A stretch of DNA of 64,000 nucleotides, from NCBI GenBank assembly GCA_023144635.1, contig JAGLFH010000014.1, forward strand, positions 1 to 64,000. Direction: 5' to 3'. The stretch is from Candidatus Auribacterota bacterium. GTDB lineage: Bacteria > Auribacterota > JAFGBW01 > JAFGJP01. A model generated the notes under the pieces. That model saw only the letters and a program-made list of their open reading frames with translations. It was not told the DNA's origin and did not search any database. This document shows positions 1 to 64,000 of this stretch, one piece after another. A program made the position numbers and the translations under genes. Positions within the stretch are counted from its first letter, which is position 1. Each line of letters begins with the position of its first letter.

Positions 1-410
1 CCTGCAAGAGCAGGATTGAAAATATTTCTGCCAAGGCCACCGAAAAAATGTTTCGTTATTATTATAGCAACAGCACTTGATATAGTTACAAGCCACCATG
101 GTACAGTAGATGGGAGGTTAAAAGAAAGCAGGATACCTGTAACAACAGCACTTCCGTCAAAAGATGATCCGTAATTGATCTTCTTGTTATTTCGTGCTTT
201 AAGACAAATAAAATCAAAGATAACACAAGATATTATTGCATTTAAGATGACAAATGCTGCAGATAATCCAAAAAAATAAACTGATGCTAGAATAGCAGGT
301 AAAAGAGCAAGACTTACATCCCACATTATACGGGGAACAGTGTCTTTAGCTTTAAGGAACGGTGCTCCTTTAATAACCTTTATATTTTTTATTTCATTGT
401 TTTCTGGCAT
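1..410 (-). CDS. rnfD: RnfD, electron transport complex subunit D (partial, runs off window start)
   Basis: Minus-strand translation from ATG at 410: MPENNEIKNIKVIKGAPFLKAKDTVPRIMWDVSLALLPAILASVYFFG...HFFGGLGRNIFNPALAG, the RnfD/NqrB signature; directly downstream of rnfC. Confidence 0.9.
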   Translation of the reverse strand, partial: MPENNEIKNIKVIKGAPFLKAKDTVPRIMWDVSLALLPAILASVYFFGLSAAFVILNAIISCVIFDFICLKARNNKKINYGSSFDGSAVVTGILLSFNLPSTVPWWLVTISSAVAIIITKHFFGGLGRNIFNPALA

Positions 411-1719
411 TTTTTCTTATCTCAACTTTTGCAAGTTTTAAATAATGTACAAGAGGTATCCCAGCAGGACAAATATATGAACAACACCCGCACTCGATAC
501 AATCCATAACATGGAGATCTTGTAATTGTTTAATATCATTATTATTATATGCCGAAGGAATTTCCGTAGTAGATAGTCCTATAGGGCAGTAAAAGATGCA
601 GCGCCCGCATCGAATACACGGATACTCCTGTTCCATGGGAATTTTATCAAGCACAAGAATACCGGAAGTAGCTTTTATAACAGGGGTTTCAAGATCCAAG
701 ACAGGACTGCCCATCATTGGTCCTCCCATGATCACTAAAGACCCTGAACTTTCATCATATCCGGCTTCTCTAAGAATATCTTTAAGTTTTGTACCTATTT
801 TTACTTTATAAGTCCCAGGTTTTTTTAATGAATCTCCTGTTACAGTTGTTAGGCGTTCTATAAGAGGTTTTTTATAATATATTGCCTCATATACTGCAAA
901 AGAAGTGGCTATATTTTGAACAAGTGTACTTGTATCCATAGGAAGGCCGCCTGAAGGGACCTGTTTATTTAATACAGCCTCTATAAGCTGCTTTTCTCCA
1001 CCCTGAGGATAACGTGTTGGAAGTATATTTAGTTCTATTCCAGCATCTGATAAAGAAGCGTTTTTTAACTTTTCGATAGCATTAGGTTTGTTATCTTCAA
1101 TAGCAATAATAATTTTTTTTGCATTTACAGCTTTTTGAATTAATTTAGCTCCTAATTTTATGCCGTCAATGTTGTTAATTATAAGTGTTTCATCTGCAGT
1201 CAGATAAGGTTCGCATTCTGCGGCGTTTATTATCAGAGTATCAATTTTTTTTCCTTTTGGAGGCAATAACTTTACATGAGTTGGAAATGATGCTCCTCCC
1301 ATTCCGACGATTCCTGCTTTCTGTATATTGTCAATAATATCTTTGGAAGATATATTTTCGATAGAGATGTCTTCTTTATTATCTGATCCTTTTATTTCTG
1401 CATCTTTATCAGGGGTTATTACAACAGAAAGTATTTTCTTGCCGGAAGAATGAGGAAAAATATCTATATCTTTTACAGTACCTGTTACGCTGGAATGGAT
1501 AAAGGAAGAGACAAAACCTGATGGGGTACCGATAATATCGCCAACATTGAGATGATCGCCCTTTTTCACAGTTACTGTTGCAGGTGCTCCAATATGCTGG
1601 GTAAGCGGTATTACTACCTCTTCACCGGGAGATGATGTGAGTATAGAGCTTCCTCTCGAAATTTCTTTATGATCTTTCGGATGAATGCCGCCTTTAAATT
1701 TTGATCTGGAAAATATCAT
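394..1719 (-). CDS. rnfC: RnfC, electron transport complex subunit C
   Basis: RYPQGGEKQLI motif, GMGGASFPTHVKL, two CxxCxxC...CP ferredoxin motifs (CIRCGRCIFYCP, CIECGCCSYICP). Confidence 0.97.
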   Translation of the reverse strand: MIFSRSKFKGGIHPKDHKEISRGSSILTSSPGEEVVIPLTQHIGAPATVTVKKGDHLNVGDIIGTPSGFVSSFIHSSVTGTVKDIDIFPHSSGKKILSVVITPDKDAEIKGSDNKEDISIENISSKDIIDNIQKAGIVGMGGASFPTHVKLLPPKGKKIDTLIINAAECEPYLTADETLIINNIDGIKLGAKLIQKAVNAKKIIIAIEDNKPNAIEKLKNASLSDAGIELNILPTRYPQGGEKQLIEAVLNKQVPSGGLPMDTSTLVQNIATSFAVYEAIYYKKPLIERLTTVTGDSLKKPGTYKVKIGTKLKDILREAGYDESSGSLVIMGGPMMGSPVLDLETPVIKATSGILVLDKIPMEQEYPCIRCGRCIFYCPIGLSTTEIPSAYNNNDIKQLQDLHVMDCIECGCCSYICPAGIPLVHYLKLAKVEIRKNARKQ

Positions 1720-2094
1720 AATATCATTTTGGTGAAATTAAGATTATTTTTATATCATAAATGTAATTTTGTATAAAGTAAAAAGTTAAATTAATGAGCA
1801 CGTGATTTATGGAGTGAACCACGTAGTGGCGACGTTACTTACTTGTAGCGGAGCAAACATAAATCGCAGTGCAAATTAATCCTGAGCGAGTGAAACGAGT
1901 CGAAGGATAGAAGTAAAACAAGTGCATATCCGTGAATTTCTGTGTAACTCTGTAGATAATTAGCTTCGCCGTTGTTAGTAGTTAGTTTTTAGTTGTTAGT
2001 AAAAAAACTCTGATCCTTTTTTATCCTGTAAATCTGCGTCCCATTTCTCTTTTGCTTTTCTGTCGTCTGTTTTCTACCTTCTGTCCTCTTTTAA

Positions 2095-3486
2095 TCAATA
2101 TGCGTTCTTTTTTGAAAAAAATGATAAAAAGAGTATGCGGATATCAAGGAGTATTGACCAGTTCTCAATATAGAAAAGATCATACTTTATTCTTTCTTCA
2201 ATAGAAGTATTACCCCTAAGCCCGTGAATTTGGGCCCAACCAGTAATACCTGATTTTACGAGATGGCGTGCCATATACCTAGGAATATCTTCTTTGAATT
2301 TTTCTACAAAATGAGGCCTTTCAGGACGAGGCCCGACAAGCGACATATCGCCGATAAATACATTAAAAAGCTGAGGCAGTTCATCCAAATTCTTTGAACG
2401 GAGCCATTTCCCTATTTTAGTCCTCCTAGGATCATCTTTTGAAGCAAAAACAGGTCCTGTATCTGATTCTGCTTCAGTATACATTGTTCGGAATTTTAGA
2501 AGAGTGAAATCCTTTCCATCTTCTCCGCATCGCTTTTGTTTGTAAAAAATATTCCCTTCAGAATCTTTTTTTATCAATACAGCAACAAAAAACATAAAAG
2601 GAGAAAGCAGTATAATGCCGAAAAATGAACCTGTTAAATCCATGATCCTTTTAATTAAGCGGTTATGAAGCTGTTCAAGAGGGCTTCTTTTTAATTCAAG
2701 AAGAGAAATACCGTCTATATTAATGATATTTACATTAGTGGTGATTATATTAAAGATATCAGGCGCAATATGAAAGGATATCATGTTCTTTTCGCATTCA
2801 AGTATTATGTTTACCATTTGTTCATGAGTAATATTGCGCGAGATGACAATTATTTCATTTATGTTATTTTCCTTACATTTTTTGAAGACAGATTCCAGGG
2901 GATCAGTTGTTTTATCACCTTGAAAAATTTTTTCGGAATCAATGGATTCTATACTGCTAAAACCCCAAGAAAAGTCTTTTTTAAACGAGTTCTCAAGTTT
3001 TTTAACATCATCGCCTGTACCAAAAATAAGGATCTTACTCTTTCTTAAATATTTTTTTTGTAACAATATTTCCAGTTTTATCTCAGAATAGCGAAACATA
3101 AGAAGCAGGGTAAATCCAATAGGGGTAAAAAGAGCAAGAAAAAGTCTGGAATAAGTTTCTCCACGATAAAAATAATAAATAAGAAGTACTACTAGTATGG
3201 AGAGCAGGAAAGCCTTAAAAGTTGTTTCTGTACGGATATTTATTTCAAAAAAACGTCTTTCTTTATAGAGATTGAATGACTTAAAGACAATAATAAAAGA
3301 TATTAAAAGAAGAGGTAGAACAGTAAGATAACTTTTAAAAGTTGGTATACCTCTTGAAACATCAAAGGCAGTATAAAACCTAAGATAAAAAGTAAGTGTA
3401 AACGAAATAAAAAGACTTAAAAGATCCAAAAGGATCGTAAGTAATGAAAAATAGTATGTTCTTTTGAACCGTCTCATAATAACCAA
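2095..3486 (-). CDS. exopolysaccharide biosynthesis polyprenyl-phosphate sugar phosphotransferase (bacterial sugar transferase family)
   Basis: N-terminal TM helices plus C-terminal KRIMDLTGSFFGIILLSP...KFRTMYTEAE...LDELPQLFNVFIGDMSLVGPRPERP...KSGITGWAQI. Confidence 0.95.
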   Translation of the reverse strand: MVIMRRFKRTYYFSLLTILLDLLSLFISFTLTFYLRFYTAFDVSRGIPTFKSYLTVLPLLLISFIIVFKSFNLYKERRFFEINIRTETTFKAFLLSILVVLLIYYFYRGETYSRLFLALFTPIGFTLLLMFRYSEIKLEILLQKKYLRKSKILIFGTGDDVKKLENSFKKDFSWGFSSIESIDSEKIFQGDKTTDPLESVFKKCKENNINEIIVISRNITHEQMVNIILECEKNMISFHIAPDIFNIITTNVNIINIDGISLLELKRSPLEQLHNRLIKRIMDLTGSFFGIILLSPFMFFVAVLIKKDSEGNIFYKQKRCGEDGKDFTLLKFRTMYTEAESDTGPVFASKDDPRRTKIGKWLRSKNLDELPQLFNVFIGDMSLVGPRPERPHFVEKFKEDIPRYMARHLVKSGITGWAQIHGLRGNTSIEERIKYDLFYIENWSILLDIRILFLSFFSKKNAY

Positions 3487-3559
3487 TTATTGGATTTTTC
3501 TATGATTATAATAGAAATGCTCGAAAAACCAAATATCAAAAGTTTTAATTTATTTATAT

Positions 3560-4795
3560 TTAAAGATCTTCTTTTCTTATAGATTTAAAAATACCTCTTT
3601 CCGGAAGCATTAATTCTATGGTATCAAAATCATAAAAGTCATATATTTTGCATATCGTTTTAGTGTTTTCAATGCACATCTCGTTGACATTTTTAAACGT
3701 TATATCACCAGAAGACCTACCATTTGGCCTGAAGAGAAATATCAGGCTTTTTTTATCAGAATTGATTTTAAAAGAGCCTTCTATACTTTTTATCTCTGAT
3801 CGTTTTCCTTTTCTATGAATGGTGTTTAACAGATCAGTTGTTACTCTTTGAGCTATTAAGTGAGCAAAAAAATCGTGATTTTCAAAAGAACTTATGTAAA
3901 AATCCTGTTGACGCCAAAGGTCAGGGTGAGGTTGTCCCTTTATCGAATCCGGGATCTCTTTGGAATCCGAGATGTTATTATTGAAAGTATAAATATTAGA
4001 TATTCGCACACTTAAATAGGATGCATTGTTAATACCTATAATAAAATTAATTATAGATCCGTTAGGATATGTGAAAGAACTTTTCAGAAACGTACTCTTC
4101 TTTTCAAAAGAGTGTTTTACTTTGCAGTAAAAAAGCATTCTGTTTTGTGAGACAGCTTTAGTCTTTTGTTCAAGGATCTCATAAGTCATGTATCTTTTCA
4201 TGCTGGATTCAAGAAGATGATCTAATAATTCCTTTGAAAATATTTTCAGGCTTATTTGCGGATTGATCCTTAATATATCATCAAGTGTTTGTGACGGGAG
4301 GCTTTCAAAAAAGAACTCAAGACGTTTTTTGCCTAGTAGATATATATTATTATCAATATTGTAGAGAGTTCTTTTCTTGAATTCCTTTTTATCAATAAGC
4401 GACAGTGAGTATTTTTTTAAGTCATCAATTTTATAAACGTATTTCTTTTCCAGTCCGCTAATGGTGTCACGTGTTATTATATGACAAAATTCTATTTTAT
4501 CTTCAATCTTTGAAAGTGAGTACTGAAGAACACGTGTTATTTCGCTGACTCTCTGATTCTCTTCATCAGAGTTAAAAGGATGTTCTGTAAAAGTCAAAAA
4601 AATTAAATGTTTATCTTTTTGGTCAACTGTTACAATAAACCCATATTTTTTGAAACACATATCCTTTAGGTTATCTAAAGCATCTTTTTTTTCAATCGGT
4701 TTTTTAGAACAGGAAATCTGAAAAAAGAATAATCCAGCACAAAAAAAGCAAAATAGCTTAAAAAAATAATGTGATCTTGTTTTTCTTTTATTCAT
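3560..4795 (-). CDS. putative lipoprotein of unknown function
   Basis: 411-aa ORF with lipobox-like FFFQISCSKK after a hydrophobic stretch. Confidence 0.6.
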   Translation of the reverse strand: MNKRKTRSHYFFKLFCFFCAGLFFFQISCSKKPIEKKDALDNLKDMCFKKYGFIVTVDQKDKHLIFLTFTEHPFNSDEENQRVSEITRVLQYSLSKIEDKIEFCHIITRDTISGLEKKYVYKIDDLKKYSLSLIDKKEFKKRTLYNIDNNIYLLGKKRLEFFFESLPSQTLDDILRINPQISLKIFSKELLDHLLESSMKRYMTYEILEQKTKAVSQNRMLFYCKVKHSFEKKSTFLKSSFTYPNGSIINFIIGINNASYLSVRISNIYTFNNNISDSKEIPDSIKGQPHPDLWRQQDFYISSFENHDFFAHLIAQRVTTDLLNTIHRKGKRSEIKSIEGSFKINSDKKSLIFLFRPNGRSSGDITFKNVNEMCIENTKTICKIYDFYDFDTIELMLPERGIFKSIRKEDL

Positions 4796-4868
4796 AATAA
4801 AATGTATGTATTTAAAATTATTAAAATAATTAAGTTTTTTTTAATGTTATCTATTATAATGGTGATAT

Positions 4869-5624
4869 ATGGAAACAAAAACTAAAAAAAAGTTTCTTTT
4901 TAAAAGACCTGTCAGTTTAAAGCCGGTTCGCACCCACTATTGTCCGGGTTGCGGCCATGGAATAGTTCACCGTCTTATAGCTGAGGTTATAGATACACTA
5001 GGGGTGAGAGAAAGGACAATTGGTGTTGTTCCTGTGGGATGTGCCTGTATTGCTTATGAATATTTTAATTTTGATTCTACAGAATCACCTCATGGAAGAA
5101 CTCCTGCTGTTGCAACAGGAATAAAGCGTTCTCTTCCCAATCACGTTGTATTTACCTATCAGGGAGATGGTGACCTTGCTGCGATAGGAACGGCAGAGAC
5201 ACTTCATGCTGCGAACAGAGGAGAAAATATTACAATAATTTTTGTGAATAATGGAGTTTATGGCATGACAGGAGGACAGATGGCTCCTACAACGCTCACT
5301 GGACAAAAAACTACCACAACCCCAAATGGTAGAACGCCGAAAAATGATGGATATCCTTTAAAAATAACAGAGATTTTAAGCTCTTTGGATGGTGTATGTT
5401 ATGCTGCACGGGGACTGATCACAAGTGTAGCAGAAATAAAAAAATCACGTCAGATGATACTTAAAGCTTTTCAAATGCAGTTAAAATGCGCCGGACTTTC
5501 TATTGTGGAGCTTCTTTCTTCTTGTCCGACATATTGGAGAGTTACACCACTAGAGGCAAAGAATTGGATTGACAAAAAGATGGTTTTATCTTTTAATCCT
5601 GGTGTTTTAAAGGAAATTAAATAA
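4869..5624 (+). CDS. 2-oxoacid:ferredoxin oxidoreductase, beta (TPP-binding) subunit
   Basis: THYCPGCGHGIVHRL, GDGDLAAIGTAE, NNGVYGMTGGQMAPTTL (VorB/KorB family). Confidence 0.93.
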   Translation: METKTKKKFLFKRPVSLKPVRTHYCPGCGHGIVHRLIAEVIDTLGVRERTIGVVPVGCACIAYEYFNFDSTESPHGRTPAVATGIKRSLPNHVVFTYQGDGDLAAIGTAETLHAANRGENITIIFVNNGVYGMTGGQMAPTTLTGQKTTTTPNGRTPKNDGYPLKITEILSSLDGVCYAARGLITSVAEIKKSRQMILKAFQMQLKCAGLSIVELLSSCPTYWRVTPLEAKNWIDKKMVLSFNPGVLKEIK

Positions 5625-5701
5625 AAACTATAAAGTTTTATAGTAAAAAGCGCGATTATTAATTACACAGATATTGTATAATAAAATAAGGGAATTAAAC
5701 C

Positions 5702-5992
5702 ATGGATAGAGAAAAAAAGATAAAACAATACATCCAGAAGCTGCAGTCTGTCCTAAATAAAGCTATAGTTGATTCTTCAGAGTTTCAAAAGCTTAAAAAC
5801 ATCCTAAAAAAAGATGAAAAAGATATGCATATGTTTCTGTTTACTTTTCTTGTAGATAAAGATGCACATGACTTTTTAAATATTTTTGATGAATTTCTTA
5901 AAGAAAGGCTTTCTTCTGAAGACGTTTCGTTTGATGATTCTTGGAATGATAATGATTTTGATTTTTTAAAGAACAATAATATCAAATTTTAG
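5702..5992 (+). CDS. hypothetical small acidic protein
   Basis: 96-aa ORF in the gap between two confident genes, followed by a terminator hairpin. Confidence 0.5.
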   Translation: MDREKKIKQYIQKLQSVLNKAIVDSSEFQKLKNILKKDEKDMHMFLFTFLVDKDAHDFLNIFDEFLKERLSSEDVSFDDSWNDNDFDFLKNNNIKF

Positions 5993-6021
5993 ATTAGGCC
6001 ATGGAGCCCATTTTTGATCTT

Positions 6022-6060
6022 AAAAGACTTCTTTTCCCTAATGGGTAAGGAGGTCTTTTT
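6022..6060 (+). terminator. Rho-independent terminator
   Basis: AAAAGACTTCTTTTCCC-TAAT-GGGTAAGGAGGTCTTTTT, stem with G.T wobble and T tract. Confidence 0.75.
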
Positions 6061-6102
6061 CGTTTAACGGCTAAAAAAATAAGACAAGGATATAATTACT
6101 TT

Positions 6103-8445
6103 ATGCGTCTTTCCGATTTTTTTAATTTAAATGATTTTGATGATGTTATAAAAAACTTTCCGTCAAGGACAGGTTCTCATAGAGATCTTTTGTTAAAAGA
6201 ACTCCGAAAATACTACAAGGTCAATTCAGATCTAGAAAAAAAGACTTCTATTCCTGCCGATGAACTGATACATGCTATTTGGGGCAAGAAAAAAGCTTTT
6301 ACTGATAAAGAGATAAAAAAATTCAAGAAATCATTTTCAGCATTAAAATCCGGCGTGAACCGTTTGCTGAAACAGATGCATAAAAAAGGTAAAAACCCCA
6401 AAGGTATAAGAATAATTCGTGGTAACAGGTTTGGTGTTATAGATGCTGTAAAAGAAGATATTATTGAACAGTTAAGCATCAAAATAAATGCTTTAAGAAT
6501 GTATTTGAGCAAAGTTGAGACAAAAATACAAAAACAAAGTCCCGGCCTTTCAGTGGATGAAAATCCTGATGCTAAAGGAGAACTTTTTAAAGATAACGGT
6601 GTTGAGCAGACCCTTCAGGAAATGGAAAATTTAATAAGTTCAGCAAAGGATGATAAAGAAGAAACCTCTATTCCTCAAGAGCAGGAAGAGAAGCCTGATA
6701 ACCTTAATGAAACAGATAAAGCTGATGATATTCTGGCGAAATCAAAAAAAGATAATGAAAATGAGATGTCAGTAAAACCGCGGGATGTTCAGGCTGCATA
6801 TCTTGATGCCAAAGGAGCAGAGATGATGGACAGAGATATGTTCCTTGATCTTGCTGTAGAAGAGGAAGATATATCTCTTGAAGAAAAAAAGAAAAAAGAA
6901 GAGGAAAAGAAAAAGAGGGATGAAGAGAAAGGTGAAGATAAGAAAGAAGAAAGTAAGGATGAAAATAAAAGAAAAGATGATGATTCAAAGCCTCCGGATG
7001 TAAAACACAAACCTATAAAAGATGAATCTGAAAGAAGGCAGATTGAAGATATAAAAAAAGAACTGGAAGAAATAAGAGAACAGAAAAAAGACTTAGAAAG
7101 CCGTGAAAAAGATCTTAAAGATAAAATGAAGGATATGGAAAAGCGTGAAGATGATATAAAAAAGCGTGAAAAAGATATTGAAAATAAACAGGAAGAGCTG
7201 GAAAAGTTAAAAGATGAATTTGAACAGCAAAATGATGTTCAAAAACAAAAGGAAACAGAAGAAGCTATTAAGCGTCTTGATGAAGAACGGGAAAGGCTTA
7301 AGAAAGAAAAAAAAGAATTAAAAGATCAGCTTGAAAAAATGAAGGAAGAACTTGAAAAGCTTGCAGATCAGTTAAAAGAAATGAATCAGCAGGAAAAAAA
7401 TGGTGAATCTGTTTATGAAGAAATTGACAGACTGGAAAAAAATGCCGGGACACAGGCGGGAGATCTTTCTACAAAAGAAGAAACAGATAAAAAGGAGCAG
7501 ACTCTTGGAATAGATGCAATTTCTCCGGAAGAAGAAGTCAACTTTCTTAAAAAAGCTATTGGTGCTGATTTTGATGAGATGAAACGCTCTTATGCAAAAC
7601 TTGTGAACTCAAAAAGTGGTTCAATTTTGCTTGGAAACGAAAGAAAAATAAAAAATGAACTCCCGAGAAAGAAGGTTTTGTTAGATGAGTTTTATATTGG
7701 AAAGTATCCTATTGTAAATGAACTTTTTCAGCAGTTTGTCGAAAAGACAAATTATGTTACGGATGCAGAAAAAATGGGATATGGATGGGTAATATCGCAA
7801 TCTAAATGGTATGAGCATGTTGAATCATTTAAAAAAGGGAGCTATTCCTTCAAAAGAGGTGGATACAAAAAAGTTAAAAAGGCTAACTGGCGTCATCCTT
7901 TTGGTGTTGACAGCGGTATAGAAGATAAATCTAATCATCCTGTAGTACAGGTATCGTATAGAGATGCACTTGCATTTTGTGAATGGGTAGGAGGTGAACT
8001 TCCTACGGAATTTGAATGGGAATATGCTGCAAAAGCAGGAAAAGATGATAATGTTTACTCATGGGGAAACGAATTTGATCATGATAAATGCAACTCTATG
8101 GAAGCAAATATTCTTGATACAACAAGTGTTGATGTTTATGAAGGGAATGAATGGATGATATTTGATGTTTGCGCAAATACGTGGGAATGGTGTGAAAACT
8201 GGTATATGAGGGATTACACTGGAGTTGTGAATATGTCAAAAAACCCAAAAGGACCTGTTATTGGCTCATATAGGGCTTTAAGAGGTGGATGCTGGTTTTC
8301 TGAAAAAGATGATGTTACTACTTCTAAAAGGTGGAGAGCTCGTGCCATGACATGGAATAATATAATCAGTTTTCGTGTAATAAGACGAGGAAAATTACTA
8401 GATCCTTTGCTGCCAAAGGTGCCTCCATTAACGAACCCCGAATGA
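6103..8445 (+). CDS. long K/E-rich coiled-coil protein with C-terminal formylglycine-generating-enzyme/SUMF1-like domain
   Basis: Coiled-coil run about aa 270-440, then YIGKYPIVNELFQQFVEKTNY...GVDSGIEDKSNHPVVQVSYRDALAFCEWVGGELPTEFEWEYAAKAG...NTWEWCENWY...RALRGGCW. Confidence 0.9.
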   Translation: MRLSDFFNLNDFDDVIKNFPSRTGSHRDLLLKELRKYYKVNSDLEKKTSIPADELIHAIWGKKKAFTDKEIKKFKKSFSALKSGVNRLLKQMHKKGKNPKGIRIIRGNRFGVIDAVKEDIIEQLSIKINALRMYLSKVETKIQKQSPGLSVDENPDAKGELFKDNGVEQTLQEMENLISSAKDDKEETSIPQEQEEKPDNLNETDKADDILAKSKKDNENEMSVKPRDVQAAYLDAKGAEMMDRDMFLDLAVEEEDISLEEKKKKEEEKKKRDEEKGEDKKEESKDENKRKDDDSKPPDVKHKPIKDESERRQIEDIKKELEEIREQKKDLESREKDLKDKMKDMEKREDDIKKREKDIENKQEELEKLKDEFEQQNDVQKQKETEEAIKRLDEERERLKKEKKELKDQLEKMKEELEKLADQLKEMNQQEKNGESVYEEIDRLEKNAGTQAGDLSTKEETDKKEQTLGIDAISPEEEVNFLKKAIGADFDEMKRSYAKLVNSKSGSILLGNERKIKNELPRKKVLLDEFYIGKYPIVNELFQQFVEKTNYVTDAEKMGYGWVISQSKWYEHVESFKKGSYSFKRGGYKKVKKANWRHPFGVDSGIEDKSNHPVVQVSYRDALAFCEWVGGELPTEFEWEYAAKAGKDDNVYSWGNEFDHDKCNSMEANILDTTSVDVYEGNEWMIFDVCANTWEWCENWYMRDYTGVVNMSKNPKGPVIGSYRALRGGCWFSEKDDVTTSKRWRARAMTWNNIISFRVIRRGKLLDPLLPKVPPLTNPE

Positions 8446-8571
8446 CGAATCACGAACGACGATATATGCTCTTTTCCCTTGCCCATAACTTTTACCTATG
8501 AGAGAATAAAAATACGTGAAAATGCAGTTCATAAGATTTTATTTAATATTCAAAAAGTTATCTGGTGTGCC

Positions 8572-9948
8572 ATGGAACAGCAGGAAAAAAATTATGTCGA
8601 AATCTTTGAGCAAAAGCTTGAAGGAAAAGATTATGATTCTCTCAAAAATATGTTGGAGGCCATGCATCCTGCCGACATTGCAGAAACACTTAAAGATATA
8701 GCTCCGATCGATTCCCTTAAAGTATTCTTACTTATATCAGATCCGCAAATTTCCGGTCTTGTTCTGTCACATCTTGGCATTATGGAAGCAGGTGTAGAGC
8801 GGGATATCCTTGAGCATCTAACGGAGGAAAAGATAGCGACTATAATATCTGCAATAGAAAGTGACGAGGCAGCGGATATCTTAAATATTTTTCCTGAAAA
8901 AAAGAGAGCAGCTATCTTAAGTCTTGCTGAATCTGAAGTACAAGTTGAGGTAGAAGAGCTCCTTCAGTATCCGGAAGATACTGCGGGCGGTCTGATGGAT
9001 CATGAATATCTTGCGGTGAACCAGGGTAAGACCATAAAAGAGACTATAAATATTGTAAGACAGGAAATTCTTCCCCAAGAGGCGCGTATTTATTCATATA
9101 TAAACATTTTTGTTGTAGATGATAAGGGATATCTTGTAGGTTATCTTGCGTTAAGAGATCTTCTTATCAAGCATTACAAAAAAACACTTAAGGAAGTGAT
9201 GATAAAAGAGATCATATCAGTGCAGCCGGAAATAGATCAGGAAGAAGTTTCCCGGATATTTATCAAATATGACCTTGTTACTCTTCCTGTAGTAGATAAA
9301 GAAAACCGTATGGTAGGACGTATTACAGTTGATGATGTAATAGATGTTATTCAGGAAGAGGCGACGGAAGATATTTATCGGATGGTTGGTACGGATGATG
9401 AAGAATTGTGGCAAAAATCTGTTTTTAAAGTTGCAGGCATACGGCTTCCATGGCTACTTACAACTCTTATGGGGACGCTTTGTTCTGCTTTAATCTTAAT
9501 GAGCTTCAGGCTTACTCTTGATAAGGTCCTAATGCTTGTTTTTTTTATACCGGCGATCACAGCTATGGGTGGTAATATAGGTATTCAATCATCGACTATT
9601 GTTGTTCGCGGACTTGCTACAGGACATATTGAACTTAATGAGGTGTGGTCCGTTCTTTTTAGAGAATTACGTGTTGGTCTGATAATGGGTGTTGCTTGCG
9701 GCAGTATTGTTGGTGTTGTTGCTTATATTGTTGGAAACAATCCATTGTTGGGATTAATAGTTGGTAGCTCAATGTTCTTTGCGATTCTTGTGGCAGCTAT
9801 GATGGGGTGTCTTACACCTATTACTTTTAAAAAGCTTAATATAGATCCGGCAATTTCTTCCGGACCTTTTGTTACTACTGCCAATGATATAACAGGACTT
9901 CTTATTTATCTTGGGCTTGCAACATCGCTTATTAAATATCTAATATAA
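8572..9948 (+). CDS. mgtE: MgtE family magnesium transporter
   Basis: MgtE_N, CBS pair (HPADIAETLKDI, YPEDTAGGLMDHEYLAV, IDVIQEEATEDIYRMVG) and TM domain (PAITAMGGNIGIQSSTIVVRGLATG). Start trimmed from the TTG at 8479 to ATG 8572. Confidence 0.96.
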   Translation: MEQQEKNYVEIFEQKLEGKDYDSLKNMLEAMHPADIAETLKDIAPIDSLKVFLLISDPQISGLVLSHLGIMEAGVERDILEHLTEEKIATIISAIESDEAADILNIFPEKKRAAILSLAESEVQVEVEELLQYPEDTAGGLMDHEYLAVNQGKTIKETINIVRQEILPQEARIYSYINIFVVDDKGYLVGYLALRDLLIKHYKKTLKEVMIKEIISVQPEIDQEEVSRIFIKYDLVTLPVVDKENRMVGRITVDDVIDVIQEEATEDIYRMVGTDDEELWQKSVFKVAGIRLPWLLTTLMGTLCSALILMSFRLTLDKVLMLVFFIPAITAMGGNIGIQSSTIVVRGLATGHIELNEVWSVLFRELRVGLIMGVACGSIVGVVAYIVGNNPLLGLIVGSSMFFAILVAAMMGCLTPITFKKLNIDPAISSGPFVTTANDITGLLIYLGLATSLIKYLI

Positions 9949-9967
9949 AATTTATTAAAGTTCACAG

Positions 9968-10744
9968 ATGACAGACACATCTTTTTACAGATCAAATGCT
10001 ATAATCCTTAAAAGCGAGCCTCTTCGTTCAACGAGTATGAGATTTATTTTTCATACAGAAGAGTTCGGACGCATTATCGCTTCATTAAAAGGATTCTTCA
10101 AAAACAAGGCATACATTACTATGCCTGTATCTCCGGGAACAGAGGTTGAACTGGTTTTTTTTAATACTAGAAAAAATAGTATGATGATGGTAAAAGAGAT
10201 AAATCTTTTATCAGTACCAAGAGTGAAAAATTTTAATCATCTAGCGTCTCTTCAATACTTCATAGAATTTATGCTGAATGTTACAACTGATACTCTTCGA
10301 GAACACAATGCGATATACAAACTTTTTATTTCTCTAAAAGATCTAATAGTAGAAGTAGATGATGAACTATCATTACTTTTTGCAACAGCTTATGCACATG
10401 AAATAATCGCCCTTAAAATACTTGGCTTTTTATCCAGTCCGGATGAATGTGCCGTATGCGGCATAAAAACCCCTGAAACATATTTTCTTATTTCAGATAT
10501 GAGTTTTTGTTGTAGAAAATGCTCTCAAGGTAAAAAAAACATTTTGATCTCACTTGAAATCTGTAGCTTTATAAGCACTCTTATGAAGGACAATATAACT
10601 CCAAAAAGATTAAGATCTCTTTTCTCTAAAATAAAGCTATCAAATAATCAATTTCACGAATTGCAGATATTATTAAAGCATTTGACCCATGGGGTTTTCG
10701 GGCATGATTTTAGGAGCAGTAAGATCCTATCTGCAAAACAGTAG
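9968..10744 (+). CDS. recO: DNA repair protein RecO
   Basis: N-terminal OB fold (SNAIILKSEPLRSTSMRFIFHTEEFGRIIASLKG), Zn motif CAVCG...CRKC, GVFGHDFRSSKIL. Confidence 0.88.
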   Translation: MTDTSFYRSNAIILKSEPLRSTSMRFIFHTEEFGRIIASLKGFFKNKAYITMPVSPGTEVELVFFNTRKNSMMMVKEINLLSVPRVKNFNHLASLQYFIEFMLNVTTDTLREHNAIYKLFISLKDLIVEVDDELSLLFATAYAHEIIALKILGFLSSPDECAVCGIKTPETYFLISDMSFCCRKCSQGKKNILISLEICSFISTLMKDNITPKRLRSLFSKIKLSNNQFHELQILLKHLTHGVFGHDFRSSKILSAKQ

Positions 10745-11099
10745 GCTTACAAAGAGTACGCATCTTCTTCGTTATGCTCCCTGCGGCTTCTTCGTTATAT
10801 GAAAAAATATGACTTCATCAGTCCTCAGTCGCAAGCCTCGTATCTGCATGATATTTGTAAGCTTAAGAAATATGTTTACAAAAGATACGCCTGCATCGTT
10901 TTCAGGTCACACGCCTCGTATCTATCGAAGATCCGCCAGCGCTTTGTGGAGGACAGCATTCTTACTCGCTTAATCCTTAATATTGCCGAAGGCTCCTTGA
11001 ACGCTCAACAGTCTACCCTGAGCTTGTCGAAGGGCATCACGCAAAACGCACGACTTTTATAATTGTGCGTCTCGTATCTGCATACTCTTTGTAAGCCTA
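10742..11099. repeat. composite inverted-repeat element (type I core, 126-bp unit nested in a ~358-bp element)
   Basis: Left arm TAGGCTTACAAAGAGTACGCA (10742) pairs with far-right arm TGCATACTCTTTGTAAGCCTA (to 11099), one mismatch in 21. The first 125 bp also end in TGCATGATATTTGTAAGCTTAA and carry the same core as the copies at 25111 and 27139. Confidence 0.85.
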
Positions 11100-11234
11100 A
11101 TTAAAATTTAAATAATATAATAATCTGTTCCATTTGATCGAAAAAACTTAAAAAGGGTTTATTCCTTCACAGATTTGTTATACAAATCTAAACGTGGGGA
11201 TTGAAACCTGCGTTTTTTCTTCGTGTTCTTCGTG

Positions 11235-11303
11235 GTGAAATTTATAATCATCTGCTTACGTAGGAAGTTCCTTTAACTCATCACTCAAAACTCACAACTT
11301 TCA
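11235..11303 (+). repeat. head module plus 7-bp phased array (ACTCANN)n
   Basis: AATTTATAATCATCTGCTTACGTAGGAAGTTCCTTTA then ACTCATC ACTCAAA ACTCACA ACTTTCA. Confidence 0.7.
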
Positions 11304-11351
11304 TGCGAAGCATGAATATTTGTGGCTAAATAGGTTTTTCTTTTGCTTTTT

Positions 11352-11414
11352 TTATTATATCGCACGATAGTGCTCCATAACTCAACACTTAGCATTCAGC
11401 ACTCAACACTTTTT
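11352..11414 (+). repeat. head module plus 7-bp phased array
   Basis: TATTATATCGCACGATAGTGCTCCATA then ACTCAAC ACTTAGC ATTCAGC ACTCAAC ACTTTTT. Confidence 0.75.
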
Positions 11415-11467
11415 TTTCTATTCTTCTCCGTCCAAACCCCTCTGATCTCTTAAATCTGTGTCCAATT

Positions 11468-11530
11468 ATTATAATATCAGCGTAAGCGTTCCATAACTTT
11501 AAGTACTTTAGGCACTTTAAACTTTTAATT
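11468..11530 (+). repeat. head module plus 9-bp phased array
   Basis: TTATTATAATATCAGCGTAAGCGTTCCATA then ACTTTAAGT ACTTTAGGC ACTTTAAAC. Confidence 0.7.
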
Positions 11531-11731
11531 TTTTTCTCTCCCTCTTCCTTCTGACCTTTTATATATTTGTAAAGCCTAAGAAAGTTAATTCACAGTATCT
11601 CGAACAGAAACGAAACCACTGACTGAGTATCAATAACTTATGCTAACTGTTTAGTTGTCAAACAGTTGCATTTATGTTTTATAATATGCTATAATATAAT
11701 ATAAATTAAAAACCTTTAATAATTGCAGAAA

Positions 11732-14700
11732 ATGCCGATAAATCTAAAAAAATATTTGTCATATTTTTTGTTTATTGTTCTTATTCTTTCCATATCTACA
11801 TCTGTTTTTGCTTCTCTTGCAGGGTATTCGAATGTCATTGTTGTAACGATTACAAATTCTACAAATACAACTTATAGTGATCAGCAAATTCTTGTCACAA
11901 TTGATACACAGTCATTGATAAATGACGGTGAAATGCAGTCAGATGGAGATGATATACGGTTTTTGGATTCAGATGATTCCACAAATCTTGATTACTGGAT
12001 AGATCCAGGAACGCTTAATACTACCACAACCCGCATTTGGGTAAATGTTCCTAGTATTACAAAAAATGCTTCAAAAGATATTTATATGTATTTTGGAAAT
12101 CCTTCCGCAACATCTGCAAGTGATATGTCGGCCACAATGGAAGAATTTGGCGAGGTCGGAACAATTGCTGTTCTTGGTAGCGGATGGATTACGACCAATT
12201 TTGTCAATGCTTACAATAACCCTGTTGTAGTTCCTGTCCATTTTGATCTGTCAACCGGCCAGGAAGTATCTTGCAGTTTGCGCAATGTTGGTGCGAATAG
12301 CTTTGACATCAAACTGGAAAATCCGGAAGGTGATGCATTTACAAACCGGAGAGTCGATTATATTGTTGTTGAAGAAGGTGCTTGGATCCTTGCAGATGAA
12401 AGCAAAATAGAAGCCGATGTTTTTGGTATCAAAAAAACCGAGCTTGTAGGTACAACGGTTTCCGACAAATGGAAAACGATAAGCCTGACTCAGAGTTATT
12501 CTGCTGCTCCGGTCATTTTGGCCCAACTTCAGACAACTGAGAATAATGATTGGGTGACCGATCATGTAAGGACTGTTACCACCAGCCAGTTCCAGGTCGC
12601 CATGGAGATTTGTGCGGCGGGCAGCAATATCAATAAAAATGAAGATATGGGCTGGATCGGTATTGAAACAGCAAAAAGCGGTAATATGAACAACATTGAA
12701 TATGATTTTAATACAACAGGCGATCGTATAACAGGGCATGACAACGGTTGTACTGCAACGAATTTTTCGACAGCTTTTTCTTCTGCTCCCTATGCCATTG
12801 CTGACCTTCGCAAGCGGGACGGCACTGATGGTGGATGGGCGGCTGTTTGTAATCTTACGACTGCTTTAATCGGGCTTCATGTTGAGGAGGATGATGTTGC
12901 TGATGCTGAGCATGCTCACACGACGGAAGATATCAGTTTTGTTGCTTTTGGATCTACAGGAACACTTCCCCTTGCTAAATTTGCAACCGGACTTTCGGTA
13001 TCTGTAGACCAGACAAGAAAAAAACTTGTTTTTACTAATCTTCCTCAGACAATATCTGCAGGATCAGCTTCATCAGCAATAACTGTTCAAATACAAAGCC
13101 ATTTTGGTGCTCCTTCAGTAAATAATACGGGCAGTCCTATAGTTATTGATCTTGGAAGTGATTCGGAGACCGGCGAGTTCAGTACAAATTCTGGTTTTGG
13201 AAGTATAGTAACTTCGGTATCTATTCCTAATGGCAGCAGCACGGCAACTTTTTATTACAGGGACAATACTATTTGCAGTGCTGTTTTAACTGCTGCTGAA
13301 GAGACGGCGAGTAAAAACTGGGTAGATGCTATCGCTAGCATTACAACAACAGAGACTTTTGTTGCAGGACTTAATAATTCAGAAGTAACAATAACTTCAA
13401 CCGAGACTCTGACAAATTATCAGGTCCTTGTTACAGTGGACACTGCTACTCTTATTGCATTAGGGTCTATGAAATCAGATGGAAGTGATATTAGATTTTT
13501 GGATTCAAACGGGACCACACTTCTTGATTATTGGATAGAATCAGGTATTAATACTTCGGAGACAAGAATATGGGTAGAAGTCCCATCAGTTCCAAACGGA
13601 GACAAAAAGATAACTCTCAATTACGGAAACCCTGACGCAAAACCAAAAAGTTCTATTTCAAGCACTATGATATCAGCTGAAGCAGGAGCTATTACAGTTG
13701 GAGGAACCTGGGATACTATTATTTTTAAAAAGAGTTATACAAACCCTGTATTTGTAGCAACACATGAAGAACAGGGAAGCGGTGCAGGTGAAGAGGAAGC
13801 AGCACCAAGAATAAGAAATCTAGGTTCTACAAGTGTAGATATTTTTCTTATCCATCCGGGTGGCACAAGCCTGCCTTCAAGGAAAATAAATTATATTGTT
13901 GTAGAAAAAGGTACTGGTGCTACAGTCACGGGAACAACTGTAGCAGGACACAGAGTTGATGCTGATGTAATAGATGATCTTGCAAATACTGTTGGAAATT
14001 ATGATGGAGTATCTGATTCATATAATACAGTAAACTTACCGCAAACACCACCACCTAAAAAAGATTATTATTCAAGCGCTCCTGTTGTTCTAGCAATGGT
14101 GCAGTCATATAATGATTCGCGTTTTGTAACTGACCATATTCGTAATATTGCAACAGATGATTTTCAAATAGCTTTAGAAGTTGGAGAGATAAATTATTCT
14201 GCAGATCCTCATGCCGCAGAAGATATGGGATGGATTGCAATGGAAGATAGTATGGCGGGATCAATAGGAGATTATTTTTTTGAATCCGGTATAACAGGGA
14301 ATATTGCAGGGCATGATAACGGATGCTATTCGACTATTTATGATCAGGATTATTCAGTTACTCCTTTTACTAATGTAGATCTTCGCACACGTAATGGTGG
14401 TGACGGAGGCTGGGCTGTTATCTGTTCAAATAGTAAGGATCAGTTTGGATCTCATGTAGAAGAAGATCAGGAGCGTGATAGTGAAAGAAGTCATACAAAT
14501 GAAACTGCAAGTTATTTTGCTTTTGAAAACTCGGGTGCTTTCCCACTTCGAAAAGATGTAAGAGATGAAGTTGGTGATACCGGTGCAATACCGCCTGTAA
14601 GTTCAATACAATTTCCTGCGGCAAGACTTGGACTTTCTATTGCGAGTAGCTCTGTTTTTGTTGACAGGGTAAGTGATGAGATAACACTTACACTTGAAGA

Positions 14701-17700
14701 TGCTTTCGGTAATGCTGTTACAGCATCGACCGATATAATTGTTAACCTTTTAACAACGTCGAACAGCGGAGAATTTAGCTTTGGGAGTGCGCCTTTTTCA
14801 TCTATTTCATCAGTTACAATAGCAAATGGTTCAAGCTCCGTAACTTTTTATTATAAAGATGGAAAAATTGGAAGCCCTACAATTACTGCATCTGAGGATC
14901 CGTCATTAGAATTAGTTGATGCAACACTTAGTCTTAGTATTGATGATGTTGAAGTATATGGAAAATACCGCTTATCTATTGAGATAGATAATACCGGTAA
15001 TCCCGAGCTTACAGAATTTCAGGTGCTGATAATAATGGATACTGCAACTCTTATTGCAGAGGGTAAGATGAATGCAGATGGCTCAGATATACGTTTGACT
15101 GATTCAGATAAAATTACGCGTTTAAATCATTGGATAGAATCAGGTATCAATACTGCATCAACGAGGATATGGGTTAAAGTACCTGTGATACCATCAAACT
15201 CAAAAAAGACTATTTATCTTTATTATGGTAATCCTGATCTTGCTGATGCAAGTAATATGGTAGCTACAATGGTAAATTCAGAAGTCGGAAAAGTAGAGAA
15301 TTTAAGTGATACGCCATCACAAACTGTAAATTTACAAGGCATTTATACAAATCCTGTAATAGTTGCGTTTTCATCATGTGCAGGCGGAAACTGGTTTGCT
15401 GCATCAACAAGAATAGTCGCAACCGGTACAACTTCTTTTGATATAAAACTTCAAAACCCAGGCGACAGTTCATTAAATGGCGGCGTGATAACAAATCCAA
15501 GAGAAGTCCATTACTGGATAACAGAGAACGGCCTTCATGAGACGATAGATGCTACAGGACATATAATAGAAGCTAAAAACACTCAAATAAGCGGCTCTCT
15601 TGGAAAACACAGTGGCGGTAATAACGACTATGACTCAATTAGTTTTGATGCAGAATTTTCATCATTTATAAGTGCTAACCCGGTCATTTTTTCTCAGGTT
15701 CTTACCACAACAGATAAACGCTGGTGTACTGATCATATAAGGACCCAGAACCAGAATAATTTTCAGCTTGGAATGGAAGTGGCTGAAGCGCGTTATGTGC
15801 ATGATCCCGAATATTTAAGTTGGATTGCTCTGGAAAACAATTTAAACATAACTAATTATCTTACGACTATCGAGACAGGTTTTACAGGAAACCGAATAAG
15901 AGGCCATCAAAATGGATGCTATTCGACGAATTTCAGGCAAGCTTTTGCAACAGTTCCAATATTTATTTCGGATATAACAACTCGCCACGGTACAGACGGG
16001 GGATGGTGTATGAGATGTTCTTTAAGCGCATCTGCCTTCGGACTGCATGTAGAAGAGGACCGTGTAAGTGATAGTGAAAGAAGCCACACTAATGAGACGG
16101 CTGATTACGTAGCTTTTTCACGGGAGGGTTTTATTCCTCTTAGAAAGTATGCTGATGTCAATATTGATATGGGTACGACAGGTGCGGAAGAAAAACCTAT
16201 TCACGAGATAGTCTTTAAAACACTTTCTCAAACAATATTTGCAGGTCAGGCTTCATCTGTAATAACAATACAAACATTAGATGCAGATGGATTTGAAACA
16301 CCTGTATCAACCGATACTGAAATACGCCTTATAACATCTTCTATATCAGGTGAGTTTTCTTTAAATGTTTCTCCATGGATTAGGGTAACAAATATAACAA
16401 TACCTGCAGGGGAAAGTGAAATAAGTTTTTATTATAAAGATGATACACCGGGTACTTTTAGTTTAAGAGCATATGAATACCCAAGCAAGGGATGGGATGA
16501 TGCAAGCCAGAATATAACTATTCTTCCTCTTTCAGCCGGATTCAGGCTTGATGTAAGTGATGCTCAGCCAATAATTGCAGGAACACCTTTTACTCTTATT
16601 ATCAGTGCTGTTGATGATGACAATAATATTGTTCAAGGTTATAACGGCACAGTAGAGCTTACTATTAATTATGTTTCACCGCCTACCGGCACAGATCTAC
16701 TCTCAGTAACTACAGTATCAGGATTTTTAAACGGCGTTGCATCTATAAATCCTTATTATCCGGAAGCAGGTACTATAACTTTAACAGCGACAGATACTAT
16801 TGATGCCAATAAAACAGGCACAAGTTCTAATATAACTTTTGTACCTGCTAGTATAACAGTTGAAACTACTTTTCAGCAAAAAGTCGATGCGCCGTTTACT
16901 TTGACCGTTTCAGCCCTTAACTCTTTAGGAAATGTTACAAAAAATTATTCAGGACCAGTTAATCTATCAATAAATTATATTACTCCTTCAAATGATCAGG
17001 GTGGAACTCTTACACCTGTTAGTCTAAGTAGTTTCACTGAAGGTGTGGGTACTATTACTGATCTTGTCTATGATAAATGGGGTATTATAACGATTAAGGT
17101 AACTGATCCTGTTGATACAAGATTGGTAGCAACAACTGAAAATATAACATTTGCTCCGCAGTACTTTGATGTTTTTGTTCAGACACCTCCAAAAGAACGC
17201 AGTTTTTATTATGAAAATGAAACATTTGAACTTACATTAAGCGTTCGTTCCTTTCTTGATAACATAATAGAAAATTATACAGGTACAATACAAATAACAG
17301 GTACATCGATTTTTGGCCTGGAATCGACATATACTTTTCTTCCCTCTGATAGCGGCATACATACATTTGAACTTGCAGGTACAACAGACGGTGAGTATAA
17401 AATACTTTTTGCTGATCTATTTGATGCAACTGTTATCGGAAAAAGTGATACTATTATTATTAAGTTCGGTAAGATAATAATAGGTTCAAATGAAGGGCCT
17501 GTTGGAATTCTTCCGGTTGATATATTTATTGTAGATAAAGAAGAAAATATCATTACTGAAGATTCTTCTACTCAATTAAAAATAACCCTTACCGAATCTA
17601 ATCCTAATAATACTGCTTCAATTGATGTAGAAGGAGAAAGCATTACTTTTAACGAGGGCAAAATCACAATAGAGGTATTAGATAGTGAGGCTGAAACAGT

Positions 17701-17812
17701 TGATATTAAAGGAGAATCCGAACCTTTAATGGAAGTCTCTCCCGGTAAAGTTCTTTATGGGACTATTGGGGATAGTGGCATACGCATACGCTTCTGGCGT
17801 GAAAAAGATTAA
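11732..17812 (+). CDS. giant secreted/surface protein with three DUF2341 modules and C-terminal Ig-like repeats
   Basis: Signal peptide; DUF2341 signature three times (IRFLD/TDSD...LDYWI...TRIWVxVPxI...YxYYGNPxA) near 11825, 13380 and 14955; tandem Ig-like repeats near the C-terminus. ATG 11732 preferred over TTG 11723. Confidence 0.85.
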   Translation: MPINLKKYLSYFLFIVLILSISTSVFASLAGYSNVIVVTITNSTNTTYSDQQILVTIDTQSLINDGEMQSDGDDIRFLDSDDSTNLDYWIDPGTLNTTTTRIWVNVPSITKNASKDIYMYFGNPSATSASDMSATMEEFGEVGTIAVLGSGWITTNFVNAYNNPVVVPVHFDLSTGQEVSCSLRNVGANSFDIKLENPEGDAFTNRRVDYIVVEEGAWILADESKIEADVFGIKKTELVGTTVSDKWKTISLTQSYSAAPVILAQLQTTENNDWVTDHVRTVTTSQFQVAMEICAAGSNINKNEDMGWIGIETAKSGNMNNIEYDFNTTGDRITGHDNGCTATNFSTAFSSAPYAIADLRKRDGTDGGWAAVCNLTTALIGLHVEEDDVADAEHAHTTEDISFVAFGSTGTLPLAKFATGLSVSVDQTRKKLVFTNLPQTISAGSASSAITVQIQSHFGAPSVNNTGSPIVIDLGSDSETGEFSTNSGFGSIVTSVSIPNGSSTATFYYRDNTICSAVLTAAEETASKNWVDAIASITTTETFVAGLNNSEVTITSTETLTNYQVLVTVDTATLIALGSMKSDGSDIRFLDSNGTTLLDYWIESGINTSETRIWVEVPSVPNGDKKITLNYGNPDAKPKSSISSTMISAEAGAITVGGTWDTIIFKKSYTNPVFVATHEEQGSGAGEEEAAPRIRNLGSTSVDIFLIHPGGTSLPSRKINYIVVEKGTGATVTGTTVAGHRVDADVIDDLANTVGNYDGVSDSYNTVNLPQTPPPKKDYYSSAPVVLAMVQSYNDSRFVTDHIRNIATDDFQIALEVGEINYSADPHAAEDMGWIAMEDSMAGSIGDYFFESGITGNIAGHDNGCYSTIYDQDYSVTPFTNVDLRTRNGGDGGWAVICSNSKDQFGSHVEEDQERDSERSHTNETASYFAFENSGAFPLRKDVRDEVGDTGAIPPVSSIQFPAARLGLSIASSSVFVDRVSDEITLTLEDAFGNAVTASTDIIVNLLTTSNSGEFSFGSAPFSSISSVTIANGSSSVTFYYKDGKIGSPTITASEDPSLELVDATLSLSIDDVEVYGKYRLSIEIDNTGNPELTEFQVLIIMDTATLIAEGKMNADGSDIRLTDSDKITRLNHWIESGINTASTRIWVKVPVIPSNSKKTIYLYYGNPDLADASNMVATMVNSEVGKVENLSDTPSQTVNLQGIYTNPVIVAFSSCAGGNWFAASTRIVATGTTSFDIKLQNPGDSSLNGGVITNPREVHYWITENGLHETIDATGHIIEAKNTQISGSLGKHSGGNNDYDSISFDAEFSSFISANPVIFSQVLTTTDKRWCTDHIRTQNQNNFQLGMEVAEARYVHDPEYLSWIALENNLNITNYLTTIETGFTGNRIRGHQNGCYSTNFRQAFATVPIFISDITTRHGTDGGWCMRCSLSASAFGLHVEEDRVSDSERSHTNETADYVAFSREGFIPLRKYADVNIDMGTTGAEEKPIHEIVFKTLSQTIFAGQASSVITIQTLDADGFETPVSTDTEIRLITSSISGEFSLNVSPWIRVTNITIPAGESEISFYYKDDTPGTFSLRAYEYPSKGWDDASQNITILPLSAGFRLDVSDAQPIIAGTPFTLIISAVDDDNNIVQGYNGTVELTINYVSPPTGTDLLSVTTVSGFLNGVASINPYYPEAGTITLTATDTIDANKTGTSSNITFVPASITVETTFQQKVDAPFTLTVSALNSLGNVTKNYSGPVNLSINYITPSNDQGGTLTPVSLSSFTEGVGTITDLVYDKWGIITIKVTDPVDTRLVATTENITFAPQYFDVFVQTPPKERSFYYENETFELTLSVRSFLDNIIENYTGTIQITGTSIFGLESTYTFLPSDSGIHTFELAGTTDGEYKILFADLFDATVIGKSDTIIIKFGKIIIGSNEGPVGILPVDIFIVDKEENIITEDSSTQLKITLTESNPNNTASIDVEGESITFNEGKITIEVLDSEAETVDIKGESEPLMEVSPGKVLYGTIGDSGIRIRFWREKD

Positions 17813-17938
17813 GCGAGCAAGAATACTGCATCTGCTGCGTTCCACTTCAGACTCGTATTCGTCGGTGTATGAAGTAATACACCTTTCTCACACTCGCTTC
17901 GTGCGCCTTGCATCTACAGCATTCTTACTCGCTTAATT
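17809..17938. repeat. inverted-repeat element (type II core), 130 bp
   Basis: Left TTAAGCGAGCAAGAATACTGC / right ACAGCATTCTTACTCGCTTAA; internal hairpin GGTGTAT-GAAGTA-ATACACC. Confidence 0.85.
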
Positions 17939-18070
17939 AAGTTTGATAAGGCAAATATAGATAGAAACATAAGAGGTTTTATTTCACATTTCCCGTCGAA
18001 GGCGGATAGACAAGCGCTGATTTTTTTTAATTCGCATCTAGAAACATTTAATATTAAAGAAAAAATATAG

Positions 18071-18099
18071 TTGACAATACGATTATAATGTTCTAATAT
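18071..18099 (+). promoter_or_regulatory. sigma70-type promoter upstream of the Fic gene
   Basis: TTGACA - 17 nt - TAATAT. Confidence 0.65.
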
Positions 18100-18203
18100 A
18101 AAATTATGCAAAAGATACGACAAAATATATGTTAATAGCGTTATATTAGTAACTTATAGTTGGCAAAATATGAATCAAGATACAGATCAAAAAGGAAAAC
18201 AAG

Positions 18204-19370
18204 ATGGCAATCTATCCATGGATTACCTTTAAACTAAATTTCATTAAAAACCCTCTTAAATCCAAAATCTGGATGCAATTGGGGGAATGCTGTTCCAAGT
18301 GTGAGCATATAGCAAATGTTCCTACAAATCCAAAAGTCGTAGAAGAAATGCATAAAGTCTATTTAACAAAAGGTGTACATGCAACTACAGCTATAGAAGG
18401 TAATACCCTAACTGAAGAACAAGTACGCCAGAAAATAGATGGAAAATTGCAATTACCACCATCAAAGCAATATTTAGGTCAAGAAGTAGAAAATATTATT
18501 ACTATTTGCAATGAAGTTATGAAAAAAATAGGTTCTGGAAAGGGTATTAAAATAACTATAGAAGAATTAGAGAGATATAATGCAACAATTTTAAAAGATG
18601 TTCCTGTAGAGGAGAGTGTTACTATAGGGAAACTCCGCAACCTTAATGTTGGAGTGGGTACTTATAAAGCTCCTGAAAGTAAAGATGTTAATGAATTATT
18701 AGAAAAATATTGTGATTGGCTTAATAGTGATTATTTTGATATGTATCCCGACACTCCGATAGCTAATAGTATAATTAAAGCTATTATGGCTCATTTATAT
18801 ATGGCATGGATACACCCTTTTGGAGATGGAAATGGAAGATTAGCTCGAATATTGGAATATATGATATTGCTTGATTCAGGAGTTCCTTCACCTGCAACAA
18901 ATTTATTGAGTAATCATTATAATGCAACAAGAATTGTTTATTATCAAAAACTTGATTCTGCTGGAAAATATAAGGATCCTTCAATATTTATAGAATATGC
19001 CATACAGGGTTTTTTAGACGGACTTAAGGAGCATTTAGAATATATTTATGCACATATATATCAAATTTCTTGGGAAAGTTATGTATACGAAAAGTTTAGG
19101 GATAGTAAACAACATGACACGACAAATAAAAGAAGAAGAACTCTTGTTTTAGAAATATCTAAGAGTTTATTTGAATCTGTAAAGGAAGAAGAAATAATGA
19201 GCAAAAATCATTATCTATTTAATGCATACAGAAAAAAGACAGAATTGACATTGAAAAGAGACTTAAAAGAAACTATTAATATGGGTTTAATTGAGAAAAC
19301 TGAACAAGGATACAAAGCTAATGTAGAAAAAATATTTATTTTTTTACCTTTTAGAAAAACACATCAGTAG
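18204..19370 (+). CDS. Fic family protein
   Basis: Fic motif HPFGDGNGRLAR and upstream TTAIEGNTLTEEQV inhibitory-helix-like motif. Confidence 0.95.
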   Translation: MAIYPWITFKLNFIKNPLKSKIWMQLGECCSKCEHIANVPTNPKVVEEMHKVYLTKGVHATTAIEGNTLTEEQVRQKIDGKLQLPPSKQYLGQEVENIITICNEVMKKIGSGKGIKITIEELERYNATILKDVPVEESVTIGKLRNLNVGVGTYKAPESKDVNELLEKYCDWLNSDYFDMYPDTPIANSIIKAIMAHLYMAWIHPFGDGNGRLARILEYMILLDSGVPSPATNLLSNHYNATRIVYYQKLDSAGKYKDPSIFIEYAIQGFLDGLKEHLEYIYAHIYQISWESYVYEKFRDSKQHDTTNKRRRTLVLEISKSLFESVKEEEIMSKNHYLFNAYRKKTELTLKRDLKETINMGLIEKTEQGYKANVEKIFIFLPFRKTHQ

Positions 19371-19406
19371 TAAATGAAAAATAGAGAAAGGATATAAATT
19401 AAAGAC

Positions 19407-20843
19407 ATGGCTAAGAAAAAAATTCTTTCTATTGGATCGGAGTTGGCAATAGATCATATTGAATACTGCAATTTTACTTCTGATACTTCTCTTTTGGATT
19501 GGGATATAATTCTTTTTAAGCCTGAAATTTATGATTTAGTAGACTATGAGAATTCTTATAAAGGCAAGCCGAGTCTGTCAGATAGAAGTTCCTTTAGTTT
19601 GAAAGAGCACTCGGAGCATTGGCGTCGAGAAATAAAAGATGCTGTTGAAACAGGAAAGACAGTAATCGTATTTCTTGCTGATCTGTATGAAGTTTTCATT
19701 GATTCCGGCAAACGCGAATACTCAGGAACAGGAAGGAATCAACAAACCACTAAATTTGTTAAAGAGTACAATAATTATCGTTGTATTCCTGCCGATATCA
19801 ATCCTGTTAAGACAAAAGGTAGCGCTATGAAGCTTGCTCCTCGAGGTGCTGAGTTACTTGCTTCGTACTGGAAAGAATTCGAAGAGGACTCTCAATATAA
19901 ACTTATCCTTACTGGTGAAAATATTCCTGCTTCAATTACAACTAAGAATGGCAATAAGCCTGTAGGGGCAATATACAAAAGTAAAAATTCAAATGGCGCA
20001 CTTTTGCTTGTTCCTGATATAGATTTTTGTAAAGATGAATATTTTGAAGAAGAGGATGAAGATCAAGTTTGGAGCGAAGCGGCTGTGAATTTTGCTTCCC
20101 GTATGTTAAAAGCAGTGGTGTCATTGGATAAGGCATTAAAGACTGAAGGTCAGTCTACACCTGAGCCAGAATGGACTAAAACATTGGATTATGAGTTAAT
20201 GAAGGAAACAAGTATTAACTCCGAGCTTTTGAAAACAGAGGAAGCTCTTGAAAAAATTCAAAAAACAAAAGATTGCCTTCTTGATAAATTAAGAGACCTA
20301 AGTCGATTAAGAAATCTTTTGTTTGAAAAAGGAAAACCGCTCGAATATGCCGTCATAGATGCGCTTATAATTCTCGGATTTAAGGCAAAGCATTATAAAG
20401 ATAGTGAATCTGAGTTTGATGTTGTATTCGAGTCGACTGAAGGTCGCCTCATAGGTGAGGCGGAAGGCAAGGATAATAAAGCAATCAATATTGACAAGCT
20501 TCGACAGTTAGAAATGAATATACATGAAGATCTAGAAAGAGAAGAGGTTAGTCAACCAGCCAAAGCGGTATTATTTGGAAACGCATATAGACTCGAACCA
20601 CTTGTTGACAGAGCTGATCCTTTTACTACTAAATGCATTAGTGCTGCAAAAAGGAGTTCAACGGCTCTTGCATTTACGCCAGATCTTTTTATGGTTGCAC
20701 GCTACTTATCAAATAAAAAAGATGCTAGATTTGCGACTAGGTGTAGAAAAGTCATTATTAGTTCTGTTGGCAGAGTAGTATTTCCTGATACACCTGCATC
20801 GACTGACGCAAAACAAAAGAAAACAAAAGGGGTCAGCCCTTGA
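19407..20843 (+). CDS. uncharacterised protein with a C-terminal PD-(D/E)XK nuclease-like segment
   Basis: LEYAVIDALIILGFKAKHYKDSESEFDVVFESTEGRLIGEAEGKDNKAINIDKLRQLEMNI fits the D...ExExK plus RQL pattern of restriction-endonuclease-fold proteins. Confidence 0.6.
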   Translation: MAKKKILSIGSELAIDHIEYCNFTSDTSLLDWDIILFKPEIYDLVDYENSYKGKPSLSDRSSFSLKEHSEHWRREIKDAVETGKTVIVFLADLYEVFIDSGKREYSGTGRNQQTTKFVKEYNNYRCIPADINPVKTKGSAMKLAPRGAELLASYWKEFEEDSQYKLILTGENIPASITTKNGNKPVGAIYKSKNSNGALLLVPDIDFCKDEYFEEEDEDQVWSEAAVNFASRMLKAVVSLDKALKTEGQSTPEPEWTKTLDYELMKETSINSELLKTEEALEKIQKTKDCLLDKLRDLSRLRNLLFEKGKPLEYAVIDALIILGFKAKHYKDSESEFDVVFESTEGRLIGEAEGKDNKAINIDKLRQLEMNIHEDLEREEVSQPAKAVLFGNAYRLEPLVDRADPFTTKCISAAKRSSTALAFTPDLFMVARYLSNKKDARFATRCRKVIISSVGRVVFPDTPASTDAKQKKTKGVSP

Positions 20844-21099
20844 CAGAGACATAGGGATCAGGCCTCGAAATTAGAAATAACATAAAAAACTTAAGAAGTT
20901 ATTTTCTGCGTTTTTTGTTTTATTTGTTCGTTTATCATAAATCCCATTTATCCTGAACCCTATGTGGTTTATGTCTTACTTTCTCATGCTTTTTCTTTTT
21001 CCTTTTCTGTCTGCAGTATACTTGTTTGTTTAATGACACTATACTGTCAGATTTGGTAATATGGATGAAGAATTATATATAAATGGTAGTTAGAAAAAC

Positions 21100-21831
21100 A
21101 TGAAGAGACAGAAAAAAATAATTTTTATTAGTTCTAAACAGAATGAATTGCAAAGTGAAAGAGATCAACTTCGTGATTTAGTTAACATTAATGATGAAGT
21201 GCTTTCGAAATTATTCATTGCAAAGACCTTTGAAATTGATTTATCTGGAAGAAGAGAAACGGTTAATCATCTTACAGAGGAATGGGTTCTAAAAAGTGAT
21301 ATTTATTTTGGTGTTTTTGACAAAGAATACTCAGAACCAACAGTTAGAGAATATGAAATTGCAATAAAGGATAAACAAGTTAAAAAGGAAATTATTATAT
21401 TTATAAAAAAAAGAAAAACAATAGAAAGAGAAGATGAATTAGTTATTTTTATGAATAAGATTATGAATTCTGAAAGTGGGCATGCGTGTATAATATTTGA
21501 TACAATAGAAAATCTATTATATAAAGCAAAACATGTATTAATAGAATACTGTCATAGAAAAAATGAAGGTTTTATTATATCAAAAGAAATATTAGGAGAA
21601 AATTTAGAACTTGCTAAAAATACACATTTCCCTGAAAAATTAAGAAGGCAGCTTTTACAACCAATCGGAAGATTTGCCATTTGGAAGGGAAGAAAAGGAA
21701 TTCCAGAGTATTATAAATACGATTGGAATGGTACTAAGATAGATGTAACGTGGAATTATATTGAGCCTAATGCCTCAAAAGAAGTAAAAGAGTTCTATTA
21801 TAAGAGATATAATAAACCATTTGATTCCTAA
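21100..21831 (+). CDS. DUF4062-domain-like protein
   Basis: IIFISSKQNELQSERDQLRDLV ... SDIYFGVFDKEYSEPTVREYEIA ... KKEIIIFIKK. Confidence 0.8.
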   Translation: MKRQKKIIFISSKQNELQSERDQLRDLVNINDEVLSKLFIAKTFEIDLSGRRETVNHLTEEWVLKSDIYFGVFDKEYSEPTVREYEIAIKDKQVKKEIIIFIKKRKTIEREDELVIFMNKIMNSESGHACIIFDTIENLLYKAKHVLIEYCHRKNEGFIISKEILGENLELAKNTHFPEKLRRQLLQPIGRFAIWKGRKGIPEYYKYDWNGTKIDVTWNYIEPNASKEVKEFYYKRYNKPFDS

Positions 21832-21894
21832 CGGAAAGATAAGGGTCAGTCCTTGAAATGTAAAAAGGATTGATTAAAGGCTAAAGGGGGATTA

Positions 21895-22437
21895 ATGAAT
21901 AAAGATGAAATAGTTACACTTTCACTTAAAATAACAGGAATATATGGCATTATTCAATTGATCACAAAAAGCAATTTTCTTATAGGTAGTCTTTTCACTG
22001 TTATCAGAACTAATACAATTGAAGGCCTTTTATATGCAATATTTTTTGCTTTAATACCATTAGTGCTTTTTATTTATTTAATATATGTTTTACTTTTTAA
22101 AACACCTAGCTTAAGTAAAAAAATACTTGCCTCAGAGTCTAATGAGAAAAGTAATCCTATTAACTCAAAAGAAATACAGGTATTAGCTTTTTCTATAATT
22201 GGTGTTTGGGTTTTAGCATCTACGATACCCAGTTTTATACAAACTTTGGCTTATTATTCATTTTCAAAAGAGAATAGTGAATTGGCTAAGACAGTAAATA
22301 TTACTTTATCAACAAGAACTCATTTTTTTGGTCTATCACTCAAATTAATAATTGGTTTATATTTATTTATTGGTTCAAAAGGTTTAGTTAATCTTTGGCA
22401 TAAATTACAAAGCACAAAAGGTATGCCGTCTAACTAG
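21895..22437 (+). CDS. hypothetical membrane protein
   Basis: 180-aa ORF with about four hydrophobic segments. Confidence 0.6.
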   Translation: MNKDEIVTLSLKITGIYGIIQLITKSNFLIGSLFTVIRTNTIEGLLYAIFFALIPLVLFIYLIYVLLFKTPSLSKKILASESNEKSNPINSKEIQVLAFSIIGVWVLASTIPSFIQTLAYYSFSKENSELAKTVNITLSTRTHFFGLSLKLIIGLYLFIGSKGLVNLWHKLQSTKGMPSN

Positions 22438-22515
22438 TTGTAGTCCTGAACCATTCGACTACGCTCATGATAAACTAAAGTCGAAGGGAACTTAAATCGT
22501 TAGGAACTCAAAATT

Positions 22516-23187
22516 ATGTTAGCTGAAATTATACCTGATTTGTATGATTACGCTGGAAAAAAGATATTTAAACCTACTAAGGGAAAACATAGAATATTTA
22601 GACCAACATTTCCTATGGAAATGTTTCTAAGGGTTGAGTTAAAAGAGAAATGTGATTCATTTGAAGATATCAGGAGATTTGTCGATAAATGTGAATATGT
22701 TTCGGATGAAGAACAATTTAATCAAAAAGATTACTGGATGCCTCCAGATGAATTTGAAAAAGTGAAAAAAGGAGACTGTGAAGATTTTGCGTTATGGACT
22801 TGGAGGCAGTTGATTAAGATGGGCTACTCCTGTAGGTTTGTTGTCGGCTATTCAGGTAAATATGGTAGTGGGCATGCTTGGCTAACAGTGACTGATAAAG
22901 AAAAGCAATATATTTTTGAACCTTTAGCAAGTCATATGGGCTTAAAAATGCCAAGATTCAGTTGTATTTTTAGCAGACCTGAAATATCAGTTGAATGGGA
23001 TGGAAATAAAATACAATATTATGAGCACACACGCAAAGCATGGAAGCCATCTTTTATAAAAATAATATCTCTTTTAGGAGAATGGTTTATATTTTGGATT
23101 CAATTTTGGATTAAAGTAATATTTGGTTTTCTATTATTGCCATTTTATTTGATTTTGAATATGTTTAAAAAAAGAAAAGAAAAATAA
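22516..23187 (+). CDS. transglutaminase-like cysteine peptidase domain protein with C-terminal membrane segment
   Basis: KKGDCEDFALWTWRQLIKMGYSCRFVVGYSGKYGSGHAWLTV (Cys/His arrangement). Confidence 0.75.
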   Translation: MLAEIIPDLYDYAGKKIFKPTKGKHRIFRPTFPMEMFLRVELKEKCDSFEDIRRFVDKCEYVSDEEQFNQKDYWMPPDEFEKVKKGDCEDFALWTWRQLIKMGYSCRFVVGYSGKYGSGHAWLTVTDKEKQYIFEPLASHMGLKMPRFSCIFSRPEISVEWDGNKIQYYEHTRKAWKPSFIKIISLLGEWFIFWIQFWIKVIFGFLLLPFYLILNMFKKRKEK

Positions 23188-23253
23188 CTATGCATTGTCT
23201 GCTGTGGCTAAACTTTTAATTTCTTTTCCGTTCCTTCTTCCCTTTTTTTCTTT

Positions 23254-23281
23254 CTATGGTCTATCGACTATTGACTATCTT
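23254..23281 (+). repeat. 7-bp phased array (CTATNGN)n
   Basis: CTATGGT CTATCGA CTATTGA CTATCTT. Confidence 0.7.
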
Positions 23282-23289
23282 GCTTTTTC

Positions 23290-23352
23290 TTTATATCAGC
23301 GAAGCATTCCTTGAACCCTGTAACGCCATAACCTTGTAACACTTTAACGTTC
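23290..23352 (+). repeat. head module plus 8-bp phased array
   Basis: ATATCAGCGAAGCATTCCTT then GAACCCTG TAACGCCA TAACCTTG TAACACTT TAACGTTC. Confidence 0.75.
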
Positions 23353-23613
23353 GCTTTACCTGCAATACTTTGTAACAAAAAAGGTGTAACGATTTGTAAT
23401 TTATTTTTAAGAAAATTTAGAGTAATTATTTATCCAGTTTCTTTTTTTTGAGTTACGTTTTAAATGCTTGCGGTATAGCGCGTTATGCTTGAAGTAAAAA
23501 GCTGATTTTTAGCTTTAATGGAATGATTGTTGCTAATCTAAAATATCAGTGTTTTTTTTTAGGTTGAAAACTATTAAAACTTGTTTAAAATAATAACTCA
23601 CAGGAGGAGTATT

Positions 23614-24225
23614 ATGAAAATATCTGTAAAACATTTTTTATATTTTTTTGTATCACTTATGTTAGTCGTTAGCTTTAATACTTTTGTATTGGCAGAAGAT
23701 ACGCCTGAGCCAACAGATCCCGTTGTGGAAGACCCAGGTGACCCTGAAGACCCTGAAGATCCAGCAGATCCAGGTGATGGTGAAACAGGTAAATTAACAG
23801 GGCTTGATAATGCTATTGCAGATAAAGAACAAAAGCTTGAGCAGGATCCTAATAATCCTGGTCTTCAAAATGCTCTGCAGAAATTAGAGAGAAACCGTGA
23901 GCGTAAAGAAGAAAAAAATCAGGAAAAATTAGAAAGAAAGGGTGGAACAGAAGACCCTGAAGATCCTGAAACACCAGAAGATCCTGAAACACCAGAGGAT
24001 CCTGAAGTACCAGAAGATCCATCTGTAGAAAAAATGGAGAAGATCCAGAAGATAGAGAAAGCTGAGAAAGCAGAGAAACCTGAAAAGCCAGAGAAACCGG
24101 AAAAGCCAGCTAAGCCTGAGAAAGTGGAGAAACCAGAAAAACCGGTTAAACCAGAAAAACCAACAAAACCTGAAAAGCCAGCTAAACCAGCTAAGCCTGA
24201 GAAGCCGGAAAAAGGCAACAGATAA
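23614..24225 (+). CDS. secreted low-complexity protein rich in PEDPE and (PEK/PAK) repeats
   Basis: RBS aggagg, ATG 23614, signal peptide ending ...VLAEDTPEP, then PEDPETPEDPETPEDPE and EKPEKPEKPAKPEK tracts. Confidence 0.8.
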   Translation: MKISVKHFLYFFVSLMLVVSFNTFVLAEDTPEPTDPVVEDPGDPEDPEDPADPGDGETGKLTGLDNAIADKEQKLEQDPNNPGLQNALQKLERNRERKEEKNQEKLERKGGTEDPEDPETPEDPETPEDPEVPEDPSVEKMEKIQKIEKAEKAEKPEKPEKPEKPAKPEKVEKPEKPVKPEKPTKPEKPAKPAKPEKPEKGNR

Positions 24226-24262
24226 TTATTTAATTTAAAGCAAAATATCGGAGACCATTAAA

Positions 24263-25108
24263 ATGAGAAGTATCACTATATCTATTTGTATTATTGTTTT
24301 TTCTATTTTCTTTTTGATTGCTGATGAAGCAAGTTGTTCTGATTCTCAGGAATTTAAATTTACAACAGGATTTGATTACAGCTCAGGAGATTACGGTGGA
24401 AATAGTGATACAACTATACTATATATTCCCTTTACTGGAAAATATTTAGATGAAAAGTATTCTATTAAAGTTACTATACCATACCTTCGTATTAAGAGTG
24501 AAGATACCGTTGTTACAAGCGGAGGACAGGTTATAGTAAGTGGCGATTCCTTATTAACAAGTGAAGAAACAGAAAGCGGTCTTGGTGATATCGTTGCAGC
24601 ATTTTCTTATTATTTATTAGAAGAGACAGAAAATAGTCCAATGGTTGATATTAATGCAAAAGTAAAGTTAGGAACAGCTGATGAAGATAAAGGTCTTGGT
24701 ACAGGTGAAACTGATTATGCTCTAGAAGTTGATCTTGCAAAAACTTTTGATGAAAATGTACTCTTTGGTACACTCGGATATAAGTTTTATGGTGATCCTG
24801 CCGCCTATGATCTTGACAATGCTTTTTATACAAGTATAGGTTTGTCTCATCGCTTTAGTTCGGAATTAAGCGCAGGATTAATGCATGACTACCGTGAAAA
24901 AACAACTGATAGCGGCTCAGAGATGAATGAACTTACTGCTTTTGCTACATATAAACTTTCCTCTAATTATAAATTAATGGGATATACAGTTGCAGGACTC
25001 TCTGACGGTAGTCCAGATTGGGGAATAGGACTTACTATAACACGTGCTTTTGGTGCTGAGGATATTAGTAAGTCTTATCGGTATCTAGAAAAATTGCGCT
25101 TCTGGTAA
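24263..25108 (+). CDS. putative outer-membrane beta-barrel protein
   Basis: Signal peptide, alternating amphipathic strands, C-terminal strand pattern GIGLTITRAF. Confidence 0.65.
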   Translation: MRSITISICIIVFSIFFLIADEASCSDSQEFKFTTGFDYSSGDYGGNSDTTILYIPFTGKYLDEKYSIKVTIPYLRIKSEDTVVTSGGQVIVSGDSLLTSEETESGLGDIVAAFSYYLLEETENSPMVDINAKVKLGTADEDKGLGTGETDYALEVDLAKTFDENVLFGTLGYKFYGDPAAYDLDNAFYTSIGLSHRFSSELSAGLMHDYREKTTDSGSEMNELTAFATYKLSSNYKLMGYTVAGLSDGSPDWGIGLTITRAFGAEDISKSYRYLEKLRFW

Positions 25109-25110
25109 AT

Positions 25111-25236
25111 TTAAGCGGACAAGTATAACGCATTTTCTTCGTTACGCTCCCTGCGGCCTCTTAGTCGTATGAAAAAATACGACTTCATCGGTCCTCGGTT
25201 GCAAGCCTTGAATCTGCATTATACTTGTCCGCTTAA
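25111..25236. repeat. inverted-repeat element (type I core), 126 bp
   Basis: TTAAGCGGACAAGTATAACGCA ... TGCATTATACTTGTCCGCTTAA (21/22 complementary), internal hairpin GTCGTAT-GAAAAA-ATACGAC. Confidence 0.9.
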
Positions 25237-25265
25237 TTATTTTTTTGGTTATGTTTTGTTTTTGT

Positions 25266-25405
25266 TGCACTTCAGTCAAGTATTCGTTGGCGTATGAGTT
25301 AATACGCCTTCCTCATTCTCGCTTCGCATGCCTTGCAAAGCCCTCACATCTTTGTTATCTGAAAGAAAACAGTAGACGGTATATGCATGATATTTGTAAG
25401 ATTAA
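25266..25405. repeat. degenerate or partial type II element
   Basis: GCACTTCAGTCAAGTATTCGTTGGCGTATGAGTTAATACGCCTTCCTCATTCTCGCTTCGCATGCCTTGCA matches the core at 17830-17915; right end TGCATGATATTTGTAAG matches 10845-10861. Confidence 0.7.
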
Positions 25406-25451
25406 TAAACTTTTATTAAGGTAAAATATGGATGAAAAATAAGGAGTATGA

Positions 25452-26117
25452 ATGAAAAATACTGTTTTTGAGAGATCAGAGCATGAGTCGCATGGACGAC
25501 GAATAAGTTCAAACGTCTACAATCTTGTGATAGGTTTAGTCCTTTGTTGGGGATTCCTGGTCAATTGGTATATGGTCAAGACCATTCCTTATGAGTCAGT
25601 CGCAAGCATCAATCCCTGGGTGTTCTTTATAGGGTATTTTGCTTCTTGTTTCTTCGGGATTTATCTTTTTACAAAATCGGAAGTCCCTCTTGTCAGTTTT
25701 ATCGGATACAACTTCGTAGTTGTCCCCTTTGGATTGATCATAAATCTGGTAGTTCATCAATATGATCCCTCTCTGGTTCTTGATGCAATACGGGTTACTG
25801 GACTGGTGACATTTGTAATGATGATTCTCGGTTCTCTTTTTCCTATGTTCTTCAAAAAAATCTCCGGAGCATTAACAATTGCCCTGATGGTTGTCATAAT
25901 TGTCGAGCTGATCGAGGTGTTTATCTTGAAGATCCACCATGGAATTATTGATTGGATTGTTGTTCTCATCTTCTGTGGTTATGTGGGGTATGATTGGGGT
26001 AGAGCAAACAGAATACCGAAGACAATCGACAATGCAATCGATAGTGCTGCTTCGCTCTATATGGACATAATCAATCTATTTCTGCGAATATTGAGGATAA
26101 TGGGAAGACGGAAATAA
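25452..26117 (+). CDS. Bax inhibitor-1-like (UPF0005) membrane protein
   Basis: Multiple TM segments and C-terminal YDWGRANRIPKTIDNAIDSAASLYMDIINLFLRILRIMG. Confidence 0.65.
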   Translation: MKNTVFERSEHESHGRRISSNVYNLVIGLVLCWGFLVNWYMVKTIPYESVASINPWVFFIGYFASCFFGIYLFTKSEVPLVSFIGYNFVVVPFGLIINLVVHQYDPSLVLDAIRVTGLVTFVMMILGSLFPMFFKKISGALTIALMVVIIVELIEVFILKIHHGIIDWIVVLIFCGYVGYDWGRANRIPKTIDNAIDSAASLYMDIINLFLRILRIMGRRK

Positions 26118-26118
26118 A

Positions 26119-26337
26119 ATGACAAACCATAATGAAGATATATCTCAATGTAAAGCTGCAAGAGTTGCAGGTTTCATTTTCCTGCTTAGCTTAATTAACG
26201 GGGTTCTTATGAACTCCAAATTTATTGTACTAGATAATGTTATAGCAACTGCCAATAATATAATGGCCAAGGAGTTTCTGTTTTGCATTGATATTCCTAT
26301 TAGGTCTGACTTTTGTCTAAAGGTCGGGCAGACGTAA
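26119..26337 (+). pseudogene. truncated DUF4386-like fragment
   Basis: CKAARVAGFIFLLSLINGVL...IVLDNVIATANNIMAKEFLFCIDI resembles the N-terminus of DUF4386 membrane proteins; ends at 72 aa. Confidence 0.6.
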
Positions 26338-26371
26338 TAGCTGCACAATAACGCTTTTAAAACCGAGTCGA

Positions 26372-27109
26372 ATGAATTTTAAGTTTTCAGCACTAATTAA
26401 GAAATTAATAATGAAAATAAATAAATCAATTATTCGTATTATTCTTATTTTAACTATTGGTATATGTTTTGTGCTAATTGCATATTTATCAACATTCACT
26501 AAACAGGGATTTATTCGCCAGAATGAGATCACATACACACCATCCAAAATTGTCAAAAATAATAAAAGTTCTGAACAACTTGATGAAAACGATTTTTTTA
26601 TTAAGTTAGCAAAAGCTGCTGAAGGCAGAACAAAGCATTCCATAAGATATAATCCTGCATACGTAAAAATAGCTTATCCTGGAGGAGATGTGCCTATGGA
26701 TACAGGAGTGTGTACTGATGTCGTTATTAGATCCTATCGGAAATTAGGAATAGATCTTCAGGTAAAAGTGCATGAAGATATGAAAGCAAATTTCATGAAA
26801 TATCCTAAAATGTGGCGGTTAATGAAACCCGATCCCAATATTGATCATCGACGTGTTCCTAATCTTATGACTTTCTTCAAACGACATGGGACAGTGCTTG
26901 AGAAGTCGCCTGAAGGAAATATTTATTTTCCGGGAGATATTGTTACTTGGGATCTTGGCGGCGGGGTTGCTCACATTGGCATCGTATCAACAAAAAAAGA
27001 AAAGTCACACTACTTTGTTGTCCACAATATTGGAGCGGGTCCACAACTTGAAGATGTATTGTTCAATTGGAAAATTACAGGCCACTATAGATACAAAGAG
27101 AATTTCTAA
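26372..27109 (+). CDS. DUF1287 family protein
   Basis: YNPAYVKIAYPGGDVPMDTGVCTDVVIRSYRKLGIDLQ...HRRVPNLMTFFKRHG...GDIVTWDLGGGVAHIGIVS. Confidence 0.9.
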   Translation: MNFKFSALIKKLIMKINKSIIRIILILTIGICFVLIAYLSTFTKQGFIRQNEITYTPSKIVKNNKSSEQLDENDFFIKLAKAAEGRTKHSIRYNPAYVKIAYPGGDVPMDTGVCTDVVIRSYRKLGIDLQVKVHEDMKANFMKYPKMWRLMKPDPNIDHRRVPNLMTFFKRHGTVLEKSPEGNIYFPGDIVTWDLGGGVAHIGIVSTKKEKSHYFVVHNIGAGPQLEDVLFNWKITGHYRYKENF

Positions 27110-27138
27110 CAAACACATAAAAAAATAAATTTGTGTTA

Positions 27139-27264
27139 TTAAGCGAGCAATGATAATGCAGCATCAAGGCGTGCGACTGAGAACTGATGAAGTCGTATTT
27201 TTTCATACGACAAAGAAGTCGCAGGGAGCGTAACGAAGTAGATGCATTATTCTTGCTTGCTTAA
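27139..27264. repeat. inverted-repeat element (type I core, reverse orientation), 126 bp
   Basis: TTAAGCGAGCAATGATAATGCA ... TGCATTATTCTTGCTTGCTTAA; internal GTCGTAT-TTTTTC-ATACGAC. Confidence 0.9.
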
Positions 27265-27683
27265 TTGGTTTTGATGCAGTCTTTTATGATTACAAAATAC
27301 TCATAACCCGCATAAGCATTTCTTCTTTTTCTTTTAACTTCTAAAAAGAGCTTTAATCTATATTCGCGGGATGTGAAGTTATAAAGAAGATCAAGAACCT
27401 TTTTTTTACTTCTGCTTACCCAGAGCTTAAGAGAACTGTTTTTATTATGTGTAGAAAAACTGAAATAACTTTTACCAAGAAGAGAACTGCGGTTATTTGA
27501 AGTGTGAATATTCTCTACAATAAGATAAACTTTTTTATATTTTAATGCATCAGGGTTTGTATCTAGTTCGGCTGCAGTTATTCTTGACCACTTTTCTCCA
27601 TTATGATTTATCTCTTGAGCATAAATATTTGAGACAAAAAAAGTTGAAAATATTATTAATAAATAAAGTAACTTATTTCTCAT
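27261..27683 (-). CDS. hypothetical secreted protein
   Basis: 140 aa, signal peptide ...FVSNIYAQE. Confidence 0.6.
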   Translation of the reverse strand: MRNKLLYLLIIFSTFFVSNIYAQEINHNGEKWSRITAAELDTNPDALKYKKVYLIVENIHTSNNRSSLLGKSYFSFSTHNKNSSLKLWVSRSKKKVLDLLYNFTSREYRLKLFLEVKRKRRNAYAGYEYFVIIKDCIKTN

Positions 27684-28007
27684 TAAAGGCCCCCTTACAT
27701 TTTTGAATTATAATTTTACATTTATAGACGAAATGTGTCAATAACATATGTTTATTTGCCAGGAAAGTGTGTAACATTCAATGTGGTAGTGATTTAGGTG
27801 TATTAAATTTGTAGCTTATAACTTTCTTTCTGGCTATGGACTATTGACTCTCGACTTTGCGTGAATTGTCTGTAATATGATGAGTTCTAGCTTGTTAGGG
27901 CGTTAAAGTATGGCTTTCATGCTGATGCAATCATGTTTCTTTTTTTTACTATTATGTGCACATTAGTGCTCGATTAACGCATCACGTTTTTATTATAAAA
28001 GCCTTTC

Positions 28008-28036
28008 TTGACGAAAATTATTTATGAGAGTATTAT
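28008..28036 (+). promoter_or_regulatory. sigma70-type promoter
   Basis: TTGACG - 17 nt - TATTAT, about 75 nt upstream of a strong terminator. Confidence 0.65.
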
Positions 28037-28042
28037 TATCGA

Positions 28043-28144
28043 ACGCAACTCTAAAGGTGTTTGAATGTTTGTTCTGCAAATACATAAATATAGAAAACAA
28101 TATTAATTTTAAAGCAATTCTTTTATAAGAATTGCTTTTTTTTT
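28043..28144 (+). ncRNA. candidate ~100-nt transcript: small RNA or carB leader with a 13-codon ORF and terminator
   Basis: Promoter at 28008, SD AAAGGTG, ATG 28065 (MFVLQIHKYRKQY*), terminator 28112-28144. Confidence 0.45.
28112..28144 (+). terminator. Rho-independent terminator
   Basis: AAGCAATTCTT-TTAT-AAGAATTGCTT + T9; perfect 11-bp stem. Confidence 0.9.
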
Positions 28145-28268
28145 GTCTGTTAATAAAGGGGGAATGAAACACTTAATCAAAAATATCAATCCAATTCATA
28201 TTTAAAAATTATTCAATTATATAAACAATTAAATATTTAATCATAATATCAGAAAGGAAGGTCGCTTT

Positions 28269-31200
28269 ATGGGGAAGATAGAAGGTATAAATAAAGTTCT
28301 AATAATCGGTTCAGGACCTATTATTATTGGTCAGGCGTGTGAATTTGACTATTCAGGAACTCAGGCGTGTAAAGCGCTTCGTTCTCTTGGATACGAAATA
28401 GTTCTTGTTAACTCGAATCCTGCGACCATTATGACAGATCCGGGAACAGCTGATTCAACTTATATAGAACCATTGAACATAGAAACTATTGAAAAAATAA
28501 TTGCAAAAGAAAGACCGGATGCGCTTTTACCAAACCTTGGAGGTCAAACCGGTCTAAACTTATCTTCTCAATTACATAGCGCAGGAATACTTGAAAAATA
28601 CGGAGTAAAAATAATAGGTGTTAATATTGATGCTATTGAAAGAGGAGAGGATCGTACTGCTTTTAAGAATACAATGACACGCCTTGGCATTGATATGCCG
28701 AGGAGCAGGTGTGTTAATTCTGTAGAAGATGCTGAAAAAGCAGCAGAAGAGATAGGTTATCCGCTTGTTGTAAGGCCAGCATATACTATGGGCGGAACCG
28801 GAGGCGGTTTTGTATATAACATAGAAGAATTACGTGCTATTGCAACACGTGGATTGGAAGCAAGTTTTGTTCATCAGATCCTTGTTGAAGAATCTGTCAT
28901 GGGCTGGGAAGAACTTGAATTAGAAGTTGTACGTGATGCAAACAATAAGATGATAACAGTTTGTTTTATTGAAAATGTAGATGCTATGGGAGTTCATACC
29001 GGAGATTCTTATTGTACTGCTCCGATGTTAACGATCTCTCCTGAGTTACAGAAACGACTTCAGGACTATTCTTACAAAGTAGTTGAAGCAATTGAAGTCA
29101 TCGGAGGCACAAATGTGCAGTTTGCGCATGATCCAAAAACAGGCCGTGTGGTTATTATTGAAATAAATCCTCGCACATCGCGCTCATCTGCTCTCGCATC
29201 AAAAGCAACAGGATTGCCTATTGCTTTAGTATCTTCTCTTTTAGCAGGCGGACTTACGATGGACGAGATTCCTTACTGGAGAGATGGGACTTTGGATAAA
29301 TATACACCGTCGGGCGATTATATAGTTGTTAAATTTGCAAGATGGGCGTTTGAAAAATTTAAAGGTGTTGAAGATAAACTTGGTACACAGATGCGCGCTG
29401 TAGGTGAAGTAATGAGCCTTGGTAAAACTTATAAGGAATCACTTCAAAAATCAATACGTTCACTTGAACAGGGATATTATGGACTTGGATTTAGAAAAGA
29501 TTTTAATAAAAGATCATTAGAAGAGCTTATGAAAATGCTTGCATATCCTACAAGTGACAGGCAGTTCATAATGTATGAAGCACTCCGAAAAGGTGCGAGT
29601 ATTAAAACGCTTCATGAAAAGACATATATTAAAGAGTGGTTCATAGAACAGATGAAAGAATTGGTTGATCTTGAAAAAGAGATTATAAGCTTTAAAGGTA
29701 AAGATCTTCCGGATGATATTTTAAGGAAGGCTAAGAAAGACGGATTTGCAGATAGGTATTTGGCATTGCTTTTGGGTGTTACTGAAAAAGACATGCGTGA
29801 AAAACGCAAAAAAATAGGTGTTTGTGAAGTATGGGATGCAGTACCTGTAAGTGGTGTAAAAGATGCTGCATACTATTATTCTACTTATAATAGGGATGAT
29901 GATAAGGTCCCTGTTAGTAATAACAAAAAAATAATGGTACTTGGCGGGGGACCTAACCGCATTGGACAGGGTATTGAATTTGATTATTGTTGTGTCCATG
30001 CTGCATTTGCTATTCGTGAAGCAGGGTATGAATCTATCATGGTTAACTGTAATCCTGAGACAGTTTCTACGGATTATGATACTTCAGATAAGCTGTATTT
30101 TGAACCATTGACAGTAGAAGATGTATTAAGTATTTATGAAAAAGAAAAGCCGGAAGGAGTAATCGTCCAGTTCGGTGGCCAGACACCTCTTAATATTGCT
30201 CGTGAACTTAGTGATGCAGGTGTTAAAATCCTAGGAACAACTGTTGATACTATAGATCTTGCAGAAGACCGTGATCTTTTCCGTAAAAAAATGAAAAAGC
30301 TTGGAATTCCTCAGCCTGAATCCGGAATGGCAAGTACAATGGAGGAAGCTTTAGCAATCGCAGAAAAAATAAAATATCCTCTTATGGTAAGGCCTTCATT
30401 TGTACTTGGCGGACGTGCTATGGAAATCGTGCTTGATGAAGGAATGCTGAGAGAATATGTTGCAAAAGCAGTCGATGTCTCACCTGAGCGACCGATACTT
30501 ATTGATAAATTTCTTGAAAATGCGATAGAGGCCGAAGCTGATGCAGTTGCTGATGGAACTGATGCTTTTGTACCTGCAGTGATGGAACACATAGAACAGG
30601 CTGGCGTTCATTCTGGTGACTCGGCATGTGTAATACCTCCTGTAAACATTCCTCAAAAACATATTGATACTATCTATGACTACACAAGAAAAATAGCAAT
30701 AGAATTCGGTGTTGTGGGATTGATGAATATACAGTATGCAATAGCTGATGATACGGTTTACATTTTGGAAGCAAATCCAAGAGCGTCAAGAACCGTTCCT
30801 CTTGTATCAAAAGTTTGTGCTATTTCAATGGCAAAATATGCAACCGAGATAATGCTGGGTAAAAAACTATCAGATATTGGGCTGAAACCAAAAGAGTTTA
30901 AACATTTTGGTGTTAAGGAATCAGTCTTCCCGTTCTATTTTTTCCCTGAAGTTGATCCTTTGCTGGGCCCGGAGATGCGCTCGACGGGCGAAGTCCTTGG
31001 AATGGCTGATTCTCCGGGACTTTCTTTCTTTAAGGCTCAGGAAGGAACTCAAACTCCTTTACCTACAGAAGGTAGTGTTTTGATTACAGTAGGAAAGAAT
31101 GATAAAAACGGTGTTTTAGATGCTGCAAAAATGTTTCAGGATATGGGCTTTAATATTATTGCAACAGAAGGAACAAAGAATTTTCTAACGGAAAACGAGG

Positions 31201-31472
31201 TAAATTCTGAATTTGTATATAAAATACAGGATGGAAGACCTCATATACTTGATGCTATAGCAAATAAAAAGATCCAGCTTGTTGTCAATACTCCAAGCGG
31301 TAAAGAATCCCAGCATGATGATTCTTATATTCGTAAAGGTGCCATCAAACATAAGATCCCTTACATTACAACAACTGCTGCAGCTTTAGCGGCAGCTAAA
31401 GGTATTCAGGCAAGAAAGCAGGGCGATGTAGGTGTAAAATCGATTCAGGAATATCATCAGGAGATAAATTAA
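28269..31472 (+). CDS. carB: carbamoyl-phosphate synthase large subunit
   Basis: 1067 aa; LIIGSGPIIIGQACEFDYSGTQACKAL, duplicated ATP-grasp halves, C-terminal MGS-like domain. Confidence 0.98.
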   Translation: MGKIEGINKVLIIGSGPIIIGQACEFDYSGTQACKALRSLGYEIVLVNSNPATIMTDPGTADSTYIEPLNIETIEKIIAKERPDALLPNLGGQTGLNLSSQLHSAGILEKYGVKIIGVNIDAIERGEDRTAFKNTMTRLGIDMPRSRCVNSVEDAEKAAEEIGYPLVVRPAYTMGGTGGGFVYNIEELRAIATRGLEASFVHQILVEESVMGWEELELEVVRDANNKMITVCFIENVDAMGVHTGDSYCTAPMLTISPELQKRLQDYSYKVVEAIEVIGGTNVQFAHDPKTGRVVIIEINPRTSRSSALASKATGLPIALVSSLLAGGLTMDEIPYWRDGTLDKYTPSGDYIVVKFARWAFEKFKGVEDKLGTQMRAVGEVMSLGKTYKESLQKSIRSLEQGYYGLGFRKDFNKRSLEELMKMLAYPTSDRQFIMYEALRKGASIKTLHEKTYIKEWFIEQMKELVDLEKEIISFKGKDLPDDILRKAKKDGFADRYLALLLGVTEKDMREKRKKIGVCEVWDAVPVSGVKDAAYYYSTYNRDDDKVPVSNNKKIMVLGGGPNRIGQGIEFDYCCVHAAFAIREAGYESIMVNCNPETVSTDYDTSDKLYFEPLTVEDVLSIYEKEKPEGVIVQFGGQTPLNIARELSDAGVKILGTTVDTIDLAEDRDLFRKKMKKLGIPQPESGMASTMEEALAIAEKIKYPLMVRPSFVLGGRAMEIVLDEGMLREYVAKAVDVSPERPILIDKFLENAIEAEADAVADGTDAFVPAVMEHIEQAGVHSGDSACVIPPVNIPQKHIDTIYDYTRKIAIEFGVVGLMNIQYAIADDTVYILEANPRASRTVPLVSKVCAISMAKYATEIMLGKKLSDIGLKPKEFKHFGVKESVFPFYFFPEVDPLLGPEMRSTGEVLGMADSPGLSFFKAQEGTQTPLPTEGSVLITVGKNDKNGVLDAAKMFQDMGFNIIATEGTKNFLTENEVNSEFVYKIQDGRPHILDAIANKKIQLVVNTPSGKESQHDDSYIRKGAIKHKIPYITTTAAALAAAKGIQARKQGDVGVKSIQEYHQEIN

Positions 31473-31507
31473 ATTATATTATTAAATTCATAGAGGAGGA
31501 AAAACGT

Positions 31508-32965
31508 ATGAGCGGAATATTTGGAGTAACATCTAAACAGGATTGTATTAAAGACCTGTTTTTTGGAATAGATTATCATACACATATGGGAACTGAATAT
31601 GGAGGAATGGCTGTAATTGAAGGTGATGACTTTAGCAGGCATATTCACAATATTAGCCAGAGTCAGTTTAAATCAAAATTCTATGAAGATTATATACATA
31701 TAAAAGGTAACAGAGGTATTGGGGTCATCAGTGATTCAAACGAACAGCCTATGTATTTGAACTCTAAATTTGGACCGTTTTGTATTGTTACTGCCGGACT
31801 CATCGAGAACAAGGAAGAACTTGCTACCTATCTTATGAAAGAAGGATTATCTTTTAGTGAAGTCTGTAAAGACGGTGTTAATACAACAGAATTAATAGCT
31901 AAATTAATAAGTCAGGGAAGTAGTCTTGTAAATGGTATAGAAAAAATGTTTGAACTTATTGAAGGGTCCTGTTCTCTACTCATCTTAAATAGAGAAGGAA
32001 TATATGCTGCAAGAGACAGGCATGGATATACGCCACTTGTTGTTGGTAAAAAAGATGGTTCATGGGCTGTAACCGGTGAGACTTGTGCATTTGCAAACCT
32101 GGATTATGATGTTGTTAAATATCTTCAGCCGGGAGAGATCGTTTTATTAAACGAAAATGGTATTACGGATAAAAAGCCGGGAAGAGGCATGAATCAGATA
32201 TGTACATTTTTGTGGATATACACAGGATTTCCTGCATCGAGTTATGAAGGTGTAAATGCTGAAGTTGTAAGAGAAAGATGCGGAAGATGTTTAGCAAAAA
32301 GAGACACCGATATAGATGTTGACGTGGTCTCAGGAGTTCCTGATTCAGGAAGTGCTCATGCAATAGGCTATGCAATGGAATCAAAAAAACCATACAGAAG
32401 ACCTCTTGTTAAGTATACACCCGGATACGGCAGAAGCTACACGCCTCCCACACAGGAAACACGGGATCATATAGCAAGGATGAAGCTTATTGCTATCAAA
32501 GATATCATACATGGAAATAGGATAGTTGTATGTGAGGATTCTATAGTAAGGGGAACTCAGCTTAAGAATTTTACTGTGAAAAAATTATGGAATTGTGGAG
32601 CAAAAGAAGTACATGTAAGGCCTGCATGTCCGCCATTAATGTTTCCGTGCAAGTTTTGCCTTTCAACAAAAAGCATAAACGAACTTTCAGCAAGAAAAGC
32701 GATAAAAGCTTTAGAAGGAAGCGATATAGAAGATGTATCTGTTTATTTGGACGAAACATCAGATAAATATCAAGCTATGATAGATTGGATAGCAAGAGAT
32801 ATTGAAGTAACGACATTAAGATATCAGACTATAGATGATATGGTCGAGGCTATTGGATTGCCGCGTGAAAAACTATGCCTTTATTGCTGGAACGGTGAAT
32901 CTCTCCAAAAGGATATGAAGGCAAATGAGGCCGTATCTACAGTCGAAAAAATTATATCAGAATAA
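31508..32965 (+). CDS. amidophosphoribosyltransferase-like protein (PurF family) with N-terminal Ser instead of Cys
   Basis: MSGIFGVTSK...; PRPP motif IVVCEDSIVRGTQ; Cys motifs CPPLMFPCKFC and CLYC; RBS gaggagg upstream fixes the start. Confidence 0.9.
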   Translation: MSGIFGVTSKQDCIKDLFFGIDYHTHMGTEYGGMAVIEGDDFSRHIHNISQSQFKSKFYEDYIHIKGNRGIGVISDSNEQPMYLNSKFGPFCIVTAGLIENKEELATYLMKEGLSFSEVCKDGVNTTELIAKLISQGSSLVNGIEKMFELIEGSCSLLILNREGIYAARDRHGYTPLVVGKKDGSWAVTGETCAFANLDYDVVKYLQPGEIVLLNENGITDKKPGRGMNQICTFLWIYTGFPASSYEGVNAEVVRERCGRCLAKRDTDIDVDVVSGVPDSGSAHAIGYAMESKKPYRRPLVKYTPGYGRSYTPPTQETRDHIARMKLIAIKDIIHGNRIVVCEDSIVRGTQLKNFTVKKLWNCGAKEVHVRPACPPLMFPCKFCLSTKSINELSARKAIKALEGSDIEDVSVYLDETSDKYQAMIDWIARDIEVTTLRYQTIDDMVEAIGLPREKLCLYCWNGESLQKDMKANEAVSTVEKIISE

Positions 32966-33011
32966 TGTTTGAAGTGTGCGAAGAAACAAGAAAAGCAATT
33001 TAGCCACTAAG

Positions 33012-33045
33012 AAAAACGCAGGAGAAAACCGTCTGCGTTTTTTTT
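33012..33045 (+). terminator. Rho-independent terminator after the PurF-like gene
   Basis: AAAAACGCAG-GAGAAAACCGT-CTGCGTTTTTTTT. Confidence 0.8.
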
Positions 33046-33138
33046 GTTAAAGGAAGAAAAATAAAACGCTAGGTACTTTCCCATTCTTTGCGTACATTTT
33101 TCCCGTTTTGATTAGGGCCGTACACAAAGGACATTGGC

Positions 33139-33170
33139 AGCGGTCACAGCACGCTGTGACCCTACGGGTT
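33139..33170 (-). repeat. GTAGGG-[stem]-type hairpin cassette
   Basis: GTCACAG-CACG-CTGTGAC followed by CCTAC. Confidence 0.75.
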
Positions 33171-33289
33171 TATTATAGAAGCTTTTAGAAACTTGACATA
33201 AAGCAGATAGCGTCTATCATAAAATAATATATATGGAAGAATTTAAAAATTAATATATTTAAAATCAGATAAAATAAACGGGGATAAAA

Positions 33290-35644
33290 ATGGAAAATAA
33301 ACATTTAAAACTTGCTTTACTTGCAGCTTTTTTACTTCTTGGTTATAGTATCATGTCTTTAATTAATCAAAATAAACAAAAATTAAGAGAACAGGTAGAA
33401 AGTGCTTTTACTGGGGAAGAAAAAGTCAGTAAAAATGTTGGGAAATTAAAAAAAGAGAAGAAAAAACATATTACTCGAGCAGAGAGAATAAAATCTGAAA
33501 AGTTAATAAAAATATGTGATCTTGCAAATAAACAGTTTGAAAAAGCAGAATCTCTTTTAGAAAGCCGAGATTTTTTGGCTTCATATAATACTTATTCAGA
33601 AGCTTTAATGATAGTAGAGAGTCTTGATAAGAATAGTTATTATCTTAAAATTGATGATAATACATCTATTTATGATTTTCTTAAAGAGAGAAGACTTTCT
33701 TATTTAAAAAAGATCGATAGTTTTAAAGAAGCTTTTGTAGAAGCGCTTTCAGATCTAAGAATATCAAAGAAAATATTTGATGAAATAACAAAAATCGATT
33801 ATGCAAAAAGCAAAGAACTTCGTGGTCTTTTTAAAAAGAAAAGGAAAGAAATAATTAAGAAACGAAAAAGAATTCTTGGAGATTATTTGCTTATAAATAT
33901 TATTGACAAGACTAATGTTTATTCCGGCCAAATAGAATTAGCTTTGTTTAAAAAGATTCCTGAAGATTACTTAAAAAAAACAGCTGTTGGTGATGTTATG
34001 TCAAGAAATGAAAACAAATTAGTTTGGAAAAAATTAACAGTTACAATATATGAGAAGACTTTAGACTTTAATCAGTTGACTACAATAAAAAACGGTAAAA
34101 GATCCGGCTGGCGGGTAAGTAATTATGAGCTTCCTACAGGTGTAGAATTAGATTTTAAAATGGAGTCTTCCGATGGAACTCCTACAAGCTGGGATAGAAT
34201 TGAAACAGTCAGAATAAAAATAGATGCTCCAAAGGAAGTGATGCTGGATTCAGATAATCCTTGGGTTTTTTCTGAAAAAAAAGAAGAACAGAGATTGAAA
34301 ATAAAGAAAGAGCTTTATGATGCATTACAAAAGATGAAGGAGCTTACTACTTATCCTGACTATACTCCTGAAGCTCCATTGTTTGATGAGGGTAAACTTA
34401 ATATTAAGACTCTTGATGCTCTCAGATATAATGATATAGAAAGATTTGAAAAGGAGGTAAGTTCTTTAAATAGCAGTAATGATGCTGATGTTCAGTATGA
34501 ACTTTGTTCTTATATTATAAAATATAAAATAAAGGAACATTCTAAAACTGCAAAGGAATGCATGTTTAGAATTCCTGACGATAAGAAAAAGAGAATACTT
34601 ATTGATTTAAGAAAAAATCCGTCTTTTGGAGATTATAAAGTCACAATAGCTTTAGCAGCTTCATCAAGGAAGAAAGGTATCCTTTATCCTTCTCTTGTGC
34701 ATGTTCCTTTTGATGATGTGGAAGTAAGAAAAGAGGTTTTAGAATATATAAATTTACCTTCTGTTGCTACTGAAGAAGCGCGCGGTTATTTGGTAAGCAG
34801 GTTTTTTAACAGCTTCCAAAGAGGTGAGAAACCTGATCTTAATAAGTACAGCGATCTTATAATGGACAGCAACAAATTGGTAAGGAACAATTATTTAAGA
34901 GCTTGTAAAAAACTTGATCCTGCTTATGGAAATAAGCTTTTTGTAGATTATTTTCACAAAATTCCTAGAGAGGGTCTGAGACGTTTCCTTCTTGATCTTA
35001 AATTAGTAAAATCTGAGTACTTGGGTGATGTCGCAGCCATTCTCGAAGAAATAGCTATGGATCCCGAAGAAGACAAAAAAATAAAAAGAATCGCTCTTGC
35101 AAAGCTTAAGACTGAAGGAAAGACAAAAGAGATTTGGGATGTTCTAAGAAGAATACACACAAGCCCTGAATATCAGAAAGATTCCAGTTTAGAAAGGGCT
35201 CTTGTTTACAGCATAAGTGATGCTTATCCTGAAAAAGCTTATGTGTTTCTAAAGGATTATATCGACAGGGGGAAATATTTATCAGATGCAATTGACGGTA
35301 TTTTAAAGATAGAAAATAAAAAGAAAGATGCAATTATTCTCTTAAATGATGTTTATAAAAATAATAATTCTGATTTAAATTTAGAAAAAACTTTACTTAA
35401 AAAGCTTTCTTCAAACCTTTATTCAGGTACGTGGGATTTTAAACAGCCTGAACTTATAATGATAATGGAAAAAGCTCTTCAATCTGAACAGGAAAAAGTA
35501 AAAGGATATGCTTATAATTTGATGTATTTAATAGCTAAAAACGGATCAGAAAAATATCTTGAAGAACTAAAAAGATACTCTAATAATGAGCAAAATGAAA
35601 GACTTCGAAGAAAAATAAATAATTATCTTAAAAAATTGCAGTAA
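33290..35644 (+). CDS. membrane-anchored protein with helical-repeat-like C-terminus, unknown function
   Basis: 784 aa, N-terminal TM (LKLALLAAFLLLGYSIMSL), helical repeats. Confidence 0.7.
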   Translation: MENKHLKLALLAAFLLLGYSIMSLINQNKQKLREQVESAFTGEEKVSKNVGKLKKEKKKHITRAERIKSEKLIKICDLANKQFEKAESLLESRDFLASYNTYSEALMIVESLDKNSYYLKIDDNTSIYDFLKERRLSYLKKIDSFKEAFVEALSDLRISKKIFDEITKIDYAKSKELRGLFKKKRKEIIKKRKRILGDYLLINIIDKTNVYSGQIELALFKKIPEDYLKKTAVGDVMSRNENKLVWKKLTVTIYEKTLDFNQLTTIKNGKRSGWRVSNYELPTGVELDFKMESSDGTPTSWDRIETVRIKIDAPKEVMLDSDNPWVFSEKKEEQRLKIKKELYDALQKMKELTTYPDYTPEAPLFDEGKLNIKTLDALRYNDIERFEKEVSSLNSSNDADVQYELCSYIIKYKIKEHSKTAKECMFRIPDDKKKRILIDLRKNPSFGDYKVTIALAASSRKKGILYPSLVHVPFDDVEVRKEVLEYINLPSVATEEARGYLVSRFFNSFQRGEKPDLNKYSDLIMDSNKLVRNNYLRACKKLDPAYGNKLFVDYFHKIPREGLRRFLLDLKLVKSEYLGDVAAILEEIAMDPEEDKKIKRIALAKLKTEGKTKEIWDVLRRIHTSPEYQKDSSLERALVYSISDAYPEKAYVFLKDYIDRGKYLSDAIDGILKIENKKKDAIILLNDVYKNNNSDLNLEKTLLKKLSSNLYSGTWDFKQPELIMIMEKALQSEQEKVKGYAYNLMYLIAKNGSEKYLEELKRYSNNEQNERLRRKINNYLKKLQ

Positions 35645-35802
35645 TGATGGATATTAAGTTTTTGTTTTTTTCCATTGTTTAATTTTGTAATTATCTTAAA
35701 CGTAATGAGAGCTAGAGGTTGAGATCTAATATTTTAGAGTTATATATGTAGCATTTTTTATTAAATTATAATAAAATTTATTTATTAATCCTTTATAATA
35801 TT

Positions 35803-36186
35803 ATGAGCAAGAAAAAAATCCTTATAGTTGATGATTCCGGGCTTGTAAGACTGGTCGTAAGTGACGAGTTAAGTAAGCTGGGATATGATACTTATATTGC
35901 TTCAAACGCAGATAAAGCATTAAAATCCTGCAAATCGAAAAAACCTGATCTAATATTGCTGGATGTCATGCTTCCTGGGACAAATGGATTTGAGCTGTGT
36001 AAAAAAATTAAAGGAGATCCTGATATAAAAGATGTACCTATTGTTTTTATGACAGCGAAAGACCAGCCACAAGATCTTTTAGAGGGCAAAAGAGCAGGAG
36101 GCTGTGCTTATCTTATTAAACCTTTTGAAGGAGATGAACTTCAGAGAACCGTTTCCAAGTTTATAGGAAAAGGAGATGTTTGGTAA
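35803..36186 (+). CDS. response regulator receiver (CheY-like)
   Basis: KKILIVDDSGLVR...LILLDVMLPGTNGFELCKKIK...FMTAK...KPF. Confidence 0.95.
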   Translation: MSKKKILIVDDSGLVRLVVSDELSKLGYDTYIASNADKALKSCKSKKPDLILLDVMLPGTNGFELCKKIKGDPDIKDVPIVFMTAKDQPQDLLEGKRAGGCAYLIKPFEGDELQRTVSKFIGKGDVW

Positions 36187-36192
36187 AATATT

Positions 36193-36825
36193 ATGAAAGA
36201 AACATTTCTTGAAATATTTATAGATTTTTCAGCGTATTTTTCTCTAACAGCAGGAATACTAGGAATAATCCTTTTTCTTATTATGATAGGTTCTCTTAGC
36301 ATGCTTAAAAAACTTGGTCAGTTTTTTAATAATACTTATTCGGTAAAAAAAGTTGAAGCAGCAGTTAATCATAAAGTTACATTTAATATTAGGGATACTA
36401 TTTTTTCTTATTCGCGTTTTTCAGGAATAAGCCTATGTGTTATAAGCTTTACTATTATTATCTTTTTTTTGTTTAAGTTGGATACGGAAAAATTTGCTGT
36501 TTTGTTCAGTTATAAGAAAATTCCTGTAATTATCTTTATTATGCTGATGCAGGGATTTCAATATATGATGATATTTTTTTTAGGGCTTGTATTCATTTAT
36601 GGGATTATTCTTATTGTTATGCCTCAAAGGGGTAGAAGATTTAATGATTTTTTTGATAAGTGGTATGATATTGATAACACTATTGAAGAGCAGTTTGAAA
36701 AGACTATAACTAAAGATATTGATACTGTAAGCTTTTTACGTAATAAACATGTGGGCTATACCGGACTTATTTTTTCTATTATACTTACGCTTCTTGCCTT
36801 GATTAATTTTTTTATTCTCAGATAA
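36193..36825 (+). CDS. hypothetical membrane protein
   Basis: 210 aa, about four hydrophobic segments, begins 6 nt after the CheY-like stop. Confidence 0.6.
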   Translation: MKETFLEIFIDFSAYFSLTAGILGIILFLIMIGSLSMLKKLGQFFNNTYSVKKVEAAVNHKVTFNIRDTIFSYSRFSGISLCVISFTIIIFFLFKLDTEKFAVLFSYKKIPVIIFIMLMQGFQYMMIFFLGLVFIYGIILIVMPQRGRRFNDFFDKWYDIDNTIEEQFEKTITKDIDTVSFLRNKHVGYTGLIFSIILTLLALINFFILR

Positions 36826-36942
36826 AAAAAACAGTATAAAAACAAAAAAAGATCATGTTTATAAGTTATGTTATGTTAATATTGATTTAGTTTAATTATG
36901 TATTATTTGACCTTATTTCATAAATAACAGTGAGGAATAAGT

Positions 36943-37254
36943 ATGAAAAAGAAAGCTTTAATAATCCTTTGTACATTTGGGATCATATATATCAGTGTGG
37001 TATTTACTTATAAAATCGGAGAAGAGAGAAAAAGAATAAGATGTATGGATAATATAGAAATACTTGAAAAAGCTAAAATGAGATTTGGGGCTACATATGG
37101 AGCAGGGCTAGGCTCAAAGATATCAATGAAAGTGTTAAAATCTTATATTGGTGAAGAGAGCGAAAAGTTAAGATGTCCCTGTGGTGGAAAATATATTTTA
37201 AATGAAGTTGGTGAACCTATAATTTGCAGCTGTCATAGACAAGAAAATATGTAA
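36943..37254 (+). CDS. small pseudopilin-like or zinc-motif protein
   Basis: N-terminal hydrophobic segment, CPCGGKY...CSCH. Confidence 0.5.
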   Translation: MKKKALIILCTFGIIYISVVFTYKIGEERKRIRCMDNIEILEKAKMRFGATYGAGLGSKISMKVLKSYIGEESEKLRCPCGGKYILNEVGEPIICSCHRQENM

Positions 37255-37580
37255 TAGTGATTGATGACCACCAACGGCGCGGTGTCATCAGATCAGTAAT
37301 TAACTGTTTGTATAATAGTATTTAAAAACCTGTCCATCCGTGTTTATCTGCCTGCCTCGCTGTAGCCTTCTTGTCTAGGCGAAGGCGGGTGGTAAAATAC
37401 AATAATCGCGCGGGAATGCTCAATGAACACACTTCACAATACGATTTATTTAATCCATCATCTATTAATCCTGATTTAAAGGAAATAAATTATTATGGTA
37501 AATGAGATACATTTGATAAAATAATAATAAATGAACAATTAATATTTTTAATTCTTCTGTATATAATAAAAGGAAATATA

Positions 37581-38744
37581 ATGGAAGATTTTATTTCTGA
37601 TCTTAGTATTCTATTTGTTTGTTCAGCACTGCTTAGCTTCCTTGCTATTTTACTGAAACAGCCTATCATTGTTGCTTATATTCTTTGTGGTATGATCGTT
37701 GGACCATGGGGAATGGGATTTGTAAAGAACACAAAATTTATAGAAATGATCTCTCATCTGGGTATTACTTTACTTCTTTTTCTTGCAGGGCTTTGCCTGC
37801 ACCCTCAAAAACTCTTCGGATTATTTAAAAAGGCATTGTTTGTAACTTTTGCTAACTGCATAGGTTCCTTTATTATAGCATTTTCATTTTCGCTTGTTTT
37901 TCGTTTTAGTCTTATAGATAGTCTTTGTATCGGATTAGCACTTATGTTCTCCAGCACTATCTTAACCATTAAGCTGCTTCCTACGACAAGATTACATCAG
38001 CAAAGGATGGGGGCCATATGTATAAGTGTTCTTATCCTTCAAGACCTTTTAGCTATTGGAGTACTTGTTTTTATAAGGTCAATGAATTTAGGACAGACAG
38101 CTATTGCAAGTTTTATTTTATTATTAGGTAAACTCTGTATACTTATCTTTTTACTGGTCCTTTTCGAGTATTACGTTTTAAGAAAGATCATGACTTATGT
38201 TAACAGAATACATGAAGCTTTATTTATATTAGGCCTTGCCTGGTGTTTTGGTGTTGCCACTCTTTCTTACAAGCTGGGGCTTTTATATGAAACAGGAGCT
38301 TTTTTTGCAGGTGTTGTGCTGGCAAGGCATAAAATATCGTTTTTTATTTCTGAAGAATTGAAACCTCTCAGAGATTTTTTTCTTGTTTTATTCTTTTTTG
38401 CATTAGGAGCAAAACTGGATGTACTTGTAATGAAGAATATTTTTTTACCGGCACTAATATTAATGGTTATTTTTATACTCGTAAAGCCCTGGATATTAAA
38501 AAAGGCTTTTTTCTTATCCGGAGAAAAAGAAGACTTCTCAAATGAACTTGGTGTAAGGCTTGGGCAATTAAGTGAATTTTCATTATTGATAGCTTTACTT
38601 GCTTTTGAACTTGGCAATATAACAAAAAGAGCCTCTCAGCTTATTCAGCTGGTTACAATTTTAACTTTTATTGTTTCAAGCTATATTGTAGTTTTTAAAT
38701 ATCCTACCCCTATAGGAACAACCAAAAAATTGATAAGAGATTGA
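37581..38744 (+). CDS. cation:proton antiporter (CPA2/KefB-like)
   Basis: LKQPIIVAYILCGMIVGPWGMGFV, FLAGLCLHPQKL, FSSTILTIKLL, EFSLLIALLAFE. Confidence 0.92.
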   Translation: MEDFISDLSILFVCSALLSFLAILLKQPIIVAYILCGMIVGPWGMGFVKNTKFIEMISHLGITLLLFLAGLCLHPQKLFGLFKKALFVTFANCIGSFIIAFSFSLVFRFSLIDSLCIGLALMFSSTILTIKLLPTTRLHQQRMGAICISVLILQDLLAIGVLVFIRSMNLGQTAIASFILLLGKLCILIFLLVLFEYYVLRKIMTYVNRIHEALFILGLAWCFGVATLSYKLGLLYETGAFFAGVVLARHKISFFISEELKPLRDFFLVLFFFALGAKLDVLVMKNIFLPALILMVIFILVKPWILKKAFFLSGEKEDFSNELGVRLGQLSEFSLLIALLAFELGNITKRASQLIQLVTILTFIVSSYIVVFKYPTPIGTTKKLIRD

Positions 38745-38769
38745 ATTCTAGAAATGCGGATTTAAATAT

Positions 38770-40455
38770 ATGCGTAAATTATTGAAAATATTCATGTTTC
38801 TTTTTTTTCTGTGTGCAATAGCTATAGGAGGAGTTTTTTTACTTTTAGGCCGTGAAAAGATGTTAGTTCACTTAGAAGACATTAAGGCTTATATGATGGA
38901 AAATGTAGAGTTTTTGGAAGTAGAAGAGAAAGAACCGGAATATATTACTTTATATTTAAAATACGGCGGTACTGTTGTATCAGGCCCATTATTAAGTGAA
39001 ACCGATACAGAATTTACTGTTCTTTGGAAAGAGCAGGAATTTGTAATTGAAAAATCACAGGTATTAAAAGTTAAAAGGAAAGGTGAAGCAATAGAGTGGG
39101 AATATAATAATCCTATGGTAATAAAGCTTAAAAACGGATCGGTTTTAGATGCCTGTATAAAGGATATTAAAAAAAACAGGGCGGTGATCGAAAGTTCTTT
39201 AGATGGCAGTTCATATGAGACAGAAGTAGATATAAATGATGTTGAACATCTTGTTTATAAGCCCATTAGCAATAAAGAAAGCAGGGAAATAGAAAAAAAA
39301 ATAAAGAAAAATTTTCCTGGGATGAAATTCTACGGAGAAGGAAATGTAACGATTGTTACTGATGCAAATATTAACTGGGTAAAAGAATGCAGAAAAAATA
39401 TACGTGTTACTTATACTCAGCTTTATCTTAAATTCTTTGAGGTTTTTGAAGGTAGAGAACCCTCTTTCCAGAATTATATTGTTATTTTTGATAATTATGA
39501 AGATTTTGTAATGCATGCGATAGAGGATGGTGTTCCCGGCTGGGCAGTGCTTGGCTATTATCATACAGAAGAGAAAGTCACCTACCTTTTTAATGTGCTT
39601 GGTGATAACTTTTCTAAAATAGTATATGAACTCTTTATAGGAGGTACAACGCGCTCCATAGATGCTCAAGCTGATATGATAAAAAACAGTTATAGGGACG
39701 GTCATTCTGCAATAGTCATAGATGGACAAGCTAAGTATATTAAAGATAAAATTTGGCAGATGTATAACTATATTTTAAGTGACTGTAGAAATATAACTAT
39801 AACTACATTAAGGCATGAATTTACGCATGCACTTTTCAGTAATTGGGGTATTCAAAACGTTAAAGTCTCTAGATCTGAAAAAAAGAGGAAAATGTCAAAA
39901 AAAAGAGAAGAGATCTTTGGTTCAGGAGATAAAGAAAAGAAAAAAAGATGGATAGAAAACCTTGTTGCATATGTAGGTGAAAATGAAGACTATGATGTTA
40001 AAGCATCCAATTCATGGATAGTGGAAGGACTTGCCACTTATTCTGAGACATACCCTGTTGGGCAGCAGAACGACAGATGGCTGTACACTTTTCAGGAAAT
40101 GATAAGAAATGATGAGGTATATCCTCTGGAGGTGCTTACATATTATAAAATAGGAAGTTTTCCCGGTATGTCTGCTCCTGCAATGTTAAATGCTTATTCA
40201 CAAAGTTGGGCTTTCACTACTTTCCTAATGAATGTTTACCCTGATGAAGTTGTCCTTTATATGAAAAGATCATGTTCTGAGGGTGTTCGCTCAGATAAAG
40301 AAGAACTGGCACTTTTTCTGGAATGTCTTAATAAAACATCAAAAGAAATAGATACTGAATTTGTAGAGTATATAAAAGCTAAATATGAACCTCTTGATGA
40401 TCCTACAGTAAAACAGCTTCTGTATATTCACAATCTGTTTAAAGAATTCATGTAA
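38770..40455 (+). CDS. membrane-anchored gluzincin-type metalloprotease-like protein
   Basis: LRHEFTHALFSNWG (HExxH) ... WIVEGLATYSE; N-terminal TM. Confidence 0.75.
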   Translation: MRKLLKIFMFLFFLCAIAIGGVFLLLGREKMLVHLEDIKAYMMENVEFLEVEEKEPEYITLYLKYGGTVVSGPLLSETDTEFTVLWKEQEFVIEKSQVLKVKRKGEAIEWEYNNPMVIKLKNGSVLDACIKDIKKNRAVIESSLDGSSYETEVDINDVEHLVYKPISNKESREIEKKIKKNFPGMKFYGEGNVTIVTDANINWVKECRKNIRVTYTQLYLKFFEVFEGREPSFQNYIVIFDNYEDFVMHAIEDGVPGWAVLGYYHTEEKVTYLFNVLGDNFSKIVYELFIGGTTRSIDAQADMIKNSYRDGHSAIVIDGQAKYIKDKIWQMYNYILSDCRNITITTLRHEFTHALFSNWGIQNVKVSRSEKKRKMSKKREEIFGSGDKEKKKRWIENLVAYVGENEDYDVKASNSWIVEGLATYSETYPVGQQNDRWLYTFQEMIRNDEVYPLEVLTYYKIGSFPGMSAPAMLNAYSQSWAFTTFLMNVYPDEVVLYMKRSCSEGVRSDKEELALFLECLNKTSKEIDTEFVEYIKAKYEPLDDPTVKQLLYIHNLFKEFM

Positions 40456-40483
40456 GGTTTTCATGCTGCGCATGAAAGAAGGT

Positions 40484-40532
40484 TATAGGTTCTGGGATCT
40501 AGGTTCTAGCTAGAACCTAAAACCTAGTACCT
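40484..40532. repeat. 7-bp phased palindromic array
   Basis: TATAGGT TCTGGGA TCTAGGT TCTAGCT | AGAACCT AAAACCT AGTACCT; central 20-bp perfect palindrome TAGGTTCTAGCTAGAACCTA. Confidence 0.75.
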
Positions 40533-40546
40533 CAAAGCCTTTTTTC

Positions 40547-41653
40547 TTATGCTTCAATATCAATTACATTTTCTTCATTATTTTTTGCTTCAGGATCATT
40601 ATTTTTTTCACTTATCAGAATATTATCCTCCGCTTCTTTTTCGCTTATAGGAGTAAGGATGTTCATTGTGAATTTCAGTATTTCTTCATGTTTTTCACTG
40701 TATTCAAATTTTACTTCTTTTACTTCAACAATTGATTTGAAGAAATCTTGAGATTCTTTTTTATCTTCCATAAATTTTTTCAGCAGTTTATTCAGAAAAT
40801 GATAAACATCTTTTGCAAAAAACTCATTATCTTTATTTATTCCTTTAACATCTGTTAAATTATCAGAAAAGAAGTTGTTTAGTCTCGAATCTGATTTTAT
40901 AGGTTTTTTATCAAAAGAAAGAAGATCCATAAACAAATTTTCCGGGCCTTTTAATCTTGAAACATTTTTATTGATCATTGATCCTTTCACCTTAACGGAT
41001 AATTGTTTTACACTTTCAGTGGTAATATTTAATTCTCCTGTTTTGGTATTCATAGAAATACTTATAGATTCAGACATCAAAGCTGTTATTTCCCTTTGTG
41101 CCTGAAACTTTGAAAATGATTTATTTGATCTATATCCATTACTTATTATATTGCTTTTCGAATAATTATCATTAAAACTAATCTCTTTGGATGAGGAAAA
41201 AGAAAGATCTATTTGTTCAATTCCTGTTGCAAGGCTTTCTCTCAAGGAATCAACTATTCTTCCGACATAATCGTTTGTTTCATTCTCTGAAAAACCTGAA
41301 GTTAAAAAAAGATTTGTAAAATCATCTGCAAGCTTCATAAAAGGATCATTTTTAATTTCAGTGATTTCAGAAGAACTTTTTAACTCTTCAATAGAACTTT
41401 TTGAATTACTGATATCCTCATCAATGTTATCTTCATTTTCCTTTTTACTTGTAATATATTGATCTGTAATTAAAGGTTCATAAGTTAGAGATAAACTCAT
41501 GGTTTTTGTTCGTGTGATAGAAGCTTCCGCAGAAAAACGGGTAAGAGAATCTGATACTTTATTGTTTTTGGGTTTTTCTAATTGGTCTGTCGAAATACGT
41601 TTTGGCAACAATGTTGCCGAGGACCACATAGGATCCAGTGCTCTAATATCCAT
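40547..41653 (-). CDS. hypothetical protein
   Basis: 368-aa ORF, RBS-like GGGAGG upstream. Confidence 0.6.
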   Translation of the reverse strand: MDIRALDPMWSSATLLPKRISTDQLEKPKNNKVSDSLTRFSAEASITRTKTMSLSLTYEPLITDQYITSKKENEDNIDEDISNSKSSIEELKSSSEITEIKNDPFMKLADDFTNLFLTSGFSENETNDYVGRIVDSLRESLATGIEQIDLSFSSSKEISFNDNYSKSNIISNGYRSNKSFSKFQAQREITALMSESISISMNTKTGELNITTESVKQLSVKVKGSMINKNVSRLKGPENLFMDLLSFDKKPIKSDSRLNNFFSDNLTDVKGINKDNEFFAKDVYHFLNKLLKKFMEDKKESQDFFKSIVEVKEVKFEYSEKHEEILKFTMNILTPISEKEAEDNILISEKNNDPEAKNNEENVIDIEA

Positions 41654-41891
41654 ATTTACCTCCCGATTTTGTGTTACCCCACTATAAAATCGGATTTTAA
41701 AACTTAAACTTTAAGAAAAATTAAAAAATGTTTTTAAGAGTCTTGTACTTAGCTGGTAATAAGCATGTTATGGACTAACACTTTTTATAATAATGTAAGG
41801 AAAGAGTATCAATTGACAAAAATGATATTTTTTAAATGTGGAAAAAACAACTTTTTATGGATATCATAGATTAATAAATAAGGAGTGCATA

Positions 41892-42899
41892 ATGGGCAAT
41901 TCATTTAGAAAAAGACATGCTGTAATAATCTTTATTATAGTTGTTACCGTCTGTACAATTATCCTTATATTCAAATCTCATGAAATATCAGATCTTGATA
42001 ACATAAAATTTATTGAGCTTGAAGAGATCGGTGTCTTAACTGAAGACGGTAAGATAGAGTATGTTAAAAGCTTTGATCCTGATGAAAAAGTTGAAATTGA
42101 TATAGAGAAAGATATAACAAATAGAAGAGAAGAGACTGATCCGGAACCGGATGATAAAAAGGAATGCTGGCAATGCGGGAAGATGATAGGCTTTGCAGAA
42201 ACGAAATGTCCAAAATGTCGTGCAATGCAGCCAGATACAGATACAGACATTGACGGTATGCCGGATTATTGGGAGCAGTATTACAAGCTTGATCCTGAAA
42301 ATGAAGATGATGCAGAAGAAGATCTTGATAAAGACGGATTTACTAATCTTAAAGAATTCAGGCATGGAACAAATCCTATGGATCCTAAATCAAATAGGAA
42401 TACAAAAGAAACACATTTTGAGGTTATTAAAATTTATCGTCTTCCGGTGGAACTTTTATTTAGAGGCTATGTCGAAAAGGAAGAAGGTTATACTCTTACT
42501 CTTAACTGGGAGGGGAAAACCGGAAAAACGTATTTTAAAGAAGTAGGAGATTCTATCCACGGATATGAGATCATTGAATTAAAAAAAATAATTGAGAGAT
42601 CAAAAAGATATGGTGTTCCTGTTGAAATTGATAAGTCATATATAATATTAAGAGATAATATGACCATGCAAAGATTAAGGTTAAGACTTAATAAGGTCTA
42701 TATTACAAGGGAGCTCTATGCCAGAATAAAGGAGAATAGATCAGGTAAGGTCTTTAATGTTCATGCAGGGAGCAACTTTCAGGTGATGATAGATGATAAA
42801 GAGGGTATTAAGGAAACATATACTGTCAGTAAAGTATTGATAGATCAGGTCTTTTACAAGGATAGTATTGGTAATGAATATAATAGCTCCTGGAGATAA
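41892..42899 (+). CDS. membrane-anchored protein with zinc ribbon and TSP3-like calcium-binding motifs (Amuc_1099-like layout)
   Basis: CWQCGKMIGFAETKCPKC; DTDTDIDGMPDYWEQYYKLDPENEDDAEEDLDKDGFTNLKEFRHGTNPMDPKSN. Confidence 0.7.
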   Translation: MGNSFRKRHAVIIFIIVVTVCTIILIFKSHEISDLDNIKFIELEEIGVLTEDGKIEYVKSFDPDEKVEIDIEKDITNRREETDPEPDDKKECWQCGKMIGFAETKCPKCRAMQPDTDTDIDGMPDYWEQYYKLDPENEDDAEEDLDKDGFTNLKEFRHGTNPMDPKSNRNTKETHFEVIKIYRLPVELLFRGYVEKEEGYTLTLNWEGKTGKTYFKEVGDSIHGYEIIELKKIIERSKRYGVPVEIDKSYIILRDNMTMQRLRLRLNKVYITRELYARIKENRSGKVFNVHAGSNFQVMIDDKEGIKETYTVSKVLIDQVFYKDSIGNEYNSSWR

Positions 42900-43055
42900 A
42901 ACAGATTTACTCTTTTATTCTTGCAGGCGTCATGAACTTATCATGCATAACACCGCATTACGCATCACAATTTTTATTTGTACTCTTTAATAAAAGGGAG
43001 TATTATAAAAGAATAGGTCTTAAATAAAAAGATCATTAGTTTATCTGGGAGATAT

Positions 43056-43424
43056 ATGCAGGAAAACATAAACGAAAATTTTAATGAAAAAAGAGCTTGT
43101 CCGCGTTATAGAGTAAAATATAATGCGACTGTATCTGTAAATACAAGAAAAGTCGGAACTACTATCGTTGATATATCTGAAATGGGAGTAGGTTTAATGT
43201 TATCTGAGAAGGTCAATAGAGGTGACATGCTTGATGTTAATATTGATGCAGGAAATGAGAAATGTCCAAAAAATATAAATTTAAAAGCTATGGTTGCATG
43301 GACCGGAGATCAAAATCAGGAAGGCTTTGTCAAGGTAGGTCTTGAGATAATAAAAATATCAGTTGAAAATTATGAGATTTTAACAAAGCATATTCAAGAG
43401 CTTTCACAAAAAGACGAGGAATAA
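43056..43424 (+). CDS. PilZ domain protein
   Basis: KRACPRYRVKY...TTIVDISEMGVGLML. Confidence 0.85.
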   Translation: MQENINENFNEKRACPRYRVKYNATVSVNTRKVGTTIVDISEMGVGLMLSEKVNRGDMLDVNIDAGNEKCPKNINLKAMVAWTGDQNQEGFVKVGLEIIKISVENYEILTKHIQELSQKDEE

Positions 43425-43477
43425 CATTATTGTATTTTATTAGAGTTTATCAAATTTAAGAATTCGGGGGAGTTCTT

Positions 43478-44233
43478 ATGCCTGATGATAATGATTTAAA
43501 TCAAAATGATAGAAGAGAGCATCCGCGTTATAATGTTCAATATTTAGCATGTGCTACTTTGCACGGAAAAAAACTTGGTTCAACAATTATTGATATATCT
43601 GAAAGTGGTGCAGGAATACTGCTCCCTAAAGAGGTTCATAAAGGTGAACAGATAGATATTACCGTAAGATGCGGTCCAAGTAAGGAGCATATCAGAGAAA
43701 TTAATCTAAAAACAAAAGTTGTTTGGATAGATGAGAATGAAAATGATGACGATGATATGTGTAGAGCTGGTCTGCAGATCATAGATGTTGCACCAAAAGA
43801 TCTTGAAATATTAAAAAAGAACATTCAGGAGATTTCCGGAAGACAGAAACGAATAGCAGGAATTGAAATAAGTGAGAGAGTTGTTCTTATTATTGAGGAC
43901 ACAAAAGCTCTTAGTTATATCCTAATGTTTGATCTTCAGAAAAAGGGTTTTTCAACTATTTTAGCTGAAAAGGGAGAGAAAGGCATTGAGCTTGCAAAAA
44001 ACGAACTGCCCGACATAATCCTTCTTGATGTAATGCTTCCTGGGATAAACGGTTTTGAAGTCTGCAGAAGACTGAAAGAAGATGATCAAACAAAAAAAAT
44101 ACCGATTATCATAATGAGCGTAAAATCTCAATCTGATGATATATTGAGAGGGCTTGATGCAGGAGCAGATGCTTACATTGTAAAATCTCATGGTTTTGAA
44201 AAGCTTTATGAAAGGATATTGGAACTTATTTAA
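43478..44233 (+). CDS. PilZ domain - response regulator receiver fusion
   Basis: RREHPRYNVQY...STIIDISESGAGILL, then VVLIIEDTKAL...IILLDVMLPGINGFEVCRRLK. Confidence 0.9.
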   Translation: MPDDNDLNQNDRREHPRYNVQYLACATLHGKKLGSTIIDISESGAGILLPKEVHKGEQIDITVRCGPSKEHIREINLKTKVVWIDENENDDDDMCRAGLQIIDVAPKDLEILKKNIQEISGRQKRIAGIEISERVVLIIEDTKALSYILMFDLQKKGFSTILAEKGEKGIELAKNELPDIILLDVMLPGINGFEVCRRLKEDDQTKKIPIIIMSVKSQSDDILRGLDAGADAYIVKSHGFEKLYERILELI

Positions 44234-44413
44234 GACTCCAGACTGATGGAACGCTTCGCTGGAATTATATAAATTGCCGTCCTCCTTCGGCGGACTTATC
44301 GCACGTTCACAGAGAAAAATTCAGGTTTCAATCTCCCCTTTTTAGATTTTTATAGCAAATTTGTGGGGGAAGAAAACCTTCTGCGTTTTTTCTGTATTAA
44401 AGGTAGAACGTAT

Positions 44414-44447
44414 GTAGGGGCGGGCCTTGTGTCCGCCCGTGTAAAAG
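44414..44447 (+). repeat. GTAGGG-[stem]-CCGTGTAAAAG hairpin cassette
   Basis: GTAGGGGCGGGCCTTGTGTCCGCCCGTGTAAAAG. Confidence 0.75.
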
Positions 44448-44467
44448 TAAAAAGTGAGTCTTCCTAA

Positions 44468-44540
44468 TTATTTTATAATCATCAGCGGAGCTTTCCTTGA
44501 ACCAGTTAACGTTTTAACAAGTCAACCAATTAACTATTAA
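44468..44540 (+). repeat. head module plus 8-bp phased array
   Basis: TTTTATAATCATCAGCGGAGCTTTCCTTG then AACCAGTT AACGTTTT AACAAGTC AACCAATT AACTATTA. Confidence 0.8.
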
Positions 44541-44684
44541 TCCCTCTGTGCTTTTCGTGGTGAATTCTTTTCCTTCCTATTGATCTTTCATGGTAAAATA
44601 GTATAAAAGTAATAATAATATGAATTACAAAGCTAATAGACAAAAACACAAAAGAAATAAAGTGATAAAAAAGTATTTTGTTTT

Positions 44685-45338
44685 ATGTTTATAAAATCTA
44701 TTTTCTTATATGTTTTTATTTTTATGCACAGTCCAGTCTTTGGATATTCAGATAATTATAAAATTCCTGATAACCATTTAACAAAGTTAAGTAAAGAAAT
44801 AGCAAAAGAGATAAATATTGCAAGAAAGGATCCCCAAAAATATGTTTTAATTTTAGAGGAATTTAAAAATAAATATGATGGGAAAAGTCTAAAGCTGCTT
44901 AATAAAAAGATCATTACTACAAAAGAAGGGACAAGGGTTGTTGATGAAGCTATTAAATTTTTAAACAAAATATCTTCAATGCCTCCATTAAAGTTCTCAT
45001 CAGGTATGTCAAAAGGTGCAAGAGATCATATAAATGATATATCTTCAACTAACATTACTGGCCATAAGGGTAAAGATAAAAGCCTTCCCGGAATAAGGAT
45101 AAATCGTTTTGGGGAGTGGAAGCTGGCTGTTGGGGAAAATATTTGTTATGGTTTTAATACTGCTCGTGAGATAGTAATATGGATGATCGTTGATGACGGG
45201 TTTCCCACAAGAGGGCATAGAATAAATATTTATCGGAGTGATTTTAGGTTTGTCGGAGTAGCTTTACAGGAACATCCTTTATATGAGTTTATTTGTGTAA
45301 TTACTTTTGCAGGTGAATACTTGGATACTAATAATTAA
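44685..45338 (+). CDS. CAP/SCP superfamily secreted protein
   Basis: INIARKDPQKY...LKFSSGMSKGARDH...GHKG...GENICYG...DDGFPTRGHRINI...FRFVGVA. Confidence 0.9.
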   Translation: MFIKSIFLYVFIFMHSPVFGYSDNYKIPDNHLTKLSKEIAKEINIARKDPQKYVLILEEFKNKYDGKSLKLLNKKIITTKEGTRVVDEAIKFLNKISSMPPLKFSSGMSKGARDHINDISSTNITGHKGKDKSLPGIRINRFGEWKLAVGENICYGFNTAREIVIWMIVDDGFPTRGHRINIYRSDFRFVGVALQEHPLYEFICVITFAGEYLDTNN

Positions 45339-45342
45339 AAAC

Positions 45343-46575
45343 ATGAAGAAGATATTAATTTATTTAACTTTAATTCTTTTTTTTGGAAGCTGTAATTCTT
45401 CTGCCTATTGTGAAGATAAAAATTCTGAAAATATTCTAAAAACAGGAATAAACTTTCTTAACGGCTATGAGATAATTGATGTAAATATTAAAGATCCTTC
45501 ATCTTTAATGGAATGGATAAAAAAAACAGAGAATGAAATAAGCTCTTTATTAAGGAACAATTTTGATTATCAAGATATTCTTTTACAAATAGATCTTCAC
45601 AGAGAACGTAATGCTGATATTGCCTTTTCATCAAGACCCAGGCTGAACCCTCAATTAAAAACGCAGCTTCTGAACAAAATAAATAAAAAAAAGCTTCCAC
45701 GCGTTATTTTTGTAGATTTTTCATTTCAAATTTATTTTAGATTTCCTTATAGAGAAAAATATGCAGATATTACTTTTGAACCGGTATTAGAAAATAGAAT
45801 AGAAAATTCGAAGAGTTTATTTAGGAGTGCATCTAAAGCAGAAAAGTTAGAGCTTTTAAAAAAATTGGCTGTTCAAATTATACTTCCTGTGATAACAGAA
45901 TATTGCCTTGCCTCAGAAGTGCAGTTCGAGGGTATTCGTAATATAGGGTTTATGTTAAGGAGTATTGATTATAGTCAGGAGATTGATATAAAAAGTAAGA
46001 CTGTTAATAAATATGAGTTCTGGCAAGGTGTTTTAGAACAAGCCGAGGGAAATGAGCTTATAGCTTGTGCTCAAGTTTATTTATATGTGGCAAACGGTTA
46101 TATTTTTGAGGCAAAACAGCTGGCAGATATAATAAAGATATTTGCTTATAAGGAATTTGCATCTGATTATTTTTTAAAAGAATTGGATTGGAGATTAAAA
46201 TATTATTTGAAGGATTCTGAAAAAGAGAAGGAAAAAACACCTAAAAATTTTAAAAATAATAAATACAAGGAATTCAAACAGATGGATCTTGAAAATATAT
46301 TTAAAACAACTCACGATATGAATAAGGTAAAAAAACAAATATTGAGATATGCAGATATTGCTTTTGAAATTGAAGAATATGGGCTTGCTGCCCATCTTTA
46401 CCAGCACATAATGTTTTTTTTAGAGCCCAGGTTTTATGAAAATAGAGATATGTTATCATATTTTTTATATTGTCTCGAAAAACTTGGTGTAACAGAAATG
46501 AAAGAAAATTATCGAGGCGATCATTTAGAAAATTTCAAAAGAATAGAAACTTTTTTAGAAGCAAAGTCTAAATAA
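45343..46575 (+). CDS. putative lipoprotein of unknown function
   Basis: ATG 45343 gives MKKILIYLTLILFFGSCNSS lipobox. Confidence 0.65.
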   Translation: MKKILIYLTLILFFGSCNSSAYCEDKNSENILKTGINFLNGYEIIDVNIKDPSSLMEWIKKTENEISSLLRNNFDYQDILLQIDLHRERNADIAFSSRPRLNPQLKTQLLNKINKKKLPRVIFVDFSFQIYFRFPYREKYADITFEPVLENRIENSKSLFRSASKAEKLELLKKLAVQIILPVITEYCLASEVQFEGIRNIGFMLRSIDYSQEIDIKSKTVNKYEFWQGVLEQAEGNELIACAQVYLYVANGYIFEAKQLADIIKIFAYKEFASDYFLKELDWRLKYYLKDSEKEKEKTPKNFKNNKYKEFKQMDLENIFKTTHDMNKVKKQILRYADIAFEIEEYGLAAHLYQHIMFFLEPRFYENRDMLSYFLYCLEKLGVTEMKENYRGDHLENFKRIETFLEAKSK

Positions 46576-46583
46576 CAGAGCAT

Positions 46584-46631
46584 AAAAAAATACCCGGCTG
46601 ATTATTGATATTTTCAACCGGGTATTTTTTA
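46584..46631. terminator. bidirectional terminator between convergent genes
   Basis: AAAAAATACCCGG ... CCGGGTATTTTTT. Confidence 0.8.
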
Positions 46632-46641
46632 TGTTTGATTT

Positions 46642-47154
46642 TTACGCGAGTATGTCAAACAAATTATTATTAGATTCTGAAGAACTTTCGTCATCTTTCT
46701 TTGTATCATACATTAATGAAAGTCCGTCATCTTCATCAATTTCTCCATCTTTATCATCATCAATACCATTATCAGGAATTTCAACTTCAAAAGTTTCTTC
46801 TGTTTCAGATGAAGATTCAGTTTTTTTGGCTTCACCTGATATTTCAGCCTGCATGTATTCAGAACCACTTAATAAAGCTTTGAGCTTTTCCTGCCTCATT
46901 GCAATTCTTTGTTTAAGCTTTTCTTTTAATTCGCTTTGATCGATCAAAGAATCACCATTAGAATCGATTTTAGCAAATTTATCATCAGGGATCTTAAATT
47001 CTGATGAATCTAAAAAGCCGTCATTATTAACATCCTTTTTGCTCATAAGTTTTTCGAACATCTTATCGAGCCGATTTTCCGGATTTAATGATTTTGCTTT
47101 ACCAAACATTTCGTATTGAGAGCAATCCCCTCCGCTTATAGCTTCAATACTCAT
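46642..47154 (-). CDS. EF-hand domain protein
   Basis: DVNNDGFLDSSEF and DSNGDSLIDQSEL EF-hand loops; acidic C-terminus. Confidence 0.85.
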   Translation of the reverse strand: MSIEAISGGDCSQYEMFGKAKSLNPENRLDKMFEKLMSKKDVNNDGFLDSSEFKIPDDKFAKIDSNGDSLIDQSELKEKLKQRIAMRQEKLKALLSGSEYMQAEISGEAKKTESSSETEETFEVEIPDNGIDDDKDGEIDEDDGLSLMYDTKKDDESSSESNNNLFDILA

Positions 47155-47511
47155 TATTAACCTCCTCTCGCTTTAGTTTCGTTTATACAAAATCCGACAT
47201 AATAATGAGAAGCAAGAGATATGCCTAAATGGCAATATGGATGTAATATGCTTATTATAAGCATGTTACATGTTAGATGAAACCTTGATCATGTGAAAAT
47301 ATAGGAAAAAAATACCATTTAATAGGAAAAAATACTTATCATATTTGGAACTAAACTTCAGCTTTTAAGGACTAAAAAGAAAAGCAATGATAAAATTATA
47401 AAAAGGATATTTTTATGAAAAATACAGAAAAGATCATAGTTTTGCTAATAGGTATCTTTTTTTGTTATTTAGAAACTTCTTTTATTTTATTTCAGAAATG
47501 ATGGTGTTTGA

Positions 47512-47543
47512 TTTACACGGGCACAGCACGCTGTGCCACTACA
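47512..47543 (-). repeat. GTAG-[stem]-CCGTGTAAA hairpin cassette
   Basis: TTTACACGGGCACAGCACGCTGTGCCACTAC. Confidence 0.75.
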
Positions 47544-47619
47544 TATTTTTATCTGTGAACTTTGTGGCAAATTTATAATAATCGCGCTGTAGCGCACCTT
47601 TTTTGTTACTTGGAATTTT

Positions 47620-48561
47620 TTACGAGGTTCCTCTTCGATTGATCATATAATTTGAGCCGGTAAGTTTTTTTACTTCTTTTTTTATTTCACTTGCTATTAC
47701 GCTTGCTTCACCGGGATGTTTTATACTTATTACTTTAAGGTCGACTACAGCGAGTGAGATTGAAAGAAGCGGAAAACGCTGGCAAGAGCCTTTTCTATCT
47801 TTGCTTTCAATATATCCTCTTATACGGTCTTTTTCGTTTATAAGAGTAGGAATGACCATGTCAAAGTTCTGGATCATTTGTTTGCAGGTTTCTTTAACTA
47901 TTGATGAAGGAACAATAAAGAAAAAATCATCTCCGCCTACATGGCCTACAAAGCTGTCTCTTGAGCTTAATCTTCGGACAACATTTGTAATTATCTTAGC
48001 TGTCATACGTATAGCTTCATCTCCTCTTGCAAAACCATACCGGTCATTGAAAGCTTTAAAATTATCAAGATCAACATAACACAGAGCATAGGATTTTTTC
48101 ACTCCGATTATTTTTTGTATATTGGCCATTATAGTGTAATTTCCAGGAAGTCTTGTAAGTGGGTTCGCGTCAAGGTTTAAAGAGCCTGAAGATTCTCTAA
48201 GCTGTATTCTTAAGAGTACTTCTTCTGGTCTTACAGGAAATAATATAAAGTCATCACAAAGAAGTTCCGGAATAGACAAAAGATAGTCGAGTGTTTCTTC
48301 TCTTGTAAGTAGTATAAGGGGAAGATGTTTATAGGCAGAATCATTTTTTAATGTTGTCATGAAATCTTCCCACCCAATAGTTTTTGTAGACACAATGATG
48401 ATGTCTGGAGGTTCGTTATAAACGTGAGAAACAGCTTCCTTTGCATCGGAGTAATCGTAGACAAAATAATTTTTGTTTGCAAGTATCTGTCTTATAGAGT
48501 CATAGGTGTACTTTTTTTCATGAAGGCAGAGTATTCTTTTTTTTTTGATTTTTTGCTTCAC
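47620..48561 (-). CDS. REC-like - GGDEF-domain protein
   Basis: KKRILCLHEKKYTYDSIRQIL (receiver-like) and YCVDLDNFKAFNDRYGFARGDEAIRM...VGGDDFFFIV (GGDDF). Confidence 0.85.
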   Translation of the reverse strand: MKQKIKKKRILCLHEKKYTYDSIRQILANKNYFVYDYSDAKEAVSHVYNEPPDIIIVSTKTIGWEDFMTTLKNDSAYKHLPLILLTREETLDYLLSIPELLCDDFILFPVRPEEVLLRIQLRESSGSLNLDANPLTRLPGNYTIMANIQKIIGVKKSYALCYVDLDNFKAFNDRYGFARGDEAIRMTAKIITNVVRRLSSRDSFVGHVGGDDFFFIVPSSIVKETCKQMIQNFDMVIPTLINEKDRIRGYIESKDRKGSCQRFPLLSISLAVVDLKVISIKHPGEASVIASEIKKEVKKLTGSNYMINRRGTS

Positions 48562-49415
48562 TTCATGTCCTCTGGGACAAGATGTTGAAGAGCACCGATC
48601 TCAGGTGCGATATTTTCAGCAATTTTATCTATCTGATCCTGTGTTAACGGGATCTTTTCTTCGCAAATAGGATCAATAGGTTCAAGAGGAAAATCTTCTT
48701 CAGCTCCTCCTCCCATACCTCGGATCATCATGTCTGACAAAGATGTGACCATTACACGCATATGAAAGCCAGATGCATCTTTTACAGCATGATGAGATCC
48801 TATTGGAATTATAAGTTTTTCAGGTAATGTCCATTTTTCACAGATCCATTGACCAATATTTGCATGATCAAATCCAAGCATTTCCTGTTCTGTTTCCCAA
48901 ATAGTCCTACCGGAGGTACGTGCTTTTTCTATTACATGTTTGTACTCTTCAGGAGCTTCTATGTGAAGAATTACCTTTCCTATATCATGTAAAAGACCTG
49001 CTACGGCAAATTCTTCTACATCCTGCATTGAAAGCTCATTTGCAATAGATCTTGCAGCCAGAGAAGATGCTATAGAATGGCGCCATAGGGGAAATGCATC
49101 TGAAGAAAGATTTTCAAAAATATTAGATGTTATTATCAAGCCCTTTACAGCATCATATCCAAGAAGAACAAGTGCATGAGAAACAGTGCTTATCCTTCCG
49201 GGAAATCCATAGAAAGCGGAATTTACAAGTTTTAACAGTTTACTTGTGAGAACCTGATCTTTGCTGAGTTCCTTTCCAATAGCATCCATAGATGTTTTTG
49301 GGTTTTTTATCATTTCAGTAAATTTGCTGAGAAGATTTGGAAGAGTCGGGATGTTAGTTAAACGCTCAACTTTTTTGCGGAAAGAATCTTTATCAATAAT
49401 AAGTTCAGTGCTCAT
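48558..49415 (-). CDS. HDOD domain protein
   Basis: LPNLLSKFTEMIKNPKTSMDAIGKELSKDQVLTSKLLKLVNSAFYGFPGRISTVSHALVLLG...AGLLHDIGK. Confidence 0.93.
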   Translation of the reverse strand: MSTELIIDKDSFRKKVERLTNIPTLPNLLSKFTEMIKNPKTSMDAIGKELSKDQVLTSKLLKLVNSAFYGFPGRISTVSHALVLLGYDAVKGLIITSNIFENLSSDAFPLWRHSIASSLAARSIANELSMQDVEEFAVAGLLHDIGKVILHIEAPEEYKHVIEKARTSGRTIWETEQEMLGFDHANIGQWICEKWTLPEKLIIPIGSHHAVKDASGFHMRVMVTSLSDMMIRGMGGGAEEDFPLEPIDPICEEKIPLTQDQIDKIAENIAPEIGALQHLVPEDMK

Positions 49416-49726
49416 TCTTTATTAGTTTCCTTTTGTTCTTCCAAATTTTTTAGTAGAGATATTTTCAGCTTTCCAAGAATTGAATCGGATTTTATATTTA
49501 AAAAGCGTTTTTTTATTTTGTCCTTTTCTTGAATAAATTCTTCTTCCGTCATCTCAATACCGGATTCTATATAAAGCACAGATATTTGCATTTCCTTGAA
49601 TCGCTTAATAAGGGATTCATTTAGAGAAGTACCTTTTGAGCAAAGGACCATTCCTTTATCGTTAGTTACCGGTTTTGTCAGTATCATTCCTTCCACAGCA
49701 TCATTTATTGAAACACATTTTTTCAT
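49412..49726 (-). CDS. small protein resembling the N-terminal part of HD-GYP-associated domains
   Basis: INDAVEGMILTKPVTNDKGMVLCSKGTSLNESLIKRFKEMQISVLYIE; 4-bp overlap with the downstream HDOD gene. Confidence 0.65.
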   Translation of the reverse strand: MKKCVSINDAVEGMILTKPVTNDKGMVLCSKGTSLNESLIKRFKEMQISVLYIESGIEMTEEEFIQEKDKIKKRFLNIKSDSILGKLKISLLKNLEEQKETNKE

Positions 49727-49771
49727 ATTTATTCCGTTTTTTATTTTAACTGTTATATATTATATTATTTT

Positions 49772-52487
49772 TTATAATGTTTGTCTTATTATCTTTTTGA
49801 GCATGAGATCTATTTCGTTAATACCATATGGTTTAACCATAATAGCGCAAAAACCGAATTTCTTGTAATCAGCCATTACAGGATCGTTAGAGTATCCGCT
49901 TGAAACTATGATTTTTGCTTTGGTATCAATCTTTAATATTTTTTTCGTTGCTGCTTTTCCACCCATTCCACCGGGAATGGTAAGATCCATAATAACAGCA
50001 TCGAACTTATCATTGTTTTCGAAAGTCTTTTTATAAAGATCAATAGCTATTTCTCCATTTTTTGCCAAGGTTGCATCATAGCCCAGAAATGTGAGCATTT
50101 TCCCAACGCTTTTTAAAACAGGCTCTTCATCATCCATTAGAAGTATTTTACCTTTTCCTCCAGTAATTTGAGTATGTGAAGTTGTTTTATTTAAAGCTTT
50201 TTTATCACTTGCAGGGAGATATATACTAAAAGTTGTTCCATTGTCTTTTTCAGATTCAACCTTTATATGCCCCATATGGTTTTTAATAATATAATATGTT
50301 GTTGTAAGCCCGAGGCCGCTTCCCTGTTCTTTAGTAGAAAAATACGGGTCAAAGATCTTTTTTAGATTTTGTTTTTCTATACCGGTTCCCTGATCGGAAA
50401 TACTTATTTTTATATATTTTCCTTTTGATATCTGAATTGTGCTGTTTTCTTCCATGTGAATATTTTCAGCAGTTATATTGATCTTGCCGCCTTCCTGCAT
50501 TGACTGGATAGCATTTATAATAAGGTTATTTATCACCTGTCCTATTTGTCCGGCATCGATTTCTGCTGACCAGAGATCATCAGGGATAGAAAGAGCAGAT
50601 CCTATATGTGAACCACGAAGAGCAAATGATGCGGTATCTTTTATTAAGTCTTCTAAAGAAGTCAGTTTCTTTATTGGTACTCCACCCTTTGAAAATGTAA
50701 GCAGCTGCTTTGTTAGAGTTTTTGCCTGAAGTGTTGCTTTTTCTGCATCTATAATTGTTTCATATGACTCTTCTTTTGGTGATATGTACATCTTTGTTAA
50801 AGAAATGTTTGCAACAATAGCAGTAAGAATATTGTTAAAATCATGTGCTATTCCTCCTGCAAGTATTCCGATGGATTCCAACTTTTGTGTATGCTGCATT
50901 TGTGTCTCGTACTTTCTTTGTTCTATTTCAGCCTTTTTTCTGTCAGTAATATCTTTAGCTATACATACAACACCAGTAGACACCCCCTGCTTATTCTTTA
51001 TTATGGAACCTGAAAGAAGCATTGGGATAAATCGTTTATTTTTTGTTTTGTATAATACTTCTTTGTTAGTTATCGAGCCTTTATCCATGATATTTTGAAA
51101 AAGAGTATCTCTTAGAATATCATCATGTGAAAAAATTACAGAAAAGGGTTTTCCTATAAGTTCATAGCTTTTATATCCAAGAAGTTCTATCGTTGCTTTA
51201 TTAACACTAAGGATGTTATTTTCCATATCTATTACGATCAAAGTATCTATCATAAACTTTAAAATGTTTTCAGTATATTCCTTTGCAAATAAAAGCTCGT
51301 CTCTTGATTTTTCCAAAGCTTTTGACATATTGGTAAAACTTATTGCAAGTTCTCCTATTTCATCTTTTGATGATATATTTATTTTGGAATGTAAAGAACC
51401 TTTACCTATTTCAATTGCAGCATCTTTAAGCTTTATAAGAGGCACAGAAATGGAATGTGATATGGAAAAATCTATTAAGGAAGCTAATAGAAGAATAATG
51501 AATGTTATAAATAAAAGAGCGTTTCGTATCCTTGTGACAGGTTTAAATATTTCTTTTGTTTCATGGTCTATAAATAAAACCCAGTTAAATCCCTTAAAAG
51601 TTTTATATCCTTTTGAATGTGCATAAGCAAAAAGCTTTTTCGGGCCTTTATTATTGCCATCAATAATAAAATATCCTGATGATCCTTTAGATTTTAATTT
51701 AAGCTGTTTTTTTAAATTATAAGGAGCATTCTGAAAGAATTTGTATACGCTGGTGGAATAAAGATACTTTCCATTTTTATCCAAAAGAGTGAAATGCCTT
51801 GATTTATATTTAGTTGAAGATTCTTTTGTATTCTTAATAATGTTTATTGTCTCGCTAATGTTTAAGACAATCTTAATTATACCTACAAATTCATCATTTT
51901 TATCATCAACCCGTATTGCTATATCTGTAGAATAAATATTTGCGCTGGAATCAAAATTCACATCTTCAACACATACATCATATTTTTTTGCGCATTGCCA
52001 CCATTTTTCATCATCCTGCTTATAGTGCTACAACTGCCCCGTATTTGTTTGTGACAAAGACTTCACCTATTACTTTATACCCGCTTTTTTTCTCATAAAA
52101 ATCGATCTTAGTCCTTAATTCATGCGAGAGATCATTGTTTAGCAGGTTTTCCAGGAAATCATTTTTTTTGGTTTTATTATAAAAGATCCATTCAAGATTT
52201 TTTTCAATGATAAATTTATTAATATCATTTAAAGATTCAAATTCTTTATTAGAGGCTTTAATCGTTTTTTGCATATTGAGATCATGACAATATTCCTCAA
52301 AGTGCTTGACCATGTCATATATGTTTTTATCAATATCTTCCATTGTTTTCTTAGCTATGGAAGAAGAGGCATCTCCAATAGATTCCTGAAGGATTTTTTG
52401 AGAAGATAGGGCAGAAAGATATCCCACTATGCCTATCAAAAGAGCAATTCCGATATAGCCTAACATCAGTTTTTTGCTGATATTCAT
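49772..52487 (-). pseudogene. hybrid sensor histidine kinase (dCACHE-HAMP-PAS-HisKA-HATPase-REC), apparently frameshifted
   Basis: ORFs 52020-52487 (TM plus first part of CACHE, ending ...KYGAVVAL*) and 49772-51961; the out-of-frame stretch between them reads YKQDDEKWWQCAKKYDVCVEDV, the expected CACHE continuation. Confidence 0.8.
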
Positions 52488-52653
52488 AAGTAGTTACCTA
52501 ATGGTTAACTATTATACATATATAGAACAATCTTATATTATTTTAAATATTATATCATTAGAAATTTATTTCATTATTCTACAAAAATATTACAATCAGT
52601 TTTAATGATCATAAATGCTTATTTTACAATCTTAGATATTTAAAGGAGGAAAC

Positions 52654-53097
52654 ATGAAGTTTTCACAGGCAAAATGCGGAAGAACATTTGTAATAAGGCT
52701 GGAAGATGGTGATGTTGTGCATGAGGAAATTGAAAAATTTGCCCGTGATCAATCTATTAAAGCGGCATCATTGATAATTTTAGGGGGAGCAGACCAGGGC
52801 AGTATGCTTATTGTTGGGCCTGAAGAAGGGCGCGCAAAAGCTATTCGTCCAATGGCACAGATACTTGATGATGTTCATGAAATATCAGGAACAGGGACAA
52901 TCTTTCCTGACGAAGAGGGAAATCCCACACTTCATATGCACATTGCATGTGGAAGGAAATCGTCAACAGTAACAGGATGCATAAGAAAAGGTGTAAAAGT
53001 ATGGCATATTATGGAAGTAGTGCTTTTTGAGCTTTTAGATACAACGGCAATGCGTGTAACTGATGATACTTTAGGTTTTAAACTTTTAAAACCATGA
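52654..53097 (+). CDS. DUF296/PPC domain protein
   Basis: FVIRLEDGDVVHEEIEKFARDQSIKAASLIILGGADQ...HMHIACGR...VTGCIRKG. Confidence 0.9.
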   Translation: MKFSQAKCGRTFVIRLEDGDVVHEEIEKFARDQSIKAASLIILGGADQGSMLIVGPEEGRAKAIRPMAQILDDVHEISGTGTIFPDEEGNPTLHMHIACGRKSSTVTGCIRKGVKVWHIMEVVLFELLDTTAMRVTDDTLGFKLLKP

Positions 53098-53128
53098 TAT
53101 AAATGAAGATTCAATAAAGGAGGATAAT

Positions 53129-53371
53129 ATGAATTCTGTAAATAAGATAAGATTATTAATTGTAAGTGTTTTTTTATTAGTATTTGTCATAGCTTTTTCT
53201 TTTTCTAAGTCTTTTTCTTATGCTGAAGAGGCTGCGGTTTACACCTATAAAGTTGTACCGCTTTCACAAGCTAAGGGCTGGCTAGAGTCGATTCTCAATA
53301 AGTATGGATCGGATGGTTGGAAACTGGTTGAAATTGATGATGGAACGGGAAATATAATATTCAGAAAATAG
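53129..53371 (+). CDS. DUF4177-like small secreted protein
   Basis: YTYKVVPLSQAKGWLESILNKYGSDGWKLVEIDDGTGNIIFRK after a signal peptide. Confidence 0.75.
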   Translation: MNSVNKIRLLIVSVFLLVFVIAFSFSKSFSYAEEAAVYTYKVVPLSQAKGWLESILNKYGSDGWKLVEIDDGTGNIIFRK

Positions 53372-53386
53372 GCTTTGCTATAAAGC

Positions 53387-53420
53387 AGTCGAGAGTCCAT
53401 AGACCATAGTCAATAGAGGA
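53387..53420 (-). repeat. 7-bp phased array
   Basis: AGTCGAG AGTCCAT AGACCAT AGTCAAT AGAGGAA (reverse complement of the CTATNGN arrays). Confidence 0.7.
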
Positions 53421-53431
53421 AAAGCGAATTG

Positions 53432-53515
53432 TGTTGCGCTGTGCGATATGCGTAATGCGTTCAAGGAGCTTCCTGCGGAAGCGGATGGCAGTAAATTTAT
53501 CACGAAAACACGAAA
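53432..53515 (-). repeat. head module plus 7-bp phased array (CGCANNN)n, reverse orientation
   Basis: Reverse complement: TTTCGTGTTTTCGTGATAAATTTACTGCCATCCGCTTCCGCAGGAAGCTCCTTGAA then CGCATTA CGCATAT CGCACAG CGCAACA. Confidence 0.8.
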
Positions 53516-53570
53516 GTAATGAACCACGTCCTAAACCACATAGGGCTTAGGATAAAAAAATAAAAGTAAA

Positions 53571-53610
53571 ACGTATGTAGGGACAGGGCTTGCCCCTGTC
53601 CGTGTAAAAG
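53571..53610 (+). repeat. GTAGGG-[stem]-CCGTGTAAAAG hairpin cassette
   Basis: ACGTATGTAGGGACAGGG-CTTG-CCCCTGTCCGTGTAAAAG. Confidence 0.8.
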
Positions 53611-53845
53611 CACAAAAAGAAAACATCGTAGGGGTGTTGCTTGTTTTAATCATGAGCGCAGTCGAATGGACTGCGCCCGTGTAAAAGATGAAAAAAAAAT
53701 TGGTGGATCTGTAATATGTTTTTCTGAAAACTGATTGCTATAAATTTAAAAGGTCGTCAGCGGGGAAACTTTGTTACGCCACGTGAGTCACGTACCATGT
53801 GACAACGTGGTCACGTGAAAGTAAACTCTGTAAAGTGTAGGAAGT

Positions 53846-55048
53846 ATGAAAAAAATCAAAAAAGTGATTTTTGTTTTTTTATTATTCTTTATTGCTGGAA
53901 GCATCTGGCTGCCATGTCTTAATTTTTTATTTAAAGTAGATATAAATAGTTATAGAACAAAGGAGGGGATTGCTCCAAAAACTCAGTTATTAGCACAACG
54001 ACAAATGCGAAATTGGGAAAATTATTCTAAAAAAGAAAAAGATATTTCTAAAATGCGTGTCGTAAATGCAGAGTGGGATTTTATGGGAAGAACTTTTTTT
54101 GTTTTATCGTTAGCGAATATGGCTTGCATGGAACCTTCAAAAACAGAGGAATATCTGAATACTATTGATAGGGTCATTGATGATACTTTGGAATTGGAGA
54201 AAAAAAAAGGAAAGTACTATTTTCTTATGGATTATGCCCGTGATTCAGAATTTCTTTCCAAACAAAAGCGGAGTATTTTTATTGATGGTGAAATTGCGCT
54301 TATGTTAGGAGCGAGAAGGCTTCTTGAAGAAAAGCAGACATATAAAAAAGAGATGGAAAAGCGGATTACTTTAATGATTTCACAAATGAAACAAAGTCCT
54401 GTTCTTTCGGCAGAAAGCTATCCTGATGAATGTTGGCTGTTTTGTAATACAGCTGCAATTGCATCCATTAAAATAGGAGATATATTAGGGACAGGGGAAA
54501 ATGTAGAGTTTATAAATGAATGGCTGGAAGTTTTGAAAGCAAATTTTATAGAACCTAAAACGGGTTTACTTTATTCGTCCTATTCAGTTGACGGTAATAT
54601 CTATCAAGGTCCTGAAGGTTCAAGCATATGGTTTGCGGCGCATTGTCTGCAGTTAGTGGATGAAGTGTTTGCCCGTACTCAGTATCGATTGGCTAAAGAA
54701 GAATTAGCAAGACATGTTATGGATTTTGGTTATGCAAAAGAATGGCCTTCCAGTTACAAAACAGGATCGGATGTCGATTCAGGGCCTGTTATACCTTTTT
54801 TAGAAATAAGTGCTGGATCTTCAGGGCTGGCTTTTGTTGCAGCAGGGGCCTTTGATGATGATATATATTTACAAAAATTACTGACTGCTGTTCAGTTTGC
54901 CGGATTTCCAATAGAAAAAAATGGTGAATTAAAATATGGAGCAAGCAATCAGGTTGGTGATGCAGTTTTGTTATATGGTTTAGTCGTGGGCCCTCTTTGG
55001 GAAAAAGCAAAAAGTTTGGAGGCCAATAAATATGAAAAGGTGGAATAG
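53846..55048 (+). CDS. linalool dehydratase/isomerase-like (alpha/alpha-barrel) membrane-anchored protein
   Basis: ESYPDECWLFCNTAAIASIKIGDIL...INEWLEVLKANFIEPKTGLLYSSYSVDG resembles the LinD fold segment; N-terminal TM. Confidence 0.5.
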   Translation: MKKIKKVIFVFLLFFIAGSIWLPCLNFLFKVDINSYRTKEGIAPKTQLLAQRQMRNWENYSKKEKDISKMRVVNAEWDFMGRTFFVLSLANMACMEPSKTEEYLNTIDRVIDDTLELEKKKGKYYFLMDYARDSEFLSKQKRSIFIDGEIALMLGARRLLEEKQTYKKEMEKRITLMISQMKQSPVLSAESYPDECWLFCNTAAIASIKIGDILGTGENVEFINEWLEVLKANFIEPKTGLLYSSYSVDGNIYQGPEGSSIWFAAHCLQLVDEVFARTQYRLAKEELARHVMDFGYAKEWPSSYKTGSDVDSGPVIPFLEISAGSSGLAFVAAGAFDDDIYLQKLLTAVQFAGFPIEKNGELKYGASNQVGDAVLLYGLVVGPLWEKAKSLEANKYEKVE

Positions 55049-55319
55049 AACATCCGCATTTTTCTCAAGCAAAGGGATGCTTCTTAGAGCGATTCTAGGA
55101 AGCATAGTCTTTTTTATAATACATTTTTTAGGTTGGCGGGAATATACAACGATTCTTTGTGGTTCAGCACCAACCGGTGAGGCACTTTCTACTTTTGGTA
55201 TATTTAAAATGGTAACTTATGTTAGCAGTTATTTGTGGTTCTGGGTCATGGCGCCTATTCTTATATTAACGGCAGGTCTATTGTGGATAAGTAATAAGAT
55301 CAGTAATAGTCAATCTTAA
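55032..55319 (+). CDS. small membrane protein, overlaps the upstream gene by 17 bp
   Basis: 95 aa, two or three hydrophobic segments. Confidence 0.6.
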   Translation: MKRWNRTSAFFSSKGMLLRAILGSIVFFIIHFLGWREYTTILCGSAPTGEALSTFGIFKMVTYVSSYLWFWVMAPILILTAGLLWISNKISNSQS

Positions 55320-55378
55320 ATTGGAATTTAAGTTTTTTTTGAATTTTTTATTTTAAATTTATCCGCCTGCGCAGAAGA

Positions 55379-55398
55379 CCCCGGATGTAAATCCGGGG
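55379..55398. repeat. hairpin with GTAA loop
   Basis: CCCCGGAT-GTAA-ATCCGGGG. Confidence 0.8.
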
Positions 55399-55501
55399 AT
55401 GAATGCACTAAAATGTCTTTTGCTTCGGCGAGATGTCGCAAAGGAGGATTCTGTGCTGGACTGACCTCGCCCGAAGCCCGCAGGGCGAAGGCGGGTTTAA
55501 A

Positions 55502-55531
55502 GGAGCCACGGACGTAAGTCCGTGGGGCTCC
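55502..55531. repeat. hairpin with GTAA loop
   Basis: GGAGCCACGGAC-GTAA-GTCCGTGGGGCTCC. Confidence 0.8.
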
Positions 55532-55722
55532 ATTTTGCTTTTACAGAGGTTGCCGCGTAGAGTTTACCCTGAGCGATTGAAATGAGTCGAAGGATAATGA
55601 CGATTTTTTTACTTTTTATCTTTTACACTTCTTTGTTCATCATGAACCCCACGTGGTTCATGACTCTGTGCCCTCTGTGGCTGTTTTTTTGTTATTTGGG
55701 ATTTGATACTTGGTGCTTATAG

Positions 55723-56277
55723 TTACATCTCTTTTTCATCGAACTCAAAGTCTTCTATTTTTGCATTAGGTCTTAATAAAGATACTATTTCTTCACCCAT
55801 AGTTCCCATAATGACAAGGACGTATTTTATTTTTGCTCTTAAATTGTCATCGATCTTAAAATAAACACGATATGTCTTATTTAATCTAAACTGATCAAAT
55901 CCTTTTACGAACTGAACACCTTGTTTAAGATAATATAATGTAAGAGTTTTTAGATGCTTTTTCTTTTTATCAAAAATATATACTTTAAATATATCAGGTG
56001 ATGCGGTCTTTTCACCATTATGCAGAGGACTTATTTTCATAAGTACATCAACAACATGCATTTTGCTGATGTGTACTTTAGAGCTTGCTCCATCATAAAT
56101 AGATTCAGAAAAAGTGATCCTTTTTACACTTGCCTGTTTGATTATATATCTTGATCCTTTGGATGTATTAGAAAAGTATTTCCAGCTTTTTTGTTGTTTT
56201 TCTTCAGCACTCGCGAAATTGAATGACAAGCAAAGTGTAATTACACAGAGAGATATTATATTTTTTAAATATTTCAT
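55723..56277 (-). CDS. hypothetical secreted protein
   Basis: 184 aa, signal peptide ...LSFNFASAEE. Confidence 0.65.
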   Translation of the reverse strand: MKYLKNIISLCVITLCLSFNFASAEEKQQKSWKYFSNTSKGSRYIIKQASVKRITFSESIYDGASSKVHISKMHVVDVLMKISPLHNGEKTASPDIFKVYIFDKKKKHLKTLTLYYLKQGVQFVKGFDQFRLNKTYRVYFKIDDNLRAKIKYVLVIMGTMGEEIVSLLRPNAKIEDFEFDEKEM

Positions 56278-56403
56278 TTAAAGCCCCCTCAATATTATAA
56301 ATGCTAGCACATATATTGACTATCAAACAGAAAAAAATATTGAGTGTTTTCTCTGGCGTTTTTCTTAGTGGCTAAATAGCTTTTTTATTTTCTGTGGCGA
56401 TAT

Positions 56404-57021
56404 TTATATTTTACTCAAAAGTTCTTTAAGGGAGTTTTCTATTGAAGAAAAATCTTTTTGTTGGAGCCATTCTTTTCTAAAGATACTTCCGCCTATAGCA
56501 ACTGCGCTTGCACCATTTGAAAAAAAATCTTTTATAGTCTCTTTGTTAACTCCGCCGCATGCCATGAGTTGGATGTCCTGAAAAGGGCCTTTGATCTCTT
56601 TTATATAATCAGGTCCGCAAAATTTTGACGGAAATACTTTTACCATTGTAGCTCCAGCTTTCATGCAATTATATATCTCTTGAGGAGTGAATGCTCCAGG
56701 AAAAACAGGTATATTGTTATCCAAGCAATGCACTATAACTTCGGGCACAAGTGTAGGAGAAACAATGAATGTTGCACCAGCATCAAGAGCTTTTTTTAGA
56801 TCATCAAGCTTAAGAACTGTTCCTGCTCCTATCATCAAACTGTCTTTTGCACTTTTTATAGCTTTTTTTATTAATAAAGGAGCATTGGTTGTATTCATTG
56901 TTATTTCGATAGTCTCGAGGCCGGATGCGATTACACATTCAATAAGAGGTTCTACTATATCTTCATCTATACCTCTTAAGATACCCATTACTGGTTTTTT
57001 TTTGAAACGTTCAATATTCAT
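56404..57021 (-). CDS. eda: bifunctional KDPG/KHG aldolase
   Basis: MGILRGIDEDIVEPLIE...GLETIEITMNT...IGAGTVLKLDDLKKALDAGATFIVSP...FPGAFTPQEIYNCMKAGATMVKVFPS. Confidence 0.95.
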   Translation of the reverse strand: MNIERFKKKPVMGILRGIDEDIVEPLIECVIASGLETIEITMNTTNAPLLIKKAIKSAKDSLMIGAGTVLKLDDLKKALDAGATFIVSPTLVPEVIVHCLDNNIPVFPGAFTPQEIYNCMKAGATMVKVFPSKFCGPDYIKEIKGPFQDIQLMACGGVNKETIKDFFSNGASAVAIGGSIFRKEWLQQKDFSSIENSLKELLSKI

Positions 57022-57142
57022 AATAAAAATTAAGAATGTAAAATTACAAATCCTGTAATCAACAACATTTACCGAATGACGATTGTTATGCTTTAATTTT
57101 TCTTTTTTCTTTGTGCCTTTAAGTCTTTTTGCCTAATTCTAT

Positions 57143-58093
57143 TTATTCTATATCGCTTGCAGAAAAACTCTCATAGAATTCACGGTAATCTTCTTTTTTG
57201 TTCGTTCCTCTAAGAGCCATTGCTGATTTTGGATGTTCATTAAGAATTCCTGTTAATGCATAAGGAATAATGTAACCCCATTCGATCTTTTCTCTTAGTG
57301 GGATGAACTCCTTAGAAATAAGGTCAAGAAGTGGACGAATATCGTATTTAGGGTTTTTCAAAAATCCTATCAATAGCTCAAGAGGGCAGTTTCCGGCTGC
57401 GCGACCAATACCGTAAACAGTTGCATCAAGATAATTTGCATTATGAATAATGCCTTCTATAGTATTGGAAAATGCCAGCTGTTGATTATTATGAGCATGA
57501 ATTCCAATTTCTTTACTCTTAAGTATTTCTTTATACTTTTTTACAAGAAATTCAGTTGATTCCTGATAAAGATTTCCAAAACTGTCTACAACATATATGA
57601 TTTTGCATTTTGCTTCTTCTTCTATCTGATGAAGTGCTTCGTTAAGCTCACTGTCAAGAGATCGTGTGACAGCCATTATGTTAATAGTTGTTTCATAACC
57701 CTTTTCATCAAAGTGGTTTACCATGTGTATTGCTTTATCAATATCTTTTACATAAGATGCAACACGTATCATGTCAATAGGGCTTTCACTGGCGGGTTTG
57801 ACATCATCTAGATTAACACGGCCGATATCTACCATGACAGCTAGTTTTGTTTTAGATTCAATACCATCTGTGATCCTTTTTATCACTTCATCATCGCAGA
57901 ACTTCCATGCACCGTATTCATCTGGTGAGAAAAGTTCTTTTGAGTTTTTATAACCTATCTCCATGTAGTCAACACCTGATGCAGATATTGCTTTATAAAT
58001 TTCTCTTACGAAACGGTCGTCAAAATTATGATTATTTATTAAACCTCCGTCTCTTATAGTGCAATCCAATACTTTAATCTTATCTCTAAACAT
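57143..58093 (-). CDS. DRE-TIM/HMGL-like aldolase (4-hydroxy-2-oxovalerate aldolase type)
   Basis: IKVLDCTIRDGGLINNHNFDDRFVREIYKAISASGVDYMEIGYK...GIHAHNNQQLAFSNTIEGI. ATG 58093 preceded by GAAGGGGGA. Confidence 0.88.
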   Translation of the reverse strand: MFRDKIKVLDCTIRDGGLINNHNFDDRFVREIYKAISASGVDYMEIGYKNSKELFSPDEYGAWKFCDDEVIKRITDGIESKTKLAVMVDIGRVNLDDVKPASESPIDMIRVASYVKDIDKAIHMVNHFDEKGYETTINIMAVTRSLDSELNEALHQIEEEAKCKIIYVVDSFGNLYQESTEFLVKKYKEILKSKEIGIHAHNNQQLAFSNTIEGIIHNANYLDATVYGIGRAAGNCPLELLIGFLKNPKYDIRPLLDLISKEFIPLREKIEWGYIIPYALTGILNEHPKSAMALRGTNKKEDYREFYESFSASDIE

Positions 58094-58166
58094 GTTTCCC
58101 CCTTCATTTTTAAACTCATAAAAAAAGTGTATTATATGTATAAAACATATAAAATACAAATAAATA

Positions 58167-58441
58167 TATTCAGGCTTGACCTGAATATTTCACAAGTCAA
58201 GTGTACCGCAGGCGCAAGGCATCAAACATGCTGCTGTATGCTTATACTGCAAGTGTTTGATAACAAGGCGGATGCGGTGCAATCGGCTTGCTCTCGTAAG
58301 CACAGCCGAAACGAAATCATATTTTTTCCTTTAAAAGGGATAGTGACAAAGTGTAACCTAAATTTTTTCCCTGTTTTTTTGTTTATTTTGCTGTGCATGA
58401 AGAAAATAAAAATTTTTCGGCTGTGTTTATGAAATATTCAG
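58167..58441. repeat. structured ~262-bp element bounded by 12-bp inverted repeats
   Basis: CTGAATATTTCA (58181) ... TGAAATATTCAG (58430-58441), preceded by perfect hairpin ATATTCAGG-CTTGA-CCTGAATAT; internal hairpins. Confidence 0.65.
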
Positions 58442-58458
58442 CTTTAGGAGGTGAATAA

Positions 58459-58884
58459 ATGCTTGTTAATATGGGTCGAACTTTTATTGGAAGACTGGAA
58501 AAAGGTGCGGATATACTTAAATCTTTGACTGAAATATGCAAAAAAGAAAATATAAGGTCTGGAGCTTTTTCACTTATAGGGGCTGTAACTTCTGCAAATG
58601 TCGGGTATTATGATCAATTGGCGAAAAAATACTGTGATCCTATAAGTTTTAATGAAGCATTGGAGATAACAGCTTGTACAGGAAATGTATCTATTAAAGA
58701 CAATGGAATATTTGTTCATGCTCATATATCTTTATCAAACAAAATTGGTAAATGCTTTGGCGGGCATCTTATGCCTGGAACTTACGTTTTTGCCGCAGAA
58801 TACTGTATTACAGAGTTTATGGGTGAAGAACTTGTAAGAGAGTTTGATGATGAGACAGGGTTAGGCCTATGGAAGATGATGTAA
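58459..58884 (+). CDS. DUF296/PPC domain protein (second copy)
   Basis: RTFIGRLEKGADILKSLTEICKKENIRSGAFSLIGAVTSANVGYYD...FVHAHISLSNKIGKCFGGHLM. Confidence 0.9.
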   Translation: MLVNMGRTFIGRLEKGADILKSLTEICKKENIRSGAFSLIGAVTSANVGYYDQLAKKYCDPISFNEALEITACTGNVSIKDNGIFVHAHISLSNKIGKCFGGHLMPGTYVFAAEYCITEFMGEELVREFDDETGLGLWKMM

Positions 58885-59049
58885 GAAAAACGTGATTAGC
58901 TATTCGTCGTTCGGGGTTCGTTCATGGTGCACTACCGTGCGAGATTATAAAAAAGCTAAAAGTTGAAAAAACGGGAGTTGGGATATTGCGGACGAAAAAA
59001 AACAGAAGCCAATAAGTGGAATATTCAGGTAAATAATAGGGGATAACTT

Positions 59050-60822
59050 ATGAATAAAAGCAAATTCATCTTAATTTTTATCTTAATTAGTACTTTTTAC
59101 GGATGCGGTAAGACAAGAAGTGTTTTTGAAAAGCGGTATGTTGCAACTGTAATTCCAGCTTACACCTTAGAAGACTATATACGTGAACTTGATAGTAGTG
59201 ACAGTGATATCAGGTATCTTGCTGTTGCAAACATAATGGAGCTTGAAGGAAATGATGCAGCAGCGATGAAAATAAAAAAGCTTCTTTATGATCCATCCTC
59301 AAAAGTAAGAGCTATTGCAGCATATGCACTTTCCGGTGTTGACAAAAAGATAAAGATAGAAGATACACTAATTGATCTTTGTAAAGATGCTTCATCTGTT
59401 GTAAGAGAAGAGGCCGTACATGCTCTAGGACGAAGATATCCGTCATCAGTTAATGCCGGAAAAGCTATTTTAAATGCGATATCAGATCCTAATTTGATCG
59501 TTAGGTTAACTGCATATGGTGGGGTTATAGGTTTTTTAGAAAAGGCAGAAAATAAGGAAAATATTGTAAAAACCCTTATACAAAAACTTGAAGGGAATAC
59601 ATCTTTACCTGAAAAGCTTATGATAATTAGTTTGCTTGGATATGTTAAACATGAACTAGCGGAAGAGAAACTTGTAGAACTACTTCAGTCTCCTGACAAA
59701 CGTATACTCAATGCTTCAATAGAATCTTTAGGAAATTTGGAATCTTCTTTAGCTTCAATAAAAGTTGCAGCATTGCTTGAAAATGAAAAAGCTGATAAAG
59801 AAATTATTTTTGATGCTCTCGGGCGAATGAAAGCAGAGAATTGCTTAGATAAAATATATCCATTTCTCCAGAGCAAAGATGCGGAACTTCGTCGAAAGGC
59901 TGTTTCTGTATTATCAGATATAGAGTCAAAGGATGCTCTTCCAGAATTAAAGAAAAGGTTTAATGTGCTTTATGGTGAACTTGCAGGATTGTTGGATTCT
60001 ACAAAAATACTTGATTTTGTAGAGTCCGGCGATGAGATTATACTACTTGCAAAAACTATTTCAGATCTTGAGAAAAAAGGAAAAAAAATAAAAGGATATC
60101 TTGAGTCAGATAATAACTATGAGAGGTTATGCGGTCTTTTTAAGATTATTAATTATAACGAACCTTTTGACCGTATATTGATGGAAGATAATGAAAAAGG
60201 GAAAATGATATTTAAAATGATCGAAAAACTGGAAAAAGATGAAGATCCTGTTATAAAAATGTTTGCCTGTCTTGCTCTTGGCAATTCTGTTGATGAAAGA
60301 GTACCTGTTATACTTGAACAAAACTGGTCATCACCTGTTTTTGGGGTTTCATGGTCCTCAATGAGTGCAATAAGTACCTATATTAAAAACACTAAAGATA
60401 TGGAAGTTTTAAAAAGAGCATATGAAACAAAAGAAACATATGAAGTATCAATTTTTAGTGATGAAGATAAGGGTTATATTATGCGTGATATGCTGGAAGA
60501 TGCTGTAGTTAAATATGAAAATTTAAATATAACTTTAAAAAGACTGAAAAAAGAGATGAATGATGTAGATGATCTGGCAACATCTATTATGGCAGCTTTT
60601 CATTTAGCAAAAAAAAAGGATATTGCAGCATTTCCTGTTTTAACAGGTTTTTTAAAACATGAAAAGCGTGAATACAGAATATATGCTGTACAAGGCCTCG
60701 AGTATTTTAAAGAAAAATCACTGGATGTTTTGACATTGGCGTTAAAAGAAGAAGATGATAAGTTTGTTAAAGATTACATAAGTTCTTCAATAGAAAATAT
60801 AAAAGGAAATAGTAAGAAGTAG
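59050..60822 (+). CDS. HEAT-repeat lipoprotein
   Basis: Lipobox STFYGCGK; HEAT repeats (DPSSKVRAIAAYALSGV, DASSVVREEAVHALGRR, SPDKRILNASIESLGNL). Confidence 0.85.
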   Translation: MNKSKFILIFILISTFYGCGKTRSVFEKRYVATVIPAYTLEDYIRELDSSDSDIRYLAVANIMELEGNDAAAMKIKKLLYDPSSKVRAIAAYALSGVDKKIKIEDTLIDLCKDASSVVREEAVHALGRRYPSSVNAGKAILNAISDPNLIVRLTAYGGVIGFLEKAENKENIVKTLIQKLEGNTSLPEKLMIISLLGYVKHELAEEKLVELLQSPDKRILNASIESLGNLESSLASIKVAALLENEKADKEIIFDALGRMKAENCLDKIYPFLQSKDAELRRKAVSVLSDIESKDALPELKKRFNVLYGELAGLLDSTKILDFVESGDEIILLAKTISDLEKKGKKIKGYLESDNNYERLCGLFKIINYNEPFDRILMEDNEKGKMIFKMIEKLEKDEDPVIKMFACLALGNSVDERVPVILEQNWSSPVFGVSWSSMSAISTYIKNTKDMEVLKRAYETKETYEVSIFSDEDKGYIMRDMLEDAVVKYENLNITLKRLKKEMNDVDDLATSIMAAFHLAKKKDIAAFPVLTGFLKHEKREYRIYAVQGLEYFKEKSLDVLTLALKEEDDKFVKDYISSSIENIKGNSKK

Positions 60823-60828
60823 GAAAAG

Positions 60829-60860
60829 GATTCAAGGACTCGAGGAATCAAGGGGTCAAG
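60829..60860 (+). repeat. 8-bp phased array
   Basis: GGATTCAA GGACTCGA GGAATCAA GGGGTCAA. Confidence 0.75.
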
Positions 60861-60930
60861 TGTAAAGCCTGCTGATAGAAAAATGGATGTAAAAATCCCA
60901 AATAACAAATTCAAAATATCAGACATTTTA

Positions 60931-61030
60931 CGTTCTACACGGTCCGTTCGGTGAACGGACCCTATCGCAGATCCGCCAATCTTTTAGAGACACAATTTTT
61001 TACACGGAATGGGCAGGCCCGTTCCCTACA
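60931..61030 (-). repeat. two adjacent GTAGGG-[stem]-CCGTGTA hairpin cassettes
   Basis: TACACGGTCCGTTCGGTGAACGGACCCTA (60937-60964) and TACACGGAATGGGCAGGCCCGTTCCCTAC (61001-61029). Confidence 0.8.
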
Positions 61031-61179
61031 CACTTTTTATTTTTTGCTTTTATTTTTGTTTTTGTGATTCTTTAACGCATAACGCACAGCTGATATGCTT
61101 AGGGTAAGCATATCTAATTCTATTTAGTTTTTTTCTCATATAATGTTATTATAAAAACTTATTATCTATTTCTTTTTAA

Positions 61180-63342
61180 ATGAATTATATAGGGAATTTA
61201 AAGATGAAAAGATTTTCTACATTTGAGGGTGTCTTCCTTCCTACGTTTTTAAGTATTCTCGGTGTTATTATGTATCTGAGACTTGGATGGGTTGTCGGCC
61301 AGACAGGTTTAAAAGGCGCTCTTCTAATAATAATCTTAAGTAACGTGATAACTCTTCTTACAGGTCTTTCAATTTCAAGCATTGCAACAAATATGCGACT
61401 GGGAGCAGGCGGTGCTTATACGATAATATCAAAATCTCTTGGTTATCAAATAGGTGGAGCTATCGGAATTCCTCTTTATATTTCACAGGCAGTTTCAGTT
61501 GCTTTTTATATTACGGGATTTACAGAGTGCTGGGTATCAGTGTTTCCTTTACATAATTTTCTTGTTGTTTCGATTGTTTTATGGCTTTTACTTCTTACTG
61601 TTTCATATATGAGTGCTAAATTTGCTTTTAAGCTTCAATATGGAATATTAATTATCATTGTTCTTTCTCTTGTTTCTGCTTTTCTCGGTAAAAGCAGTAT
61701 TGAGGCCGCAACTTTTTTTGGTGAGGGTATTGGAAATATAAAGTTCTGGCAGGTTTTTGCTGTGTTCTTTCCTGCTGTAACAGGAATACTTGCAGGTGTC
61801 AGTATGTCGGGAGAGCTTGAAAAACCATCAAAGAATATTCCTGTAGGAACATTATCGGCCATTGGATTGGGTCTTATTGTTTACATCTTTCTAGCTATAT
61901 GGTTTTCGACTCATGCAACCTCCCAACAGCTGATTTCTAATTCTACAATAATAGCTGATCTTGCGCGTTGGCGTTTTCTGGTTGTTGCAGGTATTATGGG
62001 AGCAACACTTTCTTCTGCGCTTAGTATGTTCGTAGCTTCTCCAAGAACTCTTCTTGCTCTTGGAAAACACCGGATAATTCCATTTTCGACTTTTTTTTCA
62101 AAAGTTAATTCTAAAGGTGAACCTGCAAAAGCAATACTTTTGACGGCAGTCCTTTGTCTTGTAACTATTTTTCTTGGTTCACTTAATAAAATTGCTGTCC
62201 TTCTTACAATGTTTTTTCTTATAACTTACGGAATGCTTAATATTGCTGTTTTTATAGAACAGGGAATTGGTATTTTAAGTTTCAGGCCATCATTCAAAGT
62301 GCCTCTTTTCTTTTCTCTGCTCGGAGGAATAGGTTGTATTGCAACAATGTTTCTTATTAATCCAGTTTTCAGTGTAATTGCAATAGCCGTAATAATAGTT
62401 ATATATATGATACTGATCCATAAAGAAGTACAAAGAAGCTGGCCTGATGTAAGGAAGGGGCTATTCATTTTTATTGCTGAAAAAGCATTAAAAGTAGCAT
62501 CAGAGCTTCCCTATCATCCAAAGACATGGAAGCCAAATTTGTTAATACCTATAAGAATACCGAAAGACTGGATAGGAATGACAGAATTTATTAAAAATAT
62601 AGTTTTTCCAAATGGACGTGTCACTCTTTTAAGTATTGCGGAAGATACAAGAATTCCTCAGACGAGAGATGAAAAACTGAAACTTAAGAAAAAAACAGAG
62701 CAGGGTCTGGATATGCTTAAAAGTGCATTGCAGGAAGATAATATACTTGTTACGCCTATGCTTGTGGAATCACATGATTTCCTTGAAGGAACAAGAACTG
62801 TAACTCAGGCTCTTAAGGATTCTTTTCTACCTCCTAATATTTTATTTTTAAAACTTGGTTTTGACTGCAGCAGGGATCATATTATTGAATCTCTTTTTCA
62901 AAAAGAAAAGAAAGAAGATATTGGAATTATGGTGTTTGAATTTCATCCAACAGTTGGTCTTGGAGAACAAAAGACAGTTAATCTTTGGGTAAGAGATAAA
63001 AGCCCTAATCTTAACCTTGCCGTTTTAACTGCATTGCAAATAAAACAGAACTGGGATGGGAATTTACGTATTATTCAGGTGGTTGGGGCAGAAGAAGAAA
63101 AGGAAAGAGCTACTCAGTATTTAGAAAAGCTGAGAAAACTTACACGTATACCAAGAGATACGATAAAAACAGTTATGGTGGGTGATTTTAAAGAGGTGCT
63201 TGCTTCTGCACCGCCAGCAGATATTAATATTTTTGGTGTTGCTGAAAACCTTGATACTTCGTGGATACGAAATATTACGGAAACAGTAAATACATCTGTT
63301 CTTTTCCTAAGAGATGCTAAAGATCATAGTGCTCTTGCATAA
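61180..63342 (+). CDS. APC-superfamily permease, SLC12 (Na-K-Cl cotransporter)-like with C-terminal cytoplasmic domain
   Basis: TFEGVFLPTFLSILGVIMYLRLGWVVGQTGLKG...NMRLGAGGAYTIISKSLG...; the alternative start 61204 is possible. Confidence 0.92.
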   Translation: MNYIGNLKMKRFSTFEGVFLPTFLSILGVIMYLRLGWVVGQTGLKGALLIIILSNVITLLTGLSISSIATNMRLGAGGAYTIISKSLGYQIGGAIGIPLYISQAVSVAFYITGFTECWVSVFPLHNFLVVSIVLWLLLLTVSYMSAKFAFKLQYGILIIIVLSLVSAFLGKSSIEAATFFGEGIGNIKFWQVFAVFFPAVTGILAGVSMSGELEKPSKNIPVGTLSAIGLGLIVYIFLAIWFSTHATSQQLISNSTIIADLARWRFLVVAGIMGATLSSALSMFVASPRTLLALGKHRIIPFSTFFSKVNSKGEPAKAILLTAVLCLVTIFLGSLNKIAVLLTMFFLITYGMLNIAVFIEQGIGILSFRPSFKVPLFFSLLGGIGCIATMFLINPVFSVIAIAVIIVIYMILIHKEVQRSWPDVRKGLFIFIAEKALKVASELPYHPKTWKPNLLIPIRIPKDWIGMTEFIKNIVFPNGRVTLLSIAEDTRIPQTRDEKLKLKKKTEQGLDMLKSALQEDNILVTPMLVESHDFLEGTRTVTQALKDSFLPPNILFLKLGFDCSRDHIIESLFQKEKKEDIGIMVFEFHPTVGLGEQKTVNLWVRDKSPNLNLAVLTALQIKQNWDGNLRIIQVVGAEEEKERATQYLEKLRKLTRIPRDTIKTVMVGDFKEVLASAPPADINIFGVAENLDTSWIRNITETVNTSVLFLRDAKDHSALA

Positions 63343-63374
63343 AAAATAAATAGTTTTAAAGAAGGAGTGATCTT

Positions 63375-63890
63375 ATGAAAAAACTTTTATTGTTTTTATT
63401 CATTTTGCTGTTTGCTGTTTCTGCTCATGCATATGTTACCTGTCAGTCTTGCGGTTTTAAGAGAAACTATGAAGATGATGAATTTTGCATAAATTGCATG
63501 AAGAAATTGGATAAGAGCAGTTCATCCAGCGTAACAGCCAAACCAAAAGCAAAAAAGAATAGTACGAATGTTGCCAATAAAGATAAAACTTATCAATTTA
63601 AAGAAAATTATATATTACTTTTCCCTTACCAGGTAGTAGAAGGTTCGGCTGCTAAGGACGGCCTTTATCAAGATTTTAAAGAAATGAAGATAATTCGTGC
63701 CAAGCCTGCTGTTTTTTCAAAGAGGGAAGCAAAGATAGAAGTCATAAGGAAATTTAAAGTTATTTATGATAATGGAGTTAAGATTAATGTGTGTGAAGTG
63801 ATGGTAGAGACTAATACTTTTAAAATGCTTGACGGAAGAATTATTAGTTTTAAAAAACTAGGAGGTTTTGTATTAGCAAAAAGATTATAA
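63375..63890 (+). CDS. secreted zinc-ribbon protein of unknown function
   Basis: Signal peptide; CQSCGFKRNYEDDEFCINCMKKL. Confidence 0.7.
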   Translation: MKKLLLFLFILLFAVSAHAYVTCQSCGFKRNYEDDEFCINCMKKLDKSSSSSVTAKPKAKKNSTNVANKDKTYQFKENYILLFPYQVVEGSAAKDGLYQDFKEMKIIRAKPAVFSKREAKIEVIRKFKVIYDNGVKINVCEVMVETNTFKMLDGRIISFKKLGGFVLAKRL

Positions 63891-63905
63891 ATAAAAGGAG
63901 ATAGC

Positions 63906-64000
63906 ATGAAGATTGTTTTAGGTTTCTTAATGATTTTTATTCTTATTACATCTGTTGTATATGCTAATGCAGATGGGTTTGAAATAAAGGGGAAAATAAT
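63906..64000 (+). CDS. start of a secreted protein (partial)
   Basis: RBS aaaggag; MKIVLGFLMIFILITSVVYANADGFEIKGKI... runs off the window. Confidence 0.6.
   Translation, partial: MKIVLGFLMIFILITSVVYANADGFEIKGKI

Follow-up and report, generated by a model that had tools for sequence, protein, structure and literature searches.

MITEs of bacteria, which include Chunjie of Geobacter uraniireducens, are small, non-coding, intergenic elements with terminal inverted repeats (TIRs), target duplications, a stable fold, and many copies (reviewed in PMC10969869 and PMC2229807). The element described here has the same properties. However, MITE families have been defined by ends that are shared among members of a single genus or species, whereas the present element has a core conserved from phylum to phylum, ends that vary, and target duplications of different lengths. 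The usual view of bacterial MITEs is that of debris recognized by its ends; here, the ends change and the interior is conserved as a fold. Chunjie, whose host is a related deltaproteobacterium and whose length is given as 178 to 235 bp in the review, was compared with the present element by description only.

ERIC, Correia (NEMIS), RUP, and the Rickettsia palindromic elements are imperfect palindromes of about 105 to 155 bp that lie between genes, as the present element does. Each of these families has its own conserved sequence and occurs in a narrow host group, and we know of no described exchange of ends among them. No link between them and the present element was found via Rfam or the core pattern, and they are otherwise set apart by their descriptions. 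ERIC, with a length of about 127 bp, exerts orientation-dependent effects on neighboring mRNA (PMC2229807). Intergenic palindrome families called multicopy nucleotide sequences, which remain unexplained, have also been reported from Geobacter genomes (PMC2700814, PMC2996986, PMC3543383). One of them, with the center GRCGTAGCGCTGCTACGCC, might be identical with the present family; a cross-phylum family, covariation, and an exchange of ends are absent from the main-text passages of these reports. REP/REPIN sequences resemble the present element as dispersed palindromes that fold as single strands and are mobilized in trans, in their case by RAYT transposases and presumably so here, but the present element does not track Y1 transposases, has target duplications, and combines ends that vary with an interior that is conserved. 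Integron attC sites are likewise imperfect palindromes that follow stop codons, keep their structure while their sequence varies, and fold on the strand that is antisense to the gene. In contrast to attC, the present element has a conserved rather than variable apex, has target duplications, and forms no cassette array. Identity with attC was rejected, as the RYYYAAC and GTTRRRY end boxes are missing from the ends (read by eye, e.g., CAGGCTG...CAGCCTG) and the apex is wrong.

Hairpin elements in the window

The window, that is, the whole stretch of 64,000 nucleotides that was analyzed, contains four full copies of a 126-base hairpin, which can be regarded as an ~80-bp core closed by ~20-bp arms. 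The better-folding strand is called R here and the other strand F; R is the minus strand in the first three copies and the plus strand in the fourth. The first copy (10740 to 10867, minus strand, on which the fold is better conserved) overlaps with its F-left end the recO stop codon TAG at 10742 to 10744. The second (17808 to 17937, minus strand) contains in its F-left end the stop codon TAA (17810 to 17812) of a 2,029-amino-acid protein, and the third (25110 to 25237, minus strand) starts 2 nt past the stop codon of the ORF at 24263 to 25108. The four copies were found where a preliminary description had placed them, at 10742 to 10866, 17809 to 17938, 25111 to 25236, and 27139 to 27264, and simple ORF calls, with ORF ends at 10744, 17812, and 25108, bear out the contacts with stop codons that it had reported. 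The copy at 27138 to 27265 (plus strand) lies in the opposite orientation to the other three; it had been placed by its distance after a stop codon and is better described by its end at 27264, which overlaps the stop codon of the minus-strand ORF at 27261 to 27683, so that all four full copies share one polarity to a stop codon. The 2,029-amino-acid protein (11723 to 17812), which ends in an element, carries three DUF2341 stretches.

As had been noted, the arms match within each copy and differ between copies. The match extends over 27 nt (89%) in the copy at 25111, 28 nt (82%) in the copy at 17808, and 21 nt (76%) in the copy at 10742, with 19 of 22 positions in the copy at 27139. In the genome search with covariance model R1, the window copies score E values of about 1e-25 to 4e-31, the four having helped to build R1, and copies outside the training set reach about 1e-28. 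With these values, and with 24 of 39 genomes giving no match at an E value of ≤0.1, the window elements are not chance hairpins.

Degenerate and shorter forms were also found. A degenerate second copy at about 10868 to 10974 (minus strand), recognized by reading and by an arm-word pattern, has a nested small hairpin in its right arm (about 10930 to 10954) and ends in the arm GCATTCTTACTCGCTTAAT. The stretch from 25266 to 25405, previously described as one degenerate copy, does contain a core remnant of another copy (25261 to 25334, minus strand, model positions 29 to 100), but its remainder is a separate small hairpin (about 25341 to 25378, by reading, with no strand assigned) that adjoins the remnant, together with arm debris. 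By reading, the same small hairpin also interrupts a host copy at C35:18190. A short form of ~103 nt (type III) lies at 58188 to 58290 on the plus strand (covariance model, 38 bits, E value of 1.5e-7). Independent mini-hairpins of ~25 to 45 bp sit within the arms of larger elements or at the edges of their cores, to the left or to the right, both in genome G039 (loci L279, L290, L292, L315, L316, L323, L330, and L345, e.g., CCTCCGTAGCAGGACTACTGCGGAGG) and at the two window sites named above (CCCTCACATCTTTG..CAGTAGACGG); they look like a second family that prefers sites inside the large elements.

Copy number and distribution

The genome-wide collection with a covariance model that the preliminary description had proposed returned 54 places at an E value of ≤10 in the host genome (3.14 Mb; model R1), about 50 of which are convincing. 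Among relatives, 15 of 39 genomes, the host included, have matches at an E value of ≤0.1; in the host phylum, 9 of 44 genomes match at an E value of ≤1e-9, and the distribution is patchy. Geothermobacter hydrogeniphilus carries 113 copies and a deltaproteobacterial MAG carries 96. A core-only DNA pattern found at least 119 stretches in named genomes, mostly of Deltaproteobacteria (Geothermobacter, Geobacter, Syntrophales, and Desulfobacterales). Among the matches listed, Nitrospirae, Omnitrophota, Rokubacteria, Gemmatimonadetes, Glassbacteria, Selenomonadales (Sporomusa), Clostridia, and Patescibacteria are also represented; for certain MAG phyla, a lone match could reflect faulty binning. The elements thus found are small, non-coding, and dispersed, as MITEs are: they are 126 to 155 bp long, intergenic, and present in up to 113 copies per genome. 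No Rfam family matched at gathering scores in the whole window, nothing relevant appeared at an E value of ≤5 for selected stretches, and a literature search by exact motif strings returned nothing relevant, with reviews and papers on Geobacter genomes offering general parallels only. Since no Rfam entry covers the family, unannotated elements are probably present in many intergenic regions; genomes of little-studied phyla have from tens to more than a hundred copies.

A conserved fold with a strand bias

The R strand folds as a rod, and of 14 host copies only the one at 10742 does not have R as the more stable strand. The folding energies are −58.5 (R) versus −39.7 (F) kcal/mol for the copy at 17808 and −73.5 versus −44.1 kcal/mol for a host copy on contig C49. 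R also folds better in 73 of 79 loci that were found by the core alone, which are not independent by descent. When 13 host copies were aligned, compensatory changes were seen in 32 of the 38 pairs, and the covariation check gave 98 doubly changed cells versus 31 in shuffles, with a score of 0.60 versus 0.22 in shuffled and <0.13 in slid controls, which collapse; the limits of these copies had been set in part by visual judgment of matching arms, and the test on core-only loci is cleaner. In that test, the arms matched at 16.6 of 24 positions within a locus, versus 11.9 of 24 when swapped and 10.2 of 24 when shuffled. Across phyla, 87 elements gave 693 doubly changed cells versus 203 in shuffles. 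Alignments made by a covariance model lean toward the modeled pairs. Covariation is strong in both the arms and the inner stems.

The profile of 182 elements shows conserved purine-rich internal loops on R (GAUGCRAGGC on the 5' side and YAACGMAGYAGAU on the 3' side), some letters of which are fixed by the landmark pattern that picked the elements. The apical stem, GUAY-N6-RUAC on R, is conserved as well, and the middle stem and the arms vary in sequence but keep their pairing.

Wobble pairs are unevenly distributed between the strands. The GU:AC ratios in the host are 25:6 in the distal arm, 35:9 in the proximal arm, and 56:12 in the core, and across core-selected loci the ratio of R-strand to F-strand wobbles is 127:50, in counts that are not independent by descent. 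Taken genome by genome, the proximal arm shows a strong bias, as the core mostly does, and the distal arm shows a weaker one or none, the host and G053 being exceptions to the latter. Selection on structure and intra-hairpin templated correction had both been offered as reasons for the matching arms. The compensated pairs and the enrichment of G·U on one strand bear out the former, and because correction restores Watson-Crick pairs on both strands, a one-strand G·U bias is not expected from the latter. In G055 and genomes like it, the bias of the distal arms is weak (9:4, P = 0.27), and templated correction may contribute there. Covariation and the one-strand wobble bias together point to selection on the inner element, i.e., the core and proximal arms, as a folded single strand, be it RNA or single-stranded DNA (ssDNA).

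TIRs and target duplications

The preliminary description regarded the elements as the reverse of a MITE, with conserved interiors and variable ends. In other genomes, by contrast, the arms are uniform and act as TIRs with target duplications, which makes the element MITE-like with an interior that is unusual in being conserved and structured. The distal arms are uniform in G039 and diverse in the host; in G055, they are near random but self-matching. Over the distal ~10 bp, copies of the host and of G055 are near random between each other and 85 to 89% Watson-Crick paired within a copy, and certain arms form recurring subfamilies. In Deltaproteobacteria, the left arm is present once more, inverted and ~10 bp outside the hairpin, so that the whole element measures ~150 bp and has true TIRs. 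The host hairpins have no third arm, and their arms seem to be the element ends themselves; NTAR-like words flank them, e.g., ATAG at C54:7512, and since the host flanks are palindromic (TTAA), duplication and palindromy look alike for the window copies.

Three TIR types were distinguished, each with a left and a right repeat (TIR-L and TIR-R) and a target duplication of its own length; in the host, the TIRs are present only as hairpin arms. Type A (CAGGCTGTTGAAAAA) has a 4-bp duplication, mostly TTAG, CTAG, ATAG, or CTAA, in 23 of 61 elements (5.3 expected from mispaired flanks). Type B (GATGGCTTCGTAAAAAG) has a 6-bp duplication in 4 of 13 elements and a 7-bp duplication in one (0.17 expected), and type C (GAGACCTCTGAAAAAGG), with three copies only, has a 5-bp duplication in all three (0 expected). 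These counts rest on the test with mispaired flanks, as an automatic scan confuses palindromic flanks with duplications. Core identity is 0.71 between types A and B versus 0.73 to 0.76 within a type, and TIR identity is 0.48 versus 0.89 to 0.95; between type C and types A and B, the core and TIR identities are 0.60 to 0.62 and 0.55 to 0.58, respectively. The presence of the same core between TIR types with their own duplication lengths suggests its uptake by three or more transposition systems; such uptake would also account for arms that pair inside a copy but are unlike those of other copies.

Stop codons and polarity

The contact with stop codons can be traced to the junction. In type A, most abutting stop codons end 0 nt from the element, and the TAR belongs to the target, as the duplicated NTAR holds TAA or TAG. 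In types B and C, the stop codon ends at −2 nt and is mostly TGA, formed from the T of the target and the GA with which the TIR begins. At exact element ends, and with simple ORF calls, genes read into the left (F) end rather than the right end at a ratio of 23:6 (P = 0.002). A ratio of 71:8 from three sets was discarded as too strong, since the model boundary stops short of the true TIR-R on the other side. Because both ends carry the same TIR, the polarity is not easily an artifact of gene calling. One reading is that R within an mRNA is disfavored, F being the weaker-folding strand.

Mobilization and origin

No transposase with these TIRs and no autonomous transposon of the same genome sharing the ends was found in the loci around copies or by pattern searches, nor was an autonomous type A, B, or C element found in the loci examined around copies. 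With the host arm pattern, the matches were the elements themselves, one arm adjoining core debris (L303), and a few sites that are probably due to chance, and the idea of a host transposase with the same arms was rejected. A search for plasmid carriage of a type A element gave no match. The RAYT partner for which a search had been suggested is not supported by the counts of IS200-like transposases, which do not follow those of the element: G013 has 9 copies and zero PF01797 genes, and G027 and G028 have 13 and 20 PF01797 genes, respectively, and zero copies.

We consider it probable, at roughly 0.7, that these elements form a non-autonomous, MITE-like family of mobile hairpins in which a fold-selected core lies between the TIRs of at least three transposition systems. 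This reading builds on the observed copies, covariation, strand bias, TIR-dependent duplications, core/TIR discordance, and polarity. The core and the proximal arms would be under selection as one folded single strand (R), possibly acting as RNA rather than ssDNA, and the outer arms would be, or descend from, TIRs used in trans by resident transposases, presumably of the DDE type. The window copies, which have no third arm and lie between palindromic flanks, would have moved in the same way. As a counterpoint, the distal arms in genomes with diverse arms vary more than expected for TIRs recognized by one enzyme.

TIRs, target duplications, a length of ~150 bp, intergenic location, and many copies would also be expected of ordinary MITEs, that is, internal-deletion relics of insertion sequences whose arms are TIRs and whose interior is a functionless leftover. 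Leftover interiors, however, should drift and stay with one TIR type, whereas here the interior is the conserved part, the same core occurs between the ends of three TIR and duplication types, and the inner stems covary with strand-biased wobbles across phyla, which renders such an origin unlikely. We hold it to be quite unlikely that the family is a host non-coding RNA or 3'-end regulatory hairpin that spreads by recombination, with incidental TIRs and duplications. The RNA-like covariation, the position at gene 3' ends, and the uniform polarity in the window would suit it, but TIR-specific duplications show transposition, the distribution in the phylum is patchy, and the better-folding R is antisense to the gene whose stop codon it abuts and is thus not the mRNA of that gene. 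Distal arms could also derive from the insertion site if the core entered pre-existing palindromes, such as terminators, or inversion-duplicated its flank, in keeping with the near-random yet self-matching distal arms of the host and G055 and with gene ends that fall inside the left arm. This is highly improbable: certain arms form recurring subfamilies, and those of G039 are uniform; in types A to C, the true duplications are found outside the arms; the host distal arms show the R-strand wobble bias; and an ordinary terminator, separate from the element, comes after several of the G055 copies.

A further-reaching extension of the mobile-hairpin reading, which we put forward tentatively and consider somewhat doubtful, is that a structured module, most likely RNA, parasitizes several unrelated transposases, acquiring whichever TIR pair is available, keeping its fold, and spreading over many phyla, with the folded strand as its working part. 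That strand might protect the element, recruit a protein, or steer insertion to gene ends in one orientation. The family makes testable both the idea of a non-coding fold as a selected unit that moves among transposases and its effect on the 3' ends of the abutted genes.

Rearranged and longer forms

At orthologous element sites in G055 (L423, 3641 to 3769) and G056 (L448), the distal arms are the same (AAAAAGTCAGAAATT) and the middle stems are unrelated, suggesting that the core was replaced by recombination among copies and, thus, that arms and core also reshuffle in place. In six host loci (L046, L047, L050, L052, L058, and L089), the usual arms are enclosed by another palindrome (GGAGTCTGTCCGTGGT ... 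ACCACGGAC), which makes a longer form of the element. In the Geothermobacter genome G052 (L380, L388, and L391), elements with the arms GGGCGGCCGATACGCACCC are arrayed head to tail and repeat about every 136 bp.
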